Below are positions 1 to 64,000 of a stretch of 64,000 nucleotides of DNA, in pieces. Source of the stretch: Candidatus Hydrogenedentota bacterium (GTDB lineage: Bacteria; Hydrogenedentota; Hydrogenedentia; Hydrogenedentales; CAITNO01); assembly GCA_018056705.1 (NCBI GenBank), contig JAGPFE010000013.1, forward strand, positions 1-64,000. Direction: 5' to 3'. How positions within the stretch are numbered: position 1 is the first letter of the stretch; every line of letters begins with the position of its first letter. Made by a program: the position numbers and the translations under genes. Below the pieces are notes generated by a model. That model was not told where the DNA came from. It made no database searches and was given only the letters and a program-made list of their open reading frames with translations.

Positions 1-906
1 GTGGCGCCGACGGACGCGACGGTGCTGATCCGCGGCGAGAGCGGGGTCGGCAAGGAACTGGTGGCCCAGTCGATACACTACAACAGCGACCGCGCGGGCA
101 AGCCCTTCATCCGGGTCAACTGCGCGGCGCTGCCCGAACACATCGTGGAAAGCGAACTGTTCGGCCATGAAAAAGGCGCTTTCACCGGGGCCATTCGGCG
201 GCGGGAGGGCCGGTTTGAACTGGCAAACCGGGGCACGATTTTCCTGGACGAGGTGGGCGACCTGAGTCCGCAGGTGCAGATTCGCCTGTTGCGGGTGTTG
301 CAGGAAAAGGAATTCGAGCGGGTGGGCGGCACGGAAACCATCCGGGTGAACGTGCGGGTCATCGCCGCGACCAACCGGGACCTGGAAAAACTCATGGAGG
401 AAGGGAAGTTCCGGCAGGATCTCTACTACCGTCTCAACGTGTTCCCCATATACGTGCCGCCCCTGCGCGAGCGTAAAACCGATATTCTCGACCTTGCCAA
501 TTTTTTTGTCGAAAAATACAGCAAGGAAAACAACAAGTACGTGCGTCGGATTTCCACGCCGGCAATTGACATGCTGATGAGTTACCACTGGCCGGGCAAT
601 GTCCGCGAACTGGAAAACGTGATTGAGCGGGCGGTCATCCTGACCGATGATGACGTGATTCATGGTCATCACCTGCCCCCGACGCTGCAGACCGCCGAGG
701 CCAGCAATACCGTCATGAAGGGCACCCTGACCGAGACGCTGGAGCGGGTGGAACGGGAAATGATCATTGAAGCCCTGAAGAACAACCGGGGGAATAAGGC
801 CAAGGCAGCCCGGCAACTGGGGATTTCCGAGCGGCTGATGGGGTTGCGCGTTGAAAAATACGGCATTGACCCCCATCGCTATAAACCCGCGAATCTTAAG
901 GAATGA
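1..906 (+). CDS. Sigma-54-dependent transcriptional activator, NifA-like (5' partial)
   Basis: Enhancer-binding activator that uses ATP hydrolysis to open promoters bound by sigma-54 RNA polymerase. The visible 301 residues hold the AAA+ domain with Walker A GESGVGKE (about 12-19), the sigma-54 contact loop GAFTGA (59-64) and Walker [12 protein letters not shown] (78-88). The C-terminus has a Fis-type helix-turn-helix with [17 protein letters not shown], and the ending [10 protein letters not shown] is typical of the NifA branch. The frame is already open at base 1, and the family normally carries an N-terminal GAF, PAS or receiver domain, so the sensory part lies outside the window and the GTG at 1 is probably internal. 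Its signal cannot be inferred. Confidence 0.93.
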
Positions 907-1049
907 CTCTGCCTGCCCCCGGGAATGCGTCTACCAGGACGCGGATCCTACCCGGGGAAGGCCGCGGAGGACACCGATCGGCAGGGATCTTTTCAGGGAC
1001 CCGCGGGAACCTCCGCCGCCGCTGATTTAATGACACGGGCTCCAGTCCA

Positions 1050-1055
1050 TATAAT
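1050..1055 (+). promoter_or_regulatory. Candidate -10 element upstream of the VCBS protein
   Basis: A perfect TATAAT stands 39 bp before the ATG at 1094. The -35 region 17 bp upstream is poor (TTAATG), so this is only a candidate sigma-70 promoter. The rest of 907-1093 shows no gene. Confidence 0.3.
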
Positions 1056-1093
1056 GCCCATTGTGGAATTAACCGTGGATTGGAGGCGTGGTT

Positions 1094-4000
1094 ATGCGAA
1101 ACGGCTGGAGTGGATGGGTTCTGGCATGTGCGGTGGGCATGGCATACGCGGGGATGGCGGCGGCGGAATTGGAGCAGGTGTGGTCATGGCAACCGGCCGG
1201 GGAACAGTTTGACGCGTCCGTTGGCGTGGGAGATCTGAACGGTGACGGCCGGCCTGAGCTGGTCTGCGGGGGTATTCACGGTTCCGTGACGGCCCTGGAC
1301 TACGCGGGCAATCCAGTCTGGACGTGGACCCAGATGGAAACAGTCAGTGCCGCGCCGGCGGTGGCGGATGTCCATCCGAGCCCCGGGCCGGAAGTACTGG
1401 TGCTGACCAACATGGGCGTGGTCTACGCCCTTGCCGGCGGAGACGGCCGGGAACTCTGGCAGTACAGGATGTCCGGTCACATCCGGTGGGCATGCGGAGG
1501 CGTGGCCGCGGCGGACCTGGACGGGGACGGCAACCTGGAACTGGTGGTGTCCGATTCCGCCCTGCGGGCCGTGGCCCTGCGCGGTGATGGCACGGAACGG
1601 TGGCGATTCGACCAGGAAGGGGGATTTCTGGGGGCGCCGACCGTGGCGGACCTGGACGGGGATGGGCGGCTCGAGGTGCTGCTGGCCGGCGCGCGGGACA
1701 CGCTGATCTGCCTGGACGCCGACGGCCGGGAAAAATTCCGGGCGGGTTCGGGCGTGCCCGCGGGGGGCGCCCAGGTGGCGGCCGACCTGGACGGGGACGG
1801 CCATCCCGAGATCCTGTGTGGTACCGCGGACGGACTCCGGGTGTTTACCGCCACCGGTGAAGACGCGTGGTCCGTGCCGCTGGACCGGGGCGTGGACAGT
1901 GCCATTTCCGTGGCGGATATCGACGGAGACGGACAGGTCGAGGTGATCGCCGGAGACCTTTCAGGCAAACTTTCCGCCCTCACGCGCGACGGCAGGGTGC
2001 TGTGGCAGTATGACCTTGGCGAACGGATCCGTCGTTCCGCGTCCATCGCTAATCTTACCGGCGATGGAAAACTGGAAATCATCGCGGCGGGATATGACAA
2101 GACCCTGTCTGTTCTGGATGCTTCGGGGCATTTGCTGGCGTCCGTGGGCCTTGGCGGCGCAACCAACGCGACCCCCGCGGTAGTAGACCTCCGGGGAGAT
2201 GGCCTGTTATCGGTGGTATGCCCCGTGGTTACCGGCGCGATCACCGTTTGGCGGTGGCGGGATGCCGCGCCGGGCAGGGTCGCGTGGGCCGAGTACCGGG
2301 TGGACAGTTCCCGTCGGGGGTGGATCGCGTCCGTTTCGGGGGAACAGCGGCTCAGCCGCCCCGTGATTACCCTCGACCCGGGAAAACTGCAGGTCGGCCG
2401 GAACGAGTGTGGCGTCACGGTGACGTTTCCCGAAGCGATTGGCGCGGAAGTAGCCCTTGAGGTGTGCCAGGATGGGCGGCCCACCAGGAAGACGTTCGAG
2501 AGCGAGGGCCTGTTCGCGTCGGGCGTCATGGCCTACACGCTGGGGGCTCGCTGGCCCGTGGAACTGGTCTTTTCCTGCGTGGTCACCGACCGGCAGGGCA
2601 ACGAACTTGCCCGGGTTACCAGGCAGGCCCGCTTTGAACCCTTCACGAGTGAACTGGCGACACTGGTCGAAACCCTGGACGCGCTGGACCAGTTGTCGCG
2701 CGTGTTACCGCCAACGGAAGCCGTCCCGTATGCCACGCGGGCCGCGTGGCTAAGGGAACGCCTGCCCGACTGGCAGCGCAAGGCTGCCGCGCGGGAGGCC
2801 CTGTCCGGAGAAACCCTCGCGGCCTTTACCCGGGAGTTGCAAGGGGGACTGGACGCGTCGGTGCGCCTTAAGGTGTGCGGTGAATGGCTGAAAAACAACA
2901 ACCGCCGGTTGCTGGCCGTGTCCGCTAATCCTTGGGCTCCCTTCGGCGGGGTGGATGAACTGGTGGAGGGTCGCACCGGCCTGCAGGATCCCGCCGTGGA
3001 AGCCTTCTCCGGTGAAGTGGAATCTGCCGCGTTTAACCTGTTCAACCTGGGCGACGCGCCCCTTTACGTCCGACTGGAAAACCCGGTACTGACGGGACCA
3101 GACGGCAAGGAACGGCCCGCCGGAGACGTCGTGATCCCCAGGGAAGCAGTGCCCGTACCTACCGAAATGGGGGATGTCTCGGCGGACGCCCTGCCCGGAC
3201 TCAACCAGGGTAACGTGGTCGTGATTCCGCCACGGGATGGGCGCCAGGTGTATCTGGAGATCGACACGAAGGGACTGGAGCCGGGAGCGTGGACCGTGTC
3301 CATCCTGTGCCGGGCACTCGACCGGGATGCCGCCGACACCACGCTGACCGTTCCGCTGACGGTGTGGAACCACCGACTGCCTGAGCACCAGACGATCGGA
3401 CTGTGTCACTGGGGTTACGAGCATAGTTCCTACCTGAAGGACCAGCCGGAAGCCGCCCTGGAAGACCAGTTACGTCATGGCACCAGCGTGTTCGTAAGTA
3501 CCTTTGCGCCCAGGGCCACCTTTGACGAAAAGGGAGAACTGGCAGGTGAGCCCGATTATGCCGAGGTGGACGCGTACATGGATGCCCGCCGGGGGCGGGG
3601 GATCATCCTGTTCTGCGGGTACCAGGGAGCCCTGTCGGGCCCGGCACCCGCCCGGTCCGAGACCTGGAATCGCGCGCACGTGGCGTGGCTGCGGGCGTGG
3701 GTAGAGCACATGAAGAGCCGGGGGTTTACCTACGAGGAGTGGGCCCTGTACCCCGTGGACGAGCCGGGCCTGCATCCTGGCCTTGTCGAGTTGTTCATCG
3801 ACATGGCCCGACTGGCCCGGGAGGCCGACCCGAACATCCGGATTTACACGGATCCAGTAGGTGACGCTTCACTGGAAGACTTGCGTGCCATGGCGCCTTA
3901 CGTGGATATCTGGTGTCCCAACCGGACTGGTATCGTCCTGAAGCCCGATTCCACGAAACTGGAGTTCATCAAGTCCACCGGCAGCGACGTGTTCGTGTAT

Positions 4001-4489
4001 GAATGCCTGGGCAACGCGAAGCATCGTTCCGCCCTGGCTTACTACCGGGGCCAGGCATGGCTGTGCGCCCATCACGGATTCAAGGCCATGGGTTTCTGGA
4101 CCTATTGCACCACGCGGTTCGATCCCTGGTTCAACAACGGTGAACCGGATTACCTGCTGGTATACCAGGGCCGGGGCGTGGTGCCGAGCAAGCGTTGGCA
4201 CGCCGTCCGCGATGGTATCGAGGACCACGGCATGCTGACCCGCCTTCGGGAAGCCATGGAAAAGGCCGGGGAGGACCCGGCACGCGCGGATGTCGTGGCA
4301 AGGGCCAGGGATCTTCTGACCCGAAGGGTGGCCGAGGTGGCCCGGTTCTGTGGCCTCGAAGATGACGGCGACACGCCGGAGGTTGGAGGCACTCGCCGCC
4401 AGCGCGCGGTGGAAGACCGTCGCTGGCAAACCCTGCGGGAGATTCGCCGCGATATCGCTACCCTGCTGGACGCGCTGGCCGTGCCCTGA
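1094..4489 (+). CDS. Secreted FG-GAP/VCBS-repeat protein with C-terminal DUF4091-like domain
   Basis: Predicted exported protein of 1131 residues. An ATG at 1094 is preferred over the GTG at 1088 because GGAGG (1082-1086) is 7 bp from the ATG but only 1 bp from the GTG. A hydrophobic signal peptide ending near AMAAA occupies about residues 1-24. Residues 25-400 carry at least six calcium-binding-like blades with motifs such as DLNGDGRPEL, DLDGDGNLEL, DLDGDGRLEV and DIDGDGQVEV, as in integrin-like beta-propellers. The last third (about 760-1030) resembles DUF4091-type (beta/alpha)8 glycosidase-like domains, including a PVDEPG segment near residue 886 that could supply a catalytic acid. Function is probably binding or hydrolysis of extracellular carbohydrate; the substrate is unknown. 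Confidence 0.85.
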   Translation: MRNGWSGWVLACAVGMAYAGMAAAELEQVWSWQPAGEQFDASVGVGDLNGDGRPELVCGGIHGSVTALDYAGNPVWTWTQMETVSAAPAVADVHPSPGPEVLVLTNMGVVYALAGGDGRELWQYRMSGHIRWACGGVAAADLDGDGNLELVVSDSALRAVALRGDGTERWRFDQEGGFLGAPTVADLDGDGRLEVLLAGARDTLICLDADGREKFRAGSGVPAGGAQVAADLDGDGHPEILCGTADGLRVFTATGEDAWSVPLDRGVDSAISVADIDGDGQVEVIAGDLSGKLSALTRDGRVLWQYDLGERIRRSASIANLTGDGKLEIIAAGYDKTLSVLDASGHLLASVGLGGATNATPAVVDLRGDGLLSVVCPVVTGAITVWRWRDAAPGRVAWAEYRVDSSRRGWIASVSGEQRLSRPVITLDPGKLQVGRNECGVTVTFPEAIGAEVALEVCQDGRPTRKTFESEGLFASGVMAYTLGARWPVELVFSCVVTDRQGNELARVTRQARFEPFTSELATLVETLDALDQLSRVLPPTEAVPYATRAAWLRERLPDWQRKAAAREALSGETLAAFTRELQGGLDASVRLKVCGEWLKNNNRRLLAVSANPWAPFGGVDELVEGRTGLQDPAVEAFSGEVESAAFNLFNLGDAPLYVRLENPVLTGPDGKERPAGDVVIPREAVPVPTEMGDVSADALPGLNQGNVVVIPPRDGRQVYLEIDTKGLEPGAWTVSILCRALDRDAADTTLTVPLTVWNHRLPEHQTIGLCHWGYEHSSYLKDQPEAALEDQLRHGTSVFVSTFAPRATFDEKGELAGEPDYAEVDAYMDARRGRGIILFCGYQGALSGPAPARSETWNRAHVAWLRAWVEHMKSRGFTYEEWALYPVDEPGLHPGLVELFIDMARLAREADPNIRIYTDPVGDASLEDLRAMAPYVDIWCPNRTGIVLKPDSTKLEFIKSTGSDVFVYECLGNAKHRSALAYYRGQAWLCAHHGFKAMGFWTYCTTRFDPWFNNGEPDYLLVYQGRGVVPSKRWHAVRDGIEDHGMLTRLREAMEKAGEDPARADVVARARDLLTRRVAEVARFCGLEDDGDTPEVGGTRRQRAVEDRRWQTLREIRRDIATLLDALAVP

Positions 4490-4541
4490 GGAATCGTTGT
4501 GACGCAGGTGGTACAATTGTGCCAAAAGGAGCAGGAGGCAC

Positions 4542-4901
4542 GTGCTTGAAGTTGGATCGGCAGGATCGTGCGTGAACCATCCCGCTACCCCGGCGGTATA
4601 CCGGTGTAAACAGTGTGGCGCGCCTGTCTGCAAGGTGTGCGTGGTTCAAGGACCGGCAGGCTGGTACTGCAGCGACGCCTGCCGGGAACGCCACGAAAAA
4701 TTCATTGGCGAAACGCGGACCTATTCCGATGTGAAAGGTCGGAGAACCGGTCTCGGTATCGTGCACCGGGTAACCCGGTTGCTGGAGTCCCTGATTGTGC
4801 TGGCAGCGGTTGCCCTGGCCATCGGGGTTATTGCTTCGCTCGTTGAAATACCCATCATATCGGGAATGACGCGGGCCGTCCGCGCGGTTATTGGCATATA
4901 G
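4542..4901 (+). CDS. Small zinc-binding (B-box-like) membrane protein
   Basis: A 119-residue protein with a Cys/His cluster in the first 55 residues: C10, H13, C22, C25, C30, C33, C43, C47 and H51, the spacing of a B-box-like zinc finger. A hydrophobic segment at about 80-105 predicts one membrane helix. The start is a GTG preceded by GGAGG. It lies 52 bp downstream of the secreted VCBS protein and 40 bp before another small membrane protein, so all three may be cotranscribed. Bacterial proteins of this shape are usually of unknown function; metal binding and membrane anchoring are the only supported statements. Confidence 0.75.
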   Translation: MLEVGSAGSCVNHPATPAVYRCKQCGAPVCKVCVVQGPAGWYCSDACRERHEKFIGETRTYSDVKGRRTGLGIVHRVTRLLESLIVLAAVALAIGVIASLVEIPIISGMTRAVRAVIGI

Positions 4902-4941
4902 AGGCGCTTTTTTCTTCACGCGCCGATGAAAGGTCATACCC

Positions 4942-5382
4942 GTGGATCTGAGTGGACTCAAGTGGCCGGCGATTATTCTGGTTCTTGTGGGAATCTTCTG
5001 GCTGGGCACCAGCGGTGGGGTCAATTACATGGTTTCGAAGTACACGAGCCATGTTCCCGGTCAAGACGCGCGACAGGATGCCATCGACGAGGCGGGCCTC
5101 ACGCGGGTGGGCTATTACCTGTTGTCGACGCTTCAGTTTTCGAAGGCCGCTTACGTGATTCAGTTGGCGCTGGACCGGTACGGCCAGAACGGCGCGAATT
5201 ACTGGATCAACGTGTATCGCCTGGCTACCTGCATGGACCGGCTCGAGCGGTACCAGGAATCGTATGACCTGCTCCAGATACTGATCGGGGCGGACGCCCA
5301 GCAGTACGATGAGCGCATACCTAACGTGGATGTGCTTCGGGCCAGGGCGGCAAAACTGAAAGAAGTGCACGAATTACGCTGA
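4942..5382 (+). CDS. Small membrane-anchored TPR-like protein
   Basis: A 146-residue protein starting at GTG with AAAGG upstream. Residues 8-28 form a hydrophobic N-terminal anchor. The remainder is helical, with YYLLSTLQFSKAAYVIQLAL and YRLATCMDRLERYQESYDLL suggesting one or two tetratricopeptide-like helix pairs exposed outside the membrane. No enzyme motif is seen. It follows the B-box-like protein by 40 bp and ends 17 bp before the convergent TrmH gene. Function unknown; a scaffold or assembly role is possible but unproven. Confidence 0.7.
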   Translation: MDLSGLKWPAIILVLVGIFWLGTSGGVNYMVSKYTSHVPGQDARQDAIDEAGLTRVGYYLLSTLQFSKAAYVIQLALDRYGQNGANYWINVYRLATCMDRLERYQESYDLLQILIGADAQQYDERIPNVDVLRARAAKLKEVHELR

Positions 5383-5399
5383 ACCTGGCCTCATATTAA

Positions 5400-6011
5400 T
5401 CAGGGATCACGATCGGGGCTGCCCTGAGGGTCCAGCCATCCCCAGTCGCGCAGGATGCCATAGGCGGCGATGCCAAAAGCGGTGGCCACGTTCAGGCTGT
5501 TCTTGACGCCAAGCATGGGGATACATACTACCGCGTCGCTCTGGCGCAACACCCGCTCGTGCACGCCATGGTCCTCGTTGCCCACGACAAGGGCCACGGG
5601 GCGGGGCCAGTTGAACCGATGGCAGGGAATGGCCCCGGGCAATACTTCGAGAGCCACTATCGGAATACCCAGTTCTTTCAACCGGGCCACGCAGTCCCGG
5701 TTCCGTTCGAAGTAACTCCAGCGAATGGCGTGTTCCGCGCCCAGCGCGGTTTTTTCCAGTTTGGGATGAGGCGGATGGGCGGTCATGCCGCACAGCCACA
5801 GGTGGGCCGCGCGGCAGGCATCCGCCGTGCGGAAGATGGATCCCACGTTGTAGGCGCTGCGGAGGTTGTCAAGTACCACGTGCAGGGGTGCCCGGGAGCC
5901 CGGATAGGCAGGGTCGTCCGGTCCTGGAAGCGACGAGGCCCAGCGATAGGATTCCAGGGCGCGTTCACGTTCCGGATCATTTCCAGGAGCGCGGGGTTCC
6001 GGGCGGATCAT
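5400..6011 (-). CDS. TrmH/SpoU-family RNA 2'-O-methyltransferase
   Basis: SAM-dependent ribose methyltransferase of the SPOUT superfamily, 203 residues. The three SpoU motifs are present: N-x4-N-V-G-S-I-F-R-T (NLRSAYNVGSIFRTADA), LVVGNEDHGV, and IPMLGVKNSLNVATAFGIAAY, the last forming the trefoil knot that binds SAM. The ATG at 6011 overlaps the stop of the upstream Nudix gene as ATGA, so it is preferred over an in-frame ATG at 6131 inside that gene. Whether the substrate is tRNA or rRNA cannot be told from sequence. It is the last gene of a minus-strand run. Confidence 0.9.
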   Translation of the reverse strand: MIRPEPRAPGNDPERERALESYRWASSLPGPDDPAYPGSRAPLHVVLDNLRSAYNVGSIFRTADACRAAHLWLCGMTAHPPHPKLEKTALGAEHAIRWSYFERNRDCVARLKELGIPIVALEVLPGAIPCHRFNWPRPVALVVGNEDHGVHERVLRQSDAVVCIPMLGVKNSLNVATAFGIAAYGILRDWGWLDPQGSPDRDP

Positions 6012-6502
6012 GGGCTGCGATCCATCGCCGCGGCGGCCATTACCGTATTCCGGATAAACGGTCCGTAGGTTTCCAGCAATTTCCGCTCGTCCGGCCAGAA
6101 CATGCCGGACAGGTCCTCCAGGTCGATCCATGCCATGGCGGGATGGTGCTCCGGATCGCCGATTTCGCCGGAGACCTGGTCCGTGACATACAGGCCATAA
6201 TCGATCACGGACCAGAAACGTCGCTCGGACTCCAGCCGTTCCAGCACGGCAAGATCCGCCAGCCGGCGCACCCGGGTCAGGCCCACTTCTTCGGCAATTT
6301 CACGACGGGCCGCCGTGTCCACGTCTTCGCCGGGTTCCCGGCCGCCCTTGGGCAGCACGTAACCCACCAGGCCCTTTTCCCGCGCCAGGGCAACCAGAAT
6401 GCGACCGTTCTCAACGCGCGCCACCACGCCGCCAGCACTGGGCCGTATCCGAATCCCGGCGGGCTTTTCGTACCAGGTATGATCAACCGCCGCGAGAACC
6501 AC
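6008..6502 (-). CDS. Nudix hydrolase
   Basis: Hydrolase of a nucleoside diphosphate linked to another moiety. The full Nudix signature G-x5-E-x7-REUxEExGU is visible: GGREPGED followed by ARREIAEEVGL, with PKG before it. The start is uncertain. The GTG at 6502 begins just after the gspE stop and gives 164 residues. An in-frame ATG at 6571 would overlap gspE by 67 bp and adds a stretch with no domain content. The gene is coupled to TrmH by an ATGA overlap at 6008-6011. Substrate unknown; Ap4A-type or housecleaning pyrophosphohydrolases look similar. Confidence 0.88.
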   Translation of the reverse strand: MVLAAVDHTWYEKPAGIRIRPSAGGVVARVENGRILVALAREKGLVGYVLPKGGREPGEDVDTAARREIAEEVGLTRVRRLADLAVLERLESERRFWSVIDYGLYVTDQVSGEIGDPEHHPAMAWIDLEDLSGMFWPDERKLLETYGPFIRNTVMAAAAMDRSP

Positions 6503-6504
6503 GA

Positions 6505-8466
6505 CTAAACCCGGATCACCCGCAGGAATTCCTCGGGCGCGACCATGCCGTCCAGGATCTTGTTCCGGCATCGGTCAGCCATGCTCTTCATGCCTGCCGC
6601 TTCGGCCAGTTTATCCGGGGATGCCTCTTTCAGAATGAGTTCCCGCACGGCCGGCGTGATCTCCAGCACCTCGAAGATGCCCGTTCTTCCCTTGCAGCCG
6701 GTATGGTGACATGCCGAACAGCCCGCGCCGCGGTACAGGGTTTTCGTGTCTTCCGGCAGGCCGATGGCCGCCAGCAGGTCTGGCTTGGGCCTGAAGCGCT
6801 TCTTGCATTCCGGGCAGATCTTGCGGACCAGCCGCTGGCCAACCACGCAGGTCAGCGCGCTGGAAATCAGGAAGGGTGGTATGCCCATGTTACGGAGGGT
6901 ACTGATCGCCTCGGGCGCGTCATTGGTATGGAGCGTGCTAAACACGAGGTGTCCCGTCATGGCCGCCCGGATGGCGATCTGGGCGGTTTCCTGGTCCCGG
7001 ATTTCGCCGACCAGAAGCACGTCGATGTCCTGGCGCAGGGCGGCTCGAAGGGTCGCGGCGAAAGTCAGGTCGATGTCCGGGTCGATCTGGACCTGGTTGA
7101 TGCCCGATAACTGGTATTCCACCGGGTCTTCGAGGGTAACGATGCTTTCGGTGATCACGTCTTTCTGGTTGAGCGCGGCGTACAGCGTGGTGGTTTTACC
7201 ACTGCCAGTCGGACCGGTGACCAGGATCATGCCGTAGGGCTGGTTGATGTTGCGTAATAGTTTGGCCTCGTCGTCCGGTTCCAGCCCGAGATCCTTCACG
7301 CCGGAGAGCACGGCCGACTGGTCCAGCAGGCGCAGGACGACCCGTTCGCCCAGGAACGTCGGCATGGTGGCCACCCGCACGTCAAGGTCCACGTCACCCA
7401 CCTGGGCCCGGAAGTGACCATCCTGGGGATGGCGTGTCTCCGTGATGTCCATGTCGGCCAGGACCTTGACCCGGGATACCACGGCGGCGTGCTGGGCCTC
7501 CGGAATACTCATGACGTCGTGGAGGACTCCATCGATCCGGAAACGCACCCGGGTTTCAGGCTGCTGGGGATCCAGGTGGATGTCCGTCGCGCCGGCCCGT
7601 ACCGCGCCTTCAATGATGGTTGAAACCAGCTTGATGACGGAGGCCCCCGATGCCGCGCGACCCAGTTCCGCGAACCGGGCGGTATCCGCGGCGGACGCGG
7701 TGATGGGCTTCCGGTCGGGCGTGTCCTCTACCGCGGGAATACGCTCGGGCCCTTCATCCTTCGTGACCGGTCGCGTGACCGGGGTGGACCTGGGTGATTC
7801 GGAATGGCTCATGGGAACCTCCTCCTGTTCACGCGCGGCATAACGGCGGCGGATCTCCCCGGTGAGGTCATCACAGGCGGTCAGCAGTACCCGGGCGCGC
7901 TTGCCGAGGAGCATGGCCACCTCGTGGGCCCGGTCCTGGGCCTGGGGCTGCGTGGCCAGGAACACGATGACCTGTCCCCCGTCCTCAAGCCGCGCGGGCA
8001 GCAGCCCATTCTTTTCGGCGAGTTGCGCGGGCACGGTGTCCAGGGCCGCGGAATCGCTTGGGGTATCCGCCAGTTCGGCGTAGGTCATGCCATGCTGTTC
8101 GGCAAGGGCGAGGGCAATGTCCCGTGGCTGGACGAAGCCTTTTTCGAGCAGGATGTTGCCCAGGAGGCGGCCGCTGCGTCGCTGTTCGGCAAGGGCCTCG
8201 TCCAGCTGGTCGCGTGAAATCACGTTCCGTTGCACCAGGGCCTCGCCCAGGCTATTGTGGGCGGATCGGGCCGACGGCGAGTGAAATTCGTACCGCAAAA
8301 GGTTTTCAAGGGCTTCGAAGGTTACTTTCTGCTGCTGGACAAGCCACTTATACCACGGCACGCCGCTTCGGGCTTCCTGTTCCCGGGCGCGACTCAGTTC
8401 TTCCCGCGTGATAAGGTCCTGCCGGACCAGGGACTCGGCGTCTTCCGGTCGAATGGCATCACTCAT
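6505..8466 (-). CDS. GspE/PilB-type secretion or pilus assembly ATPase
   Basis: Hexameric cytoplasmic ATPase powering type II secretion or type IV pilus extension, 653 residues. The N-terminus holds MshEN-like segments (LGEALVQRNVISRDQLDEAL and LLGNILLEKGFVQPRDIALAL), the fold that can bind cyclic di-GMP. The ATPase core shows Walker A GPTGSGKTTTLY, Asp box and Walker B (LLVGEIRDQETAQIA), His box STLHTNDA, and the tetracysteine zinc site CPEC...CSACHHTGC. The N-terminal part is long, with an additional half-motif before the MshEN unit. No other pilus gene is adjacent, but two pseudopilins lie elsewhere in the window at 40.7 and 57.9 kb. An HD-GYP protein at 62.6 kb would be compatible with cyclic di-GMP control. 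Confidence 0.93.
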   Translation of the reverse strand: MSDAIRPEDAESLVRQDLITREELSRAREQEARSGVPWYKWLVQQQKVTFEALENLLRYEFHSPSARSAHNSLGEALVQRNVISRDQLDEALAEQRRSGRLLGNILLEKGFVQPRDIALALAEQHGMTYAELADTPSDSAALDTVPAQLAEKNGLLPARLEDGGQVIVFLATQPQAQDRAHEVAMLLGKRARVLLTACDDLTGEIRRRYAAREQEEVPMSHSESPRSTPVTRPVTKDEGPERIPAVEDTPDRKPITASAADTARFAELGRAASGASVIKLVSTIIEGAVRAGATDIHLDPQQPETRVRFRIDGVLHDVMSIPEAQHAAVVSRVKVLADMDITETRHPQDGHFRAQVGDVDLDVRVATMPTFLGERVVLRLLDQSAVLSGVKDLGLEPDDEAKLLRNINQPYGMILVTGPTGSGKTTTLYAALNQKDVITESIVTLEDPVEYQLSGINQVQIDPDIDLTFAATLRAALRQDIDVLLVGEIRDQETAQIAIRAAMTGHLVFSTLHTNDAPEAISTLRNMGIPPFLISSALTCVVGQRLVRKICPECKKRFRPKPDLLAAIGLPEDTKTLYRGAGCSACHHTGCKGRTGIFEVLEITPAVRELILKEASPDKLAEAAGMKSMADRCRNKILDGMVAPEEFLRVIRV

Positions 8467-8497
8467 GATTCAACCTCCCCGATGAACCCTTTGGGGC

Positions 8498-9448
8498 CTA
8501 ATCCGTTAACCGCCCCGAAAGCAGCGCGTCGAAATAGGCGATAGTTTTCTCCAGGCCTTCCCGCAAGGGTACCGTGGGCGTCCAGCCCAGTTTTTCACGT
8601 GCCAGAGAGATGTCCGGACGTCGCCGCGACGGATCGTTGGGCGGGAGGGGCCTGTGCTCTACGGAGGACCTGGAACCCGTCATCTCGATGACCAGGCGCG
8701 CCAGTTCCATGATCGTGAATTCTTCCGGGTTGCCAAGGTTCACGGGGCCGGTGAAATCGTCCTGGTCCATCATGGCTGCCATGCCCCGCACGAGGTCGTC
8801 CACGTAGCAGAACGACCGGGTCTGGGAACCGTCTCCGTAGATGGTAATCCGCTCGTTTCGCAGGGCCTGCACGATGAAATTGCTGACGACCCGACCGTCA
8901 TCGGGTTGCATGCGGGGTCCATAAGTATTGAAGATCCGCACGACGCGGATGTCCACCTTGTTCTGGCGATGATATTCGAAAAAGAGCGATTCCGCCACGC
9001 GTTTGCCCTCGTCGTAGCAACTGCGTGGACCGATGGGGTTCACGTTTCCCCAGTAGGTCTCCTGCTGGGGATGTTCCAGCGGGTCGCCGTAAACCTCGGA
9101 CGTGCTGGCCTGCAGGATACGCGCGTGGACCCTCCGGGCCAGCCCCAGCATGTTCAGTGATCCGATCACGTTGGTCTTGATGGTTTTCACGGGGTTGTGC
9201 TGGTAATGGATCGGCGAGGCTGGACAGGCCAGGTTGAATACCCGGTCGGCTTCCAGCAGGATGGGCTGGGTAATGTCATGGCGGATGATCTCGAACCTGG
9301 GATGGTTCATCAGGTAGCGGATGTTTCGTTTGCGTCCCGTGAAAAAGTTATCCAGGCAGACGACTTCCTCCCCCCGCGCAAGTAAAAGTTCACACAGATG
9401 CGAGCCGATGAAGCCGGCCCCCCCGGTAACCAGATTAACTATCGCCAT
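8498..9448 (-). CDS. uxs: UDP-glucuronate decarboxylase (UDP-xylose synthase)
   Basis: Extended short-chain dehydrogenase of 316 residues that converts UDP-glucuronate to UDP-xylose with bound NAD. The N-terminal [10 protein letters not shown] is the dinucleotide-binding motif. The sequences [34 protein letters not shown] and the catalytic YDEGK (Tyr-x3-Lys) match the Uxs subfamily closely. The gene ends 31 bp before gspE and may head that minus-strand operon. Its product would feed xylose into surface polysaccharide, and could supply the glycosyltransferase operon at 23.6-30.3 kb, though this link is only suggested by chemistry. Confidence 0.88.
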
Positions 9449-9558
9449 GGCCTGTTCCCGATTGGACGCGGTCCGGTTACAGTTTTCGTCCGGATGTTCG
9501 ATAATATCATAAGAACGGGAAAAAGAGGGACGTCCTGACCCTCGCGAGGAGATAAACC

Positions 9559-10233
9559 ATGATCCGGAATCCTGAAGAGGTGCGCTGGTTCCATTCCATC
9601 GATCTTGGGAACGGCGTCATTACAAGGGGACATAAACCCCACGACCTGTTACTCGAGGAAAGCGATTACGTATTCCGGTACAGTCCCGCGGGGCTTTCCG
9701 TTCTGGACGTGGGGGCATGGGACGGCTTTTTTTCATTCGAGGCCGAACGCCGCGGGGCGGCCCGTGTGCTGGCCACGGACCATTTCTGCTGGAGCGGTCC
9801 CGGCTGGGGAACGTTCGACGGGTTTGACACGGCGCGGCATTATCTCAACTCGAAGGTGCAGGACCTGGATATCGATGTGCTTGATATCAGTCCGGAGACG
9901 GTGGGAACCTTCGACATGGTACTGTTCCTGGGCGTTTTGTACCACCTCAAGAATCCCTTCCTGGGTCTCGAAAAGGTGACCGCGGTATGCGAAAAACAGA
10001 TCGTGGTCGAAACCGTGATAGACCTGTGGGACCTGGAGCGTCCAGCTGCCGCGTTCTACCCGGGCAAGTCCAAGCTGGGTGACCCTACCAACTGGTGGGG
10101 CCTGAACCATCACGCCGTGGCTGCCATGCTGAACGAACTGGGTTTCCCCCGGGTCGAAGTATTGCTGCATCCACGGTCTTCCCCGCAGAATCCGGACAGC
10201 ATGCGCGCGTTTTTCTACGGATTCAGGGAATAA
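9559..10233 (+). CDS. Class I SAM-dependent methyltransferase, CmoB/DUF1698-like
   Basis: A 224-residue methyltransferase with SAM motif [20 protein letters not shown], an acidic end of strand 2 (ATDHFCW) and motif [19 protein letters not shown]. The opening [10 protein letters not shown] resembles the tRNA 5-carboxymethoxyuridine (CmoB-like) and related families in which a Trp-Phe-His segment precedes the fold. No strong evidence fixes the substrate: small molecules, lipids or tRNA are possible. The ATG is preceded by a GAGGAG Shine-Dalgarno sequence. The gene is divergent from uxs across 110 bp. Confidence 0.85.
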
Positions 10234-10331
10234 CAGTTGGGAGTCATGAGGGTTAACCATTCAAACGGAGAAGGGAATGAGGCCCGTTACGATGCTCCCG
10301 TATGACCATATCGGGGGCAGGATCGGTACGC

Positions 10332-11144
10332 ATGAGTTCACGAGCAAGGCAGTTGGGCGTGGGCATCGGCCTGTTGTTGTTGGCTGGTTGCGGAGGAGAA
10401 GGGGCGGACGGGCCGTCCCGGTGGCAGCCCCGGCTGGACGCGACGTGGCGGTACCAGTTGAGTGAACCTGTCACCGCGCCCGTTTCCGGGGTAGACGTCT
10501 ACGTGCTGGATCTTTTTGATACGCCCGGTGAGACGGTCTCCGCGCTGAAGGCCGGCGGCGCCCGGGTGGTGGCCTACTTCTCCGCGGGCAGTTACGAGGA
10601 CTGGCGGCCGGACGCGTCGAGATATCCCGGGAATATTGTCGGCGCTCCCTACGAAGGATGGCCCGGGGAACGCTGGGTGGACATCCGGGCGCTGGACGTG
10701 CTGGGGCCCATTCTGCGCGATCGCCTCGACCTTGCCGTCCAGAAAGGGTTTGACGGCGTGGATCCCGACAATGTCGACGGCTATCTCAATGCCACGGGTT
10801 TTCCGTTGCGGGACGCCGACCAGATCCACTTCAACCGGTGGATCGCCCGGGAAGCCCACCGGCGAGGCCTGGCCGTGGGACTCAAGAACGATCCGGAACA
10901 GGCAACTGTCCTGGAACCCGATTTTGACTTCGCCGTGAGCGAATCCTGTTACGCTGAAGGCTGGTGTGACCTCTGGAAGCCTTTCGTTGACGCGGCGAAG
11001 CCTGTGCTTGCCATCGAATATACCGATACCCTCTCCGAGTCTGAATTTGTCAACGGGGCGTGTGCTTCCGTGCTGGCCGGCGTGCGGCCCGTGCTCTGTC
11101 GCCGGGAACTGGACGGCTGGACCATGTCATGCCCGGGAAATTAA
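10332..11144 (+). CDS. GH114-like (endo-alpha-1,4-polygalactosaminidase family) lipoprotein
   Basis: Predicted periplasmic or surface lipoprotein of 270 residues with lipobox LLLLAGC close to the N-terminus. The fold segments VDVYVLDLFDT, VVAYFSAGSYEDWRPDA, GFDGVDPDNVDGY and GLAVGLKND match the TIM-barrel GH114 family, whose members cleave galactosaminogalactan-like polymers. The acidic residues in the DVYVLD and DGVDPDN strands are probable catalytic or structural positions. The ATG at 10332 gives a normal short signal sequence; an in-frame ATG at 10302 lacks a ribosome binding site. It may help release or remodel aminosugar-containing polysaccharide. Confidence 0.82.
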   Translation: MSSRARQLGVGIGLLLLAGCGGEGADGPSRWQPRLDATWRYQLSEPVTAPVSGVDVYVLDLFDTPGETVSALKAGGARVVAYFSAGSYEDWRPDASRYPGNIVGAPYEGWPGERWVDIRALDVLGPILRDRLDLAVQKGFDGVDPDNVDGYLNATGFPLRDADQIHFNRWIAREAHRRGLAVGLKNDPEQATVLEPDFDFAVSESCYAEGWCDLWKPFVDAAKPVLAIEYTDTLSESEFVNGACASVLAGVRPVLCRRELDGWTMSCPGN

Positions 11145-11199
11145 ACGGGTTCTTCCAGGTGTTATCCGTTGCGCCATTGCGGAGGCATCAGGAGACGTC

Positions 11200-11553
11200 A
11201 TGGCGGATTTCGACAACACCGGATCTTTCCGGCAGCGGCTGGAAGCCTTCTGGCCCTATTACCTTGGAGAGCATAGCCGGCGGATTACCCGCCTGTGGCA
11301 TTTCGCGGGGTCCACGCTGGGGCTGGTCTGCCTGCTGGCCTTTTTCATCGACCAGAAATGGTGGCTGATTCCCCTTGGCCTCGTGCTCGGGTATGGATTC
11401 GCGTGGATTGGGCATTTCTTTTTCGAGAAGAACCGTCCCGCCACGTTCAAGTATCCGTTGCTGTCGTTCCTGTCTGACTGGCGGATGTTCTACTGCATTT
11501 TGACAGGACGGATTTCCCGGGAACTGGATCGGTTCGACATCCGGGAAAAGTGA
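11200..11553 (+). CDS. DUF962/Mpo1-like membrane protein
   Basis: A 117-residue integral membrane protein with three hydrophobic segments and the family features FWPYYLGEHSRRITRLWHFAG, GLVLGYGFAWIGHFFFEKNRPATF and HFFFEKN. Yeast Mpo1 is an iron-dependent dioxygenase acting on 2-hydroxy fatty acids, and the conserved His residues in the RLWHF and WIGHFFFE segments are the expected metal ligands. Bacterial members are barely studied. The ATG at 11200 is preceded by GGAG at 11191. It follows the GH114-like gene by 55 bp and ends close to a convergent gene. Confidence 0.85.
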   Translation: MADFDNTGSFRQRLEAFWPYYLGEHSRRITRLWHFAGSTLGLVCLLAFFIDQKWWLIPLGLVLGYGFAWIGHFFFEKNRPATFKYPLLSFLSDWRMFYCILTGRISRELDRFDIREK

Positions 11554-11599
11554 TGGGGCGCGCCGCGACACTGGGGTGAACGACGCGTCGGTCCACGCG

Positions 11600-14500
11600 T
11601 CAAAGATACCCAAGCGCGCGCATCTGTTCCTGGGTAGCGTTATCCATGGGCACTTGGGGGGGCTGGTCCTGCGCGGAACCCGGGGCTTGCCCCGGAGTCG
11701 ATCCTGTTCCGGTTACGCCTCGCAGGACGGCGTCCATCTTAAGGCGCATCTGGTTTAAAAGATCGGTTGCTTCCGACGTTCCAGCGAGGTCCCGGTGTTC
11801 TGCCGGGTCGGTCCGACGGTCATAAAATTCTTCGGGACGCACGCCGCGGGGATTATCCGGGTTCGCCTGGATCAGGGTATGGCTGGCGTCACGGACGGAA
11901 CGCATCCGGTTACCTTCAAAATCGATTTCCGTGAAAGCGAGGCCTCCCTCCGCGACGGGGCTGCCCGCGGGGTCCACGAGGGGCACTCCGGGGAGACCAG
12001 GCAGTGCGGCCAGCATGTGGTCCTGGCCGCAGACCCGTAGCACCGTCGGCATCAGGTCCACCAGCCGGGCCAGGCCTTCCACCCGGGAACCGGCGTAGAC
12101 ATTTCCCGGCAGTTTCAGGGCGAGGGGCACCCGGGCCAGTTCTTCGTACACGGTCTGGCCATGCCACCAGCCGCCATGATCATGAAATTCCTCACCGTGA
12201 TCCGACACGAAAACGATCAGCGTGTTGTCGTACAATCCCCGTTCGCGCAGGCCCTGGAACAGCCGGGCGAGGTGGCGATCCAGGTAATTGACCTCTGAAC
12301 AATAGGCCCGGAACATGGGCTCCCGGAATCGTTCCGGGTCGGGATGTTCCATGCGCGCCCGCGCGTACCCCACGCCGGGCCGTTCGTGGTCCATGAACGG
12401 GTCGTGGGTATCCATGTAATGCAGGTAAAGGTAGAAAGGCCGGTCCTTGGGACGTTCCGTGTCGAACCATCGCAGGGCGGTGTCCGTAACCGATTCCGCG
12501 GGCTGGTAGAAGTCGGTGACGCGAAGGCGTCCACCCCGGAGTTTACCCTCGACCGTCAGAAAAACCTTGCGGCAGACCTGGTACAGGGAGAGACGGGTGG
12601 CGCCCGGCGTGGCACCAGGAAGGGGATTCGGCTTGAGATCGGTGTAGGAGTCGAATCCAGCATCAAACCCAAACAAGGACAGGGTGTTGGGATTATTGGA
12701 AAACCCCGCCGTGTGCCAGCCGGCCTTGCGCAGGCATTCCGCCAGGGTGGGCAGGCCTGGACGGAGGGCGGCGGTTTTGGTCTCCGCGCCGTGGTCGTGG
12801 GGATACCGTCCCGTGAACATGGTCGCGAAAGACGGCTTGGTCCAGGTAGCCCCCGCGTAGGCACGGGCATAAACCACGGCTTCCTGGGCGAAGGCATCGA
12901 TAGCGGGCGTATCCGTTGGGGCGTCGGGGTTCCACGGCTTGAGCACGTCCGCCCGCAGGGCGTCTACCGCGCAGAGGATCACGTTCGGCGCGTCGGCGGG
13001 CGGAGCAGTCCCTGTGGACGTGGGACGCGTGGCGGGCTGGGGCTTGAGCGTTACGGCGGCCTGGCCCGCGCCCCAGGCGATGGCCACGAGGAGCATCCAG
13101 CCCACGGCGGCAAGCAGGTTCAGGGGCAGCATGCGTCCGCGAACGCGTTGCTCGAGCCATATGCCTTTGAGCAGTGCGATCCCAAATCCCACGCAGGTTG
13201 CTCCCCCGCACAGAAGTCCCCAGAATGCCATCCAGGAAACGGTCAGGCCATGTCCGGCCAGCACGTCCCGCTGGATCCGGAATAGGCCAATGACCAGTGA
13301 GCCCGTAACGAAGGCTCCCGCCCAGGCCAGCGCTACGGTGGTGGCCCAGGCCGGGGGACGATTTCGCAGCATGCCGATGAACAACCATCCGCATGCCATA
13401 ACCAGTCCCACTCCACCGAACAGCACGCCGTAAACCAGGCCGCCCCACCAGAAAAGCCCGGCGTCCTCCACCCAGGGAAGGGACCGGGAGATCCAGCCGG
13501 CTTCAAGCAGGGCGATCAACGTGCCGGCCATGGCGCCCCCAAGCAGTCCTCCCGTGAGCGCGCCTGCCAGGGCGGCCCGCCACCGGCGCGTGGTCCCGGG
13601 ATCCAGTTCCGGCAACTCGGTTCCACCCGCCCCGCGGGCGCGCAGGGCAGCCAGTTCTTCCCGCAACCGGAGCGCTTCCGCCCGGGAGATTCCTCCCCAC
13701 AGCAACAGGGGAATACTCAGGATGAATGGAATGATTTCTCCCGCCCACAGTTCCAGGTGACCACCCAGAATAGCGGGAGCGTGTCCGGCTTTCGGGCCCA
13801 GGACCAGGCCAAAGGCGGCTTCCCGCACCCCCATGCCAGAGATGGTCAGGGCCAGGACGGACGCGGCGATCATCAGCGGACTTACGAAAAGAATATCCGC
13901 CACCGAAGCGTCGCGCGCCCGGATGGCCATGAAGGTGCACTGAAACGTCGCGCAGGTGCCCAGGTGGACGCCCAACCCGAAAACCAGCGCCAGCAGCAGG
14001 GTGGACCGATGGGCGGCGTAGGCCGTGGCGGCTGCCCCGAACCGGTTGATCAACCGGCGTGTCCGGCCCGGTACCGGCAGCACGGAAACCAGGATCTGGA
14101 TCGCCCGGGGTTGCAAGAGCAACAGCAGGCTGACGGTGACGCCCGTCAGCAGGATGGCCATGATGACCGCCAGCAGCGGCACGTTGATTTTGAAGTAGCG
14201 GAATCCCAGCGGGAAGGTTGTCAAAACCAGGAAGGCCAGCGCGATGATGCCCGTGAGTTTTTCCACGGCAATGACCGTAGCGCACCGGACGGGATCCCCC
14301 GTGTCCCGGGAAGAAGCGACAAGCCGGAATCCATCCAGTCCCAGCGTGCCCGGCAGCAACAGGCCGATGGCCCGGCCCATGAACCACTGGTACGCTAGGG
14401 ATCGCCAAGGAAGCCGCAGGCCCTGTCCCGCCAGCAGCAATCGCCAGCGAATGATCCCGCAGCCGATCCCCAGCAGTTTCACGCCCGCCGCGCATCCCAT

Positions 14501-14680
14501 CCAGAACAGGAACCAGCCCGGGCCGGTTTCGCTGACCCGTACCATTTCCCGCCACACGTCGCCCACCCGCACGCCGCCAAACAATCCCGCGGGCAGGCCG
14601 AGCCATTCCGGCCGGAAAATCAGCGTGAACAGGATTGCCACGAAGGCGAATTTTACGAGGAATAATGCCGCGCGCTTCAT
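11600..14680 (-). CDS. Fusion: flippase-like (LPG synthase TM/UPF0104) domain plus sulfatase-like domain
   Basis: A 1026-residue inner-membrane protein. Residues 1-330 form a multi-pass domain like the lysylphosphatidylglycerol synthase TM family (UPF0104). Residues about 335-355 are a charged helix, and 370-530 add further membrane helices. Residues 555-960 are an alkaline phosphatase/sulfatase-fold domain with metal motifs VDALRADVL and SDHGEEFHDHGG; it ends QMRALGYL, a common sulfatase tail. The nucleophile region reads TWTKPSFATMFTGRYPHDHG: Thr takes the place of the Cys/Ser of formylglycine sulfatases and no following Arg is seen. A phospho-group transferase or phosphodiesterase on a lipid or glycan is therefore as likely as a sulfatase. 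Confidence 0.85.
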   Translation of the reverse strand: MKRAALFLVKFAFVAILFTLIFRPEWLGLPAGLFGGVRVGDVWREMVRVSETGPGWFLFWMGCAAGVKLLGIGCGIIRWRLLLAGQGLRLPWRSLAYQWFMGRAIGLLLPGTLGLDGFRLVASSRDTGDPVRCATVIAVEKLTGIIALAFLVLTTFPLGFRYFKINVPLLAVIMAILLTGVTVSLLLLLQPRAIQILVSVLPVPGRTRRLINRFGAAATAYAAHRSTLLLALVFGLGVHLGTCATFQCTFMAIRARDASVADILFVSPLMIAASVLALTISGMGVREAAFGLVLGPKAGHAPAILGGHLELWAGEIIPFILSIPLLLWGGISRAEALRLREELAALRARGAGGTELPELDPGTTRRWRAALAGALTGGLLGGAMAGTLIALLEAGWISRSLPWVEDAGLFWWGGLVYGVLFGGVGLVMACGWLFIGMLRNRPPAWATTVALAWAGAFVTGSLVIGLFRIQRDVLAGHGLTVSWMAFWGLLCGGATCVGFGIALLKGIWLEQRVRGRMLPLNLLAAVGWMLLVAIAWGAGQAAVTLKPQPATRPTSTGTAPPADAPNVILCAVDALRADVLKPWNPDAPTDTPAIDAFAQEAVVYARAYAGATWTKPSFATMFTGRYPHDHGAETKTAALRPGLPTLAECLRKAGWHTAGFSNNPNTLSLFGFDAGFDSYTDLKPNPLPGATPGATRLSLYQVCRKVFLTVEGKLRGGRLRVTDFYQPAESVTDTALRWFDTERPKDRPFYLYLHYMDTHDPFMDHERPGVGYARARMEHPDPERFREPMFRAYCSEVNYLDRHLARLFQGLRERGLYDNTLIVFVSDHGEEFHDHGGWWHGQTVYEELARVPLALKLPGNVYAGSRVEGLARLVDLMPTVLRVCGQDHMLAALPGLPGVPLVDPAGSPVAEGGLAFTEIDFEGNRMRSVRDASHTLIQANPDNPRGVRPEEFYDRRTDPAEHRDLAGTSEATDLLNQMRLKMDAVLRGVTGTGSTPGQAPGSAQDQPPQVPMDNATQEQMRALGYL

Positions 14681-14764
14681 TCGATTCTGCCGTTGTTTAC
14701 CCCGCCCGCCAGACCCGTATCATACGGACAGGGCCTCGTGGTGACCAACCGCTCGATGCCGTCA

Positions 14765-16069
14765 TCAGAAATACCAGGTCAGTTCCGCGCGGAGCATGTC
14801 GTCCTTCCGGACGAAAGTCAGCAGGTTGTCCGCGGAAATACCCGAGAACATGCGTAGTTCCACGGCCAGTTTCAGGTCATCCCGCAACCGCCGATCCGCC
14901 TGGATCGAGGTCACTACACCGCCGCTTTCGGGGTCGATGATCCATCCAGCCTGTACCGTGGTGCTCTGGGTATCGTTGAAGGCGAGCCGCCCACCCACGA
15001 AGACATCGTTCTGGAACAGGGAATAGGATTCCCGGCCCCGGCTATCCCAGATGTATTCCAGGAACAGGTAGAGATCTTTAGTGCTTTTGAAGATGCTGTT
15101 GAAAGGGTACTCAAATCCAGTGACCGCGGCGGCATAGGTGCGGGGCTCACCGGAACGCCAGATTCCTTCGAATTTCCAGACCAGTTTTTCGCCGGTCCAC
15201 TGGATTTCCAGGCCAGTCTGGTTGATCAGGTCGTAGTAAGGGGCCAGCTTGGAATTCGGGAGCGTGCGGAAAAGATCAAACCAGAAACTATTGATGTTCG
15301 CGCCGGACAGGGAGAACGTGCCTTCCGGTGGGAAGGTATACCCCAGCACCTGGGTGAGAAACCTGGGCGACCGTGAAGTGCCACTGAACTGCGAAATGGC
15401 AACGTCCCACGAACCGAAGTAATGGCTGTAGCGGGCGGCAAGGTCCACGTGCATGGACTCATTTTCCGCTTCGTAATAGTGTTCGTGGGTGACGGGGACC
15501 GGAGTACGGTAACGGCCGTGTTCTCCGGTCAGGGTCCGGCGGCGGAAGCCAGGCATCACGTAGAAATCCAGGTTACCCCACGGATTCACCAGGGTCAGGT
15601 TGGCCATGGGCTGCCCCAGTTTCTGGGTGCCCGAGATACTGTCCACCATGTCCGTCTGGTTGATGATGTCCACGAGGTGCATGGACTCGGTAACGCCCCA
15701 GAACACCTGCTGGATGCCCAGTCGCAACTCGTAGCGCTCGCTGGTTTTCATCCAGTAGAGTTTGCGGATATCGAGGTGAGAGCGTTCCTCGTCATGGGTA
15801 TCCCACCGGCCGTATGGGGTGAACACCAACTGGGTCCGGCTGTCCGGCCACTCGTGGGCGTATTCGGCTTCGCCAGACAGGCTCCAGGTGCCGTGTCCCA
15901 ACTGGTCCGGGTCGTAGGGGGGGGAGGGAAATACCCGACCCTCAATGTTCAGGTTACCCTGCCAGTCTCCCGCGGATGCCAATGATCCAAGAGCCGCTGA
16001 GGTGATCAGCGGAAGCGCGAAAAGCAAAACGCGGCGACTAGCGCGCGCTCTTGAGGGCGTTCTGGTCAA
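14765..16069 (-). CDS. DUF1302-like outer membrane beta-barrel protein
   Basis: A 434-residue exported protein with signal peptide (RRVLLFALPLITSAALG) and alternating amphipathic strands rich in aromatic residues, ending in WYF as expected for outer membrane barrels. Segments such as WMKTSERYELRLGIQQVFWG resemble DUF1302/alginate-export-like porins. A TTG start at 16069 overlaps the upstream gene by 32 bp; a weaker later start is possible. It is the third member of an RND/LolA-like/barrel set, a combination usually linked to export of a hydrophobic compound or outer membrane lipid. The barrel presumably acts at the outer membrane. Confidence 0.82.
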   Translation of the reverse strand: MTRTPSRARASRRVLLFALPLITSAALGSLASAGDWQGNLNIEGRVFPSPPYDPDQLGHGTWSLSGEAEYAHEWPDSRTQLVFTPYGRWDTHDEERSHLDIRKLYWMKTSERYELRLGIQQVFWGVTESMHLVDIINQTDMVDSISGTQKLGQPMANLTLVNPWGNLDFYVMPGFRRRTLTGEHGRYRTPVPVTHEHYYEAENESMHVDLAARYSHYFGSWDVAISQFSGTSRSPRFLTQVLGYTFPPEGTFSLSGANINSFWFDLFRTLPNSKLAPYYDLINQTGLEIQWTGEKLVWKFEGIWRSGEPRTYAAAVTGFEYPFNSIFKSTKDLYLFLEYIWDSRGRESYSLFQNDVFVGGRLAFNDTQSTTVQAGWIIDPESGGVVTSIQADRRLRDDLKLAVELRMFSGISADNLLTFVRKDDMLRAELTWYF

Positions 16070-16862
16070 AGTCGCGTTCCGTCAGACCTGTTTTGAACTG
16101 GATATTTTTCCACTCCAGGATGGTGCTTTTTCCGGACTGGTGATTGACCATTTCCATGCGGGCGGGGCGCCAATGGTGGTCCAGGTACTGCTGATACCCG
16201 GAGAGGGTAAGGGTTTTGAGCAGTTCGCCCTTCTTGTCGTAATAGTCCACCTTCTGTACCCGCAACTGTTCCTTGTCCAGCCAGGCCACCTGTTTTGAAT
16301 ACCCCGATTCCTTGTTTTCCGGGTACCGTTCCAGCTTGTGACACGGCATCCCATCCAGTTCTTCTTCTCCCAGGTACTTGTAGGAAAATTTCTCCACCCG
16401 CTGGGAACCCATGTCTTCAAAGGCGAACTCGCTGCCCATGAACGGTCCGGACTGGCCACTGCCGGTGATCCGCTTGACCCGGTTCACGGAGGGAATGAAC
16501 AGCCACTGTTCATCGGGCTTGTCCTTGTAAGAATAGGTCAGCAGGGCCGTGCCGCGCACATCTTTTGGGGTATCAAAAATTACCAGGGCCCGGATAGCGT
16601 CATTTTCCCCTTCCAGGGTTTTGATGCGCAGTTCCCGGCGCATTTCATCATTATTCCGGTTTTTGAGAATCATCACGAGGTCTGCTACCTGGTCACCGTA
16701 CCCGCGGTCCCGGTTCCAGGCTTCCTGGGCAATGGCAAGCCCTTTTTCTTCGGGTGTTTCCGCTGTCGCGCGCGGCGAAGGAATCAGCAATGAGCCCAAC
16801 AGCAGGGTGATGATCAACAACGCTTTCCGTTCAACTTTCCACCGCGAGCAGTTGTTCTTCAC
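16038..16862 (-). CDS. Outer membrane lipoprotein-sorting (LolA-like) protein
   Basis: A 274-residue periplasmic protein with a cleavable signal (ALLIITLLLGSLLIPSPRATA). It belongs to the COG2834-type LolA-like group: RELRIKTLEGENDAIRALVI, LLTYSYKDKPDEQWLFIPS, and GSGQSGPFMGSEFAFEDM. Members of this group accompany MMPL/RND transporters rather than the Lol system itself, and likely carry a lipid or hydrophobic cargo across the periplasm. It starts at GTG with GGAGGAG upstream, overlaps the end of the RND gene by 32 bp, and overlaps the barrel gene by 32 bp. Confidence 0.87.
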   Translation of the reverse strand: MKNNCSRWKVERKALLIITLLLGSLLIPSPRATAETPEEKGLAIAQEAWNRDRGYGDQVADLVMILKNRNNDEMRRELRIKTLEGENDAIRALVIFDTPKDVRGTALLTYSYKDKPDEQWLFIPSVNRVKRITGSGQSGPFMGSEFAFEDMGSQRVEKFSYKYLGEEELDGMPCHKLERYPENKESGYSKQVAWLDKEQLRVQKVDYYDKKGELLKTLTLSGYQQYLDHHWRPARMEMVNHQSGKSTILEWKNIQFKTGLTERDFDQNALKSAR

Positions 16863-19221
16863 GACGTATCTCCTCCAGCGTTTTCACCGCGACCCGTTCC
16901 CGGCGGTCCAGGTACAGCAGCAGGGACGGCAACAACAACAGGTTAGACCCAAGGGCCAATGTCATGATAATAGCCGAAAGAACCCCCAGGTTGTCACTAA
17001 ACACCATGGGCGACAGGGCTAGCACGCCGAACCCCGTGGCCAGCACCACCGCCACGGCCCACAGGGCCTTGCCGCAATGGGTATAGGCGTACCGGATGGC
17101 ATCCTCCGTGGTCAGGCCATACAGGCGCCGCGCGCGCAGGTACTTCGACATGAAGTGGATACAATTGTCCACGATAATCCCGACGGTGATCGAAATGATG
17201 GAAGACATGCTGAAGTTCATGGTCCACCCCATCATGGCCCAGGTTCCAAAGCCCACGATGATGGGGATCATGTTGGTCGGCAGGCTGAGCAGGCCGAACA
17301 CCACGGATCGCAGGGACACCATGATGGCCAGCATGACCAGGATGACGGTCATGGGTGAGGAAATCCACATGGAGTCGATCATCGTCCGGGAAATATCGGT
17401 AAACAGCACAGGCAGTCCCACCGCGTCCGTGCGCATGTATTCGGGCAGGTTATGCCGCATCCATTCCCGCGCGTGATCCCGCAGCACGGACATCTTTTCC
17501 GACGACAGGTTGGCCGTGGTTACCGAGAACAGCGTGGCCGATTTGTCCACGTTGATTTCGCTGTTCAGGTCGATCCCCTGCGGCAGGGACATCTCGTACA
17601 GCAACAGGTACTGCGCGGCCATCTCCCTCGTTTCGGGCAGCCGGTACATGTCGGGGCGGTCGCCGTGCAGGGCCTTGTTCAGGCGTTTCATGGTGTCCGC
17701 GATGGTGCGCACGTGCACAACCCCGGGTTGCTGGCGGAACCAGTTTGCCAGCCGGTCAAGTCCTTCCAGGTATTCCGGGTCCGTCACGCCATCCGATTCC
17801 CTGGCGGGAATGGGATAACTCAGCACGTAGATGCCGGTCAGGTTATCCATCGCGTATTCCGTGGTGGCCCGGATGGGATAGCCCTTTTCAAACCAGTCCA
17901 CGAACTGGTTATTGATCTCGAGTTTCGTGACGTAATAGCCGAAGACGACCGTGAGCACGCCGAAGACCGCGAGTGGAACCGCCCGCCATCGCAGGACTGC
18001 TTCGGCAGTCCAGGCCATGGCCCGTTCCACCAGGTCGTCCAGCCGGCTTTGCCGCACTCGGAAGGGTAAGATTGCCAGGAACGCCGGGAGAAATACCACC
18101 GCAAGGAACCACGCCACGATCACGCCCCCCAGCACGAGGTTACCAAAAGCCTGAATGGGCGGGATGCCCACGAAATTCATGCTGAAGAAACCGAAAGCGG
18201 TGGTAAGACTCGTGAGGAACGCGGGGGACTGGTTGATCCGCATCGTTTCGATGATGGCTGCTTTCTTTTTCATGCCGTCGCGCATGCTCTTCTGCATGGT
18301 CGTGATGATGTGGATACAGTCGGATACCGCCAGGGTGAGAATGACCAGCGGAGCGGGGCTCACCGGGCCAGAAACGCGGTAGCCCAGCAGGCAGTAAGCG
18401 CCCACGGAAATCAGGACGCTCATCAGAACCACGGTGGCGATGGCCAGGGAAAGCAACACCGACCGCAACAGGATCGTCATCATGACCAGCAGTAAAACCA
18501 GCATGATCGGTACCAGGGTTTCCAGGTCCCGGATGGTTGCCGTCCGGAAGGCGTCGTTGAGTGGAATCACCCCGGTAACCCCGACCGATACTTCCGGAAA
18601 TCGCTGTTCCGTTTCCCGGGCGAGGCGTTTGGCTTCCTGGGTCAGCAGTCCGCCCCCGTTCACGGTAGTCTCCGGAATCTGTACCAGCAGGTTGACACCG
18701 GTGACGGCACTGCCGGGCTTGATCAAGCGATTAACCAGAAGATCTTCCTGAAAGGCCGCTTCCTTCGCCCGGGCAAAGTCTTCTTCCGTGGCCGTCGAAG
18801 GATCCTCGATGAGGGGCCGCACGTACAAGTCATCTTCGTCTGCCCATACCCGCTGAAAATTGCTCAGTGAATCCACCCGGAGCACAAAGGGCAGTTTCCA
18901 TGATTCCTCGGTCAGGTAGGCCAGGGCTTCGAAGACCCGGCGGGTAAAAATTTCGCCGTTTTTCGCCGTGACCACGAAAAACACGGTATCGTCCTTGGAG
19001 AAAGCGTTCTGCATGGCCTCGTAGGCCTGCAGTTTCGGATCGTCATGGCGAAAGAAGACCCGGTAGTCGTTTTCCAGGACAAAATAGCGGAACCCGTAGG
19101 AACAGCAGGCCGTCAGTACCAGGCAGGCCAGCACTACGGCCACCCGGTGTCGTAACAGCCAGCGATAGAAGGCTACTTCGTAGAGTTCGAAGCGGGAGTG
19201 CACGTTGAAATCTGATTGCAT
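16831..19221 (-). CDS. RND-superfamily (MMPL/HpnN-like) transporter
   Basis: A 796-residue inner-membrane transporter. A first membrane helix at about 27-47 is followed by a periplasmic domain, a five-helix block with sterol-sensing-like features, a second periplasmic domain and a second helix block (SSIISITVGIIVDNCIHFMSKY). This is the single-chain RND layout of MMPL and HpnN proteins. It is the first gene of the export set with the LolA-like and outer-membrane proteins. By family, the cargo is a lipid, hopanoid, fatty acid or other hydrophobic molecule; nothing nearby identifies it. The gene is divergent from trxA. Confidence 0.9.
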   Translation of the reverse strand: MQSDFNVHSRFELYEVAFYRWLLRHRVAVVLACLVLTACCSYGFRYFVLENDYRVFFRHDDPKLQAYEAMQNAFSKDDTVFFVVTAKNGEIFTRRVFEALAYLTEESWKLPFVLRVDSLSNFQRVWADEDDLYVRPLIEDPSTATEEDFARAKEAAFQEDLLVNRLIKPGSAVTGVNLLVQIPETTVNGGGLLTQEAKRLARETEQRFPEVSVGVTGVIPLNDAFRTATIRDLETLVPIMLVLLLVMMTILLRSVLLSLAIATVVLMSVLISVGAYCLLGYRVSGPVSPAPLVILTLAVSDCIHIITTMQKSMRDGMKKKAAIIETMRINQSPAFLTSLTTAFGFFSMNFVGIPPIQAFGNLVLGGVIVAWFLAVVFLPAFLAILPFRVRQSRLDDLVERAMAWTAEAVLRWRAVPLAVFGVLTVVFGYYVTKLEINNQFVDWFEKGYPIRATTEYAMDNLTGIYVLSYPIPARESDGVTDPEYLEGLDRLANWFRQQPGVVHVRTIADTMKRLNKALHGDRPDMYRLPETREMAAQYLLLYEMSLPQGIDLNSEINVDKSATLFSVTTANLSSEKMSVLRDHAREWMRHNLPEYMRTDAVGLPVLFTDISRTMIDSMWISSPMTVILVMLAIMVSLRSVVFGLLSLPTNMIPIIVGFGTWAMMGWTMNFSMSSIISITVGIIVDNCIHFMSKYLRARRLYGLTTEDAIRYAYTHCGKALWAVAVVLATGFGVLALSPMVFSDNLGVLSAIIMTLALGSNLLLLPSLLLYLDRRERVAVKTLEEIRREEQLLAVES

Positions 19222-19560
19222 GAACAGGTCCGCCCCGTTGTATTGCTTGGAAACCCGGTTCGGGCTGAGTACCTGGCGGGAAAACGATGTCCCGGCACAC
19301 GCATCCGGCTGTAATGTACCAGAAATGACCGCTTCCGTTACAGTTCAGTTTCCCCGGACGGATGGATCAGGACGATAGATTGCTTCTGTCCTGGCGGGGA
19401 ATATATGCTATCGACCTCAAGTTTACCCCGGATGTACTGGTGTTGTGTATCATAATCAGTTCGTGTTACAATTCCCATTAAGGGAATCGCTAGCGGTTTT
19501 GAGGGCATCAGAGTGGCCGACGCACCCAAGACCGGTCGGTAGCAAACGGAGAGCAGATCC
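19222..19560. other. Divergent intergenic region, no gene seen
   Basis: This 339 bp region separates the RND operon from trxA. It contains the trxA promoter near 19443-19472. The open frame antisense to trxA has no domain content and is a shadow of trxA. Confidence 0.7.
19443..19472 (+). promoter_or_regulatory. Candidate sigma-70 promoter of trxA
   Basis: TTGTGT at 19443-19448, an 18 bp spacer and TACAAT at 19467-19472. It would give a 5' leader of about 80 nt before the ATG at 19561. Confidence 0.45.
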
Positions 19561-19881
19561 ATGAGCAACGCGAAAAGTTTGACCAGCGCGGATTTCAACG
19601 CGACCATCGCCAAGGGTGTAACGCTGGTAGATTTCTGGGCGGAATGGTGCGGTCCCTGTCGCATCATGGGTCCCGTGGTGGACGAAGTAGCCCAGGAATT
19701 CGAGGGCAAAGCCGTGGTGGCCAAGGTCAACGTTGATGAAGAACAGCAGTTGGCCATTAACTTCGGTATCAACTCGATTCCTGCTTTCCTGGTTTTCAAG
19801 GATGGAAAGCCGGTGGACCGGTTGATCGGCGTGGTCAGCAAGGCTGCCCTTTCCGGCCTCATCAGCAAGCACCTGGACTGA
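19561..19881 (+). CDS. trxA: Thioredoxin
   Basis: Cytoplasmic dithiol-disulfide oxidoreductase of 106 residues, the usual length. The active site WAEWCGPC has its redox cysteines at positions 30 and 33. The Asp of VDFWAEW and the cis-proline segment INSIPAFLVFKDG are also conserved. It reduces protein disulfides using thioredoxin reductase, which is not in the window. It is monocistronic or the first gene before mtnA, with 212 bp between them. Confidence 0.96.
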   Translation: MSNAKSLTSADFNATIAKGVTLVDFWAEWCGPCRIMGPVVDEVAQEFEGKAVVAKVNVDEEQQLAINFGINSIPAFLVFKDGKPVDRLIGVVSKAALSGLISKHLD

Positions 19882-20093
19882 ATCTACCGACGTGTGACCC
19901 CGATTCGCCTGTTGCCGACAAGGCAGGGGGTGCGCGGGGGTGTGGAGACGGTAAATCGGCTTTCATACCGGTGGGATGCGGATCGCGTTCCACCGGTTTG
20001 TCATTGGGACACGAATTTGCTCTGGCCCGGAAAGGGGGCAGTTTGTCATAATGTGTCTGGGCGCCGGGGCAGGGGGAAAAGTGGAGAACGGTC

Positions 20094-21143
20094 ATGCCGG
20101 TTACGCCGATTCACTGGGAAAACGGACGGCTTGCCATACTGGATCAGACTCGCCTTCCGGGGGAAACCCTCTGGGTGTATCCGGATTCCGCGGAAGCGGT
20201 TCGCGAGGCTATCCGCGCGTTGCGGGTCCGCGGAGCCCCGGCCATAGGCGTTTGCGCGGCCTGGGGGGTTGCGCTGGAACTGGTCCGGCACGCCCCGGTG
20301 TCCCCGCCTGCCGCCCTGGATATTGTGACCAGGGCGGTGACCGTGCTTCGTTCCGCCCGTCCCACGGCGGTTAACCTGTTCTGGGCGCTGGACCGGGTGG
20401 AACAGGTAGCCCGGAGGGCCGTGGAGTCGGGGGAGGCGAATGTGGTCGAAGTAGTTATCCGGGAAGCGGAGGCGATTCAGCGGGAAGATGAGGCCATGTG
20501 CGAGGCGATTGGCCGGCATGGCGAACCCCTGGTGCCGGACGGCGGTGGGGTGCTGACCCACTGTAACGCGGGAGCCCTGGCCACGGCCGGTATCGGTACC
20601 GCGCTGGCACCGCTGTACGTGGCCCATCGCATGGGCCGGTCTTTCCGGGTGTTTGCCGACGAAACGCGTCCCCTGCTGCAGGGCGCACGGCTGACCGCGT
20701 GGGAACTCCGGCAGGCGGGACTGGACGTTACGGTCATCTGTGATAACATGGCCGCCTCGCTCATGGCCGCTCGCCGGATCCACATGGTGATCGTGGGGGC
20801 CGACCGTATCGCGGCGAACGGGGACACGGCGAACAAGATCGGTACCTATGGCCTGGCCGTGCTGGCCCGGGCCCACGATATTCCCTTTTACGTGGCGGCA
20901 CCTTCCTCCACCTTTGACCTTTCGCTGGAGCATGGCGCGCGGATTCCCATCGAGGAGCGGGATCCATCGGAGGTGACCTGCTGGCAGGGTGTACCGGTGG
21001 CGCCTGAAGGAGTACCGGCGTACAATCCGGCCTTTGACGTCACGCCGGCGGAACTGATTACCGCTATCATCACGGAAAAGGGGATCATTTCCGCGCCCGA
21101 CCGCCACCAGGTTGCCGCGGTCATGGGGAGATCCGGAGCATGA
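20094..21143 (+). CDS. mtnA: S-methyl-5-thioribose-1-phosphate isomerase
   Basis: Methionine salvage enzyme converting 5-methylthioribose 1-phosphate to 5-methylthioribulose 1-phosphate; 349 residues, family length. It shows the conserved RVRGAPAIGVCAAWG, HCNAGALATAGIGTALAPLY (with the catalytic Cys) and DRIAANGDTANKIGTYGLAV (with the catalytic Asp). GGAG precedes the ATG. It overlaps cmk by four bases (ATGA at 21140). No other salvage gene lies next to it, so the pathway must be completed elsewhere or adapted. Related eIF2B-like proteins are excluded by the complete active site. Confidence 0.95.
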   Translation: MPVTPIHWENGRLAILDQTRLPGETLWVYPDSAEAVREAIRALRVRGAPAIGVCAAWGVALELVRHAPVSPPAALDIVTRAVTVLRSARPTAVNLFWALDRVEQVARRAVESGEANVVEVVIREAEAIQREDEAMCEAIGRHGEPLVPDGGGVLTHCNAGALATAGIGTALAPLYVAHRMGRSFRVFADETRPLLQGARLTAWELRQAGLDVTVICDNMAASLMAARRIHMVIVGADRIAANGDTANKIGTYGLAVLARAHDIPFYVAAPSSTFDLSLEHGARIPIEERDPSEVTCWQGVPVAPEGVPAYNPAFDVTPAELITAIITEKGIISAPDRHQVAAVMGRSGA

Positions 21144-21853
21144 ACGCGGTGTCCGTTTCCCGGAATACCTCACGACCCTTGCGCGTGGTGGCCATCGACG
21201 GGCCGGCCGGCGCGGGGAAAAGCACCATTGCCCGGCTTGTGGCCCGGGAACTGGGATTTGATTACCTTGACACGGGGGCCATGTACCGGGCAGCCACCTG
21301 GTACGTGTTGCGGCTGGGGGTGCCCATGGATAACCCGGAGGCCCTTACCGCCGCCGTGGGGGGAATGGAATTGCGTGTTGAACCGGGACCAGGAGGCGCG
21401 CGGGTGTGGGTAAACGGAACGGAAGTTACCGACGTGATCCGTACCCCGGAAATTACCGCGAACATCTGGCGGGTGGATGAAGTGCCGGGGGTCAGGCAGG
21501 TACTGGTTGCCCGGCAAAGGGAGTTCGGGGAAACCCACGATACCGTGGCCGAGGGGCGTGACATGGGTACGGTGGTCTTTCCGGACGCGCCCTGCAAGAT
21601 TTACATGGATGCCTCGCCAGAATGCCGGGCCCAGCGCCGCGCCTCCGAATTGTCCGCGCGGGGTCTGCAGGTGGATGTTGAGCAGGTGCTGCGGGACATC
21701 GTGGAACGCGACCGGAAAAACATGACCCGGGCGGTGTCTCCCCTGCGCCCCGCCGAAGACGCGGTCATCCTCGACACGACGGATTCATCCCTGGAGGAGG
21801 TATCGCGGAAGGTGCTGGCCATCGCCCGAGAGCGCCTGGGACTGGGTTCATGA
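21140..21853 (+). CDS. cmk: Cytidylate kinase
   Basis: Phosphorylates CMP and dCMP with ATP. The 237-residue protein has the P-loop DGPAGAGKST at about residues 20-29, FDYLDTGAMYRAATW for substrate binding, AEGRDMGTVVFPDA and the lid RRASELSARG with a final RDRKNMTRAVSPLRPA segment. It is linked by ATGA overlaps both to mtnA upstream and to recJ downstream, so the three are very likely translated from one transcript. Confidence 0.95.
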   Translation: MNAVSVSRNTSRPLRVVAIDGPAGAGKSTIARLVARELGFDYLDTGAMYRAATWYVLRLGVPMDNPEALTAAVGGMELRVEPGPGGARVWVNGTEVTDVIRTPEITANIWRVDEVPGVRQVLVARQREFGETHDTVAEGRDMGTVVFPDAPCKIYMDASPECRAQRRASELSARGLQVDVEQVLRDIVERDRKNMTRAVSPLRPAEDAVILDTTDSSLEEVSRKVLAIARERLGLGS

Positions 21854-23553
21854 ATCGGCCCTGGCTGCTGCCCGAGCAGGATTACGCTGCCGCGACGGCC
21901 ATGGCGCGCGCGCTGGGGATCAGTCCCGTGACCGCGGCCCTGTTGCGCCAGCGGGACGTGCGTACCACCGAAGAAGCCGCCCGGTTCCTGCGTCCTTCCC
22001 TGAAGCACCTGTTTGATCCGTTTCTCATGACCGATATGACTGCCGCCGTCGAAAGGATTACCCTGGCCCGGGACCGGCAGGAAAAGGTGCTGGTCTTTGG
22101 CGATTACGACGTGGACGGCGTTTCAGCTGCCGCACTGCTGTGGCGAGGATTGCGTCGCTTCGGCATCGAATCCGTTGACGCCGACATGCCGGACCGGCTG
22201 AACGAAGGTTTCGGCCTGGCCCCGGAACATGTCGAGCAGGCCGCCGCGCGGGGGTACCGGCTGATCGTTACCGTGGACAACGGGATCAGCGCGCTCAGCG
22301 CGGCCCGGCGCGCCCGGGAACTGGGGGTGAGCCTCATCGTCACGGATCACCACAAGCCCGAAACGGAACTGCCGGACGCCGACGCGGTAATCAACCCGTT
22401 GCGGGAGCCGCCCGATCATCCCGCCCGGGGACTGTGCGGCGCGGGCGTGGCGTTCAAGTTGAGCACGGCGCTGAACGGCACGCCCAACGACCTGGATCTC
22501 GCGGCCCTGGGCACCATTGCCGATATCGTGCCCCTGCGCGGGGAGAACCGGGTGATTGCCACGTTCGGGCTCCGGCACATGCAACAGCACCAGCGGATGG
22601 GCCTGCGCGTGCTGGCCAGGGTGGCCGAGCGTCCCATCGGGTCCGTCACGAGCGAGGACATCGGCTTCATGCTGGCGCCGAGGCTCAACGCGGCAGGCAG
22701 GCTGGAAGACGCCCGGACCGCGCTGCGATTGCTGCTTTGCGAGGATGAGGCCGAAGCGCACGCCCTGGCCCGGGAACTCGACCAGACCAACCGCCAGCGC
22801 CAGGAAATTGAGCAGGCCGTGTACGAGGACGCCGTGGAGGAGATCGACGCGTGGGTACAGCCTGACCGCTGTTCCATCGTGGTGGCGCGTTCCGGGTGGC
22901 ATCCCGGGGTCATCGGGATTGTCGCGTCCCGGCTGCTGCAGCGGTACCAGCGCCCGGTATTCGTGCTGAGCCTCGATGAGGCCGGCATGGCGCGCGGATC
23001 CGGTCGCAGCGGCGCCAATTTCGATCTGATGGCCGCCCTGATTTCCTGCGCGGATCTTTTCGAGAAATTCGGGGGTCACCGGGCCGCCGCCGGCCTGACC
23101 ATGCGGGCCGACCTGGTGGAAACCTTCCGCGAACGGTTTGAAGAAGCCGCCCGGGCCCAGTTCGGCGGGGTACCCCAGCCCGTGCCGCTGCAGATCGACG
23201 CCATTTCAGGTATTTCCCTGCTGCATCCCGACCTGATAGGGGAAATCAACCAGTTGCGGCCCTTCGGCGAAGGCAACCGCCAGCCGGTACTAGCCGCGTT
23301 CGGCGTGCGGATCGTTCCCGGGTCCGTCAAGGTGTTCAAGGACGATCACGTGGCCATGCGGCTCAGCCAGGGGCGGGCGGTCTGTTCCGCCATCTGGTTC
23401 CGGGGCGCCGAGCGGTTCTGGCAGGGCAACTTTTCCGGAGAGGTGGACGTGGCGTTCATACCCGAACCGAGCACCTATCCCGGAGACACGCCGGTGCGGA
23501 TGAAAGTGGTCGATATCCGCGTGGCGGAACCGATCGATACGGACCAGGACTGA
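21850..23553 (+). CDS. recJ: Single-stranded-DNA-specific 5'-3' exonuclease RecJ
   Basis: DHH-family nuclease used in RecF-pathway recombination and mismatch repair; 567 residues, standard size. Motifs: DYDVDGVSAAAL, TVDNGIS, TDHHKPETELPDADAVINP (DHH), GIVASRLLQRY, and the DHHA1 segment FGGHRAAAGLTM, followed by the OB-fold C-terminus. All metal-binding Asp/His positions are present. It starts at an ATG overlapping the cmk stop (ATGA) and ends 11 bp before the convergent glycosyltransferase fusion gene. Confidence 0.95.
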   Translation: MNRPWLLPEQDYAAATAMARALGISPVTAALLRQRDVRTTEEAARFLRPSLKHLFDPFLMTDMTAAVERITLARDRQEKVLVFGDYDVDGVSAAALLWRGLRRFGIESVDADMPDRLNEGFGLAPEHVEQAAARGYRLIVTVDNGISALSAARRARELGVSLIVTDHHKPETELPDADAVINPLREPPDHPARGLCGAGVAFKLSTALNGTPNDLDLAALGTIADIVPLRGENRVIATFGLRHMQQHQRMGLRVLARVAERPIGSVTSEDIGFMLAPRLNAAGRLEDARTALRLLLCEDEAEAHALARELDQTNRQRQEIEQAVYEDAVEEIDAWVQPDRCSIVVARSGWHPGVIGIVASRLLQRYQRPVFVLSLDEAGMARGSGRSGANFDLMAALISCADLFEKFGGHRAAAGLTMRADLVETFRERFEEAARAQFGGVPQPVPLQIDAISGISLLHPDLIGEINQLRPFGEGNRQPVLAAFGVRIVPGSVKVFKDDHVAMRLSQGRAVCSAIWFRGAERFWQGNFSGEVDVAFIPEPSTYPGDTPVRMKVVDIRVAEPIDTDQD

Positions 23554-23564
23554 AAACCGCCGAT

Positions 23565-25973
23565 TCAGCGATGGCGAAACGCCCCGTACCACTGGCTGCC
23601 GCCGTGGTCGAGGTGGAGGACGTATACCCCTTCCAGCCTGGTTTCGAACCCGTATTTCCAGGTAACGTCCCGGCCGAAGTGCCAGTCCGAACTTTCGAAA
23701 TGATCCAGTTCGTGGTATTTCACCCGTTGCAGGATTTCCCTTCGGACACACTGGAAAAAGCCGATGGGCGTGCCGTCACTTTCCCGCGCGCGTAATTCAC
23801 CCGGACCGGCGAGCAGTTGTTCATGGCATTCCCAGGGACGGATCTCGCCCACGAGGATGGCCGCGGTAGTTTTGGGATCCAGCATTTTCCGGCCTTCCGG
23901 GGCCACGTGAAATGCCTGGGGTCCCAGCGACTCTATGCGGGCAAGCAGGTCGGGTGGAGCCACGATGTCCGCGTCCATCAGCGCCGTCCATTTGCCCGCG
24001 GCAAGCCTGGCCGCCTCGTTAATCATGAACCCCTTGGCCTTGACGCAGCCGGACGGCATGGGCAGGCGCACCCATCGGGTGCCGGGATAAAGCATTTCCA
24101 TGGAGTCCAGGACGTCGTCCGTGGCATCGACACCGGGCACGTAGGCCACGATTACCTCTACCGAACCTTCCGGCAGGCCCTGTTGCCGGGCGATGGACGC
24201 CAGGGCTACCTGCAGCCGTCGGGAGAAGCGGGTGCATACCACGATGACCGAAAACAGCAGGTTCCCCGGGGCGGGGGGCGCGAGATCGGCATGTTCCCAC
24301 ACCTGCACGGACTGGGTAAAAATCATGCCGTCAATGTTGTGCAGGCAGATGCGGGGCTCGCACACGTCCGGGAGACGTTCGGGGACCGCCCGGTTACCTT
24401 CGAGCCGCACGGGCAGCAGGGACTGGTCGTCCCGGAGCAGCACGTACGCCCCATCCTGGGCCACGTGCAGGGTGATCCGGTGGGTATAGTCCACCATCGG
24501 TACCAGCAAGCGGGCATGTCGGCCCAGCGCGAATCCCGCGTATTCTGCCACGCCTCCGCCCAGCATGTAGGACACGGTGAAGGGAGGCTTTAATCGTCCC
24601 AGGGGCGTGCTGACCTGCTCACACAGGGAAAACGAGGTCCATCGCACGGCCCCCGGCATGTGCAGGGAATAAACCCCATCGACGGTGTAGTCCTGTTCGC
24701 TCAGCGCGCGGTCGGGGGGGCGACGTCTCAGGATTTCCCGGGCGGTATCCGCGAGGTAATCGCTGGCTTTCAGGGTTTCCAGGCGTTGGCGATCCACGGG
24801 ATCCAGCAGGGATTCCTGGTCGGGGGACGCGCCTGCCCAGGCCAGGGGGGCTCCAGGAATGGCCCGGGGCGTGAAACCGGGATGGGCCGTCTGGAATCCT
24901 GCCGTCACCCGGTCACAGACCATGCGGAAGGCACAGCCGCCGCAGACCGGTCCCCGTTCGGCTTCCCGCTTGCGCTGGTACCGTTCCAGGGCGGCGTCCC
25001 ATTCTTCCGGCGTGCGAGGGGGTGGTCGGAACCGGCGTTTCAGCGGGCTCAGCCGCCGGGCCAGTTTGTGGTACATCCACACCCGGATATAAAACCGCGG
25101 ATAATCCAGCAGCCAGGGAAACAGCGCGGCGTCAATGCCCTGGTGGAGGGAGACGCCCCGGGAAAGCATGTTTTCCAGCACGGCATCCACCCGGCCAGGA
25201 CTGTGCCGGAACAATTGTTCGGCGAGAACCCGGGAAGGGGCGTTGTAATCCCGGCAATCCCGGCGACGTTGCAGATCGTTCTGCACGCGGGCACGCAGCG
25301 TTTCGGGTACCGCGCAGAACGGCACGTCCCTCAGGATCAGGGGTAATCCCGCGTCCCCCAGCGCGGCGGCGTTCGCGAGCCACCGGCTCCACCATTCGCT
25401 TCCTGGCGGCGAGGCCTGAATGAAGGGATCCGTGATGAAGGCGGTCAGCGCGGAAAACCGGTCTTTCTGGCGTCCCAGTCGATCGATGGCCTGGGGGGAT
25501 AACCCGGCCATGACGGCGGGGTCCAGCCACAACCGGACCAGCAGTCCCGCGTCTGCCGCCGCGTCCAGCCATGCCATCGTTCGGTCGTTTTCCGGGTCCG
25601 CGGGGGCCAGGCACAGGTCCGGCATGCCGTACCGGGACGCCCAGGATTTCAGCGAGGACGGGGGCGCGCAAGCCGGTTGCAGGCGCAGGGAAGGCTGAAT
25701 GGCGTCTGACGCGCACCACTCGAACACCGCCTCAATGAAGGCCAGGTGATCCGGCAGGGCCATGAGGTCTACCTTGGGCGTGGTGTACAGGTTCCGGTGT
25801 ACCCGCACCCACCGTTGCACCGTGATCAGCGGCAGGGTATCTCCCGCCCGGTTATACAGGCAGACCAGCCCGCGCGCCGAAGGCAGGTTCCACTTCGGCC
25901 CGATAACCCGTTCCCCGGTATCCTCCCCGTGACCCGGCTCGACGGGACGATCCTGTCCCGGGAGCGTGTTCAT
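23565..25973 (-). CDS. Fusion: degenerate radical SAM/SPASM-like half plus GT2 glycosyltransferase
   Basis: An 802-residue protein. The ATG at 25973 overlaps the stop of the radical SAM gene (ATGA); an in-frame ATG at 26012 is less likely. The N-terminal 350 or so residues are organised like a radical SAM/SPASM enzyme, with a Cys cluster CGGCAFRMVC near residue 350, but they lack the CxxxCxxC motif needed for the catalytic cluster. A middle region (about 400-560) follows. The C-terminal 230 residues are a GT2 domain: FSVIVVCTRFSRRLQVAL at about 570, the DxD-like LMDADIVAPPDLL near 680, and later ESSDWHFGRDV. It probably partners the adjacent true radical SAM protein. Substrate unknown. Confidence 0.8.
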   Translation of the reverse strand: MNTLPGQDRPVEPGHGEDTGERVIGPKWNLPSARGLVCLYNRAGDTLPLITVQRWVRVHRNLYTTPKVDLMALPDHLAFIEAVFEWCASDAIQPSLRLQPACAPPSSLKSWASRYGMPDLCLAPADPENDRTMAWLDAAADAGLLVRLWLDPAVMAGLSPQAIDRLGRQKDRFSALTAFITDPFIQASPPGSEWWSRWLANAAALGDAGLPLILRDVPFCAVPETLRARVQNDLQRRRDCRDYNAPSRVLAEQLFRHSPGRVDAVLENMLSRGVSLHQGIDAALFPWLLDYPRFYIRVWMYHKLARRLSPLKRRFRPPPRTPEEWDAALERYQRKREAERGPVCGGCAFRMVCDRVTAGFQTAHPGFTPRAIPGAPLAWAGASPDQESLLDPVDRQRLETLKASDYLADTAREILRRRPPDRALSEQDYTVDGVYSLHMPGAVRWTSFSLCEQVSTPLGRLKPPFTVSYMLGGGVAEYAGFALGRHARLLVPMVDYTHRITLHVAQDGAYVLLRDDQSLLPVRLEGNRAVPERLPDVCEPRICLHNIDGMIFTQSVQVWEHADLAPPAPGNLLFSVIVVCTRFSRRLQVALASIARQQGLPEGSVEVIVAYVPGVDATDDVLDSMEMLYPGTRWVRLPMPSGCVKAKGFMINEAARLAAGKWTALMDADIVAPPDLLARIESLGPQAFHVAPEGRKMLDPKTTAAILVGEIRPWECHEQLLAGPGELRARESDGTPIGFFQCVRREILQRVKYHELDHFESSDWHFGRDVTWKYGFETRLEGVYVLHLDHGGSQWYGAFRHR

Positions 25974-27304
25974 AGGGCCCAGTCGCGATCCTCGGGATAT
26001 ACGATTTTCCACTGGTCCCGGATGAAGAACTTCGGGTCATCCGTGGGCGGCACGTCGGTGATCGGTTGCGCCTCGTCGGTGCCGAAGAAATCGACGTAGT
26101 CGCCGTGAAATCCGTCGCAGATCTGCCGGACGTGACATCCCGCGCAGGCTTCGGAATACTTGTAATGGCAGTCCGCCGCGGCCCGGACCTTTGCTTCGTC
26201 CTGGTACATCAGTTCGGCGGTTTTGATCTTCTGCTGCAGGGTGGAAAGCAGGTGCTGGGCTTTCAGGGCCGCGCCGTAGAGTACCGGGTGTTTTTCATAG
26301 GTGTCCCGCACCTTGTGCGGATCCTGTCCGTACACCCGTCGCGCGAAGGCCCCGATTTTCAGGGGGGGCGAGGGATTACCATCCCGCATCATCTGGGGTT
26401 GTTTCATGGTCCACAGCCAGCTCTGGTAATCCCACTCGTGAATGTCGTAGGACAACTGCTGGAAATTGTAGAAGTTCTTCCGATGCCTGGGTTCGGCCAT
26501 GCAGATCGGCAGGTACCGCACGTTCACCTCGATGCCCGCCGCTTCCAGCATGTCGATCGCCTCGGCCAGGCGCGGCTTGATCTCGGAATACCGCGCCACG
26601 GTGTCCGCTCGCCGGTGCCCCGTATGCTGGTCATTAAAGGGATTGAAGGCGATGTAATTGACCGCGAGGGCCCCATACCGGATGGCATGTTCCGCCACCT
26701 GGGTGAGAATGGGCACCACGGGCTTCGACATAGTGCAATTGATCCGGAAGGGAAATCCGGCTGTCCGCATGTTCTCCAGGGCGGCCGTGATCTTCGCGTA
26801 CGCGCCCTTCACGCAGACGACCTCGTCATGAATGTCCCCCACGCCGTGCAGGCTTACCAGGAAATCCCGCAGCCCCGCGTCGCGGTACTTTTCTACCATG
26901 CCGGGCTTGGCCAGCATCAGGCCGTTGGTGATCAGCGTGGGAATGAGCCCGATGTCCCGGCAATGCCGGATCAGTTCGAAGATATCCTTGTAAACCGTGG
27001 GTTCCCCGCCCTGGATATCGATGGCCCGGCAGTCATAGAGGTACCGCAGGGTACTGGTAATCTGCTTGGCCTTTTCCAGGCTCATGAAAGCGTGTTCGGG
27101 GTGTTTATGGTCCAGGATGCGGTCGATGAAGTAACAGAAATAACATCGCTGGTTGCAGGTCTGGCCCAGCCACATCACCGCCCGCTTGGACAGCACCCGT
27201 TTGCGGGTCCACACGAACCCGGCCTGTTCCAGTCGCTCGTGAACCGGCGTGGTGACGAACCGCGCCGCCGGCTCCATCGTAAGGGTCGCGCTTTCAACGG
27301 TCAT
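25970..27304 (-). CDS. Radical SAM/SPASM domain protein
   Basis: A 444-residue iron-sulfur enzyme. The catalytic cluster ligands are C50, C54 and C57 (CNQRCYFC), followed by the GGEP motif (IQGGEPTVY) that contacts SAM. The C-terminus carries a SPASM-like Cys set (CHYKYSEACAGCHVRQIC) for auxiliary clusters. The start at 27304 has a CCAGGAG Shine-Dalgarno and overlaps the ABC ATPase gene by 11 bp. SPASM enzymes mainly modify peptides (RiPPs) or proteins, and some act on sugars. Next to a glycosyltransferase and an exporter, the product may be a modified glycan or glycopeptide; no precursor peptide was recognised. Confidence 0.87.
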   Translation of the reverse strand: MTVESATLTMEPAARFVTTPVHERLEQAGFVWTRKRVLSKRAVMWLGQTCNQRCYFCYFIDRILDHKHPEHAFMSLEKAKQITSTLRYLYDCRAIDIQGGEPTVYKDIFELIRHCRDIGLIPTLITNGLMLAKPGMVEKYRDAGLRDFLVSLHGVGDIHDEVVCVKGAYAKITAALENMRTAGFPFRINCTMSKPVVPILTQVAEHAIRYGALAVNYIAFNPFNDQHTGHRRADTVARYSEIKPRLAEAIDMLEAAGIEVNVRYLPICMAEPRHRKNFYNFQQLSYDIHEWDYQSWLWTMKQPQMMRDGNPSPPLKIGAFARRVYGQDPHKVRDTYEKHPVLYGAALKAQHLLSTLQQKIKTAELMYQDEAKVRAAADCHYKYSEACAGCHVRQICDGFHGDYVDFFGTDEAQPITDVPPTDDPKFFIRDQWKIVYPEDRDWAL

Positions 27305-29411
27305 GGGAAACTCCTGGAAAGTTGTTCGCGGCGTCCGCTGCTTCGATTCGGACGAGACCGGAAAAGAGCAGGTGCCGGCCGGGCGTGAAAACCAGCCGGC
27401 CCCCATCGCCTGTCCGAAGAAATTGTAACACCCGGGCGTTTTCCGCCATCGAAGTGTTGATCGCCGTGGGGCGCATGGGTAAGGCATTATCCTGCAACAG
27501 GAAGGCTACCCGGGGCAAACCAGCGCCCCACGCTTCGATCCTTCGCCCGGACGGATAGGTCTTGTTCTGGTGTTTCCACATGGCATCCCCTGGCTGGAAG
27601 GGCGCGAACCACCCGGATTCCGCGTCGGTTGCCCAGTCGGTGTATTCCGGTCGCAGCACCACCGATACCTGGTATTCCTGCGCCCGAATCTCGGCGTCGG
27701 CGTCCAGTTCGATGTCCAGGCGGATACCGTCCACCGCGGCAGTGACCCGCCATGTCTGCCGGAAGGGGAACCTTCGGGACACGCCCACCAGCTCGAAACC
27801 GTTTTCCAGGGGCTGGCTGTCACCCCACTGCAGCGTGTGGCTGTCCGTCCACAGGTGCTCAATAAGTAGGGCGGCGTAGCAGTTCAGGTACGTGGTTACT
27901 TCCCGATCGTCCAGGAAAAGGCGCAGGCCTCCATGCTCGAACCGCGCCTTCACGCGGCCCGAACGCGCCACGCGGTCCGACCGAACGCGCCAGGCCACGT
28001 CTTCCGCCCGTGCCCCGGGATCGATCAGGATATCCACCAGGGGAACGCGCGCCGCCTCAAGTTGACCTGCCATAGCCATGAAGTTCACCGAAGCCTGTAA
28101 CACCCGGCTTTGCGCGAGGTATTCCGCGTTGTACCAGGCCAGCCCCGTGTGGGGCCACAGGGGCTGGATCTCGAACAGCAGGGGCGGCAGGTCGGATGCC
28201 GCATCCGGCAGGGCGGCGGCCCGGTTGGACCGCATTTCAGGAGAGAGTACCAGCGTCCAGCGGGTATCCGAAGGCTGGATTTCGGGGAAATCGCCTGAAA
28301 AATCCCCGTAGATCCACCTGGTGTAAGCCGCGGGAATCGCCATGGCCAGGTTGACCTGGTCCAGAACACAGTCCCGCTCCCGTTCCAGTTCCACCCGCCA
28401 ATGGAACCTGCCTGAAGCATCCAGGTGTTCCGTCCACCACAGGGTAACCGGCAACCGCGGCAACCGCCCCCGGACCACGCAGCCCTGGTCATCCCGTTCC
28501 GTGACGGTCCATTCCGCCTGCGATCCCGGGTGGTACTGCCCCAGGGACACTACCGCACAACTCAGCCCCGCGGGCGCGGTGAGTTCCCGACCCGACCGGA
28601 ACAGGGATATCCGTCCTTCACACTGGACCGCCTCGGTATTCCCCTGCCGGAAGACGTGGACCCCCCGTTCATTGCCGACCTGTCGCAGGTACCACGTGAT
28701 GGTTTCCTGGGGCGTATCCCGCTGAACCAGTCGGCCCCGGTCCAGCAGCACTACCCGGTCGCACAGGGCATGCACCAGTCCCAGGTCGTGCGACACGAAC
28801 ACGATCGTCTTGCCCTGTTCCCGCAGTTCCCCGATTTTCCACCGGCATTTCCGCTGAAAGGCCTCGTCTCCCACCGCCAGCACTTCGTCCACCAGGAAAA
28901 TGTCGGGATTGGCGTGGGCGGCCACCGCGAAGCCCAACCGTACGAACATGCCGCTGCTGTACGTTTCGACCGGCTGGTCGATGAAATCCCCGATATCGGC
29001 GAAATGGACGATTTCTTCGAATACCGCGTCGGTCTCCCTGTGTCTCATCCCCAGCAGCCCGGCGTTCAGGTACACGTTCTCGCGCCCGGTCAGGATGGGG
29101 TGGAACCCCGCGCCCAGTTCCAGCAGCGACGCCACGCGTCCCCGTACCACGACCTGGCCGGAGGTGGGCTTCGTGACCCCGGCGATCAGGCTCAGCAGCG
29201 TGCTCTTACCCGAACCGTTCCGTCCGATAATGCCCAGGGATTCCCCCTGATGCACCGTGAAGGAAACGCCGTCCAGGGCCCTGAATCGCCCGGTTTTTCT
29301 GCCCCGGACCCAGTCGCCCAGTCCACCCCGGCCACGCAGGTCCCGTGCTCCCCGTCGCGCGGGGAATTCTTTCACCAGGTCCCGGACTTCTATGACCGGT
29401 TCGCGCGTCAT
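27294..29411 (-). CDS. ABC transporter ATPase, Wzt-like, with ~440-residue C-terminal extension
   Basis: A 705-residue protein starting at ATG 29411, which overlaps the permease stop as ATGA. The N-terminal NBD has Walker A GRNGSGKST (63-71), signature YSSGMFVRLGFA and Walker B IFLVDEVLAVGDEAF. The segment SLLELGAGFHPILTGRENVYL marks the polysaccharide/teichoic acid exporter subfamily (Wzt/TagH). Known Wzt proteins carry a C-terminal carbohydrate-binding domain of roughly 150-200 residues; here about 440 residues follow the NBD, with mainly beta-strand-like sequence. The extension may read the finished glycan terminus, or hold a second binding or catalytic domain. Confidence 0.88.
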   Translation of the reverse strand: MTREPVIEVRDLVKEFPARRGARDLRGRGGLGDWVRGRKTGRFRALDGVSFTVHQGESLGIIGRNGSGKSTLLSLIAGVTKPTSGQVVVRGRVASLLELGAGFHPILTGRENVYLNAGLLGMRHRETDAVFEEIVHFADIGDFIDQPVETYSSGMFVRLGFAVAAHANPDIFLVDEVLAVGDEAFQRKCRWKIGELREQGKTIVFVSHDLGLVHALCDRVVLLDRGRLVQRDTPQETITWYLRQVGNERGVHVFRQGNTEAVQCEGRISLFRSGRELTAPAGLSCAVVSLGQYHPGSQAEWTVTERDDQGCVVRGRLPRLPVTLWWTEHLDASGRFHWRVELERERDCVLDQVNLAMAIPAAYTRWIYGDFSGDFPEIQPSDTRWTLVLSPEMRSNRAAALPDAASDLPPLLFEIQPLWPHTGLAWYNAEYLAQSRVLQASVNFMAMAGQLEAARVPLVDILIDPGARAEDVAWRVRSDRVARSGRVKARFEHGGLRLFLDDREVTTYLNCYAALLIEHLWTDSHTLQWGDSQPLENGFELVGVSRRFPFRQTWRVTAAVDGIRLDIELDADAEIRAQEYQVSVVLRPEYTDWATDAESGWFAPFQPGDAMWKHQNKTYPSGRRIEAWGAGLPRVAFLLQDNALPMRPTAINTSMAENARVLQFLRTGDGGRLVFTPGRHLLFSGLVRIEAADAANNFPGVSHDR

Positions 29412-30265
29412 AGGCTGTCCGCGATGGTCGCGGCGGTTTTCCGGAATACCGCCAGGCCCGTAACGAACACCAGGATTGCGCAGGCCGCCGGCCAGGCCAG
29501 GACGCGAACGTCCGTGAGCGTGCCGTCGAACAGCAGGTCGCGGCAGGCGGTCAGGAGTCCCGCCATCGGGTTCAGCCAGTACAGGGATGTCAACCAGCCT
29601 GGAAGGTGCTGCGCCTGGGATACCAGGTCCGCCGGGTAGATTACCGGCGAGGCGTAAAACCCGAACATCAGGCCAACGGCCACCATGTTGCCCACGTCCC
29701 GGAACAGGGCGTGACCACAGGAAAACCACAGGGCCAGTCCCAGGGTCAGCAGCAGTTCAATGCCGAACACCATGGGAATGAGGAAGTACCCCGCGGAGAG
29801 CCTTCCCCCGAACAGCAGGTGGGTGGCTCCCAGTAACGCGAATCCAATGGCCAGGTTGACCAGCGGCACCAGGCAGGCCGCCAGGGGGATAACTTCCCGG
29901 GGGAACCGCACCTTCTTCACCAGGTGACGCGCGTCCACCAGCGAGTGGGTGGCTGACGCGACCGCTCCGCTGAAGTATTGCCAGAATACCAGGCCACAGA
30001 GCAGTTGCGTGGCGTAGGGCCGCGTTCCGGCGCCGGTTAACGCCGCGCGGTCCCCCAGGATGAACGAAAATACCACCGCCAGCAAGGCCATGAACAGCAG
30101 GGGTTCCAGTACCGCCCAGAGAAAGCCCATCACGGCATAACGGTAGCGTGCCCGGAGGTCTTTCCACACCAGGTCCAGCAGCAGTTCCCTGGCCCGGATC
30201 AGGTCCCGGACCACCCGCGCGGGCGTTTCCGGGGCCAGGCTGTCGTATGTCCAGGGGTCTGACAT
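29408..30265 (-). CDS. ABC-2 type polysaccharide export permease, Wzm-like
   Basis: A 285-residue inner-membrane protein with six predicted helices and the ABC-2 signature seen in O-antigen exporters: DLVWKDLRARYRYAVMGFLW near the N-terminus, and FYASPVIYPADL and YWLNPMAGLL in the C-terminal half. Together with the overlapping Wzt-like ATPase it forms an exporter for lipid-linked glycan. First gene of a four-gene overlapping minus-strand operon. It is divergent from argS, across 122 bp. Confidence 0.9.
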   Translation of the reverse strand: MSDPWTYDSLAPETPARVVRDLIRARELLLDLVWKDLRARYRYAVMGFLWAVLEPLLFMALLAVVFSFILGDRAALTGAGTRPYATQLLCGLVFWQYFSGAVASATHSLVDARHLVKKVRFPREVIPLAACLVPLVNLAIGFALLGATHLLFGGRLSAGYFLIPMVFGIELLLTLGLALWFSCGHALFRDVGNMVAVGLMFGFYASPVIYPADLVSQAQHLPGWLTSLYWLNPMAGLLTACRDLLFDGTLTDVRVLAWPAACAILVFVTGLAVFRKTAATIADSL

Positions 30266-30387
30266 CGGTCTTCATCCGCGGGCGGGACCGATTTCATCCC
30301 GCCGGAAACAACATCATATAATAATCGTCCGGGCGATTCAGACCACCAGGGAACGGGGCGGGCGTTTTCGGGACAAGGAGTTCAGAC

Positions 30388-32094
30388 GTGTCTTCATCTC
30401 TGCGACAGGCAATCACGCGGGCCATGCAGGACCTTTTTGACGGCCTGGGCCCGGAAGACGTGGTATTTTCCGCGCCGCCCTCGGTTGACCAGGGCGATAT
30501 CGCCCTCCCCATGTTTGCCGCGGCCCGGAAACTGCGGGTGGCCCCCCCGAAACTCGCCATGGAAACCGCCGCGAGGTTGCGGGTCGATGACCGCGTGCTG
30601 TCCGCTGCCGCGGCGGGTCCGTACGTCAACCTGAGACTCAACCGGCCACTGGTAGGTGAAGCGGTGATCGCGGAAATTCTGGCCACGGGGCGCAGATGGG
30701 GGAGTGGTGGTACCGGCCTGGGACGGCGCGTGCTCATTGAGCACACCAGCATCAACCCCAACGCGAGTCCCCACGTCGGACGGGGCCGTAACGCCATGAT
30801 CGGCGACAGCCTGACCCGATTGCTGCGGTTCGAGGGGTACGATGTCGAGGTTCATTACTACGTCAACGACATGGGCCGCCAGATCGGGCTGCTCGTGCTG
30901 ATCGCCGAAGAACTCGAGCATCTCGATTTCCAGGGTATCCTCGACGCCTACGTGCGGGCGAACGCCCGGGCGGAGGCCGACCCGGAATTTGCCGCCCGGG
31001 GTTATGAACTGCTGGCCCGCATGGAGTCGGGCGATCCCGATACCCGGGCCCGTTTCCGATGGGTCACCGACCTGTGCCTGCAAGGACAACTCGAAGTGCT
31101 GGCGCGGCTTGGGGCCTCTTATGACTGTTTCGACCATGAATCGGACTACGTGAATGACCCTCGACTCGAAAAGATCGAAGCCGCGCTGAGGGAAAAAGGC
31201 GCGCTTTTCGTGGACGAGGAACAACGGCTCGTGGTAGACCTGCGGCCGCTTGGGCACGAACCCGATGAAGGGCGTTACTTCGTGCTCCGCCGGGCCAACG
31301 GCAGTTCCATGTACGGCTATCGCGACCTGGCCTACACCATGGACAAGATGTCCCGGGGCGCGGAGATCAACCTCCAGGTACTGGGCGAGGACCACAAGTT
31401 ATACGCCCAGCAGATCGCGCTGATCCTTGCCGCGTGCGGTTGCCCGGCACCGGAAACTATTTATTACTCGTATATTCTGCTGAAGGACGGCAAGATGTCC
31501 ACCCGGCAGGGGAAGGTGGTGCTGCTGTCCGATTTCCTGGACCAGGCTGCCGCGCTGGCCGCGGAACGGGTGGCCGAGCAGTTTCCCGACCTGGACCCCG
31601 CGGAACGGCGGGCCATCGCCGAGCAGGTGGCCGTGGCGGCCATCCGGTTCGCCGTGCTTCGAGTCAAGCCCGGCAGGAACGTTACCTTCGACATGGACGC
31701 CGCGCTCTCGTTCCAGGGTGATACGGGGCCCTATATCCAGTATTCCTGCGCTCGGATCCGGTCCATCCTCCGCAAGGCTGACGGCGAAGCGACCGTGGAC
31801 GCGTGTGCGGAACCACCCGATCGACTGGACGACGCCGAGTGGCTCCTGATCCGCCAGCTCGAGGTGTTTCCCGCCGAAGTGGCCGAAGGCGTCGCCCAGC
31901 GGTCGGTGGCGGGCATCGCGAACTATGCCCTGGAGACGGCAAGGCTGTTTACGACGTTCTACCACGAGTGTCCCGTGCTGAAAGCGGGCTCGCCCGAACG
32001 AACCGCGTTCCGCCTGCGGTTGTGCCGGGCTACCCTCGCGACCCTGGAAAACGCGCTGGGAATCCTGGGCATTGTCGCCCCCGAGCGCATGTGA
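30388..32094 (+). CDS. argS: Arginyl-tRNA synthetase
   Basis: Class I aminoacyl-tRNA synthetase charging tRNA-Arg; 568 residues, normal size. The N-terminal tRNA-binding domain is followed by HTSINPNASPHVGRGRNA (HIGH-like signature), a KMSTRQGK KMSKS-like motif and the C-terminal anticodon-binding helices ending ENALGILGIVAPERM. A GTG start is preceded by AAGGAG. The gene is monocistronic here, converging on the M23 lipoprotein. Confidence 0.96.
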   Translation: MSSSLRQAITRAMQDLFDGLGPEDVVFSAPPSVDQGDIALPMFAAARKLRVAPPKLAMETAARLRVDDRVLSAAAAGPYVNLRLNRPLVGEAVIAEILATGRRWGSGGTGLGRRVLIEHTSINPNASPHVGRGRNAMIGDSLTRLLRFEGYDVEVHYYVNDMGRQIGLLVLIAEELEHLDFQGILDAYVRANARAEADPEFAARGYELLARMESGDPDTRARFRWVTDLCLQGQLEVLARLGASYDCFDHESDYVNDPRLEKIEAALREKGALFVDEEQRLVVDLRPLGHEPDEGRYFVLRRANGSSMYGYRDLAYTMDKMSRGAEINLQVLGEDHKLYAQQIALILAACGCPAPETIYYSYILLKDGKMSTRQGKVVLLSDFLDQAAALAAERVAEQFPDLDPAERRAIAEQVAVAAIRFAVLRVKPGRNVTFDMDAALSFQGDTGPYIQYSCARIRSILRKADGEATVDACAEPPDRLDDAEWLLIRQLEVFPAEVAEGVAQRSVAGIANYALETARLFTTFYHECPVLKAGSPERTAFRLRLCRATLATLENALGILGIVAPERM

Positions 32095-32144
32095 CCAGCG
32101 CCGCGGATGGACCTGTCCATCGTTCATAAGACAGGGTAGGGTGC

Positions 32145-32699
32145 TCAGGGCAGGAATTTAGCCGGATTGACCGGTTTCCCCCCTTCCCGGACCTCGTAAT
32201 GGAGGTGTGTCGTGGACGCGTTGCCCGTGCGACCAACCCGGCCAATTACGTCGCCCTGCCGGACCTTTTTTCCCACGGATACCGTCCAGGCGTCCAGGTG
32301 CGCGTAGGCCGTCTGGCGCCCTCCCGCGTGCTGCAGGACCACCATTTTTCCGTACCGGCCACTGCTACCTGCGAAGATGACTTCGCCATCCGCGGTGGCC
32401 GTTACGGGAGTGCCCTTCGGGGCCAGGATGTCCACGCCCTTGTGAGCCCGGGACTTACCGCGCCGGTCCCCAAACCGCGAGCCGATCTCCCGCCATGTCG
32501 GTCCAAGAGGCCAGATGGAGGGGATCGACGCCGAAGCGGCGGCGGATGGAGGGGCCGGGAACGGGGGCTCCGCTGCTGGACGGGACGTCCTGCCCCGGAA
32601 CAGCGAACAGCCCGATAGCGTCACGACCAGGCATGCCACGGCTACCGCGATGGTCATGGACCACCACCGGCTGGTGACCGTTTTGACCGGCTGGATCAT
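32145..32699 (-). CDS. M23-family peptidase lipoprotein
   Basis: A 184-residue predicted lipoprotein (lipobox VTLSGC near residue 30) with a LytM/M23 domain. Zinc ligands are visible in AHKGVDILAPKG (His-x3-Asp), the distal HLDAW and HLHYEV (HxH). M23 proteins cut peptidoglycan cross-links or activate amidases at the envelope. The ATG at 32699 gives a proper lipoprotein signal; an ATG at 32735 is in frame but adds charged residues and overlaps a 28 bp repeat. Confidence 0.88.
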   Translation of the reverse strand: MIQPVKTVTSRWWSMTIAVAVACLVVTLSGCSLFRGRTSRPAAEPPFPAPPSAAASASIPSIWPLGPTWREIGSRFGDRRGKSRAHKGVDILAPKGTPVTATADGEVIFAGSSGRYGKMVVLQHAGGRQTAYAHLDAWTVSVGKKVRQGDVIGRVGRTGNASTTHLHYEVREGGKPVNPAKFLP

Positions 32700-32710
32700 C
32701 CGTATCGTTG

Positions 32711-32799
32711 CTCCGTTCTTCCCGCGCGGGGGCAAAAGTGGAACCTCCGGTTAATCTTGTGAAGCGATACTCTCCGTTCTTCCCGCGCGGGGGCAAAAG
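32711..32799 (+). repeat. 28 bp direct repeat pair, 61 bp apart
   Basis: The same 28 bases beginning CTCCGTTCTTCCCGCGCGGG occur at 32711-32738 and 32772-32799 without mismatch, separated by 33 bp. The repeat contains the palindrome CCCGCGCGGG. The first copy overlaps the upstream region of the M23 gene. Confidence 0.9.
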
Positions 32800-32832
32800 G
32801 TCAACGTACCAGAAAGTGCTCGTCCGGGGCAA

Positions 32833-32922
32833 ATCTATCCTGGGCGTATGCGGGGTCGTGACGGTTCCTGCCCGACGTCCAGCCGGCGGCCTGATCTATC
32901 CCGGGCGTATGCGGGGGTCGTG
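32833..32922 (+). repeat. 28-29 bp near-identical repeat pair, 61 bp apart
   Basis: ATCTATCCTGGGCGTATGCG and following bases at 32833-32860 recur at 32894-32922 with one substitution and one inserted G. The offset equals that of the preceding pair although the sequence is different. Confidence 0.8.
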
Positions 32923-32977
32923 GGGGCCAACTGGAAGCGTGCGTTTTGTGGAGCGGGAATTGCCCGGCGACCGCGGA

Positions 32978-33112
32978 TTCACGTCGTGGTGGCGCGGTGT
33001 TTTTTTTCGGGTTTTCGTGCGTGTCATTTTTGTTCACGTCGTGGCGCGGGTGGGGCGGAGTCAGGGGTGGGGGTCCGGCGCACGAACCACACCTTCACGT
33101 CGTGGCGCGGGT
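32978..33112 (+). repeat. Short triplicated motif TTCACGTCGTGGCGCGG
   Basis: Copies begin near 32978 (with a three-base insertion), 33033 and 33094, giving spacings of 55 and 61 bp. The sequence between copies is not obviously conserved. Confidence 0.7.
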
Positions 33113-33161
33113 GCGCGGAGAGCCGCCGTTCGTGTCTGCCTGGCGAGCGTGGGTTCGCGTT

Positions 33162-33186
33162 AAGATTTTTCCTCACTTCGTTCCGG
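33162..33186 (-). repeat. Degenerate copy of the dispersed repeat's second arm
   Basis: AAGATTTTTCCTCACTTCGT and five further bases match the second arm of the dispersed repeat with small changes. It precedes the tandem array that starts at 33223. Confidence 0.6.
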
Positions 33187-33222
33187 GAGATTTTTACCCC
33201 ACCCCCCGGTTTACTTCCCGCG

Positions 33223-33668
33223 TTCCTGTCATTTCGAGCGAAGCGAGAAATCTTTGACCCTTTCTGTAAACCCCGATAAGATTTCTCCTCACTTCGTTCG
33301 TCGAAATGACAGGGGGGAGGGAGACGTGCCTTCAGCGACAAGGATCACCCGTGTAACATCGTGTGGGCCCTTTCTGCAAGCATAGAAAGAATTCTCTTAT
33401 CCTCCCACCTCAGCAAACACGGGTTTCCTGTCATTTCGAGCGAAGCGAGAAATCTTTGACCCCTTCAGTAAACCCCGATAAGATTTCTCCTCACTTCGTT
33501 CGTCGAAATGACAGGGGGGGGAGGGAGACGTGCCTTCAGCGGCAAGGATCGACCGTGTAAACATCGTGTGGGCCCTTTATGCAAGCCTAGAAAGGATTCT
33601 CTTATCCTCCTCCCTAGCAAACATCGGCTATTCCTGTCATTTCGAGCGAAGCGAGAAATCTTTACCCG
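33223..33668 (+). repeat. Tandem array of a ~204 bp unit (two full, one partial copy)
   Basis: Units start at 33223, 33425 and 33631 (periods 202 and 206). Each full unit opens with CTGTCATTTCGAGCGAAGCG and continues to an inverted, diverged arm ending TTCGTTCGTCGAAATGACAG, so the first ~90 bp can fold into a long imperfect hairpin. A conserved filler of about 110 bp completes the unit. The third copy stops after the first arm. The hairpin part recurs at four other places in the window. Confidence 0.92.
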
Positions 33669-33794
33669 TTCCATTCGCATTTTCACGCCGGAAATCCATG
33701 GACTTACCCTCACGTACGCCGGCCGCGTGGTACCGGAAAGCGCGCCGTGGGAGCGGAACTTCCTGTGACGTCGCGCGCAGCACACGAAGTCGCG

Positions 33795-33824
33795 AAAAAA
33801 CCGCCCCGCGCGCGGCGGGGCGGT
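33795..33824 (-). terminator. Intrinsic terminator of gnd
   Basis: ACCGCCCCGC (33800-33809) and GCGGGGCGGT (33815-33824) form a perfect 10 bp stem with a GCGCG loop. On the minus strand it is followed by six T (33795-33800 as A). It lies 36 bp after the gnd stop. Confidence 0.88.
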
Positions 33825-33859
33825 GGGCAATCGACGCAAAGACGCAAGGGGGGGAAGGA

Positions 33860-35314
33860 TCAGACGACGTAAGTGGACGCGGAGGTATCGCCGCCGCGAC
33901 CGGTCCAGTTGGTGTGGAAGAACTCCCCACGGGGCTTGTCCACCCGTTCGTACGTATGGGCGCCGAAATAGTCCCGCTGCGCCTGAAGCAGGTTCGCGGG
34001 CAACCACGCCGAACGATAGCCGTCCAGGAAGTTCAGGGCCGAAGCCAGGGCAGGAACGGGGATGCCCATCGCCACGGCCTGGCTGACCACCCGCCGCCAC
34101 GCGGCCTGGCTGTTGTTGACCACCTCGGCGAAGAACGGGTCCAGCAACAGGTTTTCAAGATCGGGATTCCGGTCGAAAGCTTCCTTGATTTTTCCCAGGA
34201 ACACCGACCGGATAATACAGCCGCCACGCCACATCAAAGCGATGCCGCCGTAATTCAGGTTCCAGCCATAGGTCTTGGCGGCCGCGCGCATCAACTGGTA
34301 ACCCTGGGCGTAACTGACGATCTTCGCGGCGTACAACGCCTTGCGCAAGTCATCCAGAAAGGCCGCGCGGTCTCCCGTGAAAGCGGGCTGGACGTCTCCC
34401 CGCAGGACCGTGGATGCCTTGACCCGTTCATCCTTGATGGCGGACAGGCACCGCGCGAAAACCGCCTCGGCGATCAGGGTCAGGGGCTGTCCCTCGTCCA
34501 GGGCGGCCATCACGGTCCATTTTCCCGTGCCTTTCTGTCCCGCCCGGTCGAGAATCAGGTCTACCACGTAGTTGCCCTCCTCGTCGCGGTAGCCCAGGAT
34601 GTCCCGGGTGATCTCGACGAGATAGGAGTTCAGTTCCCCTTCCTGCCAGGCGGCGAACACTTCGTGCATTTCGGGGTTGGTCATGCCGAGACCCTGCTTC
34701 ATGACATGGTAGGTCTCGCAGATCATCTGCATGTCGCCGTATTCGATGCCGTTGTGGACCATCTTGACGAAATGTCCCGCGCCGCCTTCGCCGACCCAGT
34801 CGCAGCAAGGCTCCCCATTATCCGTGTGGGCGCAGATAGTCTGAAAGATGTCCTTGACGTGGGGCCAAGCCGCGGGCGAACCGCCCGGCATCATCGAGGG
34901 TCCGCGCAGGGCGCCCTCTTCCCCGCCCGAAACGCCGGTGCCGATATAGAGTAATCCCTTGCTTTCCACGTACTTGCATCGGCGGATGGTATCCGGGAAA
35001 TGGCTGTTGCCGCCGTCGATGATGATGTCCCCCGGTTCCATGTGGGGCAGTAACTGTTCAATGAAATCATCCACGGCCTGGCCCGCCTTGACCAGCAGCA
35101 TCACCTTGCGAGGACGCTTCAGGTTCGCGCACAGGTCCTCGATGGAATGCGCCCCGTATAGGTTCTTGCCTTGTCCCCGACCATTAATAAACTTGTCAAC
35201 TTTTTCCACCGTGCGGTTATATACCGCGACCGAGAACCCCTTGCTTTCCATGTTCAGCACGAGGTTCTCTCCCATGACCGCGAGACCGATGAGGCCAATA
35301 TCCATCTGGGGCAT
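33860..35314 (-). CDS. gnd: 6-phosphogluconate dehydrogenase, decarboxylating
   Basis: Pentose phosphate pathway enzyme producing ribulose 5-phosphate, CO2 and NADPH; 484 residues. The N-terminal IGLIGLAVMGENLVLNM nucleotide-binding motif, IIDGGNSHFPDT, GVSGGEEGALRGPSMMPGG with the catalytic Lys/Asn region HFVKMVHNGIEYGDMQ, and the C-terminal tail match the long (NADP) form. AAGGAG precedes the ATG. A terminator follows the gene. It is divergent from the GH106-like gene. Confidence 0.96.
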   Translation of the reverse strand: MPQMDIGLIGLAVMGENLVLNMESKGFSVAVYNRTVEKVDKFINGRGQGKNLYGAHSIEDLCANLKRPRKVMLLVKAGQAVDDFIEQLLPHMEPGDIIIDGGNSHFPDTIRRCKYVESKGLLYIGTGVSGGEEGALRGPSMMPGGSPAAWPHVKDIFQTICAHTDNGEPCCDWVGEGGAGHFVKMVHNGIEYGDMQMICETYHVMKQGLGMTNPEMHEVFAAWQEGELNSYLVEITRDILGYRDEEGNYVVDLILDRAGQKGTGKWTVMAALDEGQPLTLIAEAVFARCLSAIKDERVKASTVLRGDVQPAFTGDRAAFLDDLRKALYAAKIVSYAQGYQLMRAAAKTYGWNLNYGGIALMWRGGCIIRSVFLGKIKEAFDRNPDLENLLLDPFFAEVVNNSQAAWRRVVSQAVAMGIPVPALASALNFLDGYRSAWLPANLLQAQRDYFGAHTYERVDKPRGEFFHTNWTGRGGDTSASTYVV

Positions 35315-35378
35315 CGCTGTAACACTCCTTTCCGCGCGTTAGGTGACCGAGACACCAACATCCCCCGAAACGTGAAAA

Positions 35379-35408
35379 AGTATACCACGGCGGATTCCAC
35401 GGACCCAA
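35379..35408 (-). promoter_or_regulatory. Candidate promoter of gnd
   Basis: On the minus strand TTGGGT (35408-35403), an 18 bp spacer and TATACT (35384-35379), about 65 bp before the gnd start. The -35 is two mismatches from consensus. Confidence 0.4.
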
Positions 35409-35484
35409 GAAGCATCGGCCGTGCCTTTTGAATCCGCTCGGGGTTTGTGCCATGCTGAAGGGAAAACCGGAAGGAGGTAACGAC

Positions 35485-38400
35485 ATGCATGGAATGGTGG
35501 TCATGATGCTGGCGGCATCCCTGCTGGGGGAAGTGCCCTGGACAACCAGTGAACTGGTCAACGGCATGGAACGGCCCCCCGCCGCGTACTCCACGGGTCC
35601 CCTGTGGGTCTGGAATGACGACCTGACCCCTGAACTGGTGCGGGACACCCTGAATTTCCTGGCGGATCGGGACATCAGGCAAGTCTGGGTGCATCCCCGG
35701 CCGGGCCTCGTCACGCCATACCTGTCCGATAAGTGGTTCGAGTTGTGGGGACTGGCCCTGGACATTGCCCGGCAGCGGGATCTGCTCGTCTGGATTTACG
35801 ATGAAAATTCTTATCCGTCGGGGTTTGCCGGGGGCTTTGTTTGTGAGGCCCTGCCTGACAGCCGTTGCCGTGGCCTGGTGGTCAAGGAAGGTCAGAAACC
35901 CCCGGCCGTCGATGATACCTTGTATGGCTTGTGGTCGCGTGGTCCCGACGGGCTTCGGGACGTGACCGACGACGCCCGGGCAGGCAAGGCCCTGCCGGAC
36001 GGCGATTACGTGTGGGCGATATTTCAGCAGGCGGAAGATTCGCCATGGTACGCCGGCTGGTTTCACCCCGACCTGCTGCAACCCGGCGTGACCCAGAAAT
36101 TCCTCGAGGTGACCCTGGACGCGTATAAATCCCACTTCGGAGACGAGTTCGGCAAGCGGATTCCCGGGTCATTTACCGATGAACCCCACCTCCGGCGGGT
36201 AGGAGACATCCACTGGACCGGGGACCTGGAGGAACAATTCCAGCAGCGTTGGGGCGTGTCTTTCCGGGACGGGTTACCCCTGCTGAAAGCGGAAGGCGAG
36301 GCGGCGCGGACCTTCCGTTTCCGCTATTTTCAGTTGCTGAACGACCTGTTCATTGAACGCTGGGGCAAGCCCTACTACGAATACTGCGAACAGAACAAGT
36401 TGGAAATGACCGGACACTACTGGGAGCACGAATGGCCCAATTGCGCTACCGTTCCGGATAACATGGCCATGGCCGCGTGGCAACAGCGGCCGGGGATCGA
36501 CATCCTGTGCAACCAGTACGCCGAACACACCCACGCGCAGTTCGGTAACACCCGATCGGTGATCGAACTGGCCAGCGTGGCCAATCAACTGGGGCGTGAA
36601 CGAACCCTGTGCGAAGTGTACGGCGCGAGCGGATCGGAAATGACCTTTGGCGATTACAAGCGGCAGGGAGACTGGATTTCCGTGCTCGGTGTCAACACGC
36701 TGAACCAGCACCTTTCCTTCATCTCCATCCGCGGCAGCCGCAAGCGGGACCATCCACCCACGTTTTCCTGGCACTCTCCCTGGATGGATGAATACGCCGT
36801 GCTCGCGCGGTATTTCGCCCGGGTGGACTGGTGCATGAGCGCGGGGCGGCAGGAAAACGACACGCTCATCCTGGAACCCACCACCACGGCGTGGATGTAT
36901 CACTTTGGCGAGAAAAACCTGCTGGAGTCGCTGGGTAACCGGTTCCAGTCCCTGGTGGTCAATCTCGCCCAGGCCCAGGCCGAATTCGACATCGGCAGTG
37001 AATCCATTCTCCGCGACCACGGGGACGTTGGCCAGGATATCCACGGAAAACCCCTGTTCATCGTGGGCAAGGCGCGTTACCGGGTGGTGGTCATTCCGCC
37101 GGAAACCCGAAACCTGAACCGCAAAACCCTTGAACTGCTGACCCGGTTCCTGGAAACCGGTGGCACCGTGCTATCCTGCGCGGGCCCGGACCTGCCGGAT
37201 TGCGTGGATGGTATTCCCGATCCAGACGCGACGGGACGCCTGCGGCAGATGCCCGGCTGGCGGCAAACCGCCGAAACTGCCCTTGCCGGGGAACTGCAGG
37301 GTATCGTCCAGCCGAACACCTTCGTGGAACGGGATCGAACCAGTGGCGGCATTCTCTACCACCAGCGGCGGCAACTCAGTGACGGTGAAGTGCTGTTCCT
37401 GGTGAACACCAGCAATACCGAGCCCGTGTCGGGTACGGTGGTGGGACGATTTGCCGGGGCCCGGGAGGTGGACCTGTTTACCGGGAAGATCTATGCCGTG
37501 TCCACGGAACAGGGGGGGGACACCAGGGCTATCCCGTTTACCCTTCCCCCCATGGGCAGCCGCATGCTGTTCCTGGACCGGAAAGCCGCGGACGCCCCAT
37601 CCCGGGTGGACATCCCGGCAGAGGGTACCCCCGTTGCCCTGGACAACTGGAAAATCCAGCCCCTTGATGACAACAACCTGATCCTGGATTATCTGGACGT
37701 GTCGGCCGGTGGTGAAACCCGGGCGAACCTGTTCTGGTTCCGTGCCGCCGAATTTGTTTTCCGCAAGCACGGGTTGGAGCGCAACCCCTTCGACCGGGCC
37801 ATTCAGTTCCGGGACACCCTGCTGAACAAGACCTTCCCCGAAGACAGCGGGTTCACGGCAACCTATCACTTTACCATCGAAGGACCGGCTCCCGCCCGCC
37901 TGCTGGCCGCCATCGAACAGCCTCACCGGTTCCGGATTACCTGCAACGGCGCGCCGCTGGAGCCGATGGCCGGGGCAAAATGGCTCGGTCCCGAATTCGG
38001 CCTGGTTGACTTGGCATCGGCGGCCAGGGAAGGCGCGAACACCCTGACCCTCGAGGCCCGGCCCATGACGGTGTTCCATGAAATTGAGGCGGTGCACCTG
38101 CTGGGATCGTTCCGGCTGAAACCGGCGGACCGTAGATTCGTGATCACCGCCGAAGCCCCCCTGTCCTGGGGGTCCTGGCGCGCGCAGGGCATGCCGTTTT
38201 ACGGCCACCGGGTTGCCTACGAGGCCACGCTTCAGAATGACGGTACCGGACAGGTGTTCCTGAAGATGCCGTCCTGGCATGGCGTGGTGGCCCGTGTGGA
38301 CGTGAACGGCACGCCGGTTGGCCATTGTTTCGGACCACTGGATCGCGTGGCGCTGACGGGACTCAACCCCGGCGCGAACACGGTCACCGTCGTGGTGTAT

Positions 38401-38568
38401 GGGTCCCTGCGCAATACGCTTGGGCCACACCTGGGCAACGATACCGTTGGCGTGACCGGGCCTGGATCCTGGGAATCCGCTCCGCGTCAGGGTCCCCCGC
38501 CGGGCGCGGATTACTTCGGCATGGACTACGGCCTGGACGCACCCTTCAGCGCGTATAGCGTCAACTGA
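35485..38568 (+). CDS. Large GH106-like glycoside hydrolase
   Basis: A 1027-residue protein. The ATG at 35485 follows AAGGAGGT at ideal spacing. The short hydrophobic N-terminus (MVVMMLAASLLG) suggests export. The body resembles GH106 alpha-L-rhamnosidase-type proteins: a TIM-barrel start with IRQVWVHPRPGLVTPYLSD and VWIYDENSYPSG, then an FTDEPH segment near residue 230, MTGHYWEHEWPN, and beta-sandwich domains at the C-terminus. The Glu/Asp in the DENSYPSG and FTDEPH segments are candidate catalytic acids. Rhamnoside or another deoxysugar is the likely substrate, but the assignment is by overall pattern only. Confidence 0.72.
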   Translation: MHGMVVMMLAASLLGEVPWTTSELVNGMERPPAAYSTGPLWVWNDDLTPELVRDTLNFLADRDIRQVWVHPRPGLVTPYLSDKWFELWGLALDIARQRDLLVWIYDENSYPSGFAGGFVCEALPDSRCRGLVVKEGQKPPAVDDTLYGLWSRGPDGLRDVTDDARAGKALPDGDYVWAIFQQAEDSPWYAGWFHPDLLQPGVTQKFLEVTLDAYKSHFGDEFGKRIPGSFTDEPHLRRVGDIHWTGDLEEQFQQRWGVSFRDGLPLLKAEGEAARTFRFRYFQLLNDLFIERWGKPYYEYCEQNKLEMTGHYWEHEWPNCATVPDNMAMAAWQQRPGIDILCNQYAEHTHAQFGNTRSVIELASVANQLGRERTLCEVYGASGSEMTFGDYKRQGDWISVLGVNTLNQHLSFISIRGSRKRDHPPTFSWHSPWMDEYAVLARYFARVDWCMSAGRQENDTLILEPTTTAWMYHFGEKNLLESLGNRFQSLVVNLAQAQAEFDIGSESILRDHGDVGQDIHGKPLFIVGKARYRVVVIPPETRNLNRKTLELLTRFLETGGTVLSCAGPDLPDCVDGIPDPDATGRLRQMPGWRQTAETALAGELQGIVQPNTFVERDRTSGGILYHQRRQLSDGEVLFLVNTSNTEPVSGTVVGRFAGAREVDLFTGKIYAVSTEQGGDTRAIPFTLPPMGSRMLFLDRKAADAPSRVDIPAEGTPVALDNWKIQPLDDNNLILDYLDVSAGGETRANLFWFRAAEFVFRKHGLERNPFDRAIQFRDTLLNKTFPEDSGFTATYHFTIEGPAPARLLAAIEQPHRFRITCNGAPLEPMAGAKWLGPEFGLVDLASAAREGANTLTLEARPMTVFHEIEAVHLLGSFRLKPADRRFVITAEAPLSWGSWRAQGMPFYGHRVAYEATLQNDGTGQVFLKMPSWHGVVARVDVNGTPVGHCFGPLDRVALTGLNPGANTVTVVVYGSLRNTLGPHLGNDTVGVTGPGSWESAPRQGPPPGADYFGMDYGLDAPFSAYSVN

Positions 38569-38587
38569 AGGCCGTGATGGAGTCACT

Positions 38588-38630
38588 GAACGGGGCGGTG
38601 CCCGGAAAATTGCCGTGGCCCGCCCCGTTC
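38588..38630 (+). other. Perfect 11 bp inverted repeat (stem-loop) before the lexA promoter
   Basis: GAACGGGGCGG (38588-38598) and CCGCCCCGTTC (38620-38630) pair perfectly with a 21-nt loop that can itself pair partly. It lies 20 bp after the GH106-like stop and 4 bp before the lexA -35. No T-run follows, so it may be a Rho-type or non-canonical terminator, or an mRNA 3' end stabiliser. Confidence 0.8.
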
Positions 38631-38633
38631 CGG

Positions 38634-38665
38634 TTGACCTGGCGCGGGACTTCAGGTATACTGAA
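38634..38665 (+). promoter_or_regulatory. lexA promoter with probable LexA operator
   Basis: TTGACC (38634-38639), a 17 bp spacer and TATACT (38657-38662) form a near-consensus sigma-70 promoter. A TTCAG-N5-CTGAA inverted repeat (38651-38665) lies over the -10. LexA usually represses its own gene, so this is the best candidate for the SOS box of this organism. Confidence 0.75.
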
Positions 38666-38689
38666 ATAAAGTTCAGTCTGGAGCGTGCC

Positions 38690-39331
38690 ATGGCTATCGA
38701 TCTGACCCCGCGCCAGAAAACCATTCTCCGGTACCTCGCCGACGTGATCCGGGATCGGGGATACCCGCCCACCATCACCGAAATCGGTGAGCATTTCGGG
38801 ATTTCCTCCACGAATGGCGTATTTGATCACCTCAAGGTACTGGAAAGAAAGGGATTCATCCGGCGGGAATCCAACCGGGCCCGGTCGATACAGTTGACGG
38901 AGGCCGCCCTTGGCGTGTTGCTATCGACATCGGAACCGGCGCGGCGGGAGGAACACAGGTGGCCTCATCTCGGACGCATCGCGGCGGGTTTCCCCGTGGA
39001 CGCCCCGGAACAGCAGGCTGAAACCTGGCTGGCTCCACCCGATGACCTGGCGGGACACCGCGGGTTCTGTCTTACCGTAACGGGTGACAGCATGGTTGAG
39101 GCGGGGATCTGGGACGGGGACATCGTGTTCATAGATCGTGACCGCCAGCCCGTTCCCGGGGACATCGTGGCGGTGCTCGTGGACGGCGAGGTCACCCTGA
39201 AACGGTATTTTCCTCGTGGGCGCGTCGTCGAACTCCGCCCTGAAAACCGGAACATGTCACCGCTGCTGTATCCCGCGGAGTCCGTGTGGGTGCAGGGAGT
39301 AGCCGTCTGGCTGGCGCGGCCCATCCGCTGA
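38690..39331 (+). CDS. lexA: SOS repressor LexA
   Basis: A 213-residue DNA-binding self-cleaving repressor. The N-terminal winged helix includes TPRQKTILRYLADVIRDRGY and PPTITEIGEHFGISSTNGV. The C-terminal S24 protease domain has the catalytic Ser in GDSMVEAGIWDGD and Lys in VTLKRYF; the cleavage-site region (IAAGFPVDA) shows an Ala-Ala-Gly rather than the common Ala-Gly. The ATG at 38690 is preferred for its GGAG and position 28 bp after the -10. The gene seems to be expressed alone. Confidence 0.95.
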   Translation: MAIDLTPRQKTILRYLADVIRDRGYPPTITEIGEHFGISSTNGVFDHLKVLERKGFIRRESNRARSIQLTEAALGVLLSTSEPARREEHRWPHLGRIAAGFPVDAPEQQAETWLAPPDDLAGHRGFCLTVTGDSMVEAGIWDGDIVFIDRDRQPVPGDIVAVLVDGEVTLKRYFPRGRVVELRPENRNMSPLLYPAESVWVQGVAVWLARPIR

Positions 39332-39344
39332 CGGCAACGCGTCC

Positions 39345-40168
39345 TTACGTCCCCGGCAGGGCGAAATCGAACACCAGCGGCAGGTGATCCGACAACCGGA
39401 TCCGGGGGACACTGCAGCGCAGGCAGGTAATCTCCGGACTGTGCAGGATGTAGTCCAGTTCCACCTGGGGATTCCGGCTGGGAAAGGTGGGATGGTGTCG
39501 CTGGTTCGCGGATACCACGCCCCATGTTTCGGCGTAAGGCTCCAGTTCTTTCCAGCCGCCGAAGGTATTGAAATCCCCCGCGAGAATCAGCGGTTTCTCG
39601 CGACCGCGGAGTATTTCCGTCAATTGATCCAGTTGTCGCTTGCGCGTCCGGTTTCCCAGGGCCAGGTGAACCAGCAGCAGGTCGAAGGGATCGAACCCGA
39701 TTTCCAGGATCAGCCGTTTCATACCCGTGTTGAAAAACAGCGCGCGGGTCTGGCCGGGAGGCAAGGAACTCAGCACGGGTGTGTCGCCGGGGGCGTGAGC
39801 GGGCGTCGAGGCGCGCGGGTCTGGCCGGGAGGCAAGGAACTCAGCACGGCATTACCCTGGTTGCGGAAGTAGGGGAGACGTCGGGCCGGGGAGGACTCCC
39901 CATACTTATTCGCGTGGAAGAAGAACGGGGTCTCCACCCGCAAGGCCAGGTGTTCCGCCTGGTTGCGGTGACCAGCCCGGCGGGACCCGGAATCGACTTC
40001 CACCAGTCCGATGAGGTCCGGGGCTTCCTCCCGCAGAAACAGCGCGATACGGTCGAGGTGTCCTCGCGGCATGCGGAGCGATCCGGAAAAGGGCGCGGGG
40101 AAGTGATACACCGGGCCCGTGCCCGTGGCATAGCGGATGTTGTAGAGCAGAAACCTCAGGTTGCGCAT
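39345..40168 (-). pseudogene. Endonuclease/exonuclease/phosphatase-family gene broken by a 71 bp duplication
   Basis: The minus-strand reading frame starts at ATG 40168 (MRNLRFLLYNIRYATG) and encodes an EEP-fold phosphodiesterase: LIGLVEVDSGS early, LILAGDFNTFGG in the middle and RLSDHLPLVFDF at the end, all metal-binding or catalytic motifs. A 39 bp direct repeat at 39740-39778 and 39811-39849, 71 bp apart, shifts the frame, so the halves lie in different frames. Removing one repeat plus the 32 bp between restores one continuous frame of about 250 residues. The lesion looks recent because both halves are otherwise intact. An assembly error is the main alternative. Confidence 0.85.
39740..39849. 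repeat. 39 bp direct repeat inside the broken EEP gene
   Basis: Identical 39-base copies at 39740-39778 and 39811-39849, with a 32 bp insert of unrelated sequence. The insert plus one copy is 71 bp, not a multiple of three. Confidence 0.95.
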
Positions 40169-40294
40169 GTCACGAATTATAACGATGGAACCGCCCGCAA
40201 GGTTGCGGGAAGGGCAAGGTTCTTCGGAGAGTGAGGGCAACGAGATGTCGCGCTTTCCGCGGGGTAGCGGACACGTCCTGGGGGTGGGGGTAGC

Positions 40295-40329
40295 AAGATT
40301 TTCACCTCACTTTGTTCGTCGAAATGACA
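40295..40329 (-). repeat. Dispersed repeat, second-arm copy
   Basis: AAGATTTTCACCTCACTTTG followed by TTCGTCGAAATGACA, matching the second arm of the units at 33.2 kb with a few changes. Confidence 0.8.
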
Positions 40330-40419
40330 AGTTATTACGGGCTTCCGTGTTTGCCCTTCATGTCGTGGCGATCGAATCGCTGCCCTTGTACCTGGACACC
40401 GTCATTTCCTTGTGCTTGG

Positions 40420-40490
40420 ACCCTGTCATTTCCATCCCCCACCCTGTCATTTCCATCCCCACCCTGTCATTTCCATCCCCACCCTGTCAT
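40420..40490 (+). repeat. 20 bp tandem repeat running into the dispersed repeat
   Basis: ACCCTGTCATTTCCATCCCC occurs three times (40420-40440 with one extra C, 40441-40460, 40461-40480). The fourth copy (40481-40490) continues as the dispersed repeat instead. A weaker related copy lies near 40399. Confidence 0.9.
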
Positions 40491-40512
40491 TTTGAGCGAA
40501 GCGAGAAATCTT
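40484..40512 (+). repeat. Dispersed repeat, first-arm copy
   Basis: CTGTCATTTTGAGCGAAGCG and nine further bases, differing by one base from the copies at 33.2 kb. Confidence 0.85.
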
Positions 40513-40628
40513 CCCTCACTCCAATCCCAGGTTCTTCATTCCGGCTTTACCCTCATAATCAACGGGTTTTATTGCCCGTGGTGATTAGTAGTGTCCTTTC
40601 CCCCGGCCATGGTACGCGGACATCCATT

Positions 40629-40653
40629 GAAATCGGGAATGATTTCTTTTTTT
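40629..40653 (+). terminator. Terminator-like hairpin before the pseudopilin gene
   Basis: GAAATC, a six-base loop and GATTTC are followed by seven T. The stem is only 6 bp and AT-rich, so activity is uncertain. It lies 43 bp before the pseudopilin start and could end an upstream transcript or act as a leader element. Confidence 0.35.
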
Positions 40654-40696
40654 AGGGCGTTCTGAAGTCACCGGACTGGGTAATGAAAGGCTTGAC

Positions 40697-41659
40697 ATGC
40701 GCACGACGAAACGCCCGAAGGGGTTCACGCTGATCGAACTGCTGGTGGTCATCGCCATCATCGGCATCCTCGCCGCGATCCTGCTGCCTGCCCTGTCCAG
40801 GGCGCGGGAAGCCGCTCGCCGGGCGAGTTGCCAGAACAATCTCAAGCAGTTCGGGTTGATCTTCAAGATGTACGCGTCCGAGGATCGCGCGGGTAAGTGG
40901 CCACCCGCCCAGCACCAGGCACCCTGTGCCACGTGCCTGGGCACGGTGCCCATGCCGCTGGCCACGGCCGTGTATCCCGAGTACGTGACGGATCCGGCGA
41001 TCTACGTGTGTCCATCCAGTCCCCGGCATCGCGTCGCGGACCTTTATTACGATGACGGCACGTGCAAACTGGCCTTCCGTGGCGTGGAAGGCGACAACAC
41101 GATCAACGGCTGGGTCGCGGGCACAAAGTCTTACACCTACCTGGGTTTCGTGTACGACCGGTGCGATGATATCCCCGCTTATCAGACCCAGCCGGGCCTG
41201 TACGCCACCTTGCTGCAGACGTTGAATCCTTCGGTGTATTTCCCTCCTGGAGTCAATCCCCCCGCGCAGTGGGTACAGCATGGCGTGGTGCTGTTTACCC
41301 AGCACAACTTTCTCCGGGTTCCCTATAACACGCGTGGACCCTGGCCACCTCTCGAGGAAGACACGCCGGGCATGCAGGGCCGCGGAACGGGGGGAGGCGA
41401 CGTTTTGTACCGTCTCCGGGAGGGTATTGAACGTTTCGTGATCACGGATATCAATAACCCATCTGCCGCCAACCGTGCCCAGGGTGAAATCTTTGTCATG
41501 CACGACGTGCTCAGCCAGGTTCCCGGGGGCTTTAACCACCTGCCAGGCGGCGTGAACGTGTTATACATGGACGGACACGTTGAATTTCTGCGGTATCCTT
41601 CGATGAAGGCCCCCGCTACCCAGGCGTACGCCGTGTGCAACACGGTGTTCACGTTCTGA
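40697..41659 (+). CDS. DUF1559-type pseudopilin (prepilin-type N-terminal cleavage domain)
   Basis: A 320-residue secreted protein with a type IV prepilin signal: [14 protein letters not shown], cut by prepilin peptidase between Gly and Phe, then a long hydrophobic helix and the DUF1559 start [17 protein letters not shown]. The C-terminus ends in the family signature [13 protein letters not shown]. An AAAGG sequence precedes the ATG. Proteins of this type are abundant in PVC-like phyla and are thought to be type II secretion or pilus-related, with unknown cargo. It is clearly paralogous to the gene at 57.9 kb. Confidence 0.93.
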
Positions 41660-41668
41660 GGGGCATGA

Positions 41669-41692
41669 CATCCGGGATTGACGGGCCGGATG
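41669..41692 (+). terminator. Stem-loop after the pseudopilin gene
   Basis: CATCCGG (41669-41675) and CCGGATG (41686-41692) form a 7 bp stem. No T-run follows directly, so termination is uncertain. Confidence 0.3.
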
Positions 41693-41695
41693 CGT

Positions 41696-41739
41696 AATGA
41701 TTTCGCTAAAAAATCATTAGAGATTTAATAGAAATCATT
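41696..41739 (+). repeat. AT-rich element with repeated AATGATTT/AAATCATT
   Basis: AATGATTT (41696-41703) faces AAATCATT at 41711-41718 and again at 41732-41739. The segment is much more AT-rich than its surroundings. Confidence 0.7.
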
Positions 41740-41742
41740 GCG

Positions 41743-41805
41743 TTATCCACCGGGTATCCACCGGATCCGGTATTTTTTCAACCGTTTTTCCACTGCTTAT
41801 CCACA
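41743..41805 (+). promoter_or_regulatory. DnaA-box-like cluster upstream of nrdD
   Basis: TTATCCACA (41797-41805) is a perfect match to the TTATNCACA DnaA box. TTATCCACC (41743-41751) has one mismatch and GTATCCACC (41754-41762) two. They follow the AT-rich element, and the perfect box overlaps the first NrdR-like palindrome. Confidence 0.5.
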
Positions 41806-41847
41806 ATATGCTGTGGTCTGTAAATTAAAAACCACTTGACTTTGTGG
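41801..41847 (+). promoter_or_regulatory. Pair of NrdR-box-like palindromes
   Basis: CCACAATATGCTGTGG (41801-41816) and CCACTTGACTTTGTGG (41832-41847) are 16 bp CCAC...GTGG palindromes, 31 bp apart centre to centre, close to three helical turns. NrdR, a repressor of ribonucleotide reductase genes, binds such paired boxes. The second box covers the nrdD -35 element. Confidence 0.72.
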
Positions 41848-41864
41848 TTTGAGTGGGGTAAAAT
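41836..41864 (+). promoter_or_regulatory. nrdD promoter
   Basis: TTGACT (41836-41841), a 17 bp spacer and TAAAAT (41859-41864). The leader to the ATG at 41960 is about 90 nt. Confidence 0.75.
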
Positions 41865-41959
41865 CAACTCGTTCCCGATGCGGGCTGTACGGGAACGCGG
41901 GACGCGGCGGCTTGGCGAGGAGGCCCCGCGGAAGTTCACAACGCAGCGGAGGAGGTCAC

Positions 41960-44179
41960 ATGGAAACGGCATTGGAGGGCATGCTGGAGGGTTCGGTCCG
42001 GCAGGGCGCGGTAGCGGGGCACCCGGAAATCGTTCCACTGTACACGAAAATTGTAAAGCGCGACGGGCGGGTGGTCGATTTCGACGCGGGCAAGATCACC
42101 ATGGCCCTGTTCAAGGCGGGCCAGGCTACCGGTGAATACGGCATGGATGAGGCCCGCCGCCTGACCATGCGGGTCCTGGCGATGTACCACTCGCTCCATG
42201 GCGCCGAGACGCCTTCGGTGGAATCGGTGCAGGACGTGGTGGAAGAGATCCTGCTGGCCTCGCCATACCGCAAAACGGCCAAGGCGTATATTCTCTACCG
42301 CGATCGCCACGCCCAGGTGCGCGAACTGATCAACAAGGCCGATGTCGAGCTCATCGACCGTTACCTGGGGCGGCGGGACTGGCAGGTCAACGAAAACAGC
42401 AACATGGCCTATTCGCTCCAGGGCCTGAACAACTACATTTCCAGCGAGGTCAGCAAGGTCTACTGGCTGAACAAGGTGTACACCCGGGATATCCGGGAAG
42501 CCCACCAGTCCGGCGACCTGCATCTCCATGACCTGGGCCTGTTGTCGGTGTACTGCGTGGGCTGGGACCTGCAGGACCTGTTGCGGAGCGGCTTCCGCGG
42601 GGCTCCGGGCAAGGCCGAAAGCAGCCCCGCCAAACACTTTCGCACGGCCCTGGGCCAGGTGGTGAACTTTTTCTATACCCTGCAGGGCGAGGCTGCCGGG
42701 GCGCAGGCCTTCAGCAACTTCGACACCCTGCTGGCGCCCTTTATCCGCCACGACGGGCTGGGTTACCGGGAAGTGAAACAGGCCCTCCAGGAATTCGTGT
42801 TCAACCTGAACGTGGCCACCCGGGTAGGTTTCCAGACCCCGTTCACGAACGTCACCATGGACCTGCGTCCCCCGAAAACGCTGGCCAACGAGCCGGTGAT
42901 CATCGGGGGACAGCCCCAGGATACCTGTTACGGCGAATACCAGCCGGAAATGGACCTGTTTAACGCGGCGTTCCTGGAGGTGCTGACCGAAGGGGACGCC
43001 CGGGGCCGGGTGTTCAGTTTTCCCATTCCAACGTATAACATCACGCCGGAGTTCGAGTGGGATCATCCTGGCCTGGCGCGCCTGTGGGAAGTGACCGCGC
43101 GGTATGGCATTCCTTACTTCGCCAATTTCATTCACTCCGACATGTCTCCCGAGGATGCCCGGTCCATGTGTTGCAGACTGCGGCTGGACCTGCGTTCCCT
43201 GGACCGGCGGGGCGGTGGCCTGTTCGGGGCAAATCCCCTGACGGGGTCCATCGGGGTGGTGACGCTGAACATGCCACGACTGGGACTGCTGGCCAGGGAC
43301 GAGGCCGATTTCTTCGCGCGGCTCGCCCGGCTGATGGACATCGCCAGGGAAAGCCTCGAAACCAAGCGGAAAATCCTCGAGGGCTTCACCGAGCGCGATC
43401 TTTACCCGTACACCAAGTTCTACCTGCGCGATATCTACCGTCGCTACGGGGCGTACTGGCGACACCATTTCTCCACGATAGGGCTGGTGGGAATGAACGA
43501 GGCCTGCCTGAACCTGCTGGGCGAGGATATCGGCTCCGAGGCGGGACGCGCGTTTGCCTGCCGGGTGCTCGATTTCATGCGGGACCGCCTGGCGGATTAC
43601 CAGCAGGAAACCGGGCACCTGTACAACCTGGAGGCCACGCCCGCCGAGGGCACCTCGTACCGGCTGGCCCGGATGGACCGGGACCGGTTCCCCAACGCCC
43701 GGTTCGCCAACCATGATGCCGTGCTGCAGGGTGCCGAACCGTTCTACACCAACTCCACCCAGTTGCCGGTGGACTACACGGACGACATTTTCCAGGTGCT
43801 GGACCTGCAGGATCCGCTGCAGAGCCGGTACACGGGCGGCACGGTGCAGCACGTCTTTCTGGGCGAATCGGTGGCGGATCCCGAGGCGGTCAAGCGCTTC
43901 GTGCGCGCGGTGTGCCATCGTTACCGGATGCCGTATTTCACCGTGTCCCCCAGTTTTTCGGTATGCCCCGATCACGGTTACCTGCGCGGTGAGCATCCCC
44001 GGTGCCCGCGGTGCGGGGCCGAGGCCGAGGTATACGCCCGGATCGTGGGATACCTGCGCCCGGTGAAACAGTGGAACGAGGGCAAACGGGCCGAGTTTCA
44101 ACTTCGCAGACGGTTCAGGATTGATGTTTCGGGAGGAGAGGAGAGCCACGCGTGCATATTGGAGGATTCCTGCCCCTGA
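41960..44179 (+). CDS. nrdD: Anaerobic ribonucleoside-triphosphate reductase
   Basis: Class III glycyl-radical enzyme making dNTPs without oxygen; 739 residues. The ATG at 41960 follows GGAGGT. An N-terminal ATP-cone (about 25-115) gives allosteric control. The catalytic domain includes SDLHLHDLG and VNFFYTLQGEAAGAQAFSNFD. The C-terminal zinc site CPDHGY...CPRCG precedes RIVGYLRPVKQWNEGK, with the glycyl radical at the Gly of RIVGYLRP. It overlaps nrdG by 28 bp. The promoter has paired NrdR-like boxes. Confidence 0.95.
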   Translation: METALEGMLEGSVRQGAVAGHPEIVPLYTKIVKRDGRVVDFDAGKITMALFKAGQATGEYGMDEARRLTMRVLAMYHSLHGAETPSVESVQDVVEEILLASPYRKTAKAYILYRDRHAQVRELINKADVELIDRYLGRRDWQVNENSNMAYSLQGLNNYISSEVSKVYWLNKVYTRDIREAHQSGDLHLHDLGLLSVYCVGWDLQDLLRSGFRGAPGKAESSPAKHFRTALGQVVNFFYTLQGEAAGAQAFSNFDTLLAPFIRHDGLGYREVKQALQEFVFNLNVATRVGFQTPFTNVTMDLRPPKTLANEPVIIGGQPQDTCYGEYQPEMDLFNAAFLEVLTEGDARGRVFSFPIPTYNITPEFEWDHPGLARLWEVTARYGIPYFANFIHSDMSPEDARSMCCRLRLDLRSLDRRGGGLFGANPLTGSIGVVTLNMPRLGLLARDEADFFARLARLMDIARESLETKRKILEGFTERDLYPYTKFYLRDIYRRYGAYWRHHFSTIGLVGMNEACLNLLGEDIGSEAGRAFACRVLDFMRDRLADYQQETGHLYNLEATPAEGTSYRLARMDRDRFPNARFANHDAVLQGAEPFYTNSTQLPVDYTDDIFQVLDLQDPLQSRYTGGTVQHVFLGESVADPEAVKRFVRAVCHRYRMPYFTVSPSFSVCPDHGYLRGEHPRCPRCGAEAEVYARIVGYLRPVKQWNEGKRAEFQLRRRFRIDVSGGEESHACILEDSCP

Positions 44180-44775
44180 GCCTGTGTGACTACCCGGGAA
44201 TTCCGGCAGCGGTCGTGTTCACGCAGGGCTGTAACTTTCGATGTCCGTTCTGTCACAATGGGCCGCTGGTGTCCAGGGTCATCGCGGAAGACCGGCTTAT
44301 TCCGGAAGCCGAGATCCTGGACCGGTTGCGGGTCCGCCGGGCTGCCGTGGAAGGCGTGGTCATTTCGGGAGGTGAACCGACCATCCAGCCGGATCTTCCC
44401 CGCTTCGCGCAAATGGTCAAGCGCATGGGCTACCGGGTGAAACTGGACACCAACGGCAGTTATCCGGACGTGCTCGAGGTGTTGTTACGTGAAGGGCTGG
44501 TGGATTGCGTGGCCATGGATATCAAGGCCGCGCCGGACCGATACGCGGCGCTGACGGGGCTGCCCGCTCCGCCCCTGGAGGCGGTGCGCGCCACCATCCG
44601 ACTGCTGGTCGCCAGTTCCGTGGATTTTTATTTCAGGACGACCATGGTTCCCGCCTTGCACCGGCCCGATGAAGCCGACCGGATACGGGCATGGCTGCCC
44701 GGTAACACGCCCTGGCGGGAACAGGTATTTCAGCCGGAAAACGCGCTTGACCCAGAATTGCGTCGGACGGGGTGA
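44152..44775 (+). CDS. nrdG: Anaerobic ribonucleotide reductase-activating protein
   Basis: Radical SAM activase that generates the glycyl radical on NrdD; 207 residues. C27, C31 and C34 (CNFRCPFC) bind the 4Fe-4S cluster, followed by SGGEPTIQ. A GTG start with GAGGAGAG upstream overlaps the end of nrdD, consistent with coupled translation. The opening LSLCDYPGIPAAVVFTQGC is typical of the NrdG/PflA-like activases of NrdD. Confidence 0.93.
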   Translation: MHIGGFLPLSLCDYPGIPAAVVFTQGCNFRCPFCHNGPLVSRVIAEDRLIPEAEILDRLRVRRAAVEGVVISGGEPTIQPDLPRFAQMVKRMGYRVKLDTNGSYPDVLEVLLREGLVDCVAMDIKAAPDRYAALTGLPAPPLEAVRATIRLLVASSVDFYFRTTMVPALHRPDEADRIRAWLPGNTPWREQVFQPENALDPELRRTG

Positions 44776-44778
44776 TTC

Positions 44779-45906
44779 CTACGCGTCAAACAGCATGCCC
44801 GTCTCGGGAGGGGGGGGCGGACAGAACACGTCGTGCAGCGGGATCATGACTTCCGCGTCGATGGCCGCGTAACGCAGTTGTTCTTCCGACAGGGGACGGA
44901 CCGTCCAGTCAGAGGTCTGCAACCCCTTGTCCAGGAAGATCCCCAGTTCCCGCTCGCAGACTTCGTCGAGGCGATGGCCCCCGGAAATCGGCGTCTTGCG
45001 GGGTTTTTTACGGGAGGCCACCAGCGTGTCGAACACCGGATCTATTTTCATCCCGAGGGGAGCAAACATCTGCCGTTCAAATTCCGCGTTGTGGATGATC
45101 TTCAGCACGGACGGGTTTTCCAGGATGCCGCGCAGGGGGGAAAGGTCCCGGATGGCCAGGGCGTCGATCACGTAATTGGCGCGTTCATCGGCGAACTGCA
45201 CGGTGCACAGCACGCGGGGCTCTTCAAGGGTGGTTTCCACGTCCAGGCCTAGCCGGTCACGGGTGGCCAGGTCCTGGCAGAGGGCAGCCATGGCGTCCGG
45301 CTGATCGATCCAGTGGATGGGATTACGCGGCGCGTACAGGCCTCCCTTGAAGAAGAGCGCCATTACGGCCTGGCCGTCCTCGGTGGGCAGCAGTTCCTCG
45401 GCGGTCAGGGACACGTTTCCCAGCAGATCATGGAAATACCGGCCGACCCCGATGACATCCGGTGACGGCGCGTTCCGCAGGGCGGAGCGGGACGTGACGG
45501 CGAACAGCCCCCCGGGCCGGACCAGCCCGAATGCCTCGCGGAATTTCCGGCGACGGTTTTCGGGCGCGCTGATACGGCTGAGCACGTAGTTGAACAGCAC
45601 GAGGTCGTAATGCCCCGTCGGGGGCGTGGCGTAACCGAAAGGAACATGCGTGTCGTAGCCTTCCACCGGGTACCGCCGCACGAGCAGCCAGTCCACGTCC
45701 ACGCCGTCGCCGCATCCGTAGCAGAGGATCCGTTTTTTGCCAAGCAGCAGTCCCCGGTTTTCCAGGAGGGGCAGAATGGGGGCCACCTCCCGGCGTCGGC
45801 CTTGGGGATGTCCCGGGCCTGCCGGTCCGGTAAAGGAAGAGGATGGTTGTCGCGATGGATGTTGCAAGGACGGGATCTCCAGCGTGCCCCCGAAGGTCAG
45901 GATCAC
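44779..45906 (-). CDS. Fusion: class I methyltransferase (TIGR04096-like) plus RNase D-like DEDDy exonuclease
   Basis: A 375-residue protein. Residues 58-195 hold a SAM fold with motif ILCYGCGDGVDVDWLL (60-75) and YDLVLFNYVLSRISAPENRR, a pattern recalled from DNA phosphorothioation-associated putative methyltransferases. Residues 215-365 are a DEDDy 3'-5' exonuclease domain: LDVETTLE (motif I, 221-228), HNAEFERQM (motif II, 272-280, Glu where Asp is common) and YAAID (motif III, 346-350). The GTG start at 45906 is weakly supported; a GTG at 45786 is possible. Fusion of these two activities suggests nucleic acid processing or repair. No dnd gene is seen nearby. Convergent with nrdG. Confidence 0.8.
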   Translation of the reverse strand: MILTFGGTLEIPSLQHPSRQPSSSFTGPAGPGHPQGRRREVAPILPLLENRGLLLGKKRILCYGCGDGVDVDWLLVRRYPVEGYDTHVPFGYATPPTGHYDLVLFNYVLSRISAPENRRRKFREAFGLVRPGGLFAVTSRSALRNAPSPDVIGVGRYFHDLLGNVSLTAEELLPTEDGQAVMALFFKGGLYAPRNPIHWIDQPDAMAALCQDLATRDRLGLDVETTLEEPRVLCTVQFADERANYVIDALAIRDLSPLRGILENPSVLKIIHNAEFERQMFAPLGMKIDPVFDTLVASRKKPRKTPISGGHRLDEVCERELGIFLDKGLQTSDWTVRPLSEEQLRYAAIDAEVMIPLHDVFCPPPPPETGMLFDA

Positions 45907-46054
45907 CCTGTGCCATGTTTTACCGGTTTCGGCGGGGAAAAAGCAACCGGGCTACCGTGCCGCATGGAGACGGCGCGTTCAAGTTTACGTCGCGCTGTGC
46001 CTTCTGGCCGGAGAAATACGAATTCTGAATAGAAGGTGCTGGTTGGGGAGAGGG

Positions 46055-46082
46055 GAAATTACTCGCTTCGCTCGAAATGACA
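46055..46082 (-). repeat. Dispersed repeat, first-arm copy
   Basis: GAAATTACTCGCTTCGCTCG then AAATGACA, the reverse complement of the first arm with small changes. Confidence 0.7.
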
Positions 46083-46378
46083 AAACATCGTGAAAGGACA
46101 AGATGGGCGCGATCGGCCGTACTGGAATGGCCATGCTTTTCGAAATGGACAACACTTTTCGCGAAGGACAACATGAAGACGAAGGGAGCATGCTTTACTT
46201 GAAAGGAGGAGGTTTCGATCCAGAGAGCGGTACTTGGAAAAAAGAAGCGCGAAAAATGGTGCCGCCTGACGGCTTATTATCGTTTCAACGGGCGTCTTCC
46301 CCGTTTAAGCCCTCGATACGATCGCTCAGCGCCACCACCTGTACTCATTTCCAAAGAAATGGTCATTACCCTGGCCTG

Positions 46379-46412
46379 TTGTCATTTCGACGAACGAAGA
46401 GAGAGAAAACTT
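46379..46412 (+). repeat. Dispersed repeat, second-arm copy
   Basis: TTGTCATTTCGACGAACGAA and the following 14 bases match the second arm in forward sense. It faces the copy at 46055-46082, so the pair forms a wide inverted repeat of about 360 bp. Confidence 0.7.
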
Positions 46413-46563
46413 AACGGGAACCGAGGTGTTTCTGGATCCAGTTGGCCCGGGAAATTTGCGTCATGCTCCCGGTAAAAGGTAAGATTTTCTGGATTTAGAT
46501 TCAGGCGGTTCCGTGGAGCGCAACACCGCCATAACATGAAACACGAAAGAGGAGATCGAGGTC

Positions 46564-47877
46564 ATGTCAAAACTGGCGGTTCTGGGCGGGAAAGCACTGG
46601 TTGGCAAGTCCAAAAAATGGGCGAAGTGGCCCATCAGCGACGAGGAAGACGCCAAGTTGGTCGCGAAAATCACCCGGTCTAACCGGTGGTCTTTCGACGG
46701 ACCATATGAATGGGAATTTGCCCAGAAGTTTACGGCTTACCAGGGCGCGAAATACGGGTTGTGCTGCGCCAACGGCACGGTGGGGATTCAGATTGCCCTG
46801 GAAGCCCTGGGTATCGGCGCCTACGATGAAGTGATCGTGCCGGGCATGACCTGGCAGGCCACCGCGGCGGCGGTTGCCGACGTGAACGCGTTGCCCATCC
46901 TGGCCGACGTGGAACCGGACACGTGGAACCTGGACCTGGATCACGTGGAATCCCTGATCACCCCCAAGACCCGCGCCATCATCGTGGTGCACCTGTATGG
47001 TTCCATGACGGATCTGGACCGCCTGGTCAAGATCTGCAAGAAACACAACCTCTACCTCATCGAGGACTGCGCTCACCAGCATGGTTCCTTCTGGAAAGGC
47101 AAGGGCGTGGGCTCGATCGGGGACGTTTCTTCCTGGAGTTTCCAGGAATCGAAGGTGCTCTCCTCGGGTGAGGGCGGCTTCAACATGTGCAAGACCAAGG
47201 AGTTGTTTTACCGGATTTACAGCCTGCGTAACTGCGGCCGGCCTTACGCGGCCAATCCGCCGGTATTCGGACTCACCAAGCCCGCGGGCATGGAAACCAC
47301 CCTGCAGTCGGGCAATTACCGGCTCACCGAATGGCAGGCGGCCCTCTTGCTGGGCGGCCTCAAGCGCTTGGACGCCCAGGTGAAAGCGCGTGACGCCAAC
47401 GCGATATACCTGAACAGCCTGCTGGCAAAAATCCCGGGCGTAATGCCCATGCGCCGGCGTCCCCAGGTGACCCAGCAGAGTTACTTCAATTTCGCGTTCC
47501 GGATCGACACGGAAGCCTTGGGCATTACCAACCAGCAGTTCGCCGCGGCACTCAACGCCGAACTGAACATGCCCGATGAATTCGAGCCACCTTACGAACC
47601 GCTGAACAACTGCGGCCTCTTTAAGCCGCTGACCAAAAAGCGCCACCAGCTCAGTGACAAGTACTGGAAACTGCTGGATCCCAAGCGGTTCAAACTGCCG
47701 GTGTGCGAGGACGCGCATTATCGCTCTGGCGTGGTGGCCCATCACCAGATCCTCATGAACAGCAAGGAGGACATGGAAGTCATCGCCGCCGCCGTGGAGA
47801 AGGTCGTGAAGAACGCCGGCGAACTGGCAAAGTTCAAGCCGGGCGAGTTGAAGAAGTATCAGCCCCTTGCCCGATAA
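46564..47877 (+). CDS. DegT/DnrJ/EryC1 family aminotransferase
   Basis: PLP-dependent enzyme of 437 residues. The pyridoxal-binding Lys is in SWSFQESKVLSSGEGG, with ANGTVGIQIALEALGIGAYDEVIVP and LIEDCAHQHGSFWKGK typical of the family. Members transaminate nucleotide-linked ketosugars or act in antibiotic and surface glycan synthesis; in PVC-like phyla many are clustered with Gfo/Idh oxidoreductases, but here none is adjacent. AGAGGAG precedes the ATG. The product's substrate is unknown. Confidence 0.9.
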   Translation: MSKLAVLGGKALVGKSKKWAKWPISDEEDAKLVAKITRSNRWSFDGPYEWEFAQKFTAYQGAKYGLCCANGTVGIQIALEALGIGAYDEVIVPGMTWQATAAAVADVNALPILADVEPDTWNLDLDHVESLITPKTRAIIVVHLYGSMTDLDRLVKICKKHNLYLIEDCAHQHGSFWKGKGVGSIGDVSSWSFQESKVLSSGEGGFNMCKTKELFYRIYSLRNCGRPYAANPPVFGLTKPAGMETTLQSGNYRLTEWQAALLLGGLKRLDAQVKARDANAIYLNSLLAKIPGVMPMRRRPQVTQQSYFNFAFRIDTEALGITNQQFAAALNAELNMPDEFEPPYEPLNNCGLFKPLTKKRHQLSDKYWKLLDPKRFKLPVCEDAHYRSGVVAHHQILMNSKEDMEVIAAAVEKVVKNAGELAKFKPGELKKYQPLAR

Positions 47878-47981
47878 TACGTTCGCCAGTATACCGTCCG
47901 GATGAAATGTCCCGTCCGGGCGGTTTTCTGTACATAGGCGGTTTCCCCGGGACCGGGGTAACCAGCCGCGAGGAGACGCCC

Positions 47982-49112
47982 ATGAAAATGGAACGCGGAA
48001 GAGCCATGCTGGCCATCGAGGATGGCCATGTATTTGAAGGCCGCTCGGTTGGCGCCGACGGGGAAATGGTCGGGGAACTGGTGTTCAACACCAGCATGAC
48101 CGGGTACCAGGAAATCCTCACCGATCCCTCCTACGCCGGACAGATCGTGACCATGACCTATCCCCACATTGGCAATTACGGCTGCAACGACGAAGACGTT
48201 GAGTCGGATCGTCCCCAGGTCTGGGGCTTCGTCATGCGTGAATGCTGTTTTGAACCCAGCAGCCACCGGGCGACCATGTCGTTGCCGGAGTACCTGGAAA
48301 AACACGGCATTGTCGCCATCGACGGCGTGGATACCCGCGCGATCACCCGCCTGCTGCGCACCAAGGGCGCGATGAAAGCCTGCCTCAGCACGCGCGACCT
48401 GGACCCCGAATCCCTGCTGGCCAAGGCTCGTTCCGGCGCGGACATGGCGGGCAGCGACTTCGTGAAACACGTCACCATCCGGGAACCCTACGAGTGGCCC
48501 GCGGAAGGGGAACCCCGCTACCGGGTGGTGGCGATCGATTACGGCATCAAGCGCAATATCCTGCGGCTGCTGGCCCGCTGGGGGTGTCACGTGAAGGTCA
48601 TGCCCGCCACGGTCACGCCCGCGGAAATTCTGGCCGAGGATCCTGACGGCGTGTTTCTCTCCAACGGTCCGGGAGATCCGGCGGCCCTGCCGTACGTCTA
48701 CCCGACGGTGCAAGCGCTTATCGAAAAGCGGGTACCCATTTTCGGGATCTGCCTCGGCCACCAGATTCTCGGGCACGCGCTGGGCGGGCGCACCTACAAG
48801 CTCAAGTTCGGTCACCGGGGAGGAAATCAGCCCGTGCTGTACCAGCCGGAGGGCAAGGTGGAAATCACCGCCCAGAATCACGGTTTCGCCGTGGATCCGG
48901 CATCGCTCAACCCCGAAGAGGTGGAGTTCACCCACCTGCACCTGAACGATAAGACCTGCTCGGGGATGCGTCATCGTTACCTGCCCATCTTCAGCGTGCA
49001 GTACCACCCGGAAGCTTCGCCGGGGCCCCACGACAGCCGGTATCTGTTCGAGCAGTTCGCGCGCCTGATGGATGACTACAGGGCGCGCAAGCGGACCGCC
49101 ACGCCGGCGTGA
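47982..49112 (+). CDS. carA: Carbamoyl-phosphate synthase, small subunit
   Basis: Glutaminase subunit that supplies ammonia to CarB for carbamoyl phosphate, used in pyrimidine and arginine synthesis; 376 residues. It has the N-terminal GELVFNTSMTGYQEILTDPSYAGQIV and class I amidotransferase triad in GICLGHQILGHA (Cys) and YHPEASPGPHD (His, Glu). The ATG at 47982 has AGGAG at 47971. carB is not in the window. It overlaps the HAD gene by a GTGA. Confidence 0.95.
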   Translation: MKMERGRAMLAIEDGHVFEGRSVGADGEMVGELVFNTSMTGYQEILTDPSYAGQIVTMTYPHIGNYGCNDEDVESDRPQVWGFVMRECCFEPSSHRATMSLPEYLEKHGIVAIDGVDTRAITRLLRTKGAMKACLSTRDLDPESLLAKARSGADMAGSDFVKHVTIREPYEWPAEGEPRYRVVAIDYGIKRNILRLLARWGCHVKVMPATVTPAEILAEDPDGVFLSNGPGDPAALPYVYPTVQALIEKRVPIFGICLGHQILGHALGGRTYKLKFGHRGGNQPVLYQPEGKVEITAQNHGFAVDPASLNPEEVEFTHLHLNDKTCSGMRHRYLPIFSVQYHPEASPGPHDSRYLFEQFARLMDDYRARKRTATPA

Positions 49113-49819
49113 ACGGGTTCCGGGAAAACCCATCCGCGATGCCTGGATCGGGGCGAGGCGCCGCCCTGGTCGTTTTCGACGTGGACGGGACGCTGTTCGA
49201 AGCGGACCGGGTAACCCCCGAGGCGGTACGCGTCGTGTTTACCCGGCACGGCATACCGGATCCGGGGTACGCCGCGGTGCGTCGATACCTGGGGCGGCCC
49301 GTGGCCGAATACGAGCGCTGGGTGATGTCCCTGTGTCCGCCGGACCGGGCACGGCAAATCCTCGAAGAGACCAATGCCGCCGAGCTCGAACTGATCGCCA
49401 CGGCCGGTCGGCTATATCCGGGCGTTCCCGAGATGCTGGCGTCCCTGCGCGCGGCGGGCCACGTGATGGCGGTCTGCTCCAACGGCCCCGAACGGTACGT
49501 GGCGCGCTTTCTGGACAGCCACGGTGTACGACCGTTCATGGCAGCGGTCCAGACCCGGGATAGCAGGGCGGTCACCAAGGCGGACATGGCCGCGGAACTG
49601 CTGGCCCTGTTTCCGGATTATCGTCCGGCATTTTTCGTGGGGGACAGGGCGGACGACATGGCCGCCGCCCGGGCCAATGGCATGATCGCCGTCGGCGTGG
49701 GATACGGCGGGTTCGGGGGTGAACGGGAACTCGCCGACGCGGTCCACGTGTTGCGCAATCCCCGGGATCTGCCCGCCCTGGTGGCCAGGTACCTTCGTGA
49801 CGGGATGCCTGCCAACTGA
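49109..49819 (+). CDS. HAD-family hydrolase (phosphatase)
   Basis: A 236-residue haloacid dehalogenase-type phosphatase. The motif I VVFDVDGTLFE gives the nucleophile Asp, motif II VCSNGPE the Ser/Thr, and GDRADDMAAARANGM the acidic pair. A cap domain sits between motif I and II, as in phosphoglycolate phosphatase-like proteins. It starts at GTG overlapping the carA stop; an ATG at 49139 is also possible. Substrate unknown; phosphoglycolate and nucleotide phosphatases look similar. Confidence 0.87.
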   Translation: MNGFRENPSAMPGSGRGAALVVFDVDGTLFEADRVTPEAVRVVFTRHGIPDPGYAAVRRYLGRPVAEYERWVMSLCPPDRARQILEETNAAELELIATAGRLYPGVPEMLASLRAAGHVMAVCSNGPERYVARFLDSHGVRPFMAAVQTRDSRAVTKADMAAELLALFPDYRPAFFVGDRADDMAAARANGMIAVGVGYGGFGGERELADAVHVLRNPRDLPALVARYLRDGMPAN

Positions 49820-49895
49820 GGTTGGGCGGATGCGTTCACGCTCCCCGTGAAGGTACCATATAAGCACATCATCGGGACTGTCTGAGGGAGAACGA

Positions 49896-50213
49896 GTGGT
49901 GAAAGTCATTGCGGATCTTTGCGTGATTCCCCTGGGAGCGGACCTGTCCCTGTCACCGTACGTGGCGGCCTGCCACCGCGTGCTGGAAGAGTCGGGACTT
50001 AAGACGCGCCTGCACGCCTACGGCACCAACATCGAAGGGGACTGGGACGCGGTGATGGCTGCCGTGAAACGATGCCACGAGGTGGTGCATGCCATGGGCG
50101 CGCCCAGGATATCCACCGTGCTCAAGCTGGGCACCCGGATCGACCGGGACCAGTCCATGGAGGACAAGGTGAGCAGCGTGCTGAACAAGCTGCAGGCGGG
50201 CAAGGAAGCATAA
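49896..50213 (+). CDS. MTH1187/UPF0045 family protein (thiamine-binding-like)
   Basis: A 105-residue ferredoxin-like fold protein: VKVIADLCVIPLGADLSLSPYVAACHR, then HAYGTNIEGDWDAVMAAVKRCHEVVH and PRISTVLKLGTRID, the pattern of the MTH1187/YqgV group, some of which bind thiamine. GTG start with GAGGGAG upstream; tandem GTG codons make the exact first residue uncertain by one. It lies 76 bp after the HAD gene and 15 bp before the flavoprotein gene. Confidence 0.88.
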   Translation: MVKVIADLCVIPLGADLSLSPYVAACHRVLEESGLKTRLHAYGTNIEGDWDAVMAAVKRCHEVVHAMGAPRISTVLKLGTRIDRDQSMEDKVSSVLNKLQAGKEA

Positions 50214-50228
50214 CAAGGTATAACCCGG

Positions 50229-51284
50229 ATGCTGTCCGTTTCAGCGTCGCAGACAGGAGATCGTTTTTCTGGCCCTTACGACGTGATTGTCGTTGGGGCC
50301 GGGATCTCGGGAGTGGTCGCGGCCGATCACATGTCGCGCGCCGGGCTCTCCGTGCTCGTCCTGGAACGTCGAAAGCGGTTGGGAGGACGTTGCGCGACCA
50401 GGTCGATCGAAGGCGGCGTGTTTGATTACGGGGCCCAGTATTTCACGATCCGCTACCCGGCCTTCCAGGAGCTGGCCTACCACTGGCAACAGAATGGCTC
50501 GGCCCGGATATGGTCTTTTGGTTTCTCGTATGCCGATGGCGTGGTAGAACGGCCGGGCCATCCCCGCTGGTACGGGACCAATGGCATGCGCTGGCTGGTG
50601 GAGAGCCTCGTGAAGGGATTTGAGACGCGGTGCGGCGACGGGGCGCAGCGGATCATGGAGCAGCGGGGTGGGTGGAAGGTGGAAACGGCGTCCGGGCTGG
50701 TTTTCGAGTCGAAAGCGGTGTTGCTGGCCCTGCCGATTCCCCTGGCCATTCGGCTGATCAGCGACGAAGACACCTGGAAGTTCGGCGCTGCCATGGCACC
50801 GCTGCTGGCCGTGACGTATGATCCCTGTATCGCGGCCATGCTGGTGCTGGAGGGGCCAAGCGGGTTACCCGCGCCCGGAGGCGTGAGGGTGGAGGACCAG
50901 GGCATCGCGTGGATTGCGGACAACCGCATGAAAGGCATATCGCCCGCCATGGACGCCATAACCGTTCTGGCTGACCGGGCTTTTTCCCTCGAACTGCTGG
51001 AAGAGGACCCGGATGTCGCGGCGGCCCGGATTGCCGAGCGGGCGGCACCGTTCCTGGAATCCAGGCCCCAGGCGGTTTCCGGGTACCGCTGGCGATACGC
51101 GTCTCCTGGGCGGCTGCTGTCGAGCGAATACTTCGAACTCTACGGCAGGGCCCCTCTTCTTTTTGCCGGCGACGCGTTCTGTGACGGCAAGATGGAAGGC
51201 GCCGTTCTATCCGGACTGGCCGCGGCCAGGCGCCTGGTTGACCTGGTGGAAGACACGCGGTTGAAACCGCTGGGGAGGAAATAA
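50229..51284 (+). CDS. FAD-dependent oxidoreductase, renalase-like
   Basis: A 351-residue flavoprotein. The N-terminal YDVIVVGAGISGVVAADHMS is the FAD dinucleotide-binding motif, then VLERRKRLGGRCATRSIEGGVFDYGAQYFT, the pattern of the renalase/amine oxidase-like NAD(P)-binding family. The C-terminal APLLFAGDAFCDGKMEGAVLSGL closes the FAD site. Renalases oxidise isomeric NAD(P)H; this member could instead act on a secondary metabolite. It stops 2 bp before glpD. Confidence 0.88.
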   Translation: MLSVSASQTGDRFSGPYDVIVVGAGISGVVAADHMSRAGLSVLVLERRKRLGGRCATRSIEGGVFDYGAQYFTIRYPAFQELAYHWQQNGSARIWSFGFSYADGVVERPGHPRWYGTNGMRWLVESLVKGFETRCGDGAQRIMEQRGGWKVETASGLVFESKAVLLALPIPLAIRLISDEDTWKFGAAMAPLLAVTYDPCIAAMLVLEGPSGLPAPGGVRVEDQGIAWIADNRMKGISPAMDAITVLADRAFSLELLEEDPDVAAARIAERAAPFLESRPQAVSGYRWRYASPGRLLSSEYFELYGRAPLLFAGDAFCDGKMEGAVLSGLAAARRLVDLVEDTRLKPLGRK

Positions 51285-51286
51285 CC

Positions 51287-52870
51287 ATGGAAACGCTGAG
51301 ACTTACGCGGGAGGAACAGGTCGCGCGGCTGACGGAACCGGGCACCGTATGGGATTTCCTGGTGGTAGGCGGAGGCGCTACGGGGCTGGGCGTGGCGGTA
51401 GACGCCGCGTCGCGGGGACACCGGGTCGCGCTGGTGGATCGCAACGACTTCTGTAAAGGTACCTCGAGCAGGAGCACCAAACTGGTGCACGGCGGCGTGC
51501 GGTACCTGCAGCAGGGTAACGTGTCCCTCGTGCTGGAAGCCCTGCGGGAACGGGGCATCCTGCGGAACAACGCGCCCCACCTCGTGCGGAATCTGCCCTT
51601 CGTGGTGCCCAATTATGAATGGTGGGAGGCGCCGTTCTACGGCATCGGTCTGCGCCTGTACGACCTGCTCGCCGGGCGGTACGGCTTTGGACGATCCCGA
51701 AACCTGAACCGTGAACAGACCCTCGAGCGTATTCCCACGGTCGAGACCGACGGACTGCGAGGCGGGGTCATTTATTACGACGGCCAGTTCGACGACGCCC
51801 GGCTGGCCGTGAACCTCATGCAGACCGCCGTGGAACAGGGCGCGTGCTGTGTCAATTACGCGGAGGTGGTATCGCTGCTCAAGTCCGCGGACGACATGGT
51901 GGAAGGGGCCGTCGTGCGGGACCGCGAAACGGGCAACGAATATTCCGTGCCCGCGCGGGCGGTCATCAACGCCACCGGGCCTTTCGCGGACGTCCTCCGC
52001 AAGATGGATGACCCGGATACGCCCCGGATGATCCGGCCCAGCCAGGGTGTGCATATCGTGCTGGACCGGCGTTTTCTCCCCCGGGACAGCGCTGTCATGG
52101 TGCCCCACACCGATGATGGCCGGGTGCTTTTCGCCATTCCATGGCAGGACCGCGTGGTCGTGGGCACCACGGACACGCCGATTGCTGATGTCAGCGAGGA
52201 ACCCCTCCCGCTGGACGAGGAAATTGCTTTCCTCCTCGAGCACGCCGCCCGGTACCTGGCCGACGACCCCCTCGAGGCAGACATCCTGAGCGTTTTCGCG
52301 GGCATCCGCCCCCTGGTGGATGCCGGCGAGGGCTCGACCGCGGCCTTGTCCCGAGATCATACGCTCCATATTTCCCGTAGCGGCCTGGTCACCATTACCG
52401 GGGGCAAATGGACCACCTACCGGAAAATGGCTGAAGACACGGTGGACCAGGCCGAGGCCGTGGCCCAGGTAGAACCCGCGCCCTGCGTGACGAAAACCCT
52501 GCGGATCCATGGGTACGCCGAACCCGCGGAAGCCCTGTCGCCCCTCGCGGCGTATGGTTCGGACGCCCTGGAACTGAACAACCTGGTCACGCGACATCCC
52601 GAACTTGGACGGAAACTGCATCCCCGGTTGCCGGTAACCGCCGCGCAGGTGGTCTGGGCCGCGCGGCACGAAATGGCCCGTACCGTCGAGGACGTGTTAT
52701 CCCGCCGCACCCGGGCCCTGCTACTGGACGCCCGGGCCGCCGCCGAGGCGGCGGAGAGCACGGCGGCGATCCTTGCCGTGGAACTGGGAAGAGATACCGA
52801 CTGGCGGCAGCGGCAGGTGGGTGAATTTCACAAGCTGGTGGCACGGTACCTGCCCAAGGGGGGCGCCTGA
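51287..52870 (+). CDS. glpD: Glycerol-3-phosphate dehydrogenase (FAD)
   Basis: Membrane-associated enzyme oxidising sn-glycerol 3-phosphate to dihydroxyacetone phosphate; 527 residues. FAD motif DFLVVGGGATGLGVAVDAA, then RNDFCKGTSSRSTKLVHGG, the typical VHGGVRYLQQGN and GGVIYYDGQFDDARL. The C-terminal helical cap is present. It has GGAGG before its ATG and overlaps the next gene as TGATG (52868-52872). Confidence 0.94.
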   Translation: METLRLTREEQVARLTEPGTVWDFLVVGGGATGLGVAVDAASRGHRVALVDRNDFCKGTSSRSTKLVHGGVRYLQQGNVSLVLEALRERGILRNNAPHLVRNLPFVVPNYEWWEAPFYGIGLRLYDLLAGRYGFGRSRNLNREQTLERIPTVETDGLRGGVIYYDGQFDDARLAVNLMQTAVEQGACCVNYAEVVSLLKSADDMVEGAVVRDRETGNEYSVPARAVINATGPFADVLRKMDDPDTPRMIRPSQGVHIVLDRRFLPRDSAVMVPHTDDGRVLFAIPWQDRVVVGTTDTPIADVSEEPLPLDEEIAFLLEHAARYLADDPLEADILSVFAGIRPLVDAGEGSTAALSRDHTLHISRSGLVTITGGKWTTYRKMAEDTVDQAEAVAQVEPAPCVTKTLRIHGYAEPAEALSPLAAYGSDALELNNLVTRHPELGRKLHPRLPVTAAQVVWAARHEMARTVEDVLSRRTRALLLDARAAAEAAESTAAILAVELGRDTDWRQRQVGEFHKLVARYLPKGGA

Positions 52871-54849
52871 TGTCCCGGAAGCACCGGCGTGTGATCGTAT
52901 CCGCGCCGGAACGCCCGCCGACCGGGCTTTCGGCGACGGGACCGGCGGACATGGGCGCGGGCGTTTCCGGGTCCGTTTCGGCCAGGGCTGCCTGGGAACG
53001 GGTTGTTCGCGGGGTAGCCCGATGGTTTCGCCTGGCGGATGTCGCGGATACCCCCCGGCGGGATGCTCTTTGCCTGGGTGCGATCATGGCGACGGTTGCC
53101 ATGATCGTCCGGACGCTGTATATCCTCCTGGTCCGGCGGACATGGGAAGATGCCCTGATCACCTGCCTGCATACCGAAAATTTCGCCCGGGGACTCGGCC
53201 TGACCCATGTGCGGCCCGGGGAACCGCCGTTGCACGGCTTTACCAGTCCGCTCAGCGTGCTGGTGCCGTTGCCTGCCGACCTGCTGCATCCCGGCTGGGG
53301 CGTGGAGTTCATTAAGTGGGTGTCTGTCCCGGTATCCGGGCTGGCGGTACTGGCAGTGCTGGCCATCGGGTTTCGCCTGGGGGGAGGGCTCTCCCTGCCG
53401 GCCCTGCTGCTGGCCCTGGGCTATGCCGCGGTGGATCATCACCAGATTCTCTGGGGAGCCAGTGGCATGGAGACCCAGTTGGTCGTAGCCTCCCTGGTCT
53501 TTTCGCTGTATTACGCCATGACCTGGCAGCCCGTACCCCTGGGTATCAGCCTGGGCGTGTGCATGCTGGCCCGGCCCGACATGGCCTTCTGGACCGTGGT
53601 GGCCGGATGTTGCGGCCTGCTGGTCCGGGCGCGTTGGGGCGGGTTATTTACCCGGGTCATTCCCCTGGCGGTGGCCGTGTACGGCCCGTGGATTCTGTTT
53701 ACCACGATTTATTATGGCTCGCCCATTCCCCACACGATCATTGCCAAGGGACTCGGTTATCCCTCCGTGCTGGACGAATTGCGGCATCGCCCACCGTGGG
53801 AATGGGCCTGGTTCGGTATTTATCGGTTTCTCTGGAAGGTGCAGCCCATGCTGGCCCCGTCCTACAGTGGCCATGGCACCACCGTGGATGTCTGGCCATC
53901 AGTGGAAGGCTTCCTTTCTCCCTTTGGGCTGTTCATGTGTTTCCTGGTCGCGGCGGGCGCGGTTTCCCTGCTTTATCGCCGCCGGTGGGATGCCTTGCCC
54001 CTCGTGGTGTACGTGCTCGTATATGCCGGTTACTTCGTGTACCTTGTTTCCATTGTTTTTGGCTGGTATAAACCACCCTTGCTGATGGCCCTCGTGCTGC
54101 TGGGCGCGGCGGGACTCGACGCCATCGCCGGCCGCATGAAAACGGAAACTTCCCGGAAGACGCTGGCATGGGCACTGGCCCTGGGATGGTTGCTGCCCAT
54201 CGCGGCCATCATGCCCCTGAACGCCTATACCGACTGGCAGGTGCAGCGATACGTTGAAGACGATATCCGTACCCGGGCGGGCCTGTGGCTGCGGGAGCAT
54301 ATGCGCCCTGATGAGGCCGTGGGGGGTGAACCTCTAGGCTATCTCGGGTATTATTCCCGGGGTAACGTCTATGACTGGCCAGGGCTCAACAGCCGCGTGG
54401 TGGTGGCCTGGAGCCGTGCTAACCCGGCCCGCAGATCCCTGGAAAACATGCTTCGGGATCTGAAACCCGAGTACCTGTTCCTGCGGGACATGGAGTACCT
54501 GTATTCTTTCCGGGACGTGGAGTGGGTTCACCGTGAGTACCATCCCGTCGTGACCTTCCTCATGCCCGATGAAGTGGCCGCGCGCATCCGGTGGATTCGC
54601 AGCAGCATCGATACCCAGTACCGGCTGTACAAGCGGAATCACCCGGAGGATGCCGGGCCCTACGATGAGACCTTGTGGCCTGCCGCCCCGCCGGTAAGCA
54701 TGCGGGACGCCGACATCATCGTGGACATGGGCAAGCGGCTGCTGTCCCAGCGTCGTATCCGGGAAGCCCGGGCCCACTTCGAACGCGCGCTGGTTTTCGA
54801 TCCCCGGCACCCGGAGGCCCGGAAACTGCTGGAATCCCTTACCCGGTGA
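52870..54849 (+). CDS. GT-C-like integral membrane protein with C-terminal TPR
   Basis: A 659-residue protein with about ten hydrophobic helices between residues 75 and 455. An extracytoplasmic stretch after the first helix contains an acidic residue in RTWEDALI and an HGFTSPLSVL segment, as in GT-C/ArnT-like glycosyltransferases. The C-terminal 220 residues are soluble and end in a TPR-like helix pair (SQRRIREARAHFERALVFDP). It probably transfers a sugar from a polyprenyl-linked donor, but the substrate is unknown. Translationally coupled to glpD. Confidence 0.8.
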   Translation: MSRKHRRVIVSAPERPPTGLSATGPADMGAGVSGSVSARAAWERVVRGVARWFRLADVADTPRRDALCLGAIMATVAMIVRTLYILLVRRTWEDALITCLHTENFARGLGLTHVRPGEPPLHGFTSPLSVLVPLPADLLHPGWGVEFIKWVSVPVSGLAVLAVLAIGFRLGGGLSLPALLLALGYAAVDHHQILWGASGMETQLVVASLVFSLYYAMTWQPVPLGISLGVCMLARPDMAFWTVVAGCCGLLVRARWGGLFTRVIPLAVAVYGPWILFTTIYYGSPIPHTIIAKGLGYPSVLDELRHRPPWEWAWFGIYRFLWKVQPMLAPSYSGHGTTVDVWPSVEGFLSPFGLFMCFLVAAGAVSLLYRRRWDALPLVVYVLVYAGYFVYLVSIVFGWYKPPLLMALVLLGAAGLDAIAGRMKTETSRKTLAWALALGWLLPIAAIMPLNAYTDWQVQRYVEDDIRTRAGLWLREHMRPDEAVGGEPLGYLGYYSRGNVYDWPGLNSRVVVAWSRANPARRSLENMLRDLKPEYLFLRDMEYLYSFRDVEWVHREYHPVVTFLMPDEVAARIRWIRSSIDTQYRLYKRNHPEDAGPYDETLWPAAPPVSMRDADIIVDMGKRLLSQRRIREARAHFERALVFDPRHPEARKLLESLTR

Positions 54850-54947
54850 CGTCTTCCCGGCCACGCCGGAGGGAGAATAAGCCCGGTTATCTGGCAGCAG
54901 GGGAAAGTCGCGTGGTAAATCCACGCGAACCGCGCCCCGCTGGGTGC

Positions 54948-55562
54948 TCAGAGCACGTTAAAATCGGCGCGCGCCGATATGGCGGAACGGGCGGTGCGCA
55001 CGACCGTGACGATGGTGTAGGTCCCTGGCTGGATGTTGCCGGGCAGCCTTACCGTCTGCGAACTGACCCAGGTTCCGTCGGGCCGGGTGAAGTTCTGCGT
55101 GGAAACGTCCGAGATCACCTGGTCTCCCCGCATGAGCGTGCGCTGCTCGCTGACCTGTACGGAACCACCGGTGCCCAGCAGAGCATACTGCACGGTGGCC
55201 TCGATCTGTTCTCCGGGCCTGACCGATGGGGGAAGCACTTCCGTCCGCTCCAGCGTGAGCATTTCACCCTGGGAAGGCTGGTAGTTATAGGCGGCTTCCG
55301 TTTCCTGCTTGGAGCGGGCCTGCCGGACCTTGATGTCGTGAGCGATCAGCCCCGCCAGGCCACCGACGACAGCCCCGATGGCCGCGCCTTCCACCGTGTG
55401 ACCGGACTGATGGCCGATGACCGCGCCGGTGACCGCGCCCAGCCCGGCACCCAGGCCCGCCGCTTCGCCATAGGTCTGGCACGAAGTCAGTGACGTAACG
55501 CCAAGGACCGCCACGCACAGTACCGCGACCACCCGGATCACTCGCGAATATTCATGTCTCAT
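54948..55562 (-). CDS. Glycine-zipper lipoprotein
   Basis: A 204-residue predicted outer-membrane or periplasmic lipoprotein with lipobox VTSLTSC near residue 28. Residues 33-75 form a glycine-zipper two-helix motif (GLGAGLGAVTGAVIG and GAAIGAVVGGLAGL). The C-terminal 110 residues look like a beta-sandwich (ALLGTGGSVQVSEQRTLM). Similar proteins are envelope-associated with no fixed function. It lies downstream of the Gfo/Idh/MocA terminator. Confidence 0.85.
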   Translation of the reverse strand: MRHEYSRVIRVVAVLCVAVLGVTSLTSCQTYGEAAGLGAGLGAVTGAVIGHQSGHTVEGAAIGAVVGGLAGLIAHDIKVRQARSKQETEAAYNYQPSQGEMLTLERTEVLPPSVRPGEQIEATVQYALLGTGGSVQVSEQRTLMRGDQVISDVSTQNFTRPDGTWVSSQTVRLPGNIQPGTYTIVTVVRTARSAISARADFNVL

Positions 55563-55631
55563 GGGAACGCTCCATGACCGGCGTGTTCGGATGCCGGCAG
55601 TTAGAACTCTAAACCTGACTCATTATACGCG

Positions 55632-55674
55632 AAAAAACCGCCTTTTATTCACGCGCGTGAAATAAAAGGCGGTT
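55632..55674 (-). terminator. Intrinsic terminator of the Gfo/Idh/MocA gene
   Basis: AACCGCCTTTTATT (55636-55649) and AATAAAAGGCGGTT (55661-55674) form a 14 bp stem; on the minus strand a T-run (A at 55632-55637) follows. It lies 23 bp beyond the stop of the gene at 55697. Confidence 0.9.
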
Positions 55675-55696
55675 CTGGGTCGGAATCTGTCGGGTC

Positions 55697-56959
55697 TCAG
55701 GCCCGCATGCCGGGGTGAGGAATGTCGTCGGGCAGATTGATCGGATACGACCGGTCGAAGTCGAGCACGGCGGGGACGATGCTGAGATCGCTGTTCAGGG
55801 CCTCCTCCCAGGTTAGCATCTGGCCGGTGTAGGCGGCCATGCGCCCCATGATGGCCGTAAGGCAACTCTCGGCTACCTGGATCCCCTCGTTGATGTACGG
55901 CGCCTCACCACGGATGGCGGCGTGGAGGTCGATGTGTTCCTGCACGTACGGATCGATGTCATCCTTGGCCATGTCGTTGCAGCGGCTTTTGCCTTTCGTT
56001 CCGGTGACTTCTTCGAACACGTCGTTGGCGCAGTTGTCCCAGTGGCGGGACATGCTGAGGACGTGGACGCCGTTGGGATACTCGAAATCGCAGGTGAAAT
56101 TGTCCCAGATATCGCCGTATTTCTCGATGGCCGGTTTCCACGCGCGGCCGCCGCTGGCCACCACCCGGACGGGATGCGCGCCAAGAACCCAGTTGATGAC
56201 GTCCAGGTTATGGATATGCTGTTCGACAATGTTGTCCCCGCAGGTCCAGCACTGGTTATACCAGTTGCGCAACCGGTAGGCCAGGTCACTCTCGCCGGGT
56301 TTGCGTTCGTGGCTGAAGGGCAGCGTTCCATTCCAGTAGGCCCGCCCGGCCAGGATTTCGCCGATGGCCCCATCCTTGATGCGCGCGATGGTGTCCCGGT
56401 AACTCTTCTGATGCCGCCGCTGGGTGCCGGCCACCAGGCACAATCCCTTGGCTTCCGCCTCCCGGGCGGCCGCCATGAACTGCCGCACCCCTACCGGGTC
56501 CACCGCGATGGGTTTTTCGGTGAAGATGTGTTTACCAGCCTTGACCGCCGCCTCGATGTGGACGGGCCGGGCGTAGGGAGGCGTGGCGTGGATGATCACC
56601 TGCACGTCCGTCTTGAGCAGTTGTTCATAAGCGTCCAGCCCCGCGAAGCAGGTCTCGTCGGTGAGCGCGATCTTGCCGGCCAACTTGGGATCCTTGATGC
56701 CTTCGAGTTTGGATCGGCAATCCTTCAGTTTTTCTTCGAACACGTCGGCCAGCGCGGTAATTTTCACGTTGTCCACGCCAGTGATGCAGTTCATCACCGC
56801 GCCAAAGCCCCGGCCGCCACATCCGATCAGGCCCACCTTGACGGCTTCCGCGCTCTGCCCGAGAGACGGACGGGCGGAAAGGATCGCGAAACCGGCCAGA
56901 GCGGAGGCCTTGGCGAAATCCCGGCGACTGAGTTTGAACTGAGACGAATCGTTACGCAT
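55697..56959 (-). CDS. Tat-exported Gfo/Idh/MocA family oxidoreductase
   Basis: A 420-residue NAD(P)-dependent sugar oxidoreductase. It has a twin-arginine signal (KLSRRDFAKASALAGFAILS), then KVGLIGCGGRGFGAVMNC for nucleotide binding, the EKP motif of the catalytic region in HIFTEKPIAVDP, and the family tail. The ATG at 56959 follows AAGGAGGT. Exported members are abundant in PVC-like bacteria, where they act on carbohydrates outside the cytoplasm, sometimes without free NAD. It ends in a strong terminator. Confidence 0.92.
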   Translation of the reverse strand: MRNDSSQFKLSRRDFAKASALAGFAILSARPSLGQSAEAVKVGLIGCGGRGFGAVMNCITGVDNVKITALADVFEEKLKDCRSKLEGIKDPKLAGKIALTDETCFAGLDAYEQLLKTDVQVIIHATPPYARPVHIEAAVKAGKHIFTEKPIAVDPVGVRQFMAAAREAEAKGLCLVAGTQRRHQKSYRDTIARIKDGAIGEILAGRAYWNGTLPFSHERKPGESDLAYRLRNWYNQCWTCGDNIVEQHIHNLDVINWVLGAHPVRVVASGGRAWKPAIEKYGDIWDNFTCDFEYPNGVHVLSMSRHWDNCANDVFEEVTGTKGKSRCNDMAKDDIDPYVQEHIDLHAAIRGEAPYINEGIQVAESCLTAIMGRMAAYTGQMLTWEEALNSDLSIVPAVLDFDRSYPINLPDDIPHPGMRA

Positions 56960-57165
56960 GGTGTAACCTCCTTCCCCGCGGGGAAATGTAACCCTGCCGG
57001 TCGGGGGGGTGATCCGGCAGTAGTGCTGGTAATGATGCTTCGGAAAGTGTACCCCATTATCCTGCCCGGCGCAAACGGTTGCGGGCATCTTTTACAAGGC
57101 GTGGGTTTCAGGGGGCATCACGCTCTCCGGGGGGCGCGATCTCCTGTCATTTCTACGGACGCTGG

Positions 57166-57273
57166 GATTCCCCGCGTGAAGCAGGTACGACCGGGAGTGC
57201 CGCAACCGGACTATAGAAGCATTGTGACAATTGATTCCCGCGTGAAGCAGGCACGACCGGGAGTGGCACAACC
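57166..57273 (+). repeat. 41-42 bp direct repeat pair, 67 bp apart
   Basis: GATTCCCCGCGTGAAGCAGG and following bases at 57166-57207 recur at 57233-57273 with four or five differences, separated by 25 bp. The second copy continues directly into CCTGTCATTTCGATGAA, a fragment of the dispersed repeat. Confidence 0.85.
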
Positions 57274-57298
57274 TGTCATTTCGATGAACACGCCACAA

Positions 57299-57334
57299 CC
57301 TGTCGTTTCGACGAACGAAGTGAGGAGAAATCTT
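57299..57334 (+). repeat. Dispersed repeat, second-arm copy
   Basis: CCTGTCGTTTCGACGAACGA and 16 further bases. It faces the first-arm copy at 57359, with a 24-base loop, making an inverted pair as in the unit at 33.2 kb. Confidence 0.85.
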
Positions 57335-57358
57335 GCTGGAGTTATGCTTAGAGAGACA

Positions 57359-57508
57359 AAGATTTCTCGCTTCGCTCGAAATGACAAGTTACACGATGTT
57401 TTCCCTGGTGTGAGGGTATAGATTTCTCGCTTCGCTCGAAATGACAGGGTTACACGATGTTTACCGGGGTGTGAAGGTGCGGATTTTGTGCATCGCTCGA
57501 AATGACCG
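57359..57508 (-). repeat. Tandem array of first-arm copies with a 60-61 bp period
   Basis: Copies at 57359-57386, 57420-57447 and (degenerate) 57481-57508, each 28 bp, with spacers of about 33 bp. The first two spacers are similar to each other (TTACACGATGTTT and a GGTGTGA segment), so the array is a tandem duplication of about 60 bp rather than unrelated spacers. Confidence 0.92.
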
Positions 57509-57725
57509 TCTTTTTGGAAAGAGAGCAACGATTTGCTTGAACGAACAGGATTCCGGTGAAAGGACACTCAAACACCCCCTCGAAAAAAATGCCTCTTTAG
57601 GCTTTTGGCGGATGGGAAATACGGTGCCCCTTCACTTGAAGGCACCAGGATCTGAACCGCCAGAAAAGCCAGGAGAAAAAACCTAAGAAAAAGCAGCGAA
57701 CGACTCCGGTAGACCGCAAGAAAAC

Positions 57726-57816
<91 letters not shown>

Positions 57817-57872
57817 ACCATGTCGCGGAAGTCTACCAGATTAACGGTTTCAGCATCCAGTTGGGGCTTGGG

Positions 57873-58796
57873 TCAGAATCCGTCGAAGGGGCGGTTGTAA
57901 CGTCCAAAGGTGCGCGCGCTATCGACCGTCACGGGGAAACGATCTGCCGGATACCGGAGAAACTCGACATGCCCATCCATGTATAGAACGTTTGCTCCGC
58001 CGGGTATATGGGCAAAATCTTTTGGATTAGTGGTCACGTGATCCCACAAAACCGGAACCACGCTTTGGGCGATCTGAGCAGTCGTGGGGGAGTTGATGTC
58101 CGTGATAAGAAAACGCTCAATGCCTTCCCGTAGCCGGTAAAGCACATTTCCACCCCCCGCCTGGGTTCCGCTGAACATAGACGGGACCGTAAAATCTTCG
58201 TGACTGGCCCGGCCGTGGGAGGCCACGTTCTGCAGGGCCAACGCCCCCCATGGGGTTTGCTGATATTCCTGCTCTTCAAATCGTCCCCCGGGGCCGGTTC
58301 CTTCCTGGCCGACCAGCGGGCCGAGAATATTCACATCTTCCAGAATACACCATCCCGTATAGTCGTAAGGCTCTTTGACCAGTTCGCAGGGTTCTACAAT
58401 GCCGTTATTGTTGCCCTTGTTCTGGTCGTACCAAACCACGGGATCGGGACCCGTGTACCAGGAGGGACACATGACTACGGCGAAGTCTGTCAGATACTCC
58501 GGGTACACCTGGGATCCGTCAAAAATCATGTCTGCACTCAGGGTAACCCCGTCGCACTTATACACCTTCCTGGTGGGAAACATGCCACGGGCTTCCCCTG
58601 CGTACATTTTGAACACGAGTCCCAACTGTTTCAGGTTATTCTGGCAGGACGCCCGGCGGGCCGCCTCGCGAGCCCGGGCCAGTGCGGGAAGCAGGATAGC
58701 AGCGAGGATGCCAATAATGGCAATGACCACCAGCAGTTCAATCAGCGTGAACCCGTAGCGATGCTTAGACACTGCGGACGTATGTATCGAGCGCAT
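57873..58796 (-). CDS. DUF1559-type pseudopilin (second copy)
   Basis: A 307-residue protein with prepilin signal [15 protein letters not shown], cleaved after the Gly, then [19 protein letters not shown] and a DUF1559 C-terminus with [13 protein letters not shown]. It is paralogous to the gene at 40697, with close identity in the N-terminal 60 residues and the final motif, but a largely different middle (including [14 protein letters not shown]). AAGGAG precedes the ATG. It lies 56 bp from tRNA-Ser. Confidence 0.93.
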
Positions 58797-58904
58797 GGTA
58801 GTTCTCCTTGACCTGTTTTGGTTCCATGAATGATTCGGAAAGACCGCGTGAGGAAAGAGAAAGAAACTTACGTATGGACGGAAAAATCAAGTTGAATCGG
58901 CCGT

Positions 58905-59282
58905 TCAATCGATCGGCATAGACACGTGGCCAACAGGAGGAGAACGAGATAAACAGTGCCAAGCATGATTACCCGTTGCGCAATGCTGGCTTGACCCTGT
59001 AACTAAACCGATTCGCCCGGGAAACAGTAAGCGGAACACCGCGAACAACCACGCGTGGAGGAGTAGGTAGAATTTGACGTGACAGAAGGGGCAGTCATCA
59101 AATCCGGGATTCGAGGGTTGATGCAGGCACAAGCCCGGAATCGCGTCATGTACCGCCGCCGACGCGACCAGCAAGGTAATGAGCAGTAACGTTAATTTCA
59201 CGGTCCACTGTAACCGGGGCGTGCCTGCCGGTCCGTCACGTTTCGCGATCGGTACGCTATGTGTAGGTCTTTGCTTCTCCAT
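58905..59282 (-). CDS. Small membrane protein with CPFC motif
   Basis: A 125-residue open frame starting at ATG 59282 with AGGCAGG upstream. It has two hydrophobic segments (VKLTLLLITLLVASAAV and FYLLLHAWLFAVFRLLF) and a central CPFCHVK Cys pair, which suggests redox or metal binding. It is similar in general character to DUF2946-like proteins but no firm family was recognised. The coding frame has no neighbouring partner and a candidate promoter at 59310-59338. Treat as probable. Confidence 0.42.
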   Translation of the reverse strand: MEKQRPTHSVPIAKRDGPAGTPRLQWTVKLTLLLITLLVASAAVHDAIPGLCLHQPSNPGFDDCPFCHVKFYLLLHAWLFAVFRLLFPGRIGLVTGSSQHCATGNHAWHCLSRSPPVGHVSMPID

Positions 59283-59309
59283 AACCTGCCTTTAACAAGT
59301 CGAATGCAA

Positions 59310-59338
59310 AGATAACAAAAGTTAAGGTATAAATTCAA
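59310..59338 (-). promoter_or_regulatory. Candidate promoter of the small CPFC membrane protein
   Basis: On the minus strand TTGAAT (59338-59333), a 17 bp spacer and TTATCT (59315-59310), 28 bp before the ATG at 59282. The element is in an AT-rich stretch. Confidence 0.35.
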
Positions 59339-59534
59339 GAAAAAATTCCTCATTTTCAATCCTGTTTGTCTGAAAGCCAATGGCCCCGGGCTTTCTCCCG
59401 CCACGGGGGCCCCCGGGAAATATCAGGGCCTGCCCCATGTACTCTCCTGCCGGAATATCCGCCAAGGCCGTGGCACGCGGTTGATCTCGTGCTTTAACCC
59501 AGCATATACTTCCACCCTGACGGGAGGGCTTCCA

Positions 59535-61235
59535 ATGCGCGCACGCACAAAGACGTTGCATGCTTTTGCCTGTCTGCTGCTTTGCCTGGCGGGACTGCCC
59601 CTGTGGGCCCAGATTCCCATAGGTGGCCCCGGGACCACGGCGGGACGCCATCATTTCGAGTTCGTGCCCATGCGGGACGGTACGGGACTGGCCACGGATG
59701 TGCACACGCCCGACACGGGCGACGGCCCCTGGCCGGTAATTGTCGTACGCAGCACGTATGGTCGCGATTTCAACTTCAACCGGTTTGTCGAAAATGGTTA
59801 TGCCGTGGTGGTGCAGGACCTGCGCGGCATGGGTGGCAGCCAGGGCGAGCCCCACGTGTTTCACGCGGATGGATGGCGACCCGACCAGCAGGATGGAGCG
59901 GATACCATCGCGTGGGTGGCCCGGCAGCCCTTCTGCAACGGGAAAATCGCCACGTACGGCGAATCCGCCCTCGCGATGACGCAGATGCTGCTGGCTCCCG
60001 TCGCGCCACAGGTTACCTGCCAGCACCTGCGGCTGGTGCCTTCCAATTACTATTTTGACGTGGTGTATCCCGGAGGAGTATTCCGCAAAAACCTGGTCGA
60101 GGGATGGCTGCTGCTTATCGGCCAGTCGTTCATTCAGGACATTTACAAGGGCCAGCCCCGTTACGGGGAATTCTGGTCGTGGTATAACACCATCGACCGG
60201 GTGGAAGACATTAACGCTCCCGCCATGTTCGTGAACGGGTGGTACGACATCTTCCTGCAGGGGACCATCAATGGTTTCCTGGCGCGGGAAGAACGAGGCG
60301 GACCCAAGGCACGGGGCAACAATCACCTCATCCTCACCTGGGCTACCCACAACGACGTGAGGAGCGAGGACTACCACCTGAGAGACAACCTTGACGAAGT
60401 CAACCTGGGGGATTTGCGCGACCGCTTTTTCGCGCGATGGCTCAAGGATGACCCGCACGCCCTGGACGGCGTGGCCAAGGTGTACTATTACCTGATGGGC
60501 GATGACGCCGATCCTGCCGCGCCCGGAAACCGGTGGATGCGGGCCGACCACTGGCCCTTGCCCGCCACGACGAAACCGTTCTACCTGTTGGCTGATGGCA
60601 GCCTCGGTCCCCAGCCCCCATCGGATACGGCCTGGCGGGAAGTGGTGTTTGACCCGGAAAACCCCGTGCCCACCGTCGGAGGGGCCAACCTGTTACCCAA
60701 CCTCAAGGCCGGTCCATGGGACCAGCGGGCCGTTGTCGCGGGCAGGCAGGATATTCTGCGGTTTGCCTCGCCCCCCTTGGCGTCGCCATTCGTGGCCGTG
60801 GGACGCGTGACGGTCCGCCTGTACGTCAGTTCCGACGCGCCTGATACCGATTTCACGGCAAAGCTTCTGGACATTTACCCGGAAGGAGATGGCCGGGAAA
60901 TCCTCGTGACCGACAATATCCGGCGGGTCAAGACCCGCGACGGGTTTGACCGGGTCGCGCCTCCTCTCAATGGGCTGGATGACGTGGTGGAACTCGAGAT
61001 AGACCTCTGGAGCATCGGCTGGGCATTCAACCGAGGCCATCGTGTTGGCCTGGACATCGCCAACAGCAATTACCCCCGTTTCGAGGTCAATCCCAACACG
61101 GGCGATGATTTCCCCGTTCCGGGTAAGCCCATGCGAAAGGCGCGTAACAGGGTACACATGGCCCCTGACCGGGCTTCCGTGTTACTGCTGCCCGAGGTAG
61201 CACCGGACGCGCTGACTCCCGCTGCCGCTCAGTGA
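59535..61235 (+). CDS. CocE/NonD-family alpha/beta hydrolase, exported
   Basis: A 566-residue hydrolase with signal peptide (LHAFACLLLCLAGLPLWAQ). It has the X-Pro dipeptidyl peptidase/CocE fold: VVRSTYGRDFNFNRFVENGYAVVVQDLRG, the nucleophile region KIATYGESALAMTQMLLA, an acidic residue in GWYDIFLQGT and the C-terminal jelly-roll (FVAVGRVTVRLYVSSDAPDTDF). The ATG at 59535 follows GGAGG. Members cleave acyl or peptide esters; specificity is not predictable here. Confidence 0.88.
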   Translation: MRARTKTLHAFACLLLCLAGLPLWAQIPIGGPGTTAGRHHFEFVPMRDGTGLATDVHTPDTGDGPWPVIVVRSTYGRDFNFNRFVENGYAVVVQDLRGMGGSQGEPHVFHADGWRPDQQDGADTIAWVARQPFCNGKIATYGESALAMTQMLLAPVAPQVTCQHLRLVPSNYYFDVVYPGGVFRKNLVEGWLLLIGQSFIQDIYKGQPRYGEFWSWYNTIDRVEDINAPAMFVNGWYDIFLQGTINGFLAREERGGPKARGNNHLILTWATHNDVRSEDYHLRDNLDEVNLGDLRDRFFARWLKDDPHALDGVAKVYYYLMGDDADPAAPGNRWMRADHWPLPATTKPFYLLADGSLGPQPPSDTAWREVVFDPENPVPTVGGANLLPNLKAGPWDQRAVVAGRQDILRFASPPLASPFVAVGRVTVRLYVSSDAPDTDFTAKLLDIYPEGDGREILVTDNIRRVKTRDGFDRVAPPLNGLDDVVELEIDLWSIGWAFNRGHRVGLDIANSNYPRFEVNPNTGDDFPVPGKPMRKARNRVHMAPDRASVLLLPEVAPDALTPAAAQ

Positions 61236-62350
61236 TGCGAAAAGCAGCGTTCCATGGTAAACACCATGGCGCATCCCGCTTCGTTGCATGCCTCGATGGC
61301 TTCGTAATCGTTGACGCTGCCGCCGGGTTGCGCGATGGCCGTAATCCCCGCCGCCGTCGCGGCATCCACCGCGTCCCGGAAAGGAAAGAAGCCGTCCGAG
61401 GCCATGACCGCGCCTTCCAGGGATTCTTCACCCTTGTATTTTGCGCGGGCCTTCTCGATGGCCTGGTGTACCGCGCCCACCCGGTCCTGTTCACCGGTGC
61501 CCACGGCGAGGGTCTGGCCGTTGCGGACAATCACCACGCCGTTGGATCGCACGTGAATGTTCACGTACCATGCGAACAGCAGGTCTTCCAGTTCGCGGGA
61601 AGTAGGCTGCCGGGCGATATCGATGCGTCCCTTTTTCGGGTGTTCATTCCACGCGGGGACGAGGTCGGCGGTGCTCCGTATCCTGGACAGGTATGGCTGG
61701 GCGAGCACCAGGCTGCCGTCGTCAAGCACTTTCATTTCCCACCCGTTGATGGGGTCCCCGATGAACTTGGGGAGCCGGTCGATATTGGGCACGCGGATAA
61801 TCCGGATATCCCGGTTGCGCTTGTAGGTTTCCACGTCATGGAAACGGGCAAGGGCCGCGTCACTGAAACCCGGGGCCGCCACGCCCTCGATCACGGTGCC
61901 CATGATGGCGTCCGCGGTGGCTTCGTCCACCTCGCGATTGAAACAGACCACGCCACCAAAGGCGGCCTGGGCGTCGGCGTCCCGGGCGCGCAGGTAGACA
62001 TCCACGAGTTGCTGTCCCGCGCGGGCAACCGCTACCCCGGAAGGGTTACAGTGCTTCATGACCGCCGCTGCCGGCTGGCCCAGGTACTTCAGGATGCCGA
62101 AGGCGTGCTGCATGTCTTCGAGGTTAGTCTGGGAAAGGCCGCCCTTGCCGGTTTTCAGTATTTCCATGCCTCCCAGCGCAAGGTAAGACGCTCCCTTCGG
62201 ACGGTAATACGCGGCCGGTTGATGGGGGTTGGTCCCGTATCGCAGGTCCTCCACCTTTTCGTATTCCCGTCCCATGACGGTGATGACCTGGGGGAAATCC
62301 CCTTCCGTGCGGGTACGGTACATCTGTTTCAGGTCTTTCTGGTCGCTCAT
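61229..62350 (-). CDS. purH: Stand-alone AICAR formyltransferase domain of PurH
   Basis: A 373-residue protein covering only the formyltransferase half of PurH, the penultimate step of IMP synthesis (AICAR plus 10-formyl-THF to FAICAR). The catalytic segment MKHCNPSGVAVA (Lys-His) and DLRYGTNPHQPAAYY are present. Normal PurH is about 520 residues with an N-terminal MGS-like IMP cyclohydrolase domain, which is missing and not found next to the gene. The ATG at 62350 follows GGAG. It overlaps the CocE gene end to end by 7 bp (convergent). Confidence 0.9.
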   Translation of the reverse strand: MSDQKDLKQMYRTRTEGDFPQVITVMGREYEKVEDLRYGTNPHQPAAYYRPKGASYLALGGMEILKTGKGGLSQTNLEDMQHAFGILKYLGQPAAAVMKHCNPSGVAVARAGQQLVDVYLRARDADAQAAFGGVVCFNREVDEATADAIMGTVIEGVAAPGFSDAALARFHDVETYKRNRDIRIIRVPNIDRLPKFIGDPINGWEMKVLDDGSLVLAQPYLSRIRSTADLVPAWNEHPKKGRIDIARQPTSRELEDLLFAWYVNIHVRSNGVVIVRNGQTLAVGTGEQDRVGAVHQAIEKARAKYKGEESLEGAVMASDGFFPFRDAVDAATAAGITAIAQPGGSVNDYEAIEACNEAGCAMVFTMERCFSHH

Positions 62351-62582
62351 GGTGATTCTCCGCGTATCGCCCCGAAGAAAGGGAGCCTCTTTTACGCCAG
62401 CATTGTGCCACACCCAGCCCGACCGGAAAAAGCCGGCTGAAGGGCCATTCAAAGAACCACATCATCAAAACACAGGTTCGGGGATCATTCGGCTCCCGAA
62501 TCAACGCGCCACCAAACGTACCTATGTAAGAGGGACGCTACATAGTGTTACTGGAAAATCCGCACCGAATTTTCCGCATAAC

Positions 62583-62611
62583 TTGCAGATTTCCGGTTCT
62601 TTTGCTAAAAT
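62583..62611 (+). promoter_or_regulatory. Candidate promoter of the HD-GYP gene
   Basis: TTGCAG (62583-62588), a 17 bp spacer and TAAAAT (62606-62611), preceded by TGC as an extended -10. It lies 31 bp before the ATG at 62642. The rest of 62351-62641 shows no gene. Confidence 0.6.
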
Positions 62612-62641
62612 AAGTCTGTAGGGAAAAGGCTGGGTTAATCT

Positions 62642-63673
62642 ATGGGCAGTAATCGCATCGCGCCAGGCGTCATTCGGCCGGACACGGCGGAAATCGAGAC
62701 GATCGTCGTTGAAAAACCGGTGTCTCCCGCTCCAGACGGCTTTTTCATGGTGTGGCTGGATACCCTTCGGGTAGACGCGGCCACGGGATTTTCCCTCTAC
62801 CTGCCGCGGGGAAGTAACCAGCCGGTACTGTACCGGGAACCCCAGATCCCCTTCACCGAATCCACCAAGCGTAAACTGCAGGAAGTAGGTGTTCGGCACC
62901 TGCTGGTCAGCGAAGAAGACCGTGACGCGTTTCAACGCTATCTCGAGACGCACCTGAGCGCGATTATCGACGATCCCCGGGTACCGGACGAGCAGAAGTC
63001 CAAGGTGATCTATGACACGACCCAGTGGCTGCTCGAAGAGATGTTCTCGAGTGACAACCTTGTGAACATCGCCGCGCGCACGGCAAACGTCGCGCGCCAA
63101 ACCATGCAGTTCGTTCAGAAAGGCCGAGAGGCCCTGCATCACCTTGTGAAAGTAATGAGTTTCGACTATTACACCTATACCCACAGCGTCAACGTGTACG
63201 TCTTCAGCATGAGCCTTGCCAATGCCATTGGAATGGATAGCGCCCTGATGGAACGGTTTGGACAGGGGGCGCTGGTACACGATATCGGCAAGCGGAAAGT
63301 GGATAAATCCATTCTCAACCACAAGGGCAAACTGTCGCCGGAACAGTGGGCGATCATGAAGAAACATCCCGAGTGGGGCGCGGAAATCCTGGAACAGGAA
63401 GGGGTGCGGGATTCCGTGGTCATCGACGTGACGCTGCATCACCATGAGAAACTGGATGGGACGGGATACCCCCACGGCCTGAAGGGGGATGAAATCAGCC
63501 TGTGTTCCCGCATCTTGACGGTGGCCGACATTTTTGACGCGTTGACTACCCGACGCTGCTACAAAAATGCCATTACCACGTTTGAGAGCCTGCAGTTGAT
63601 GCGTCGGGAAATGGCCAGCCAGATCGACATGAACATCTACGCCACCCTGGTGCGGTTAATGGCCAAGGTGTAA
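62642..63673 (+). CDS. HD-GYP domain protein (probable cyclic di-GMP phosphodiesterase)
   Basis: A 343-residue protein. The N-terminal 150 residues are a variable, probably sensory domain. Residues 180-330 form the HD-GYP domain: YTHSVNVYVFSMSLA, VHDIGKRKVDKSIL with the HD metal pair, HHEKLDGTGYPHGL (GYP motif) and ADIFDALTTRR. The signature supports hydrolysis of cyclic di-GMP, a second messenger that often controls pili and secretion ATPases such as the GspE at 6.5 kb. It has no clear membrane segment. Confidence 0.9.
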   Translation: MGSNRIAPGVIRPDTAEIETIVVEKPVSPAPDGFFMVWLDTLRVDAATGFSLYLPRGSNQPVLYREPQIPFTESTKRKLQEVGVRHLLVSEEDRDAFQRYLETHLSAIIDDPRVPDEQKSKVIYDTTQWLLEEMFSSDNLVNIAARTANVARQTMQFVQKGREALHHLVKVMSFDYYTYTHSVNVYVFSMSLANAIGMDSALMERFGQGALVHDIGKRKVDKSILNHKGKLSPEQWAIMKKHPEWGAEILEQEGVRDSVVIDVTLHHHEKLDGTGYPHGLKGDEISLCSRILTVADIFDALTTRRCYKNAITTFESLQLMRREMASQIDMNIYATLVRLMAKV

Positions 63674-63801
63674 TGGGCATCTTAAGAAAGGCATATTTCG
63701 AGGGGGCATTCTGTTTACTTGCCGAAAACGGCGCGTCGCCATCTTGAGTATAATCGTTTCTCATCCTGCGGATGGCCTTGTTTTCACGAAAGGAACCTGT
63801 C

Positions 63802-64000
63802 ATGGAGTATCGCGTCGAACGGGACACGATGGGCGAGATGCGGGTCCCCGCGGACCGCTACTACGGGTGCCAGACCGCCCGGTCGCTGGAAAATTTCCGG
63901 ATCGGTGGCGAAAAAATGCCGCTGGAACTGATCCGGGCCTTCGGTTACCTCAAGAAAGCCGCGGCCCTGGTGAACCGGGACATGGGCCTGCTGGACCCAA
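63802..64000 (+). CDS. fumC: Fumarate hydratase, class II (3' partial)
   Basis: The first 66 residues of an iron-independent fumarase catalysing fumarate to L-malate in the TCA cycle. [20 protein letters not shown] and [13 protein letters not shown] match the N-terminus of class II fumarases; the related aspartase family starts similarly, so the full sequence would be needed to exclude it. AAAGGA precedes the ATG at 63802. The gene runs off the window end at 64000. Confidence 0.86.

Follow-up and report, generated by a model that had tools for sequence, protein, structure and literature searches.

The locus raises the question of what a protein does in which a methyltransferase-like domain and a 3'–5' exonuclease are joined. 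The window, 64,000 nucleotides of a Candidatus Hydrogenedentota genome (G000), carries a 375-codon open reading frame with a GTG start that encodes such a fusion (Table 1). Pfam recognises both halves of the protein, with Methyltransf_23 (PF13489) matching aa 52–139 at 33.7 bits (cut-off 27) and DNA_pol_A_exo1 (PF01612) matching aa 197–359 at 114 bits (cut-off 23.6). The AlphaFold2 model, built from a 33-row alignment, displays two confident domains (pLDDT 88, pTM 0.82) with disorder only at aa 1–35; because these residues also lie outside the region of homology, the true start may lie inside the ORF. The N-terminal half adopts a Rossmann-like class I SAM methyltransferase fold with a GxGxG-type motif I, as judged from the model and from Foldseek, without the strand between motifs II and IV. 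The C-terminal half, shortly past which the protein ends, carries motifs I–III with the YxxxD signature of the DEDDy exonuclease superfamily. Residues D222/E224, H272, N, F, E277 and Y346/D350 are invariant in all 22 aligned fusions, and the acidic residues D, E, E and D together with the Tyr make up a full catalytic set. The two domains are, by alignment, fused at nearly fixed spacing, with 84–93 residues between a PGG motif and exonuclease motif I in 21 of the 22 fusions and 125, by simple pattern, in the other. Pfam, model and motifs thus agree with an earlier note, made from the DNA letters, that had placed a methyltransferase and a DEDDy exonuclease in one ORF, with motifs I–III complete and a Glu in motif II, which is E277.

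Table 1. Features of the fusion gene and of the adjoining nrdDG genes, in window coordinates
Feature	Position	Strand	Basis
Fusion gene, 375 aa	44779..45906	(-)	ORF list, 25 homologues, alignment; start uncertain
aa 1–35, disordered, not conserved, may precede the true start	45802..45906	(-)	pLDDT <50, homology from aa ~37
Compact class I SAM-methyltransferase-like domain, aa 36–190	45337..45801	(-)	PF13489, TIGR04096 sub-threshold, hhalign, models, Foldseek
SAM motif I, G64-C-G-D-G-V-D70	45697..45717	(-)	alignment
D85, motif II, acidic residue ending strand 2	45652..45654	(-)	alignment
DEDDy 3'–5' exonuclease domain, BrxHI C-terminal type, aa 195–361	44824..45324	(-)	PF01612, PDLC02501, tree
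Exonuclease motif I, D222-x-E224	45235..45243	(-)	invariant in alignment
Exonuclease motif II, H272-N-A-E-F-E277, Glu replacing the usual Asp	45076..45093	(-)	alignment, tree rows
Exonuclease motif III, Y346-x3-D350	44857..44871	(-)	invariant in alignment
nrdG, radical SAM activase, convergent neighbour outside the unit	44152..44775	(+)	ORF list
nrdD, anaerobic ribonucleotide reductase, neighbour outside the unit	41849..44179	(+)	Pfam NRDD E 7e-195

Whether the fusion is conserved, a survey that the earlier note had called for, was determined across the phylum. It was found in 25 of 68 Candidatus Hydrogenedentota genomes and in 19 of the 38 with at least 90% completeness and at most 5% contamination, which rules out an assembly artefact, chance or an oddity of one assembly. 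The fusion is present throughout families f3, f8, f10 and f11 (13 of 13 genomes) and in 12 of 17 genomes of the window's own family f1, while it is absent from the remaining 38; in one genome (G004) the gene is split across two contig ends. No fusion was detected in the 189 Myxococcota genomes sampled, 18 of which have the exonuclease on other, mostly longer proteins, nor in the 246 Planctomycetota genomes sampled. Among the matches listed, and with these two phyla sampled further, the fusion has so far been seen in one phylum, Hydrogenedentota. Scans of viral contigs (IMG/VR), INPHARED phages and PLSDB plasmids likewise returned no fusion, and a mobile or phage origin was ruled out on these grounds. 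In the full-length fusion tree f1 is monophyletic (96/94), the f3 sequences group together (100/100) and monophyly of f11 is not rejected (p-AU 0.21); the gene tree thus largely tracks the families, which fits vertical inheritance. The fusion is a chromosomal, vertically inherited gene and no mobile defence module. Its domains are known ones, and their combination was not found described in the literature searched.

The surroundings of the gene are in keeping with a solitary unit. As the earlier note had observed, it stands alone beside nrdDG: it is the only gene on its strand, convergent with nrdG across a 3-base gap and more than 600 bp from a divergent aminotransferase gene. A functional link to nrdDG was rejected, the arrangement being common only to a genome of the same genus. 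Elsewhere the neighbours are non-conserved and mostly ordinary metabolic genes; in families f10 and f11 only, MazG and DHDPS genes lie close to the fusion (a MazG-type pyrophosphohydrolase at L119, L122, L125, L126, L128 and L129, with a DHDPS-family gene in 4 of these 6 loci). The suggestion that dnd or other defence genes might be neighbours did not hold: no dnd or BREX genes adjoin the fusion gene, dndC is absent from G000 and gave one sub-cut-off match in the 68 genomes, and PglZ occurs in 6 of 68, in none of them beside the fusion. Both dndC and PglZ are uncommon among these genomes, and their occurrence does not follow that of the fusion. The only PglZ-domain match of G000 lies in a 696 aa frame on another contig (C16:36101–36652). 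A defence island was also rejected: among 90 neighbours scanned with PADLOC, the only notable matches were a pair of protein kinases and one mad3-like domain, each confined to one or two loci. At the fusion locus itself neither an Rfam nor a tRNA feature was found; two tRNA-Ser genes (anticodons GCT and CGA) lie elsewhere in the window, at 25483–25579 and 57727–57816, both on the minus strand.

The exonuclease half had been described in the earlier note as RNase D-like, an affinity that gave way to another. Its best family match is the PADLOC BrxHI model PDLC02501, aligned at positions 751–918 of 925 with 154.7 bits (E 7e-46), ahead of PF01612, of the polymerase-type model PRK14975 (97.8 bits) and of RNase D (TIGR01388, 91.5 bits). 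Orthology to RNase D was rejected, given the RNase D cut-off of 299 bits, the lack of an HRDC domain and the presence of a separate RNase D-like gene in G000. The fusion has the DEDDy fold and motifs in common with RNase D and with the 3'–5' exonucleases of family-A polymerases, but it has neither HRDC nor a polymerase domain, and motif II has Asp in the rows for RNase D and in most of those for polymerases. Glu occupies this position in 25 of 25 fusions and 11 of 11 helicase-type rows, and is not unique to them, as some polymerase-type rows carry it too. Together with the best DEDDy match, this residue assigns the domain to the BrxHI C-terminal type. In agreement with this, the tree of the exonuclease domain places the 25 fusions (100/99) inside a set that also holds 11 helicase-type domains (95/89), apart from the RNase D and polymerase rows; AU tests over 177 columns rejected neither a grouping of the fusions with RNase D (p 0.23) nor one with the polymerase exonucleases (p 0.17). 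The short DEDDy exonucleases NrnC and diDNase are PDB matches to the fusion by sequence and fold. These are stand-alone enzymes acting on dinucleotides, whereas the exonuclease of the window is fused.

Outside the phylum, the nearest sequences among the matches listed are 43–55% identical and are mostly the C termini of Lhr-like helicases of ~900 aa from Myxococcota. Such BrxHI helicases display the same exonuclease type, with the motif II Glu and an entry sequence like PxxPIxWID, behind ~700 aa of Lhr-like helicase and in loci with BrxD and PglZ. Six loci (L047, L049, L050, L052, L053 and L055) encode a BrxHI-type helicase with a C-terminal DEDDy exonuclease carrying this Glu; that of L047 aligns with the BrxHI model across its full length. 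One upstream gene was tested at each of these BREX-like loci and proved to be BrxD in L047, L050 and L052 and PglZ in L049, L053 and L055. The fusion differs from BrxHI in having a methyltransferase where BrxHI has its helicase, and in lacking adjacent BREX genes: its match is confined to model positions 751–918, leaving no Lhr-like helicase core, and in place of linked PglZ and BrxD the window holds nrdDG and metabolic genes. Descriptions of the BrxHI variant with an exonuclease may themselves be scarce, as the word "exonuclease" is absent from the main text of a 2026 BREX survey, where the BrxHI C terminus is called an Lhr-type domain (PMC12839542). Other architectures were also encountered. 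In Riflebacteria (L056:5281–6525) the same exonuclease type follows an N-terminal region that is GIY-YIG nuclease-like by eye, with no Pfam match, and the protein adjoins a helicase-like protein of 1336 aa, while the proteins of L059 and L060 (~316 aa) combine a related exonuclease, with Glu in motif II, and a conserved C-terminal stretch of ~140 aa.

For the SAM half, the earlier note had proposed a likeness to TIGR04096, the DNA phosphorothioation-associated putative methyltransferase. The likeness stands at a sub-threshold level, and membership does not. TIGR04096 is the best NCBIfam methyltransferase family, matched by 19 of 22 fusions (best E 1.5e-14), and a profile–profile comparison by hhalign with ten cyanobacterial TIGR04096 proteins gave E 8e-10 over aa 36–208 and 27–219 of 550 alignment columns. 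Both sides have YGCGxGxDV, DPxxP, a YVxxxI-like stretch and a short link between motifs II and IV. The window protein, however, reaches 30.3 bits (model positions 17–100) against a curated cut-off of 150, the highest score among the phylum fusions being 56 bits; only the N-terminal ~100–220 of the 478 model positions align, the C-terminal part is absent and no dnd genes lie nearby. Membership was accordingly rejected, and the N-terminal domain is best described, from these profile matches, as a compact relative of the TIGR04096 SAM half. In the models no strand separates D85 of motif II from motif IV, and TIGR04096 sequences are by eye equally short there; with this strand missing, even the binding of SAM by members with intact motifs is putative. 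Foldseek matches of this half are general class I methyltransferases, many from natural-product pathways, and the substrate can therefore not be read from the fold. Many cyanobacterial TIGR04096 ORFs (L173, L182, L184–L187) carry an extra copy of model positions ~310–477 upstream of the main match.

Taking the two halves together, we tentatively favour, at somewhat less than even confidence, a chromosomal and vertically inherited 3'–5' exonuclease to which a SAM-binding domain of methyltransferase type is fused. Its role would probably be a housekeeping one, in repair or in the processing of DNA ends, and not that of a mobile defence system. The exonuclease would trim 3' ends of single-stranded nucleic acid, and the N-terminal domain would bind the substrate and then either methylate it or sense SAM or a modified end; trimming would thereby be tied to modification state. 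DNA seems a somewhat likelier substrate than RNA, given that the closest relatives of the exonuclease are carried by helicases of DNA defence and that its score against family-A polymerase exonucleases is at least that against RNase D.

How far the methyltransferase half acts as an enzyme is questioned by one clade. SAM motif I or a close variant is kept in all aligned fusions outside it, and motifs I and II are intact in most. The fusions of G003, G006 and G011, which form this clade with the split gene of G004 (100/100 in the full-length tree), have lost the motif I, II and IV residues while retaining the exonuclease motifs and the domain spacing; loss of the motif I Asp in G004 was set aside as ambiguous, since the overlapping contig reads DVET. 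With SAM motifs lost and exonuclease motifs kept, methyl transfer cannot be essential in that clade. A whole clade of this kind would suit an N-terminal domain that is no enzyme but a SAM sensor or structural scaffold, with the exonuclease gated by or carried on a methyltransferase-like fold, and so would the compact fold without its strand and the lower conservation of the methyltransferase half among intact members (mean pairwise identity 44%, versus 61% for the exonuclease). Yet motif I and D85 are retained in all members outside the decayed clade, and the five f1 genomes without the fusion belong to g3 and g4, which are two of the three genera represented in the clade; it is as though the gene could be dispensed with after loss of the SAM site. 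We consider the sensor or scaffold reading unlikely, albeit the most credible of the alternatives.

A role in defence or in RNA metabolism appears still less probable. For each half, the closest named family comes from a defence system based on modification, and a solitary anti-phage protein with Dnd-associated-type and BREX-type parts could degrade unmodified incoming DNA; its vertical, single-copy distribution, the mostly ordinary and non-conserved neighbours, the lack of co-occurrence with dndC or PglZ, and kinase or mad3-like neighbours in at most two loci each make this the most doubtful of the readings weighed here. Hardly less doubtful is the trimming of tRNA or rRNA 3' ends with coupled RNA methylation, for which the superfamily shared with RNase D and Rrp6 and Foldseek matches to RNase D, Rrp6 and Nibbler might be invoked, but the missing HRDC domain and the separate RNase D-like gene of G000 speak against it, as does the scoring of the exonuclease, which exceeds the RNase D score by far with BrxHI and by a little with the polymerase-type exonuclease; no specific support was found for the tRNA maturation role once suggested. 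More speculative than the housekeeping reading, and improbable as it stands, is the idea that a BREX-type exonuclease moved from a helicase onto a Dnd-associated-type SAM domain, giving a domesticated chromosomal enzyme that would mark or read DNA 3'-end modification before trimming.

The clade that has kept the nuclease while its SAM site decayed constitutes a natural experiment on the role of the methyltransferase half. More broadly, a DEDDy exonuclease module is common to BREX-type helicases and to an otherwise unrelated chromosomal enzyme, which likely reflects an exchange of domains between the chromosomal core and defence systems.
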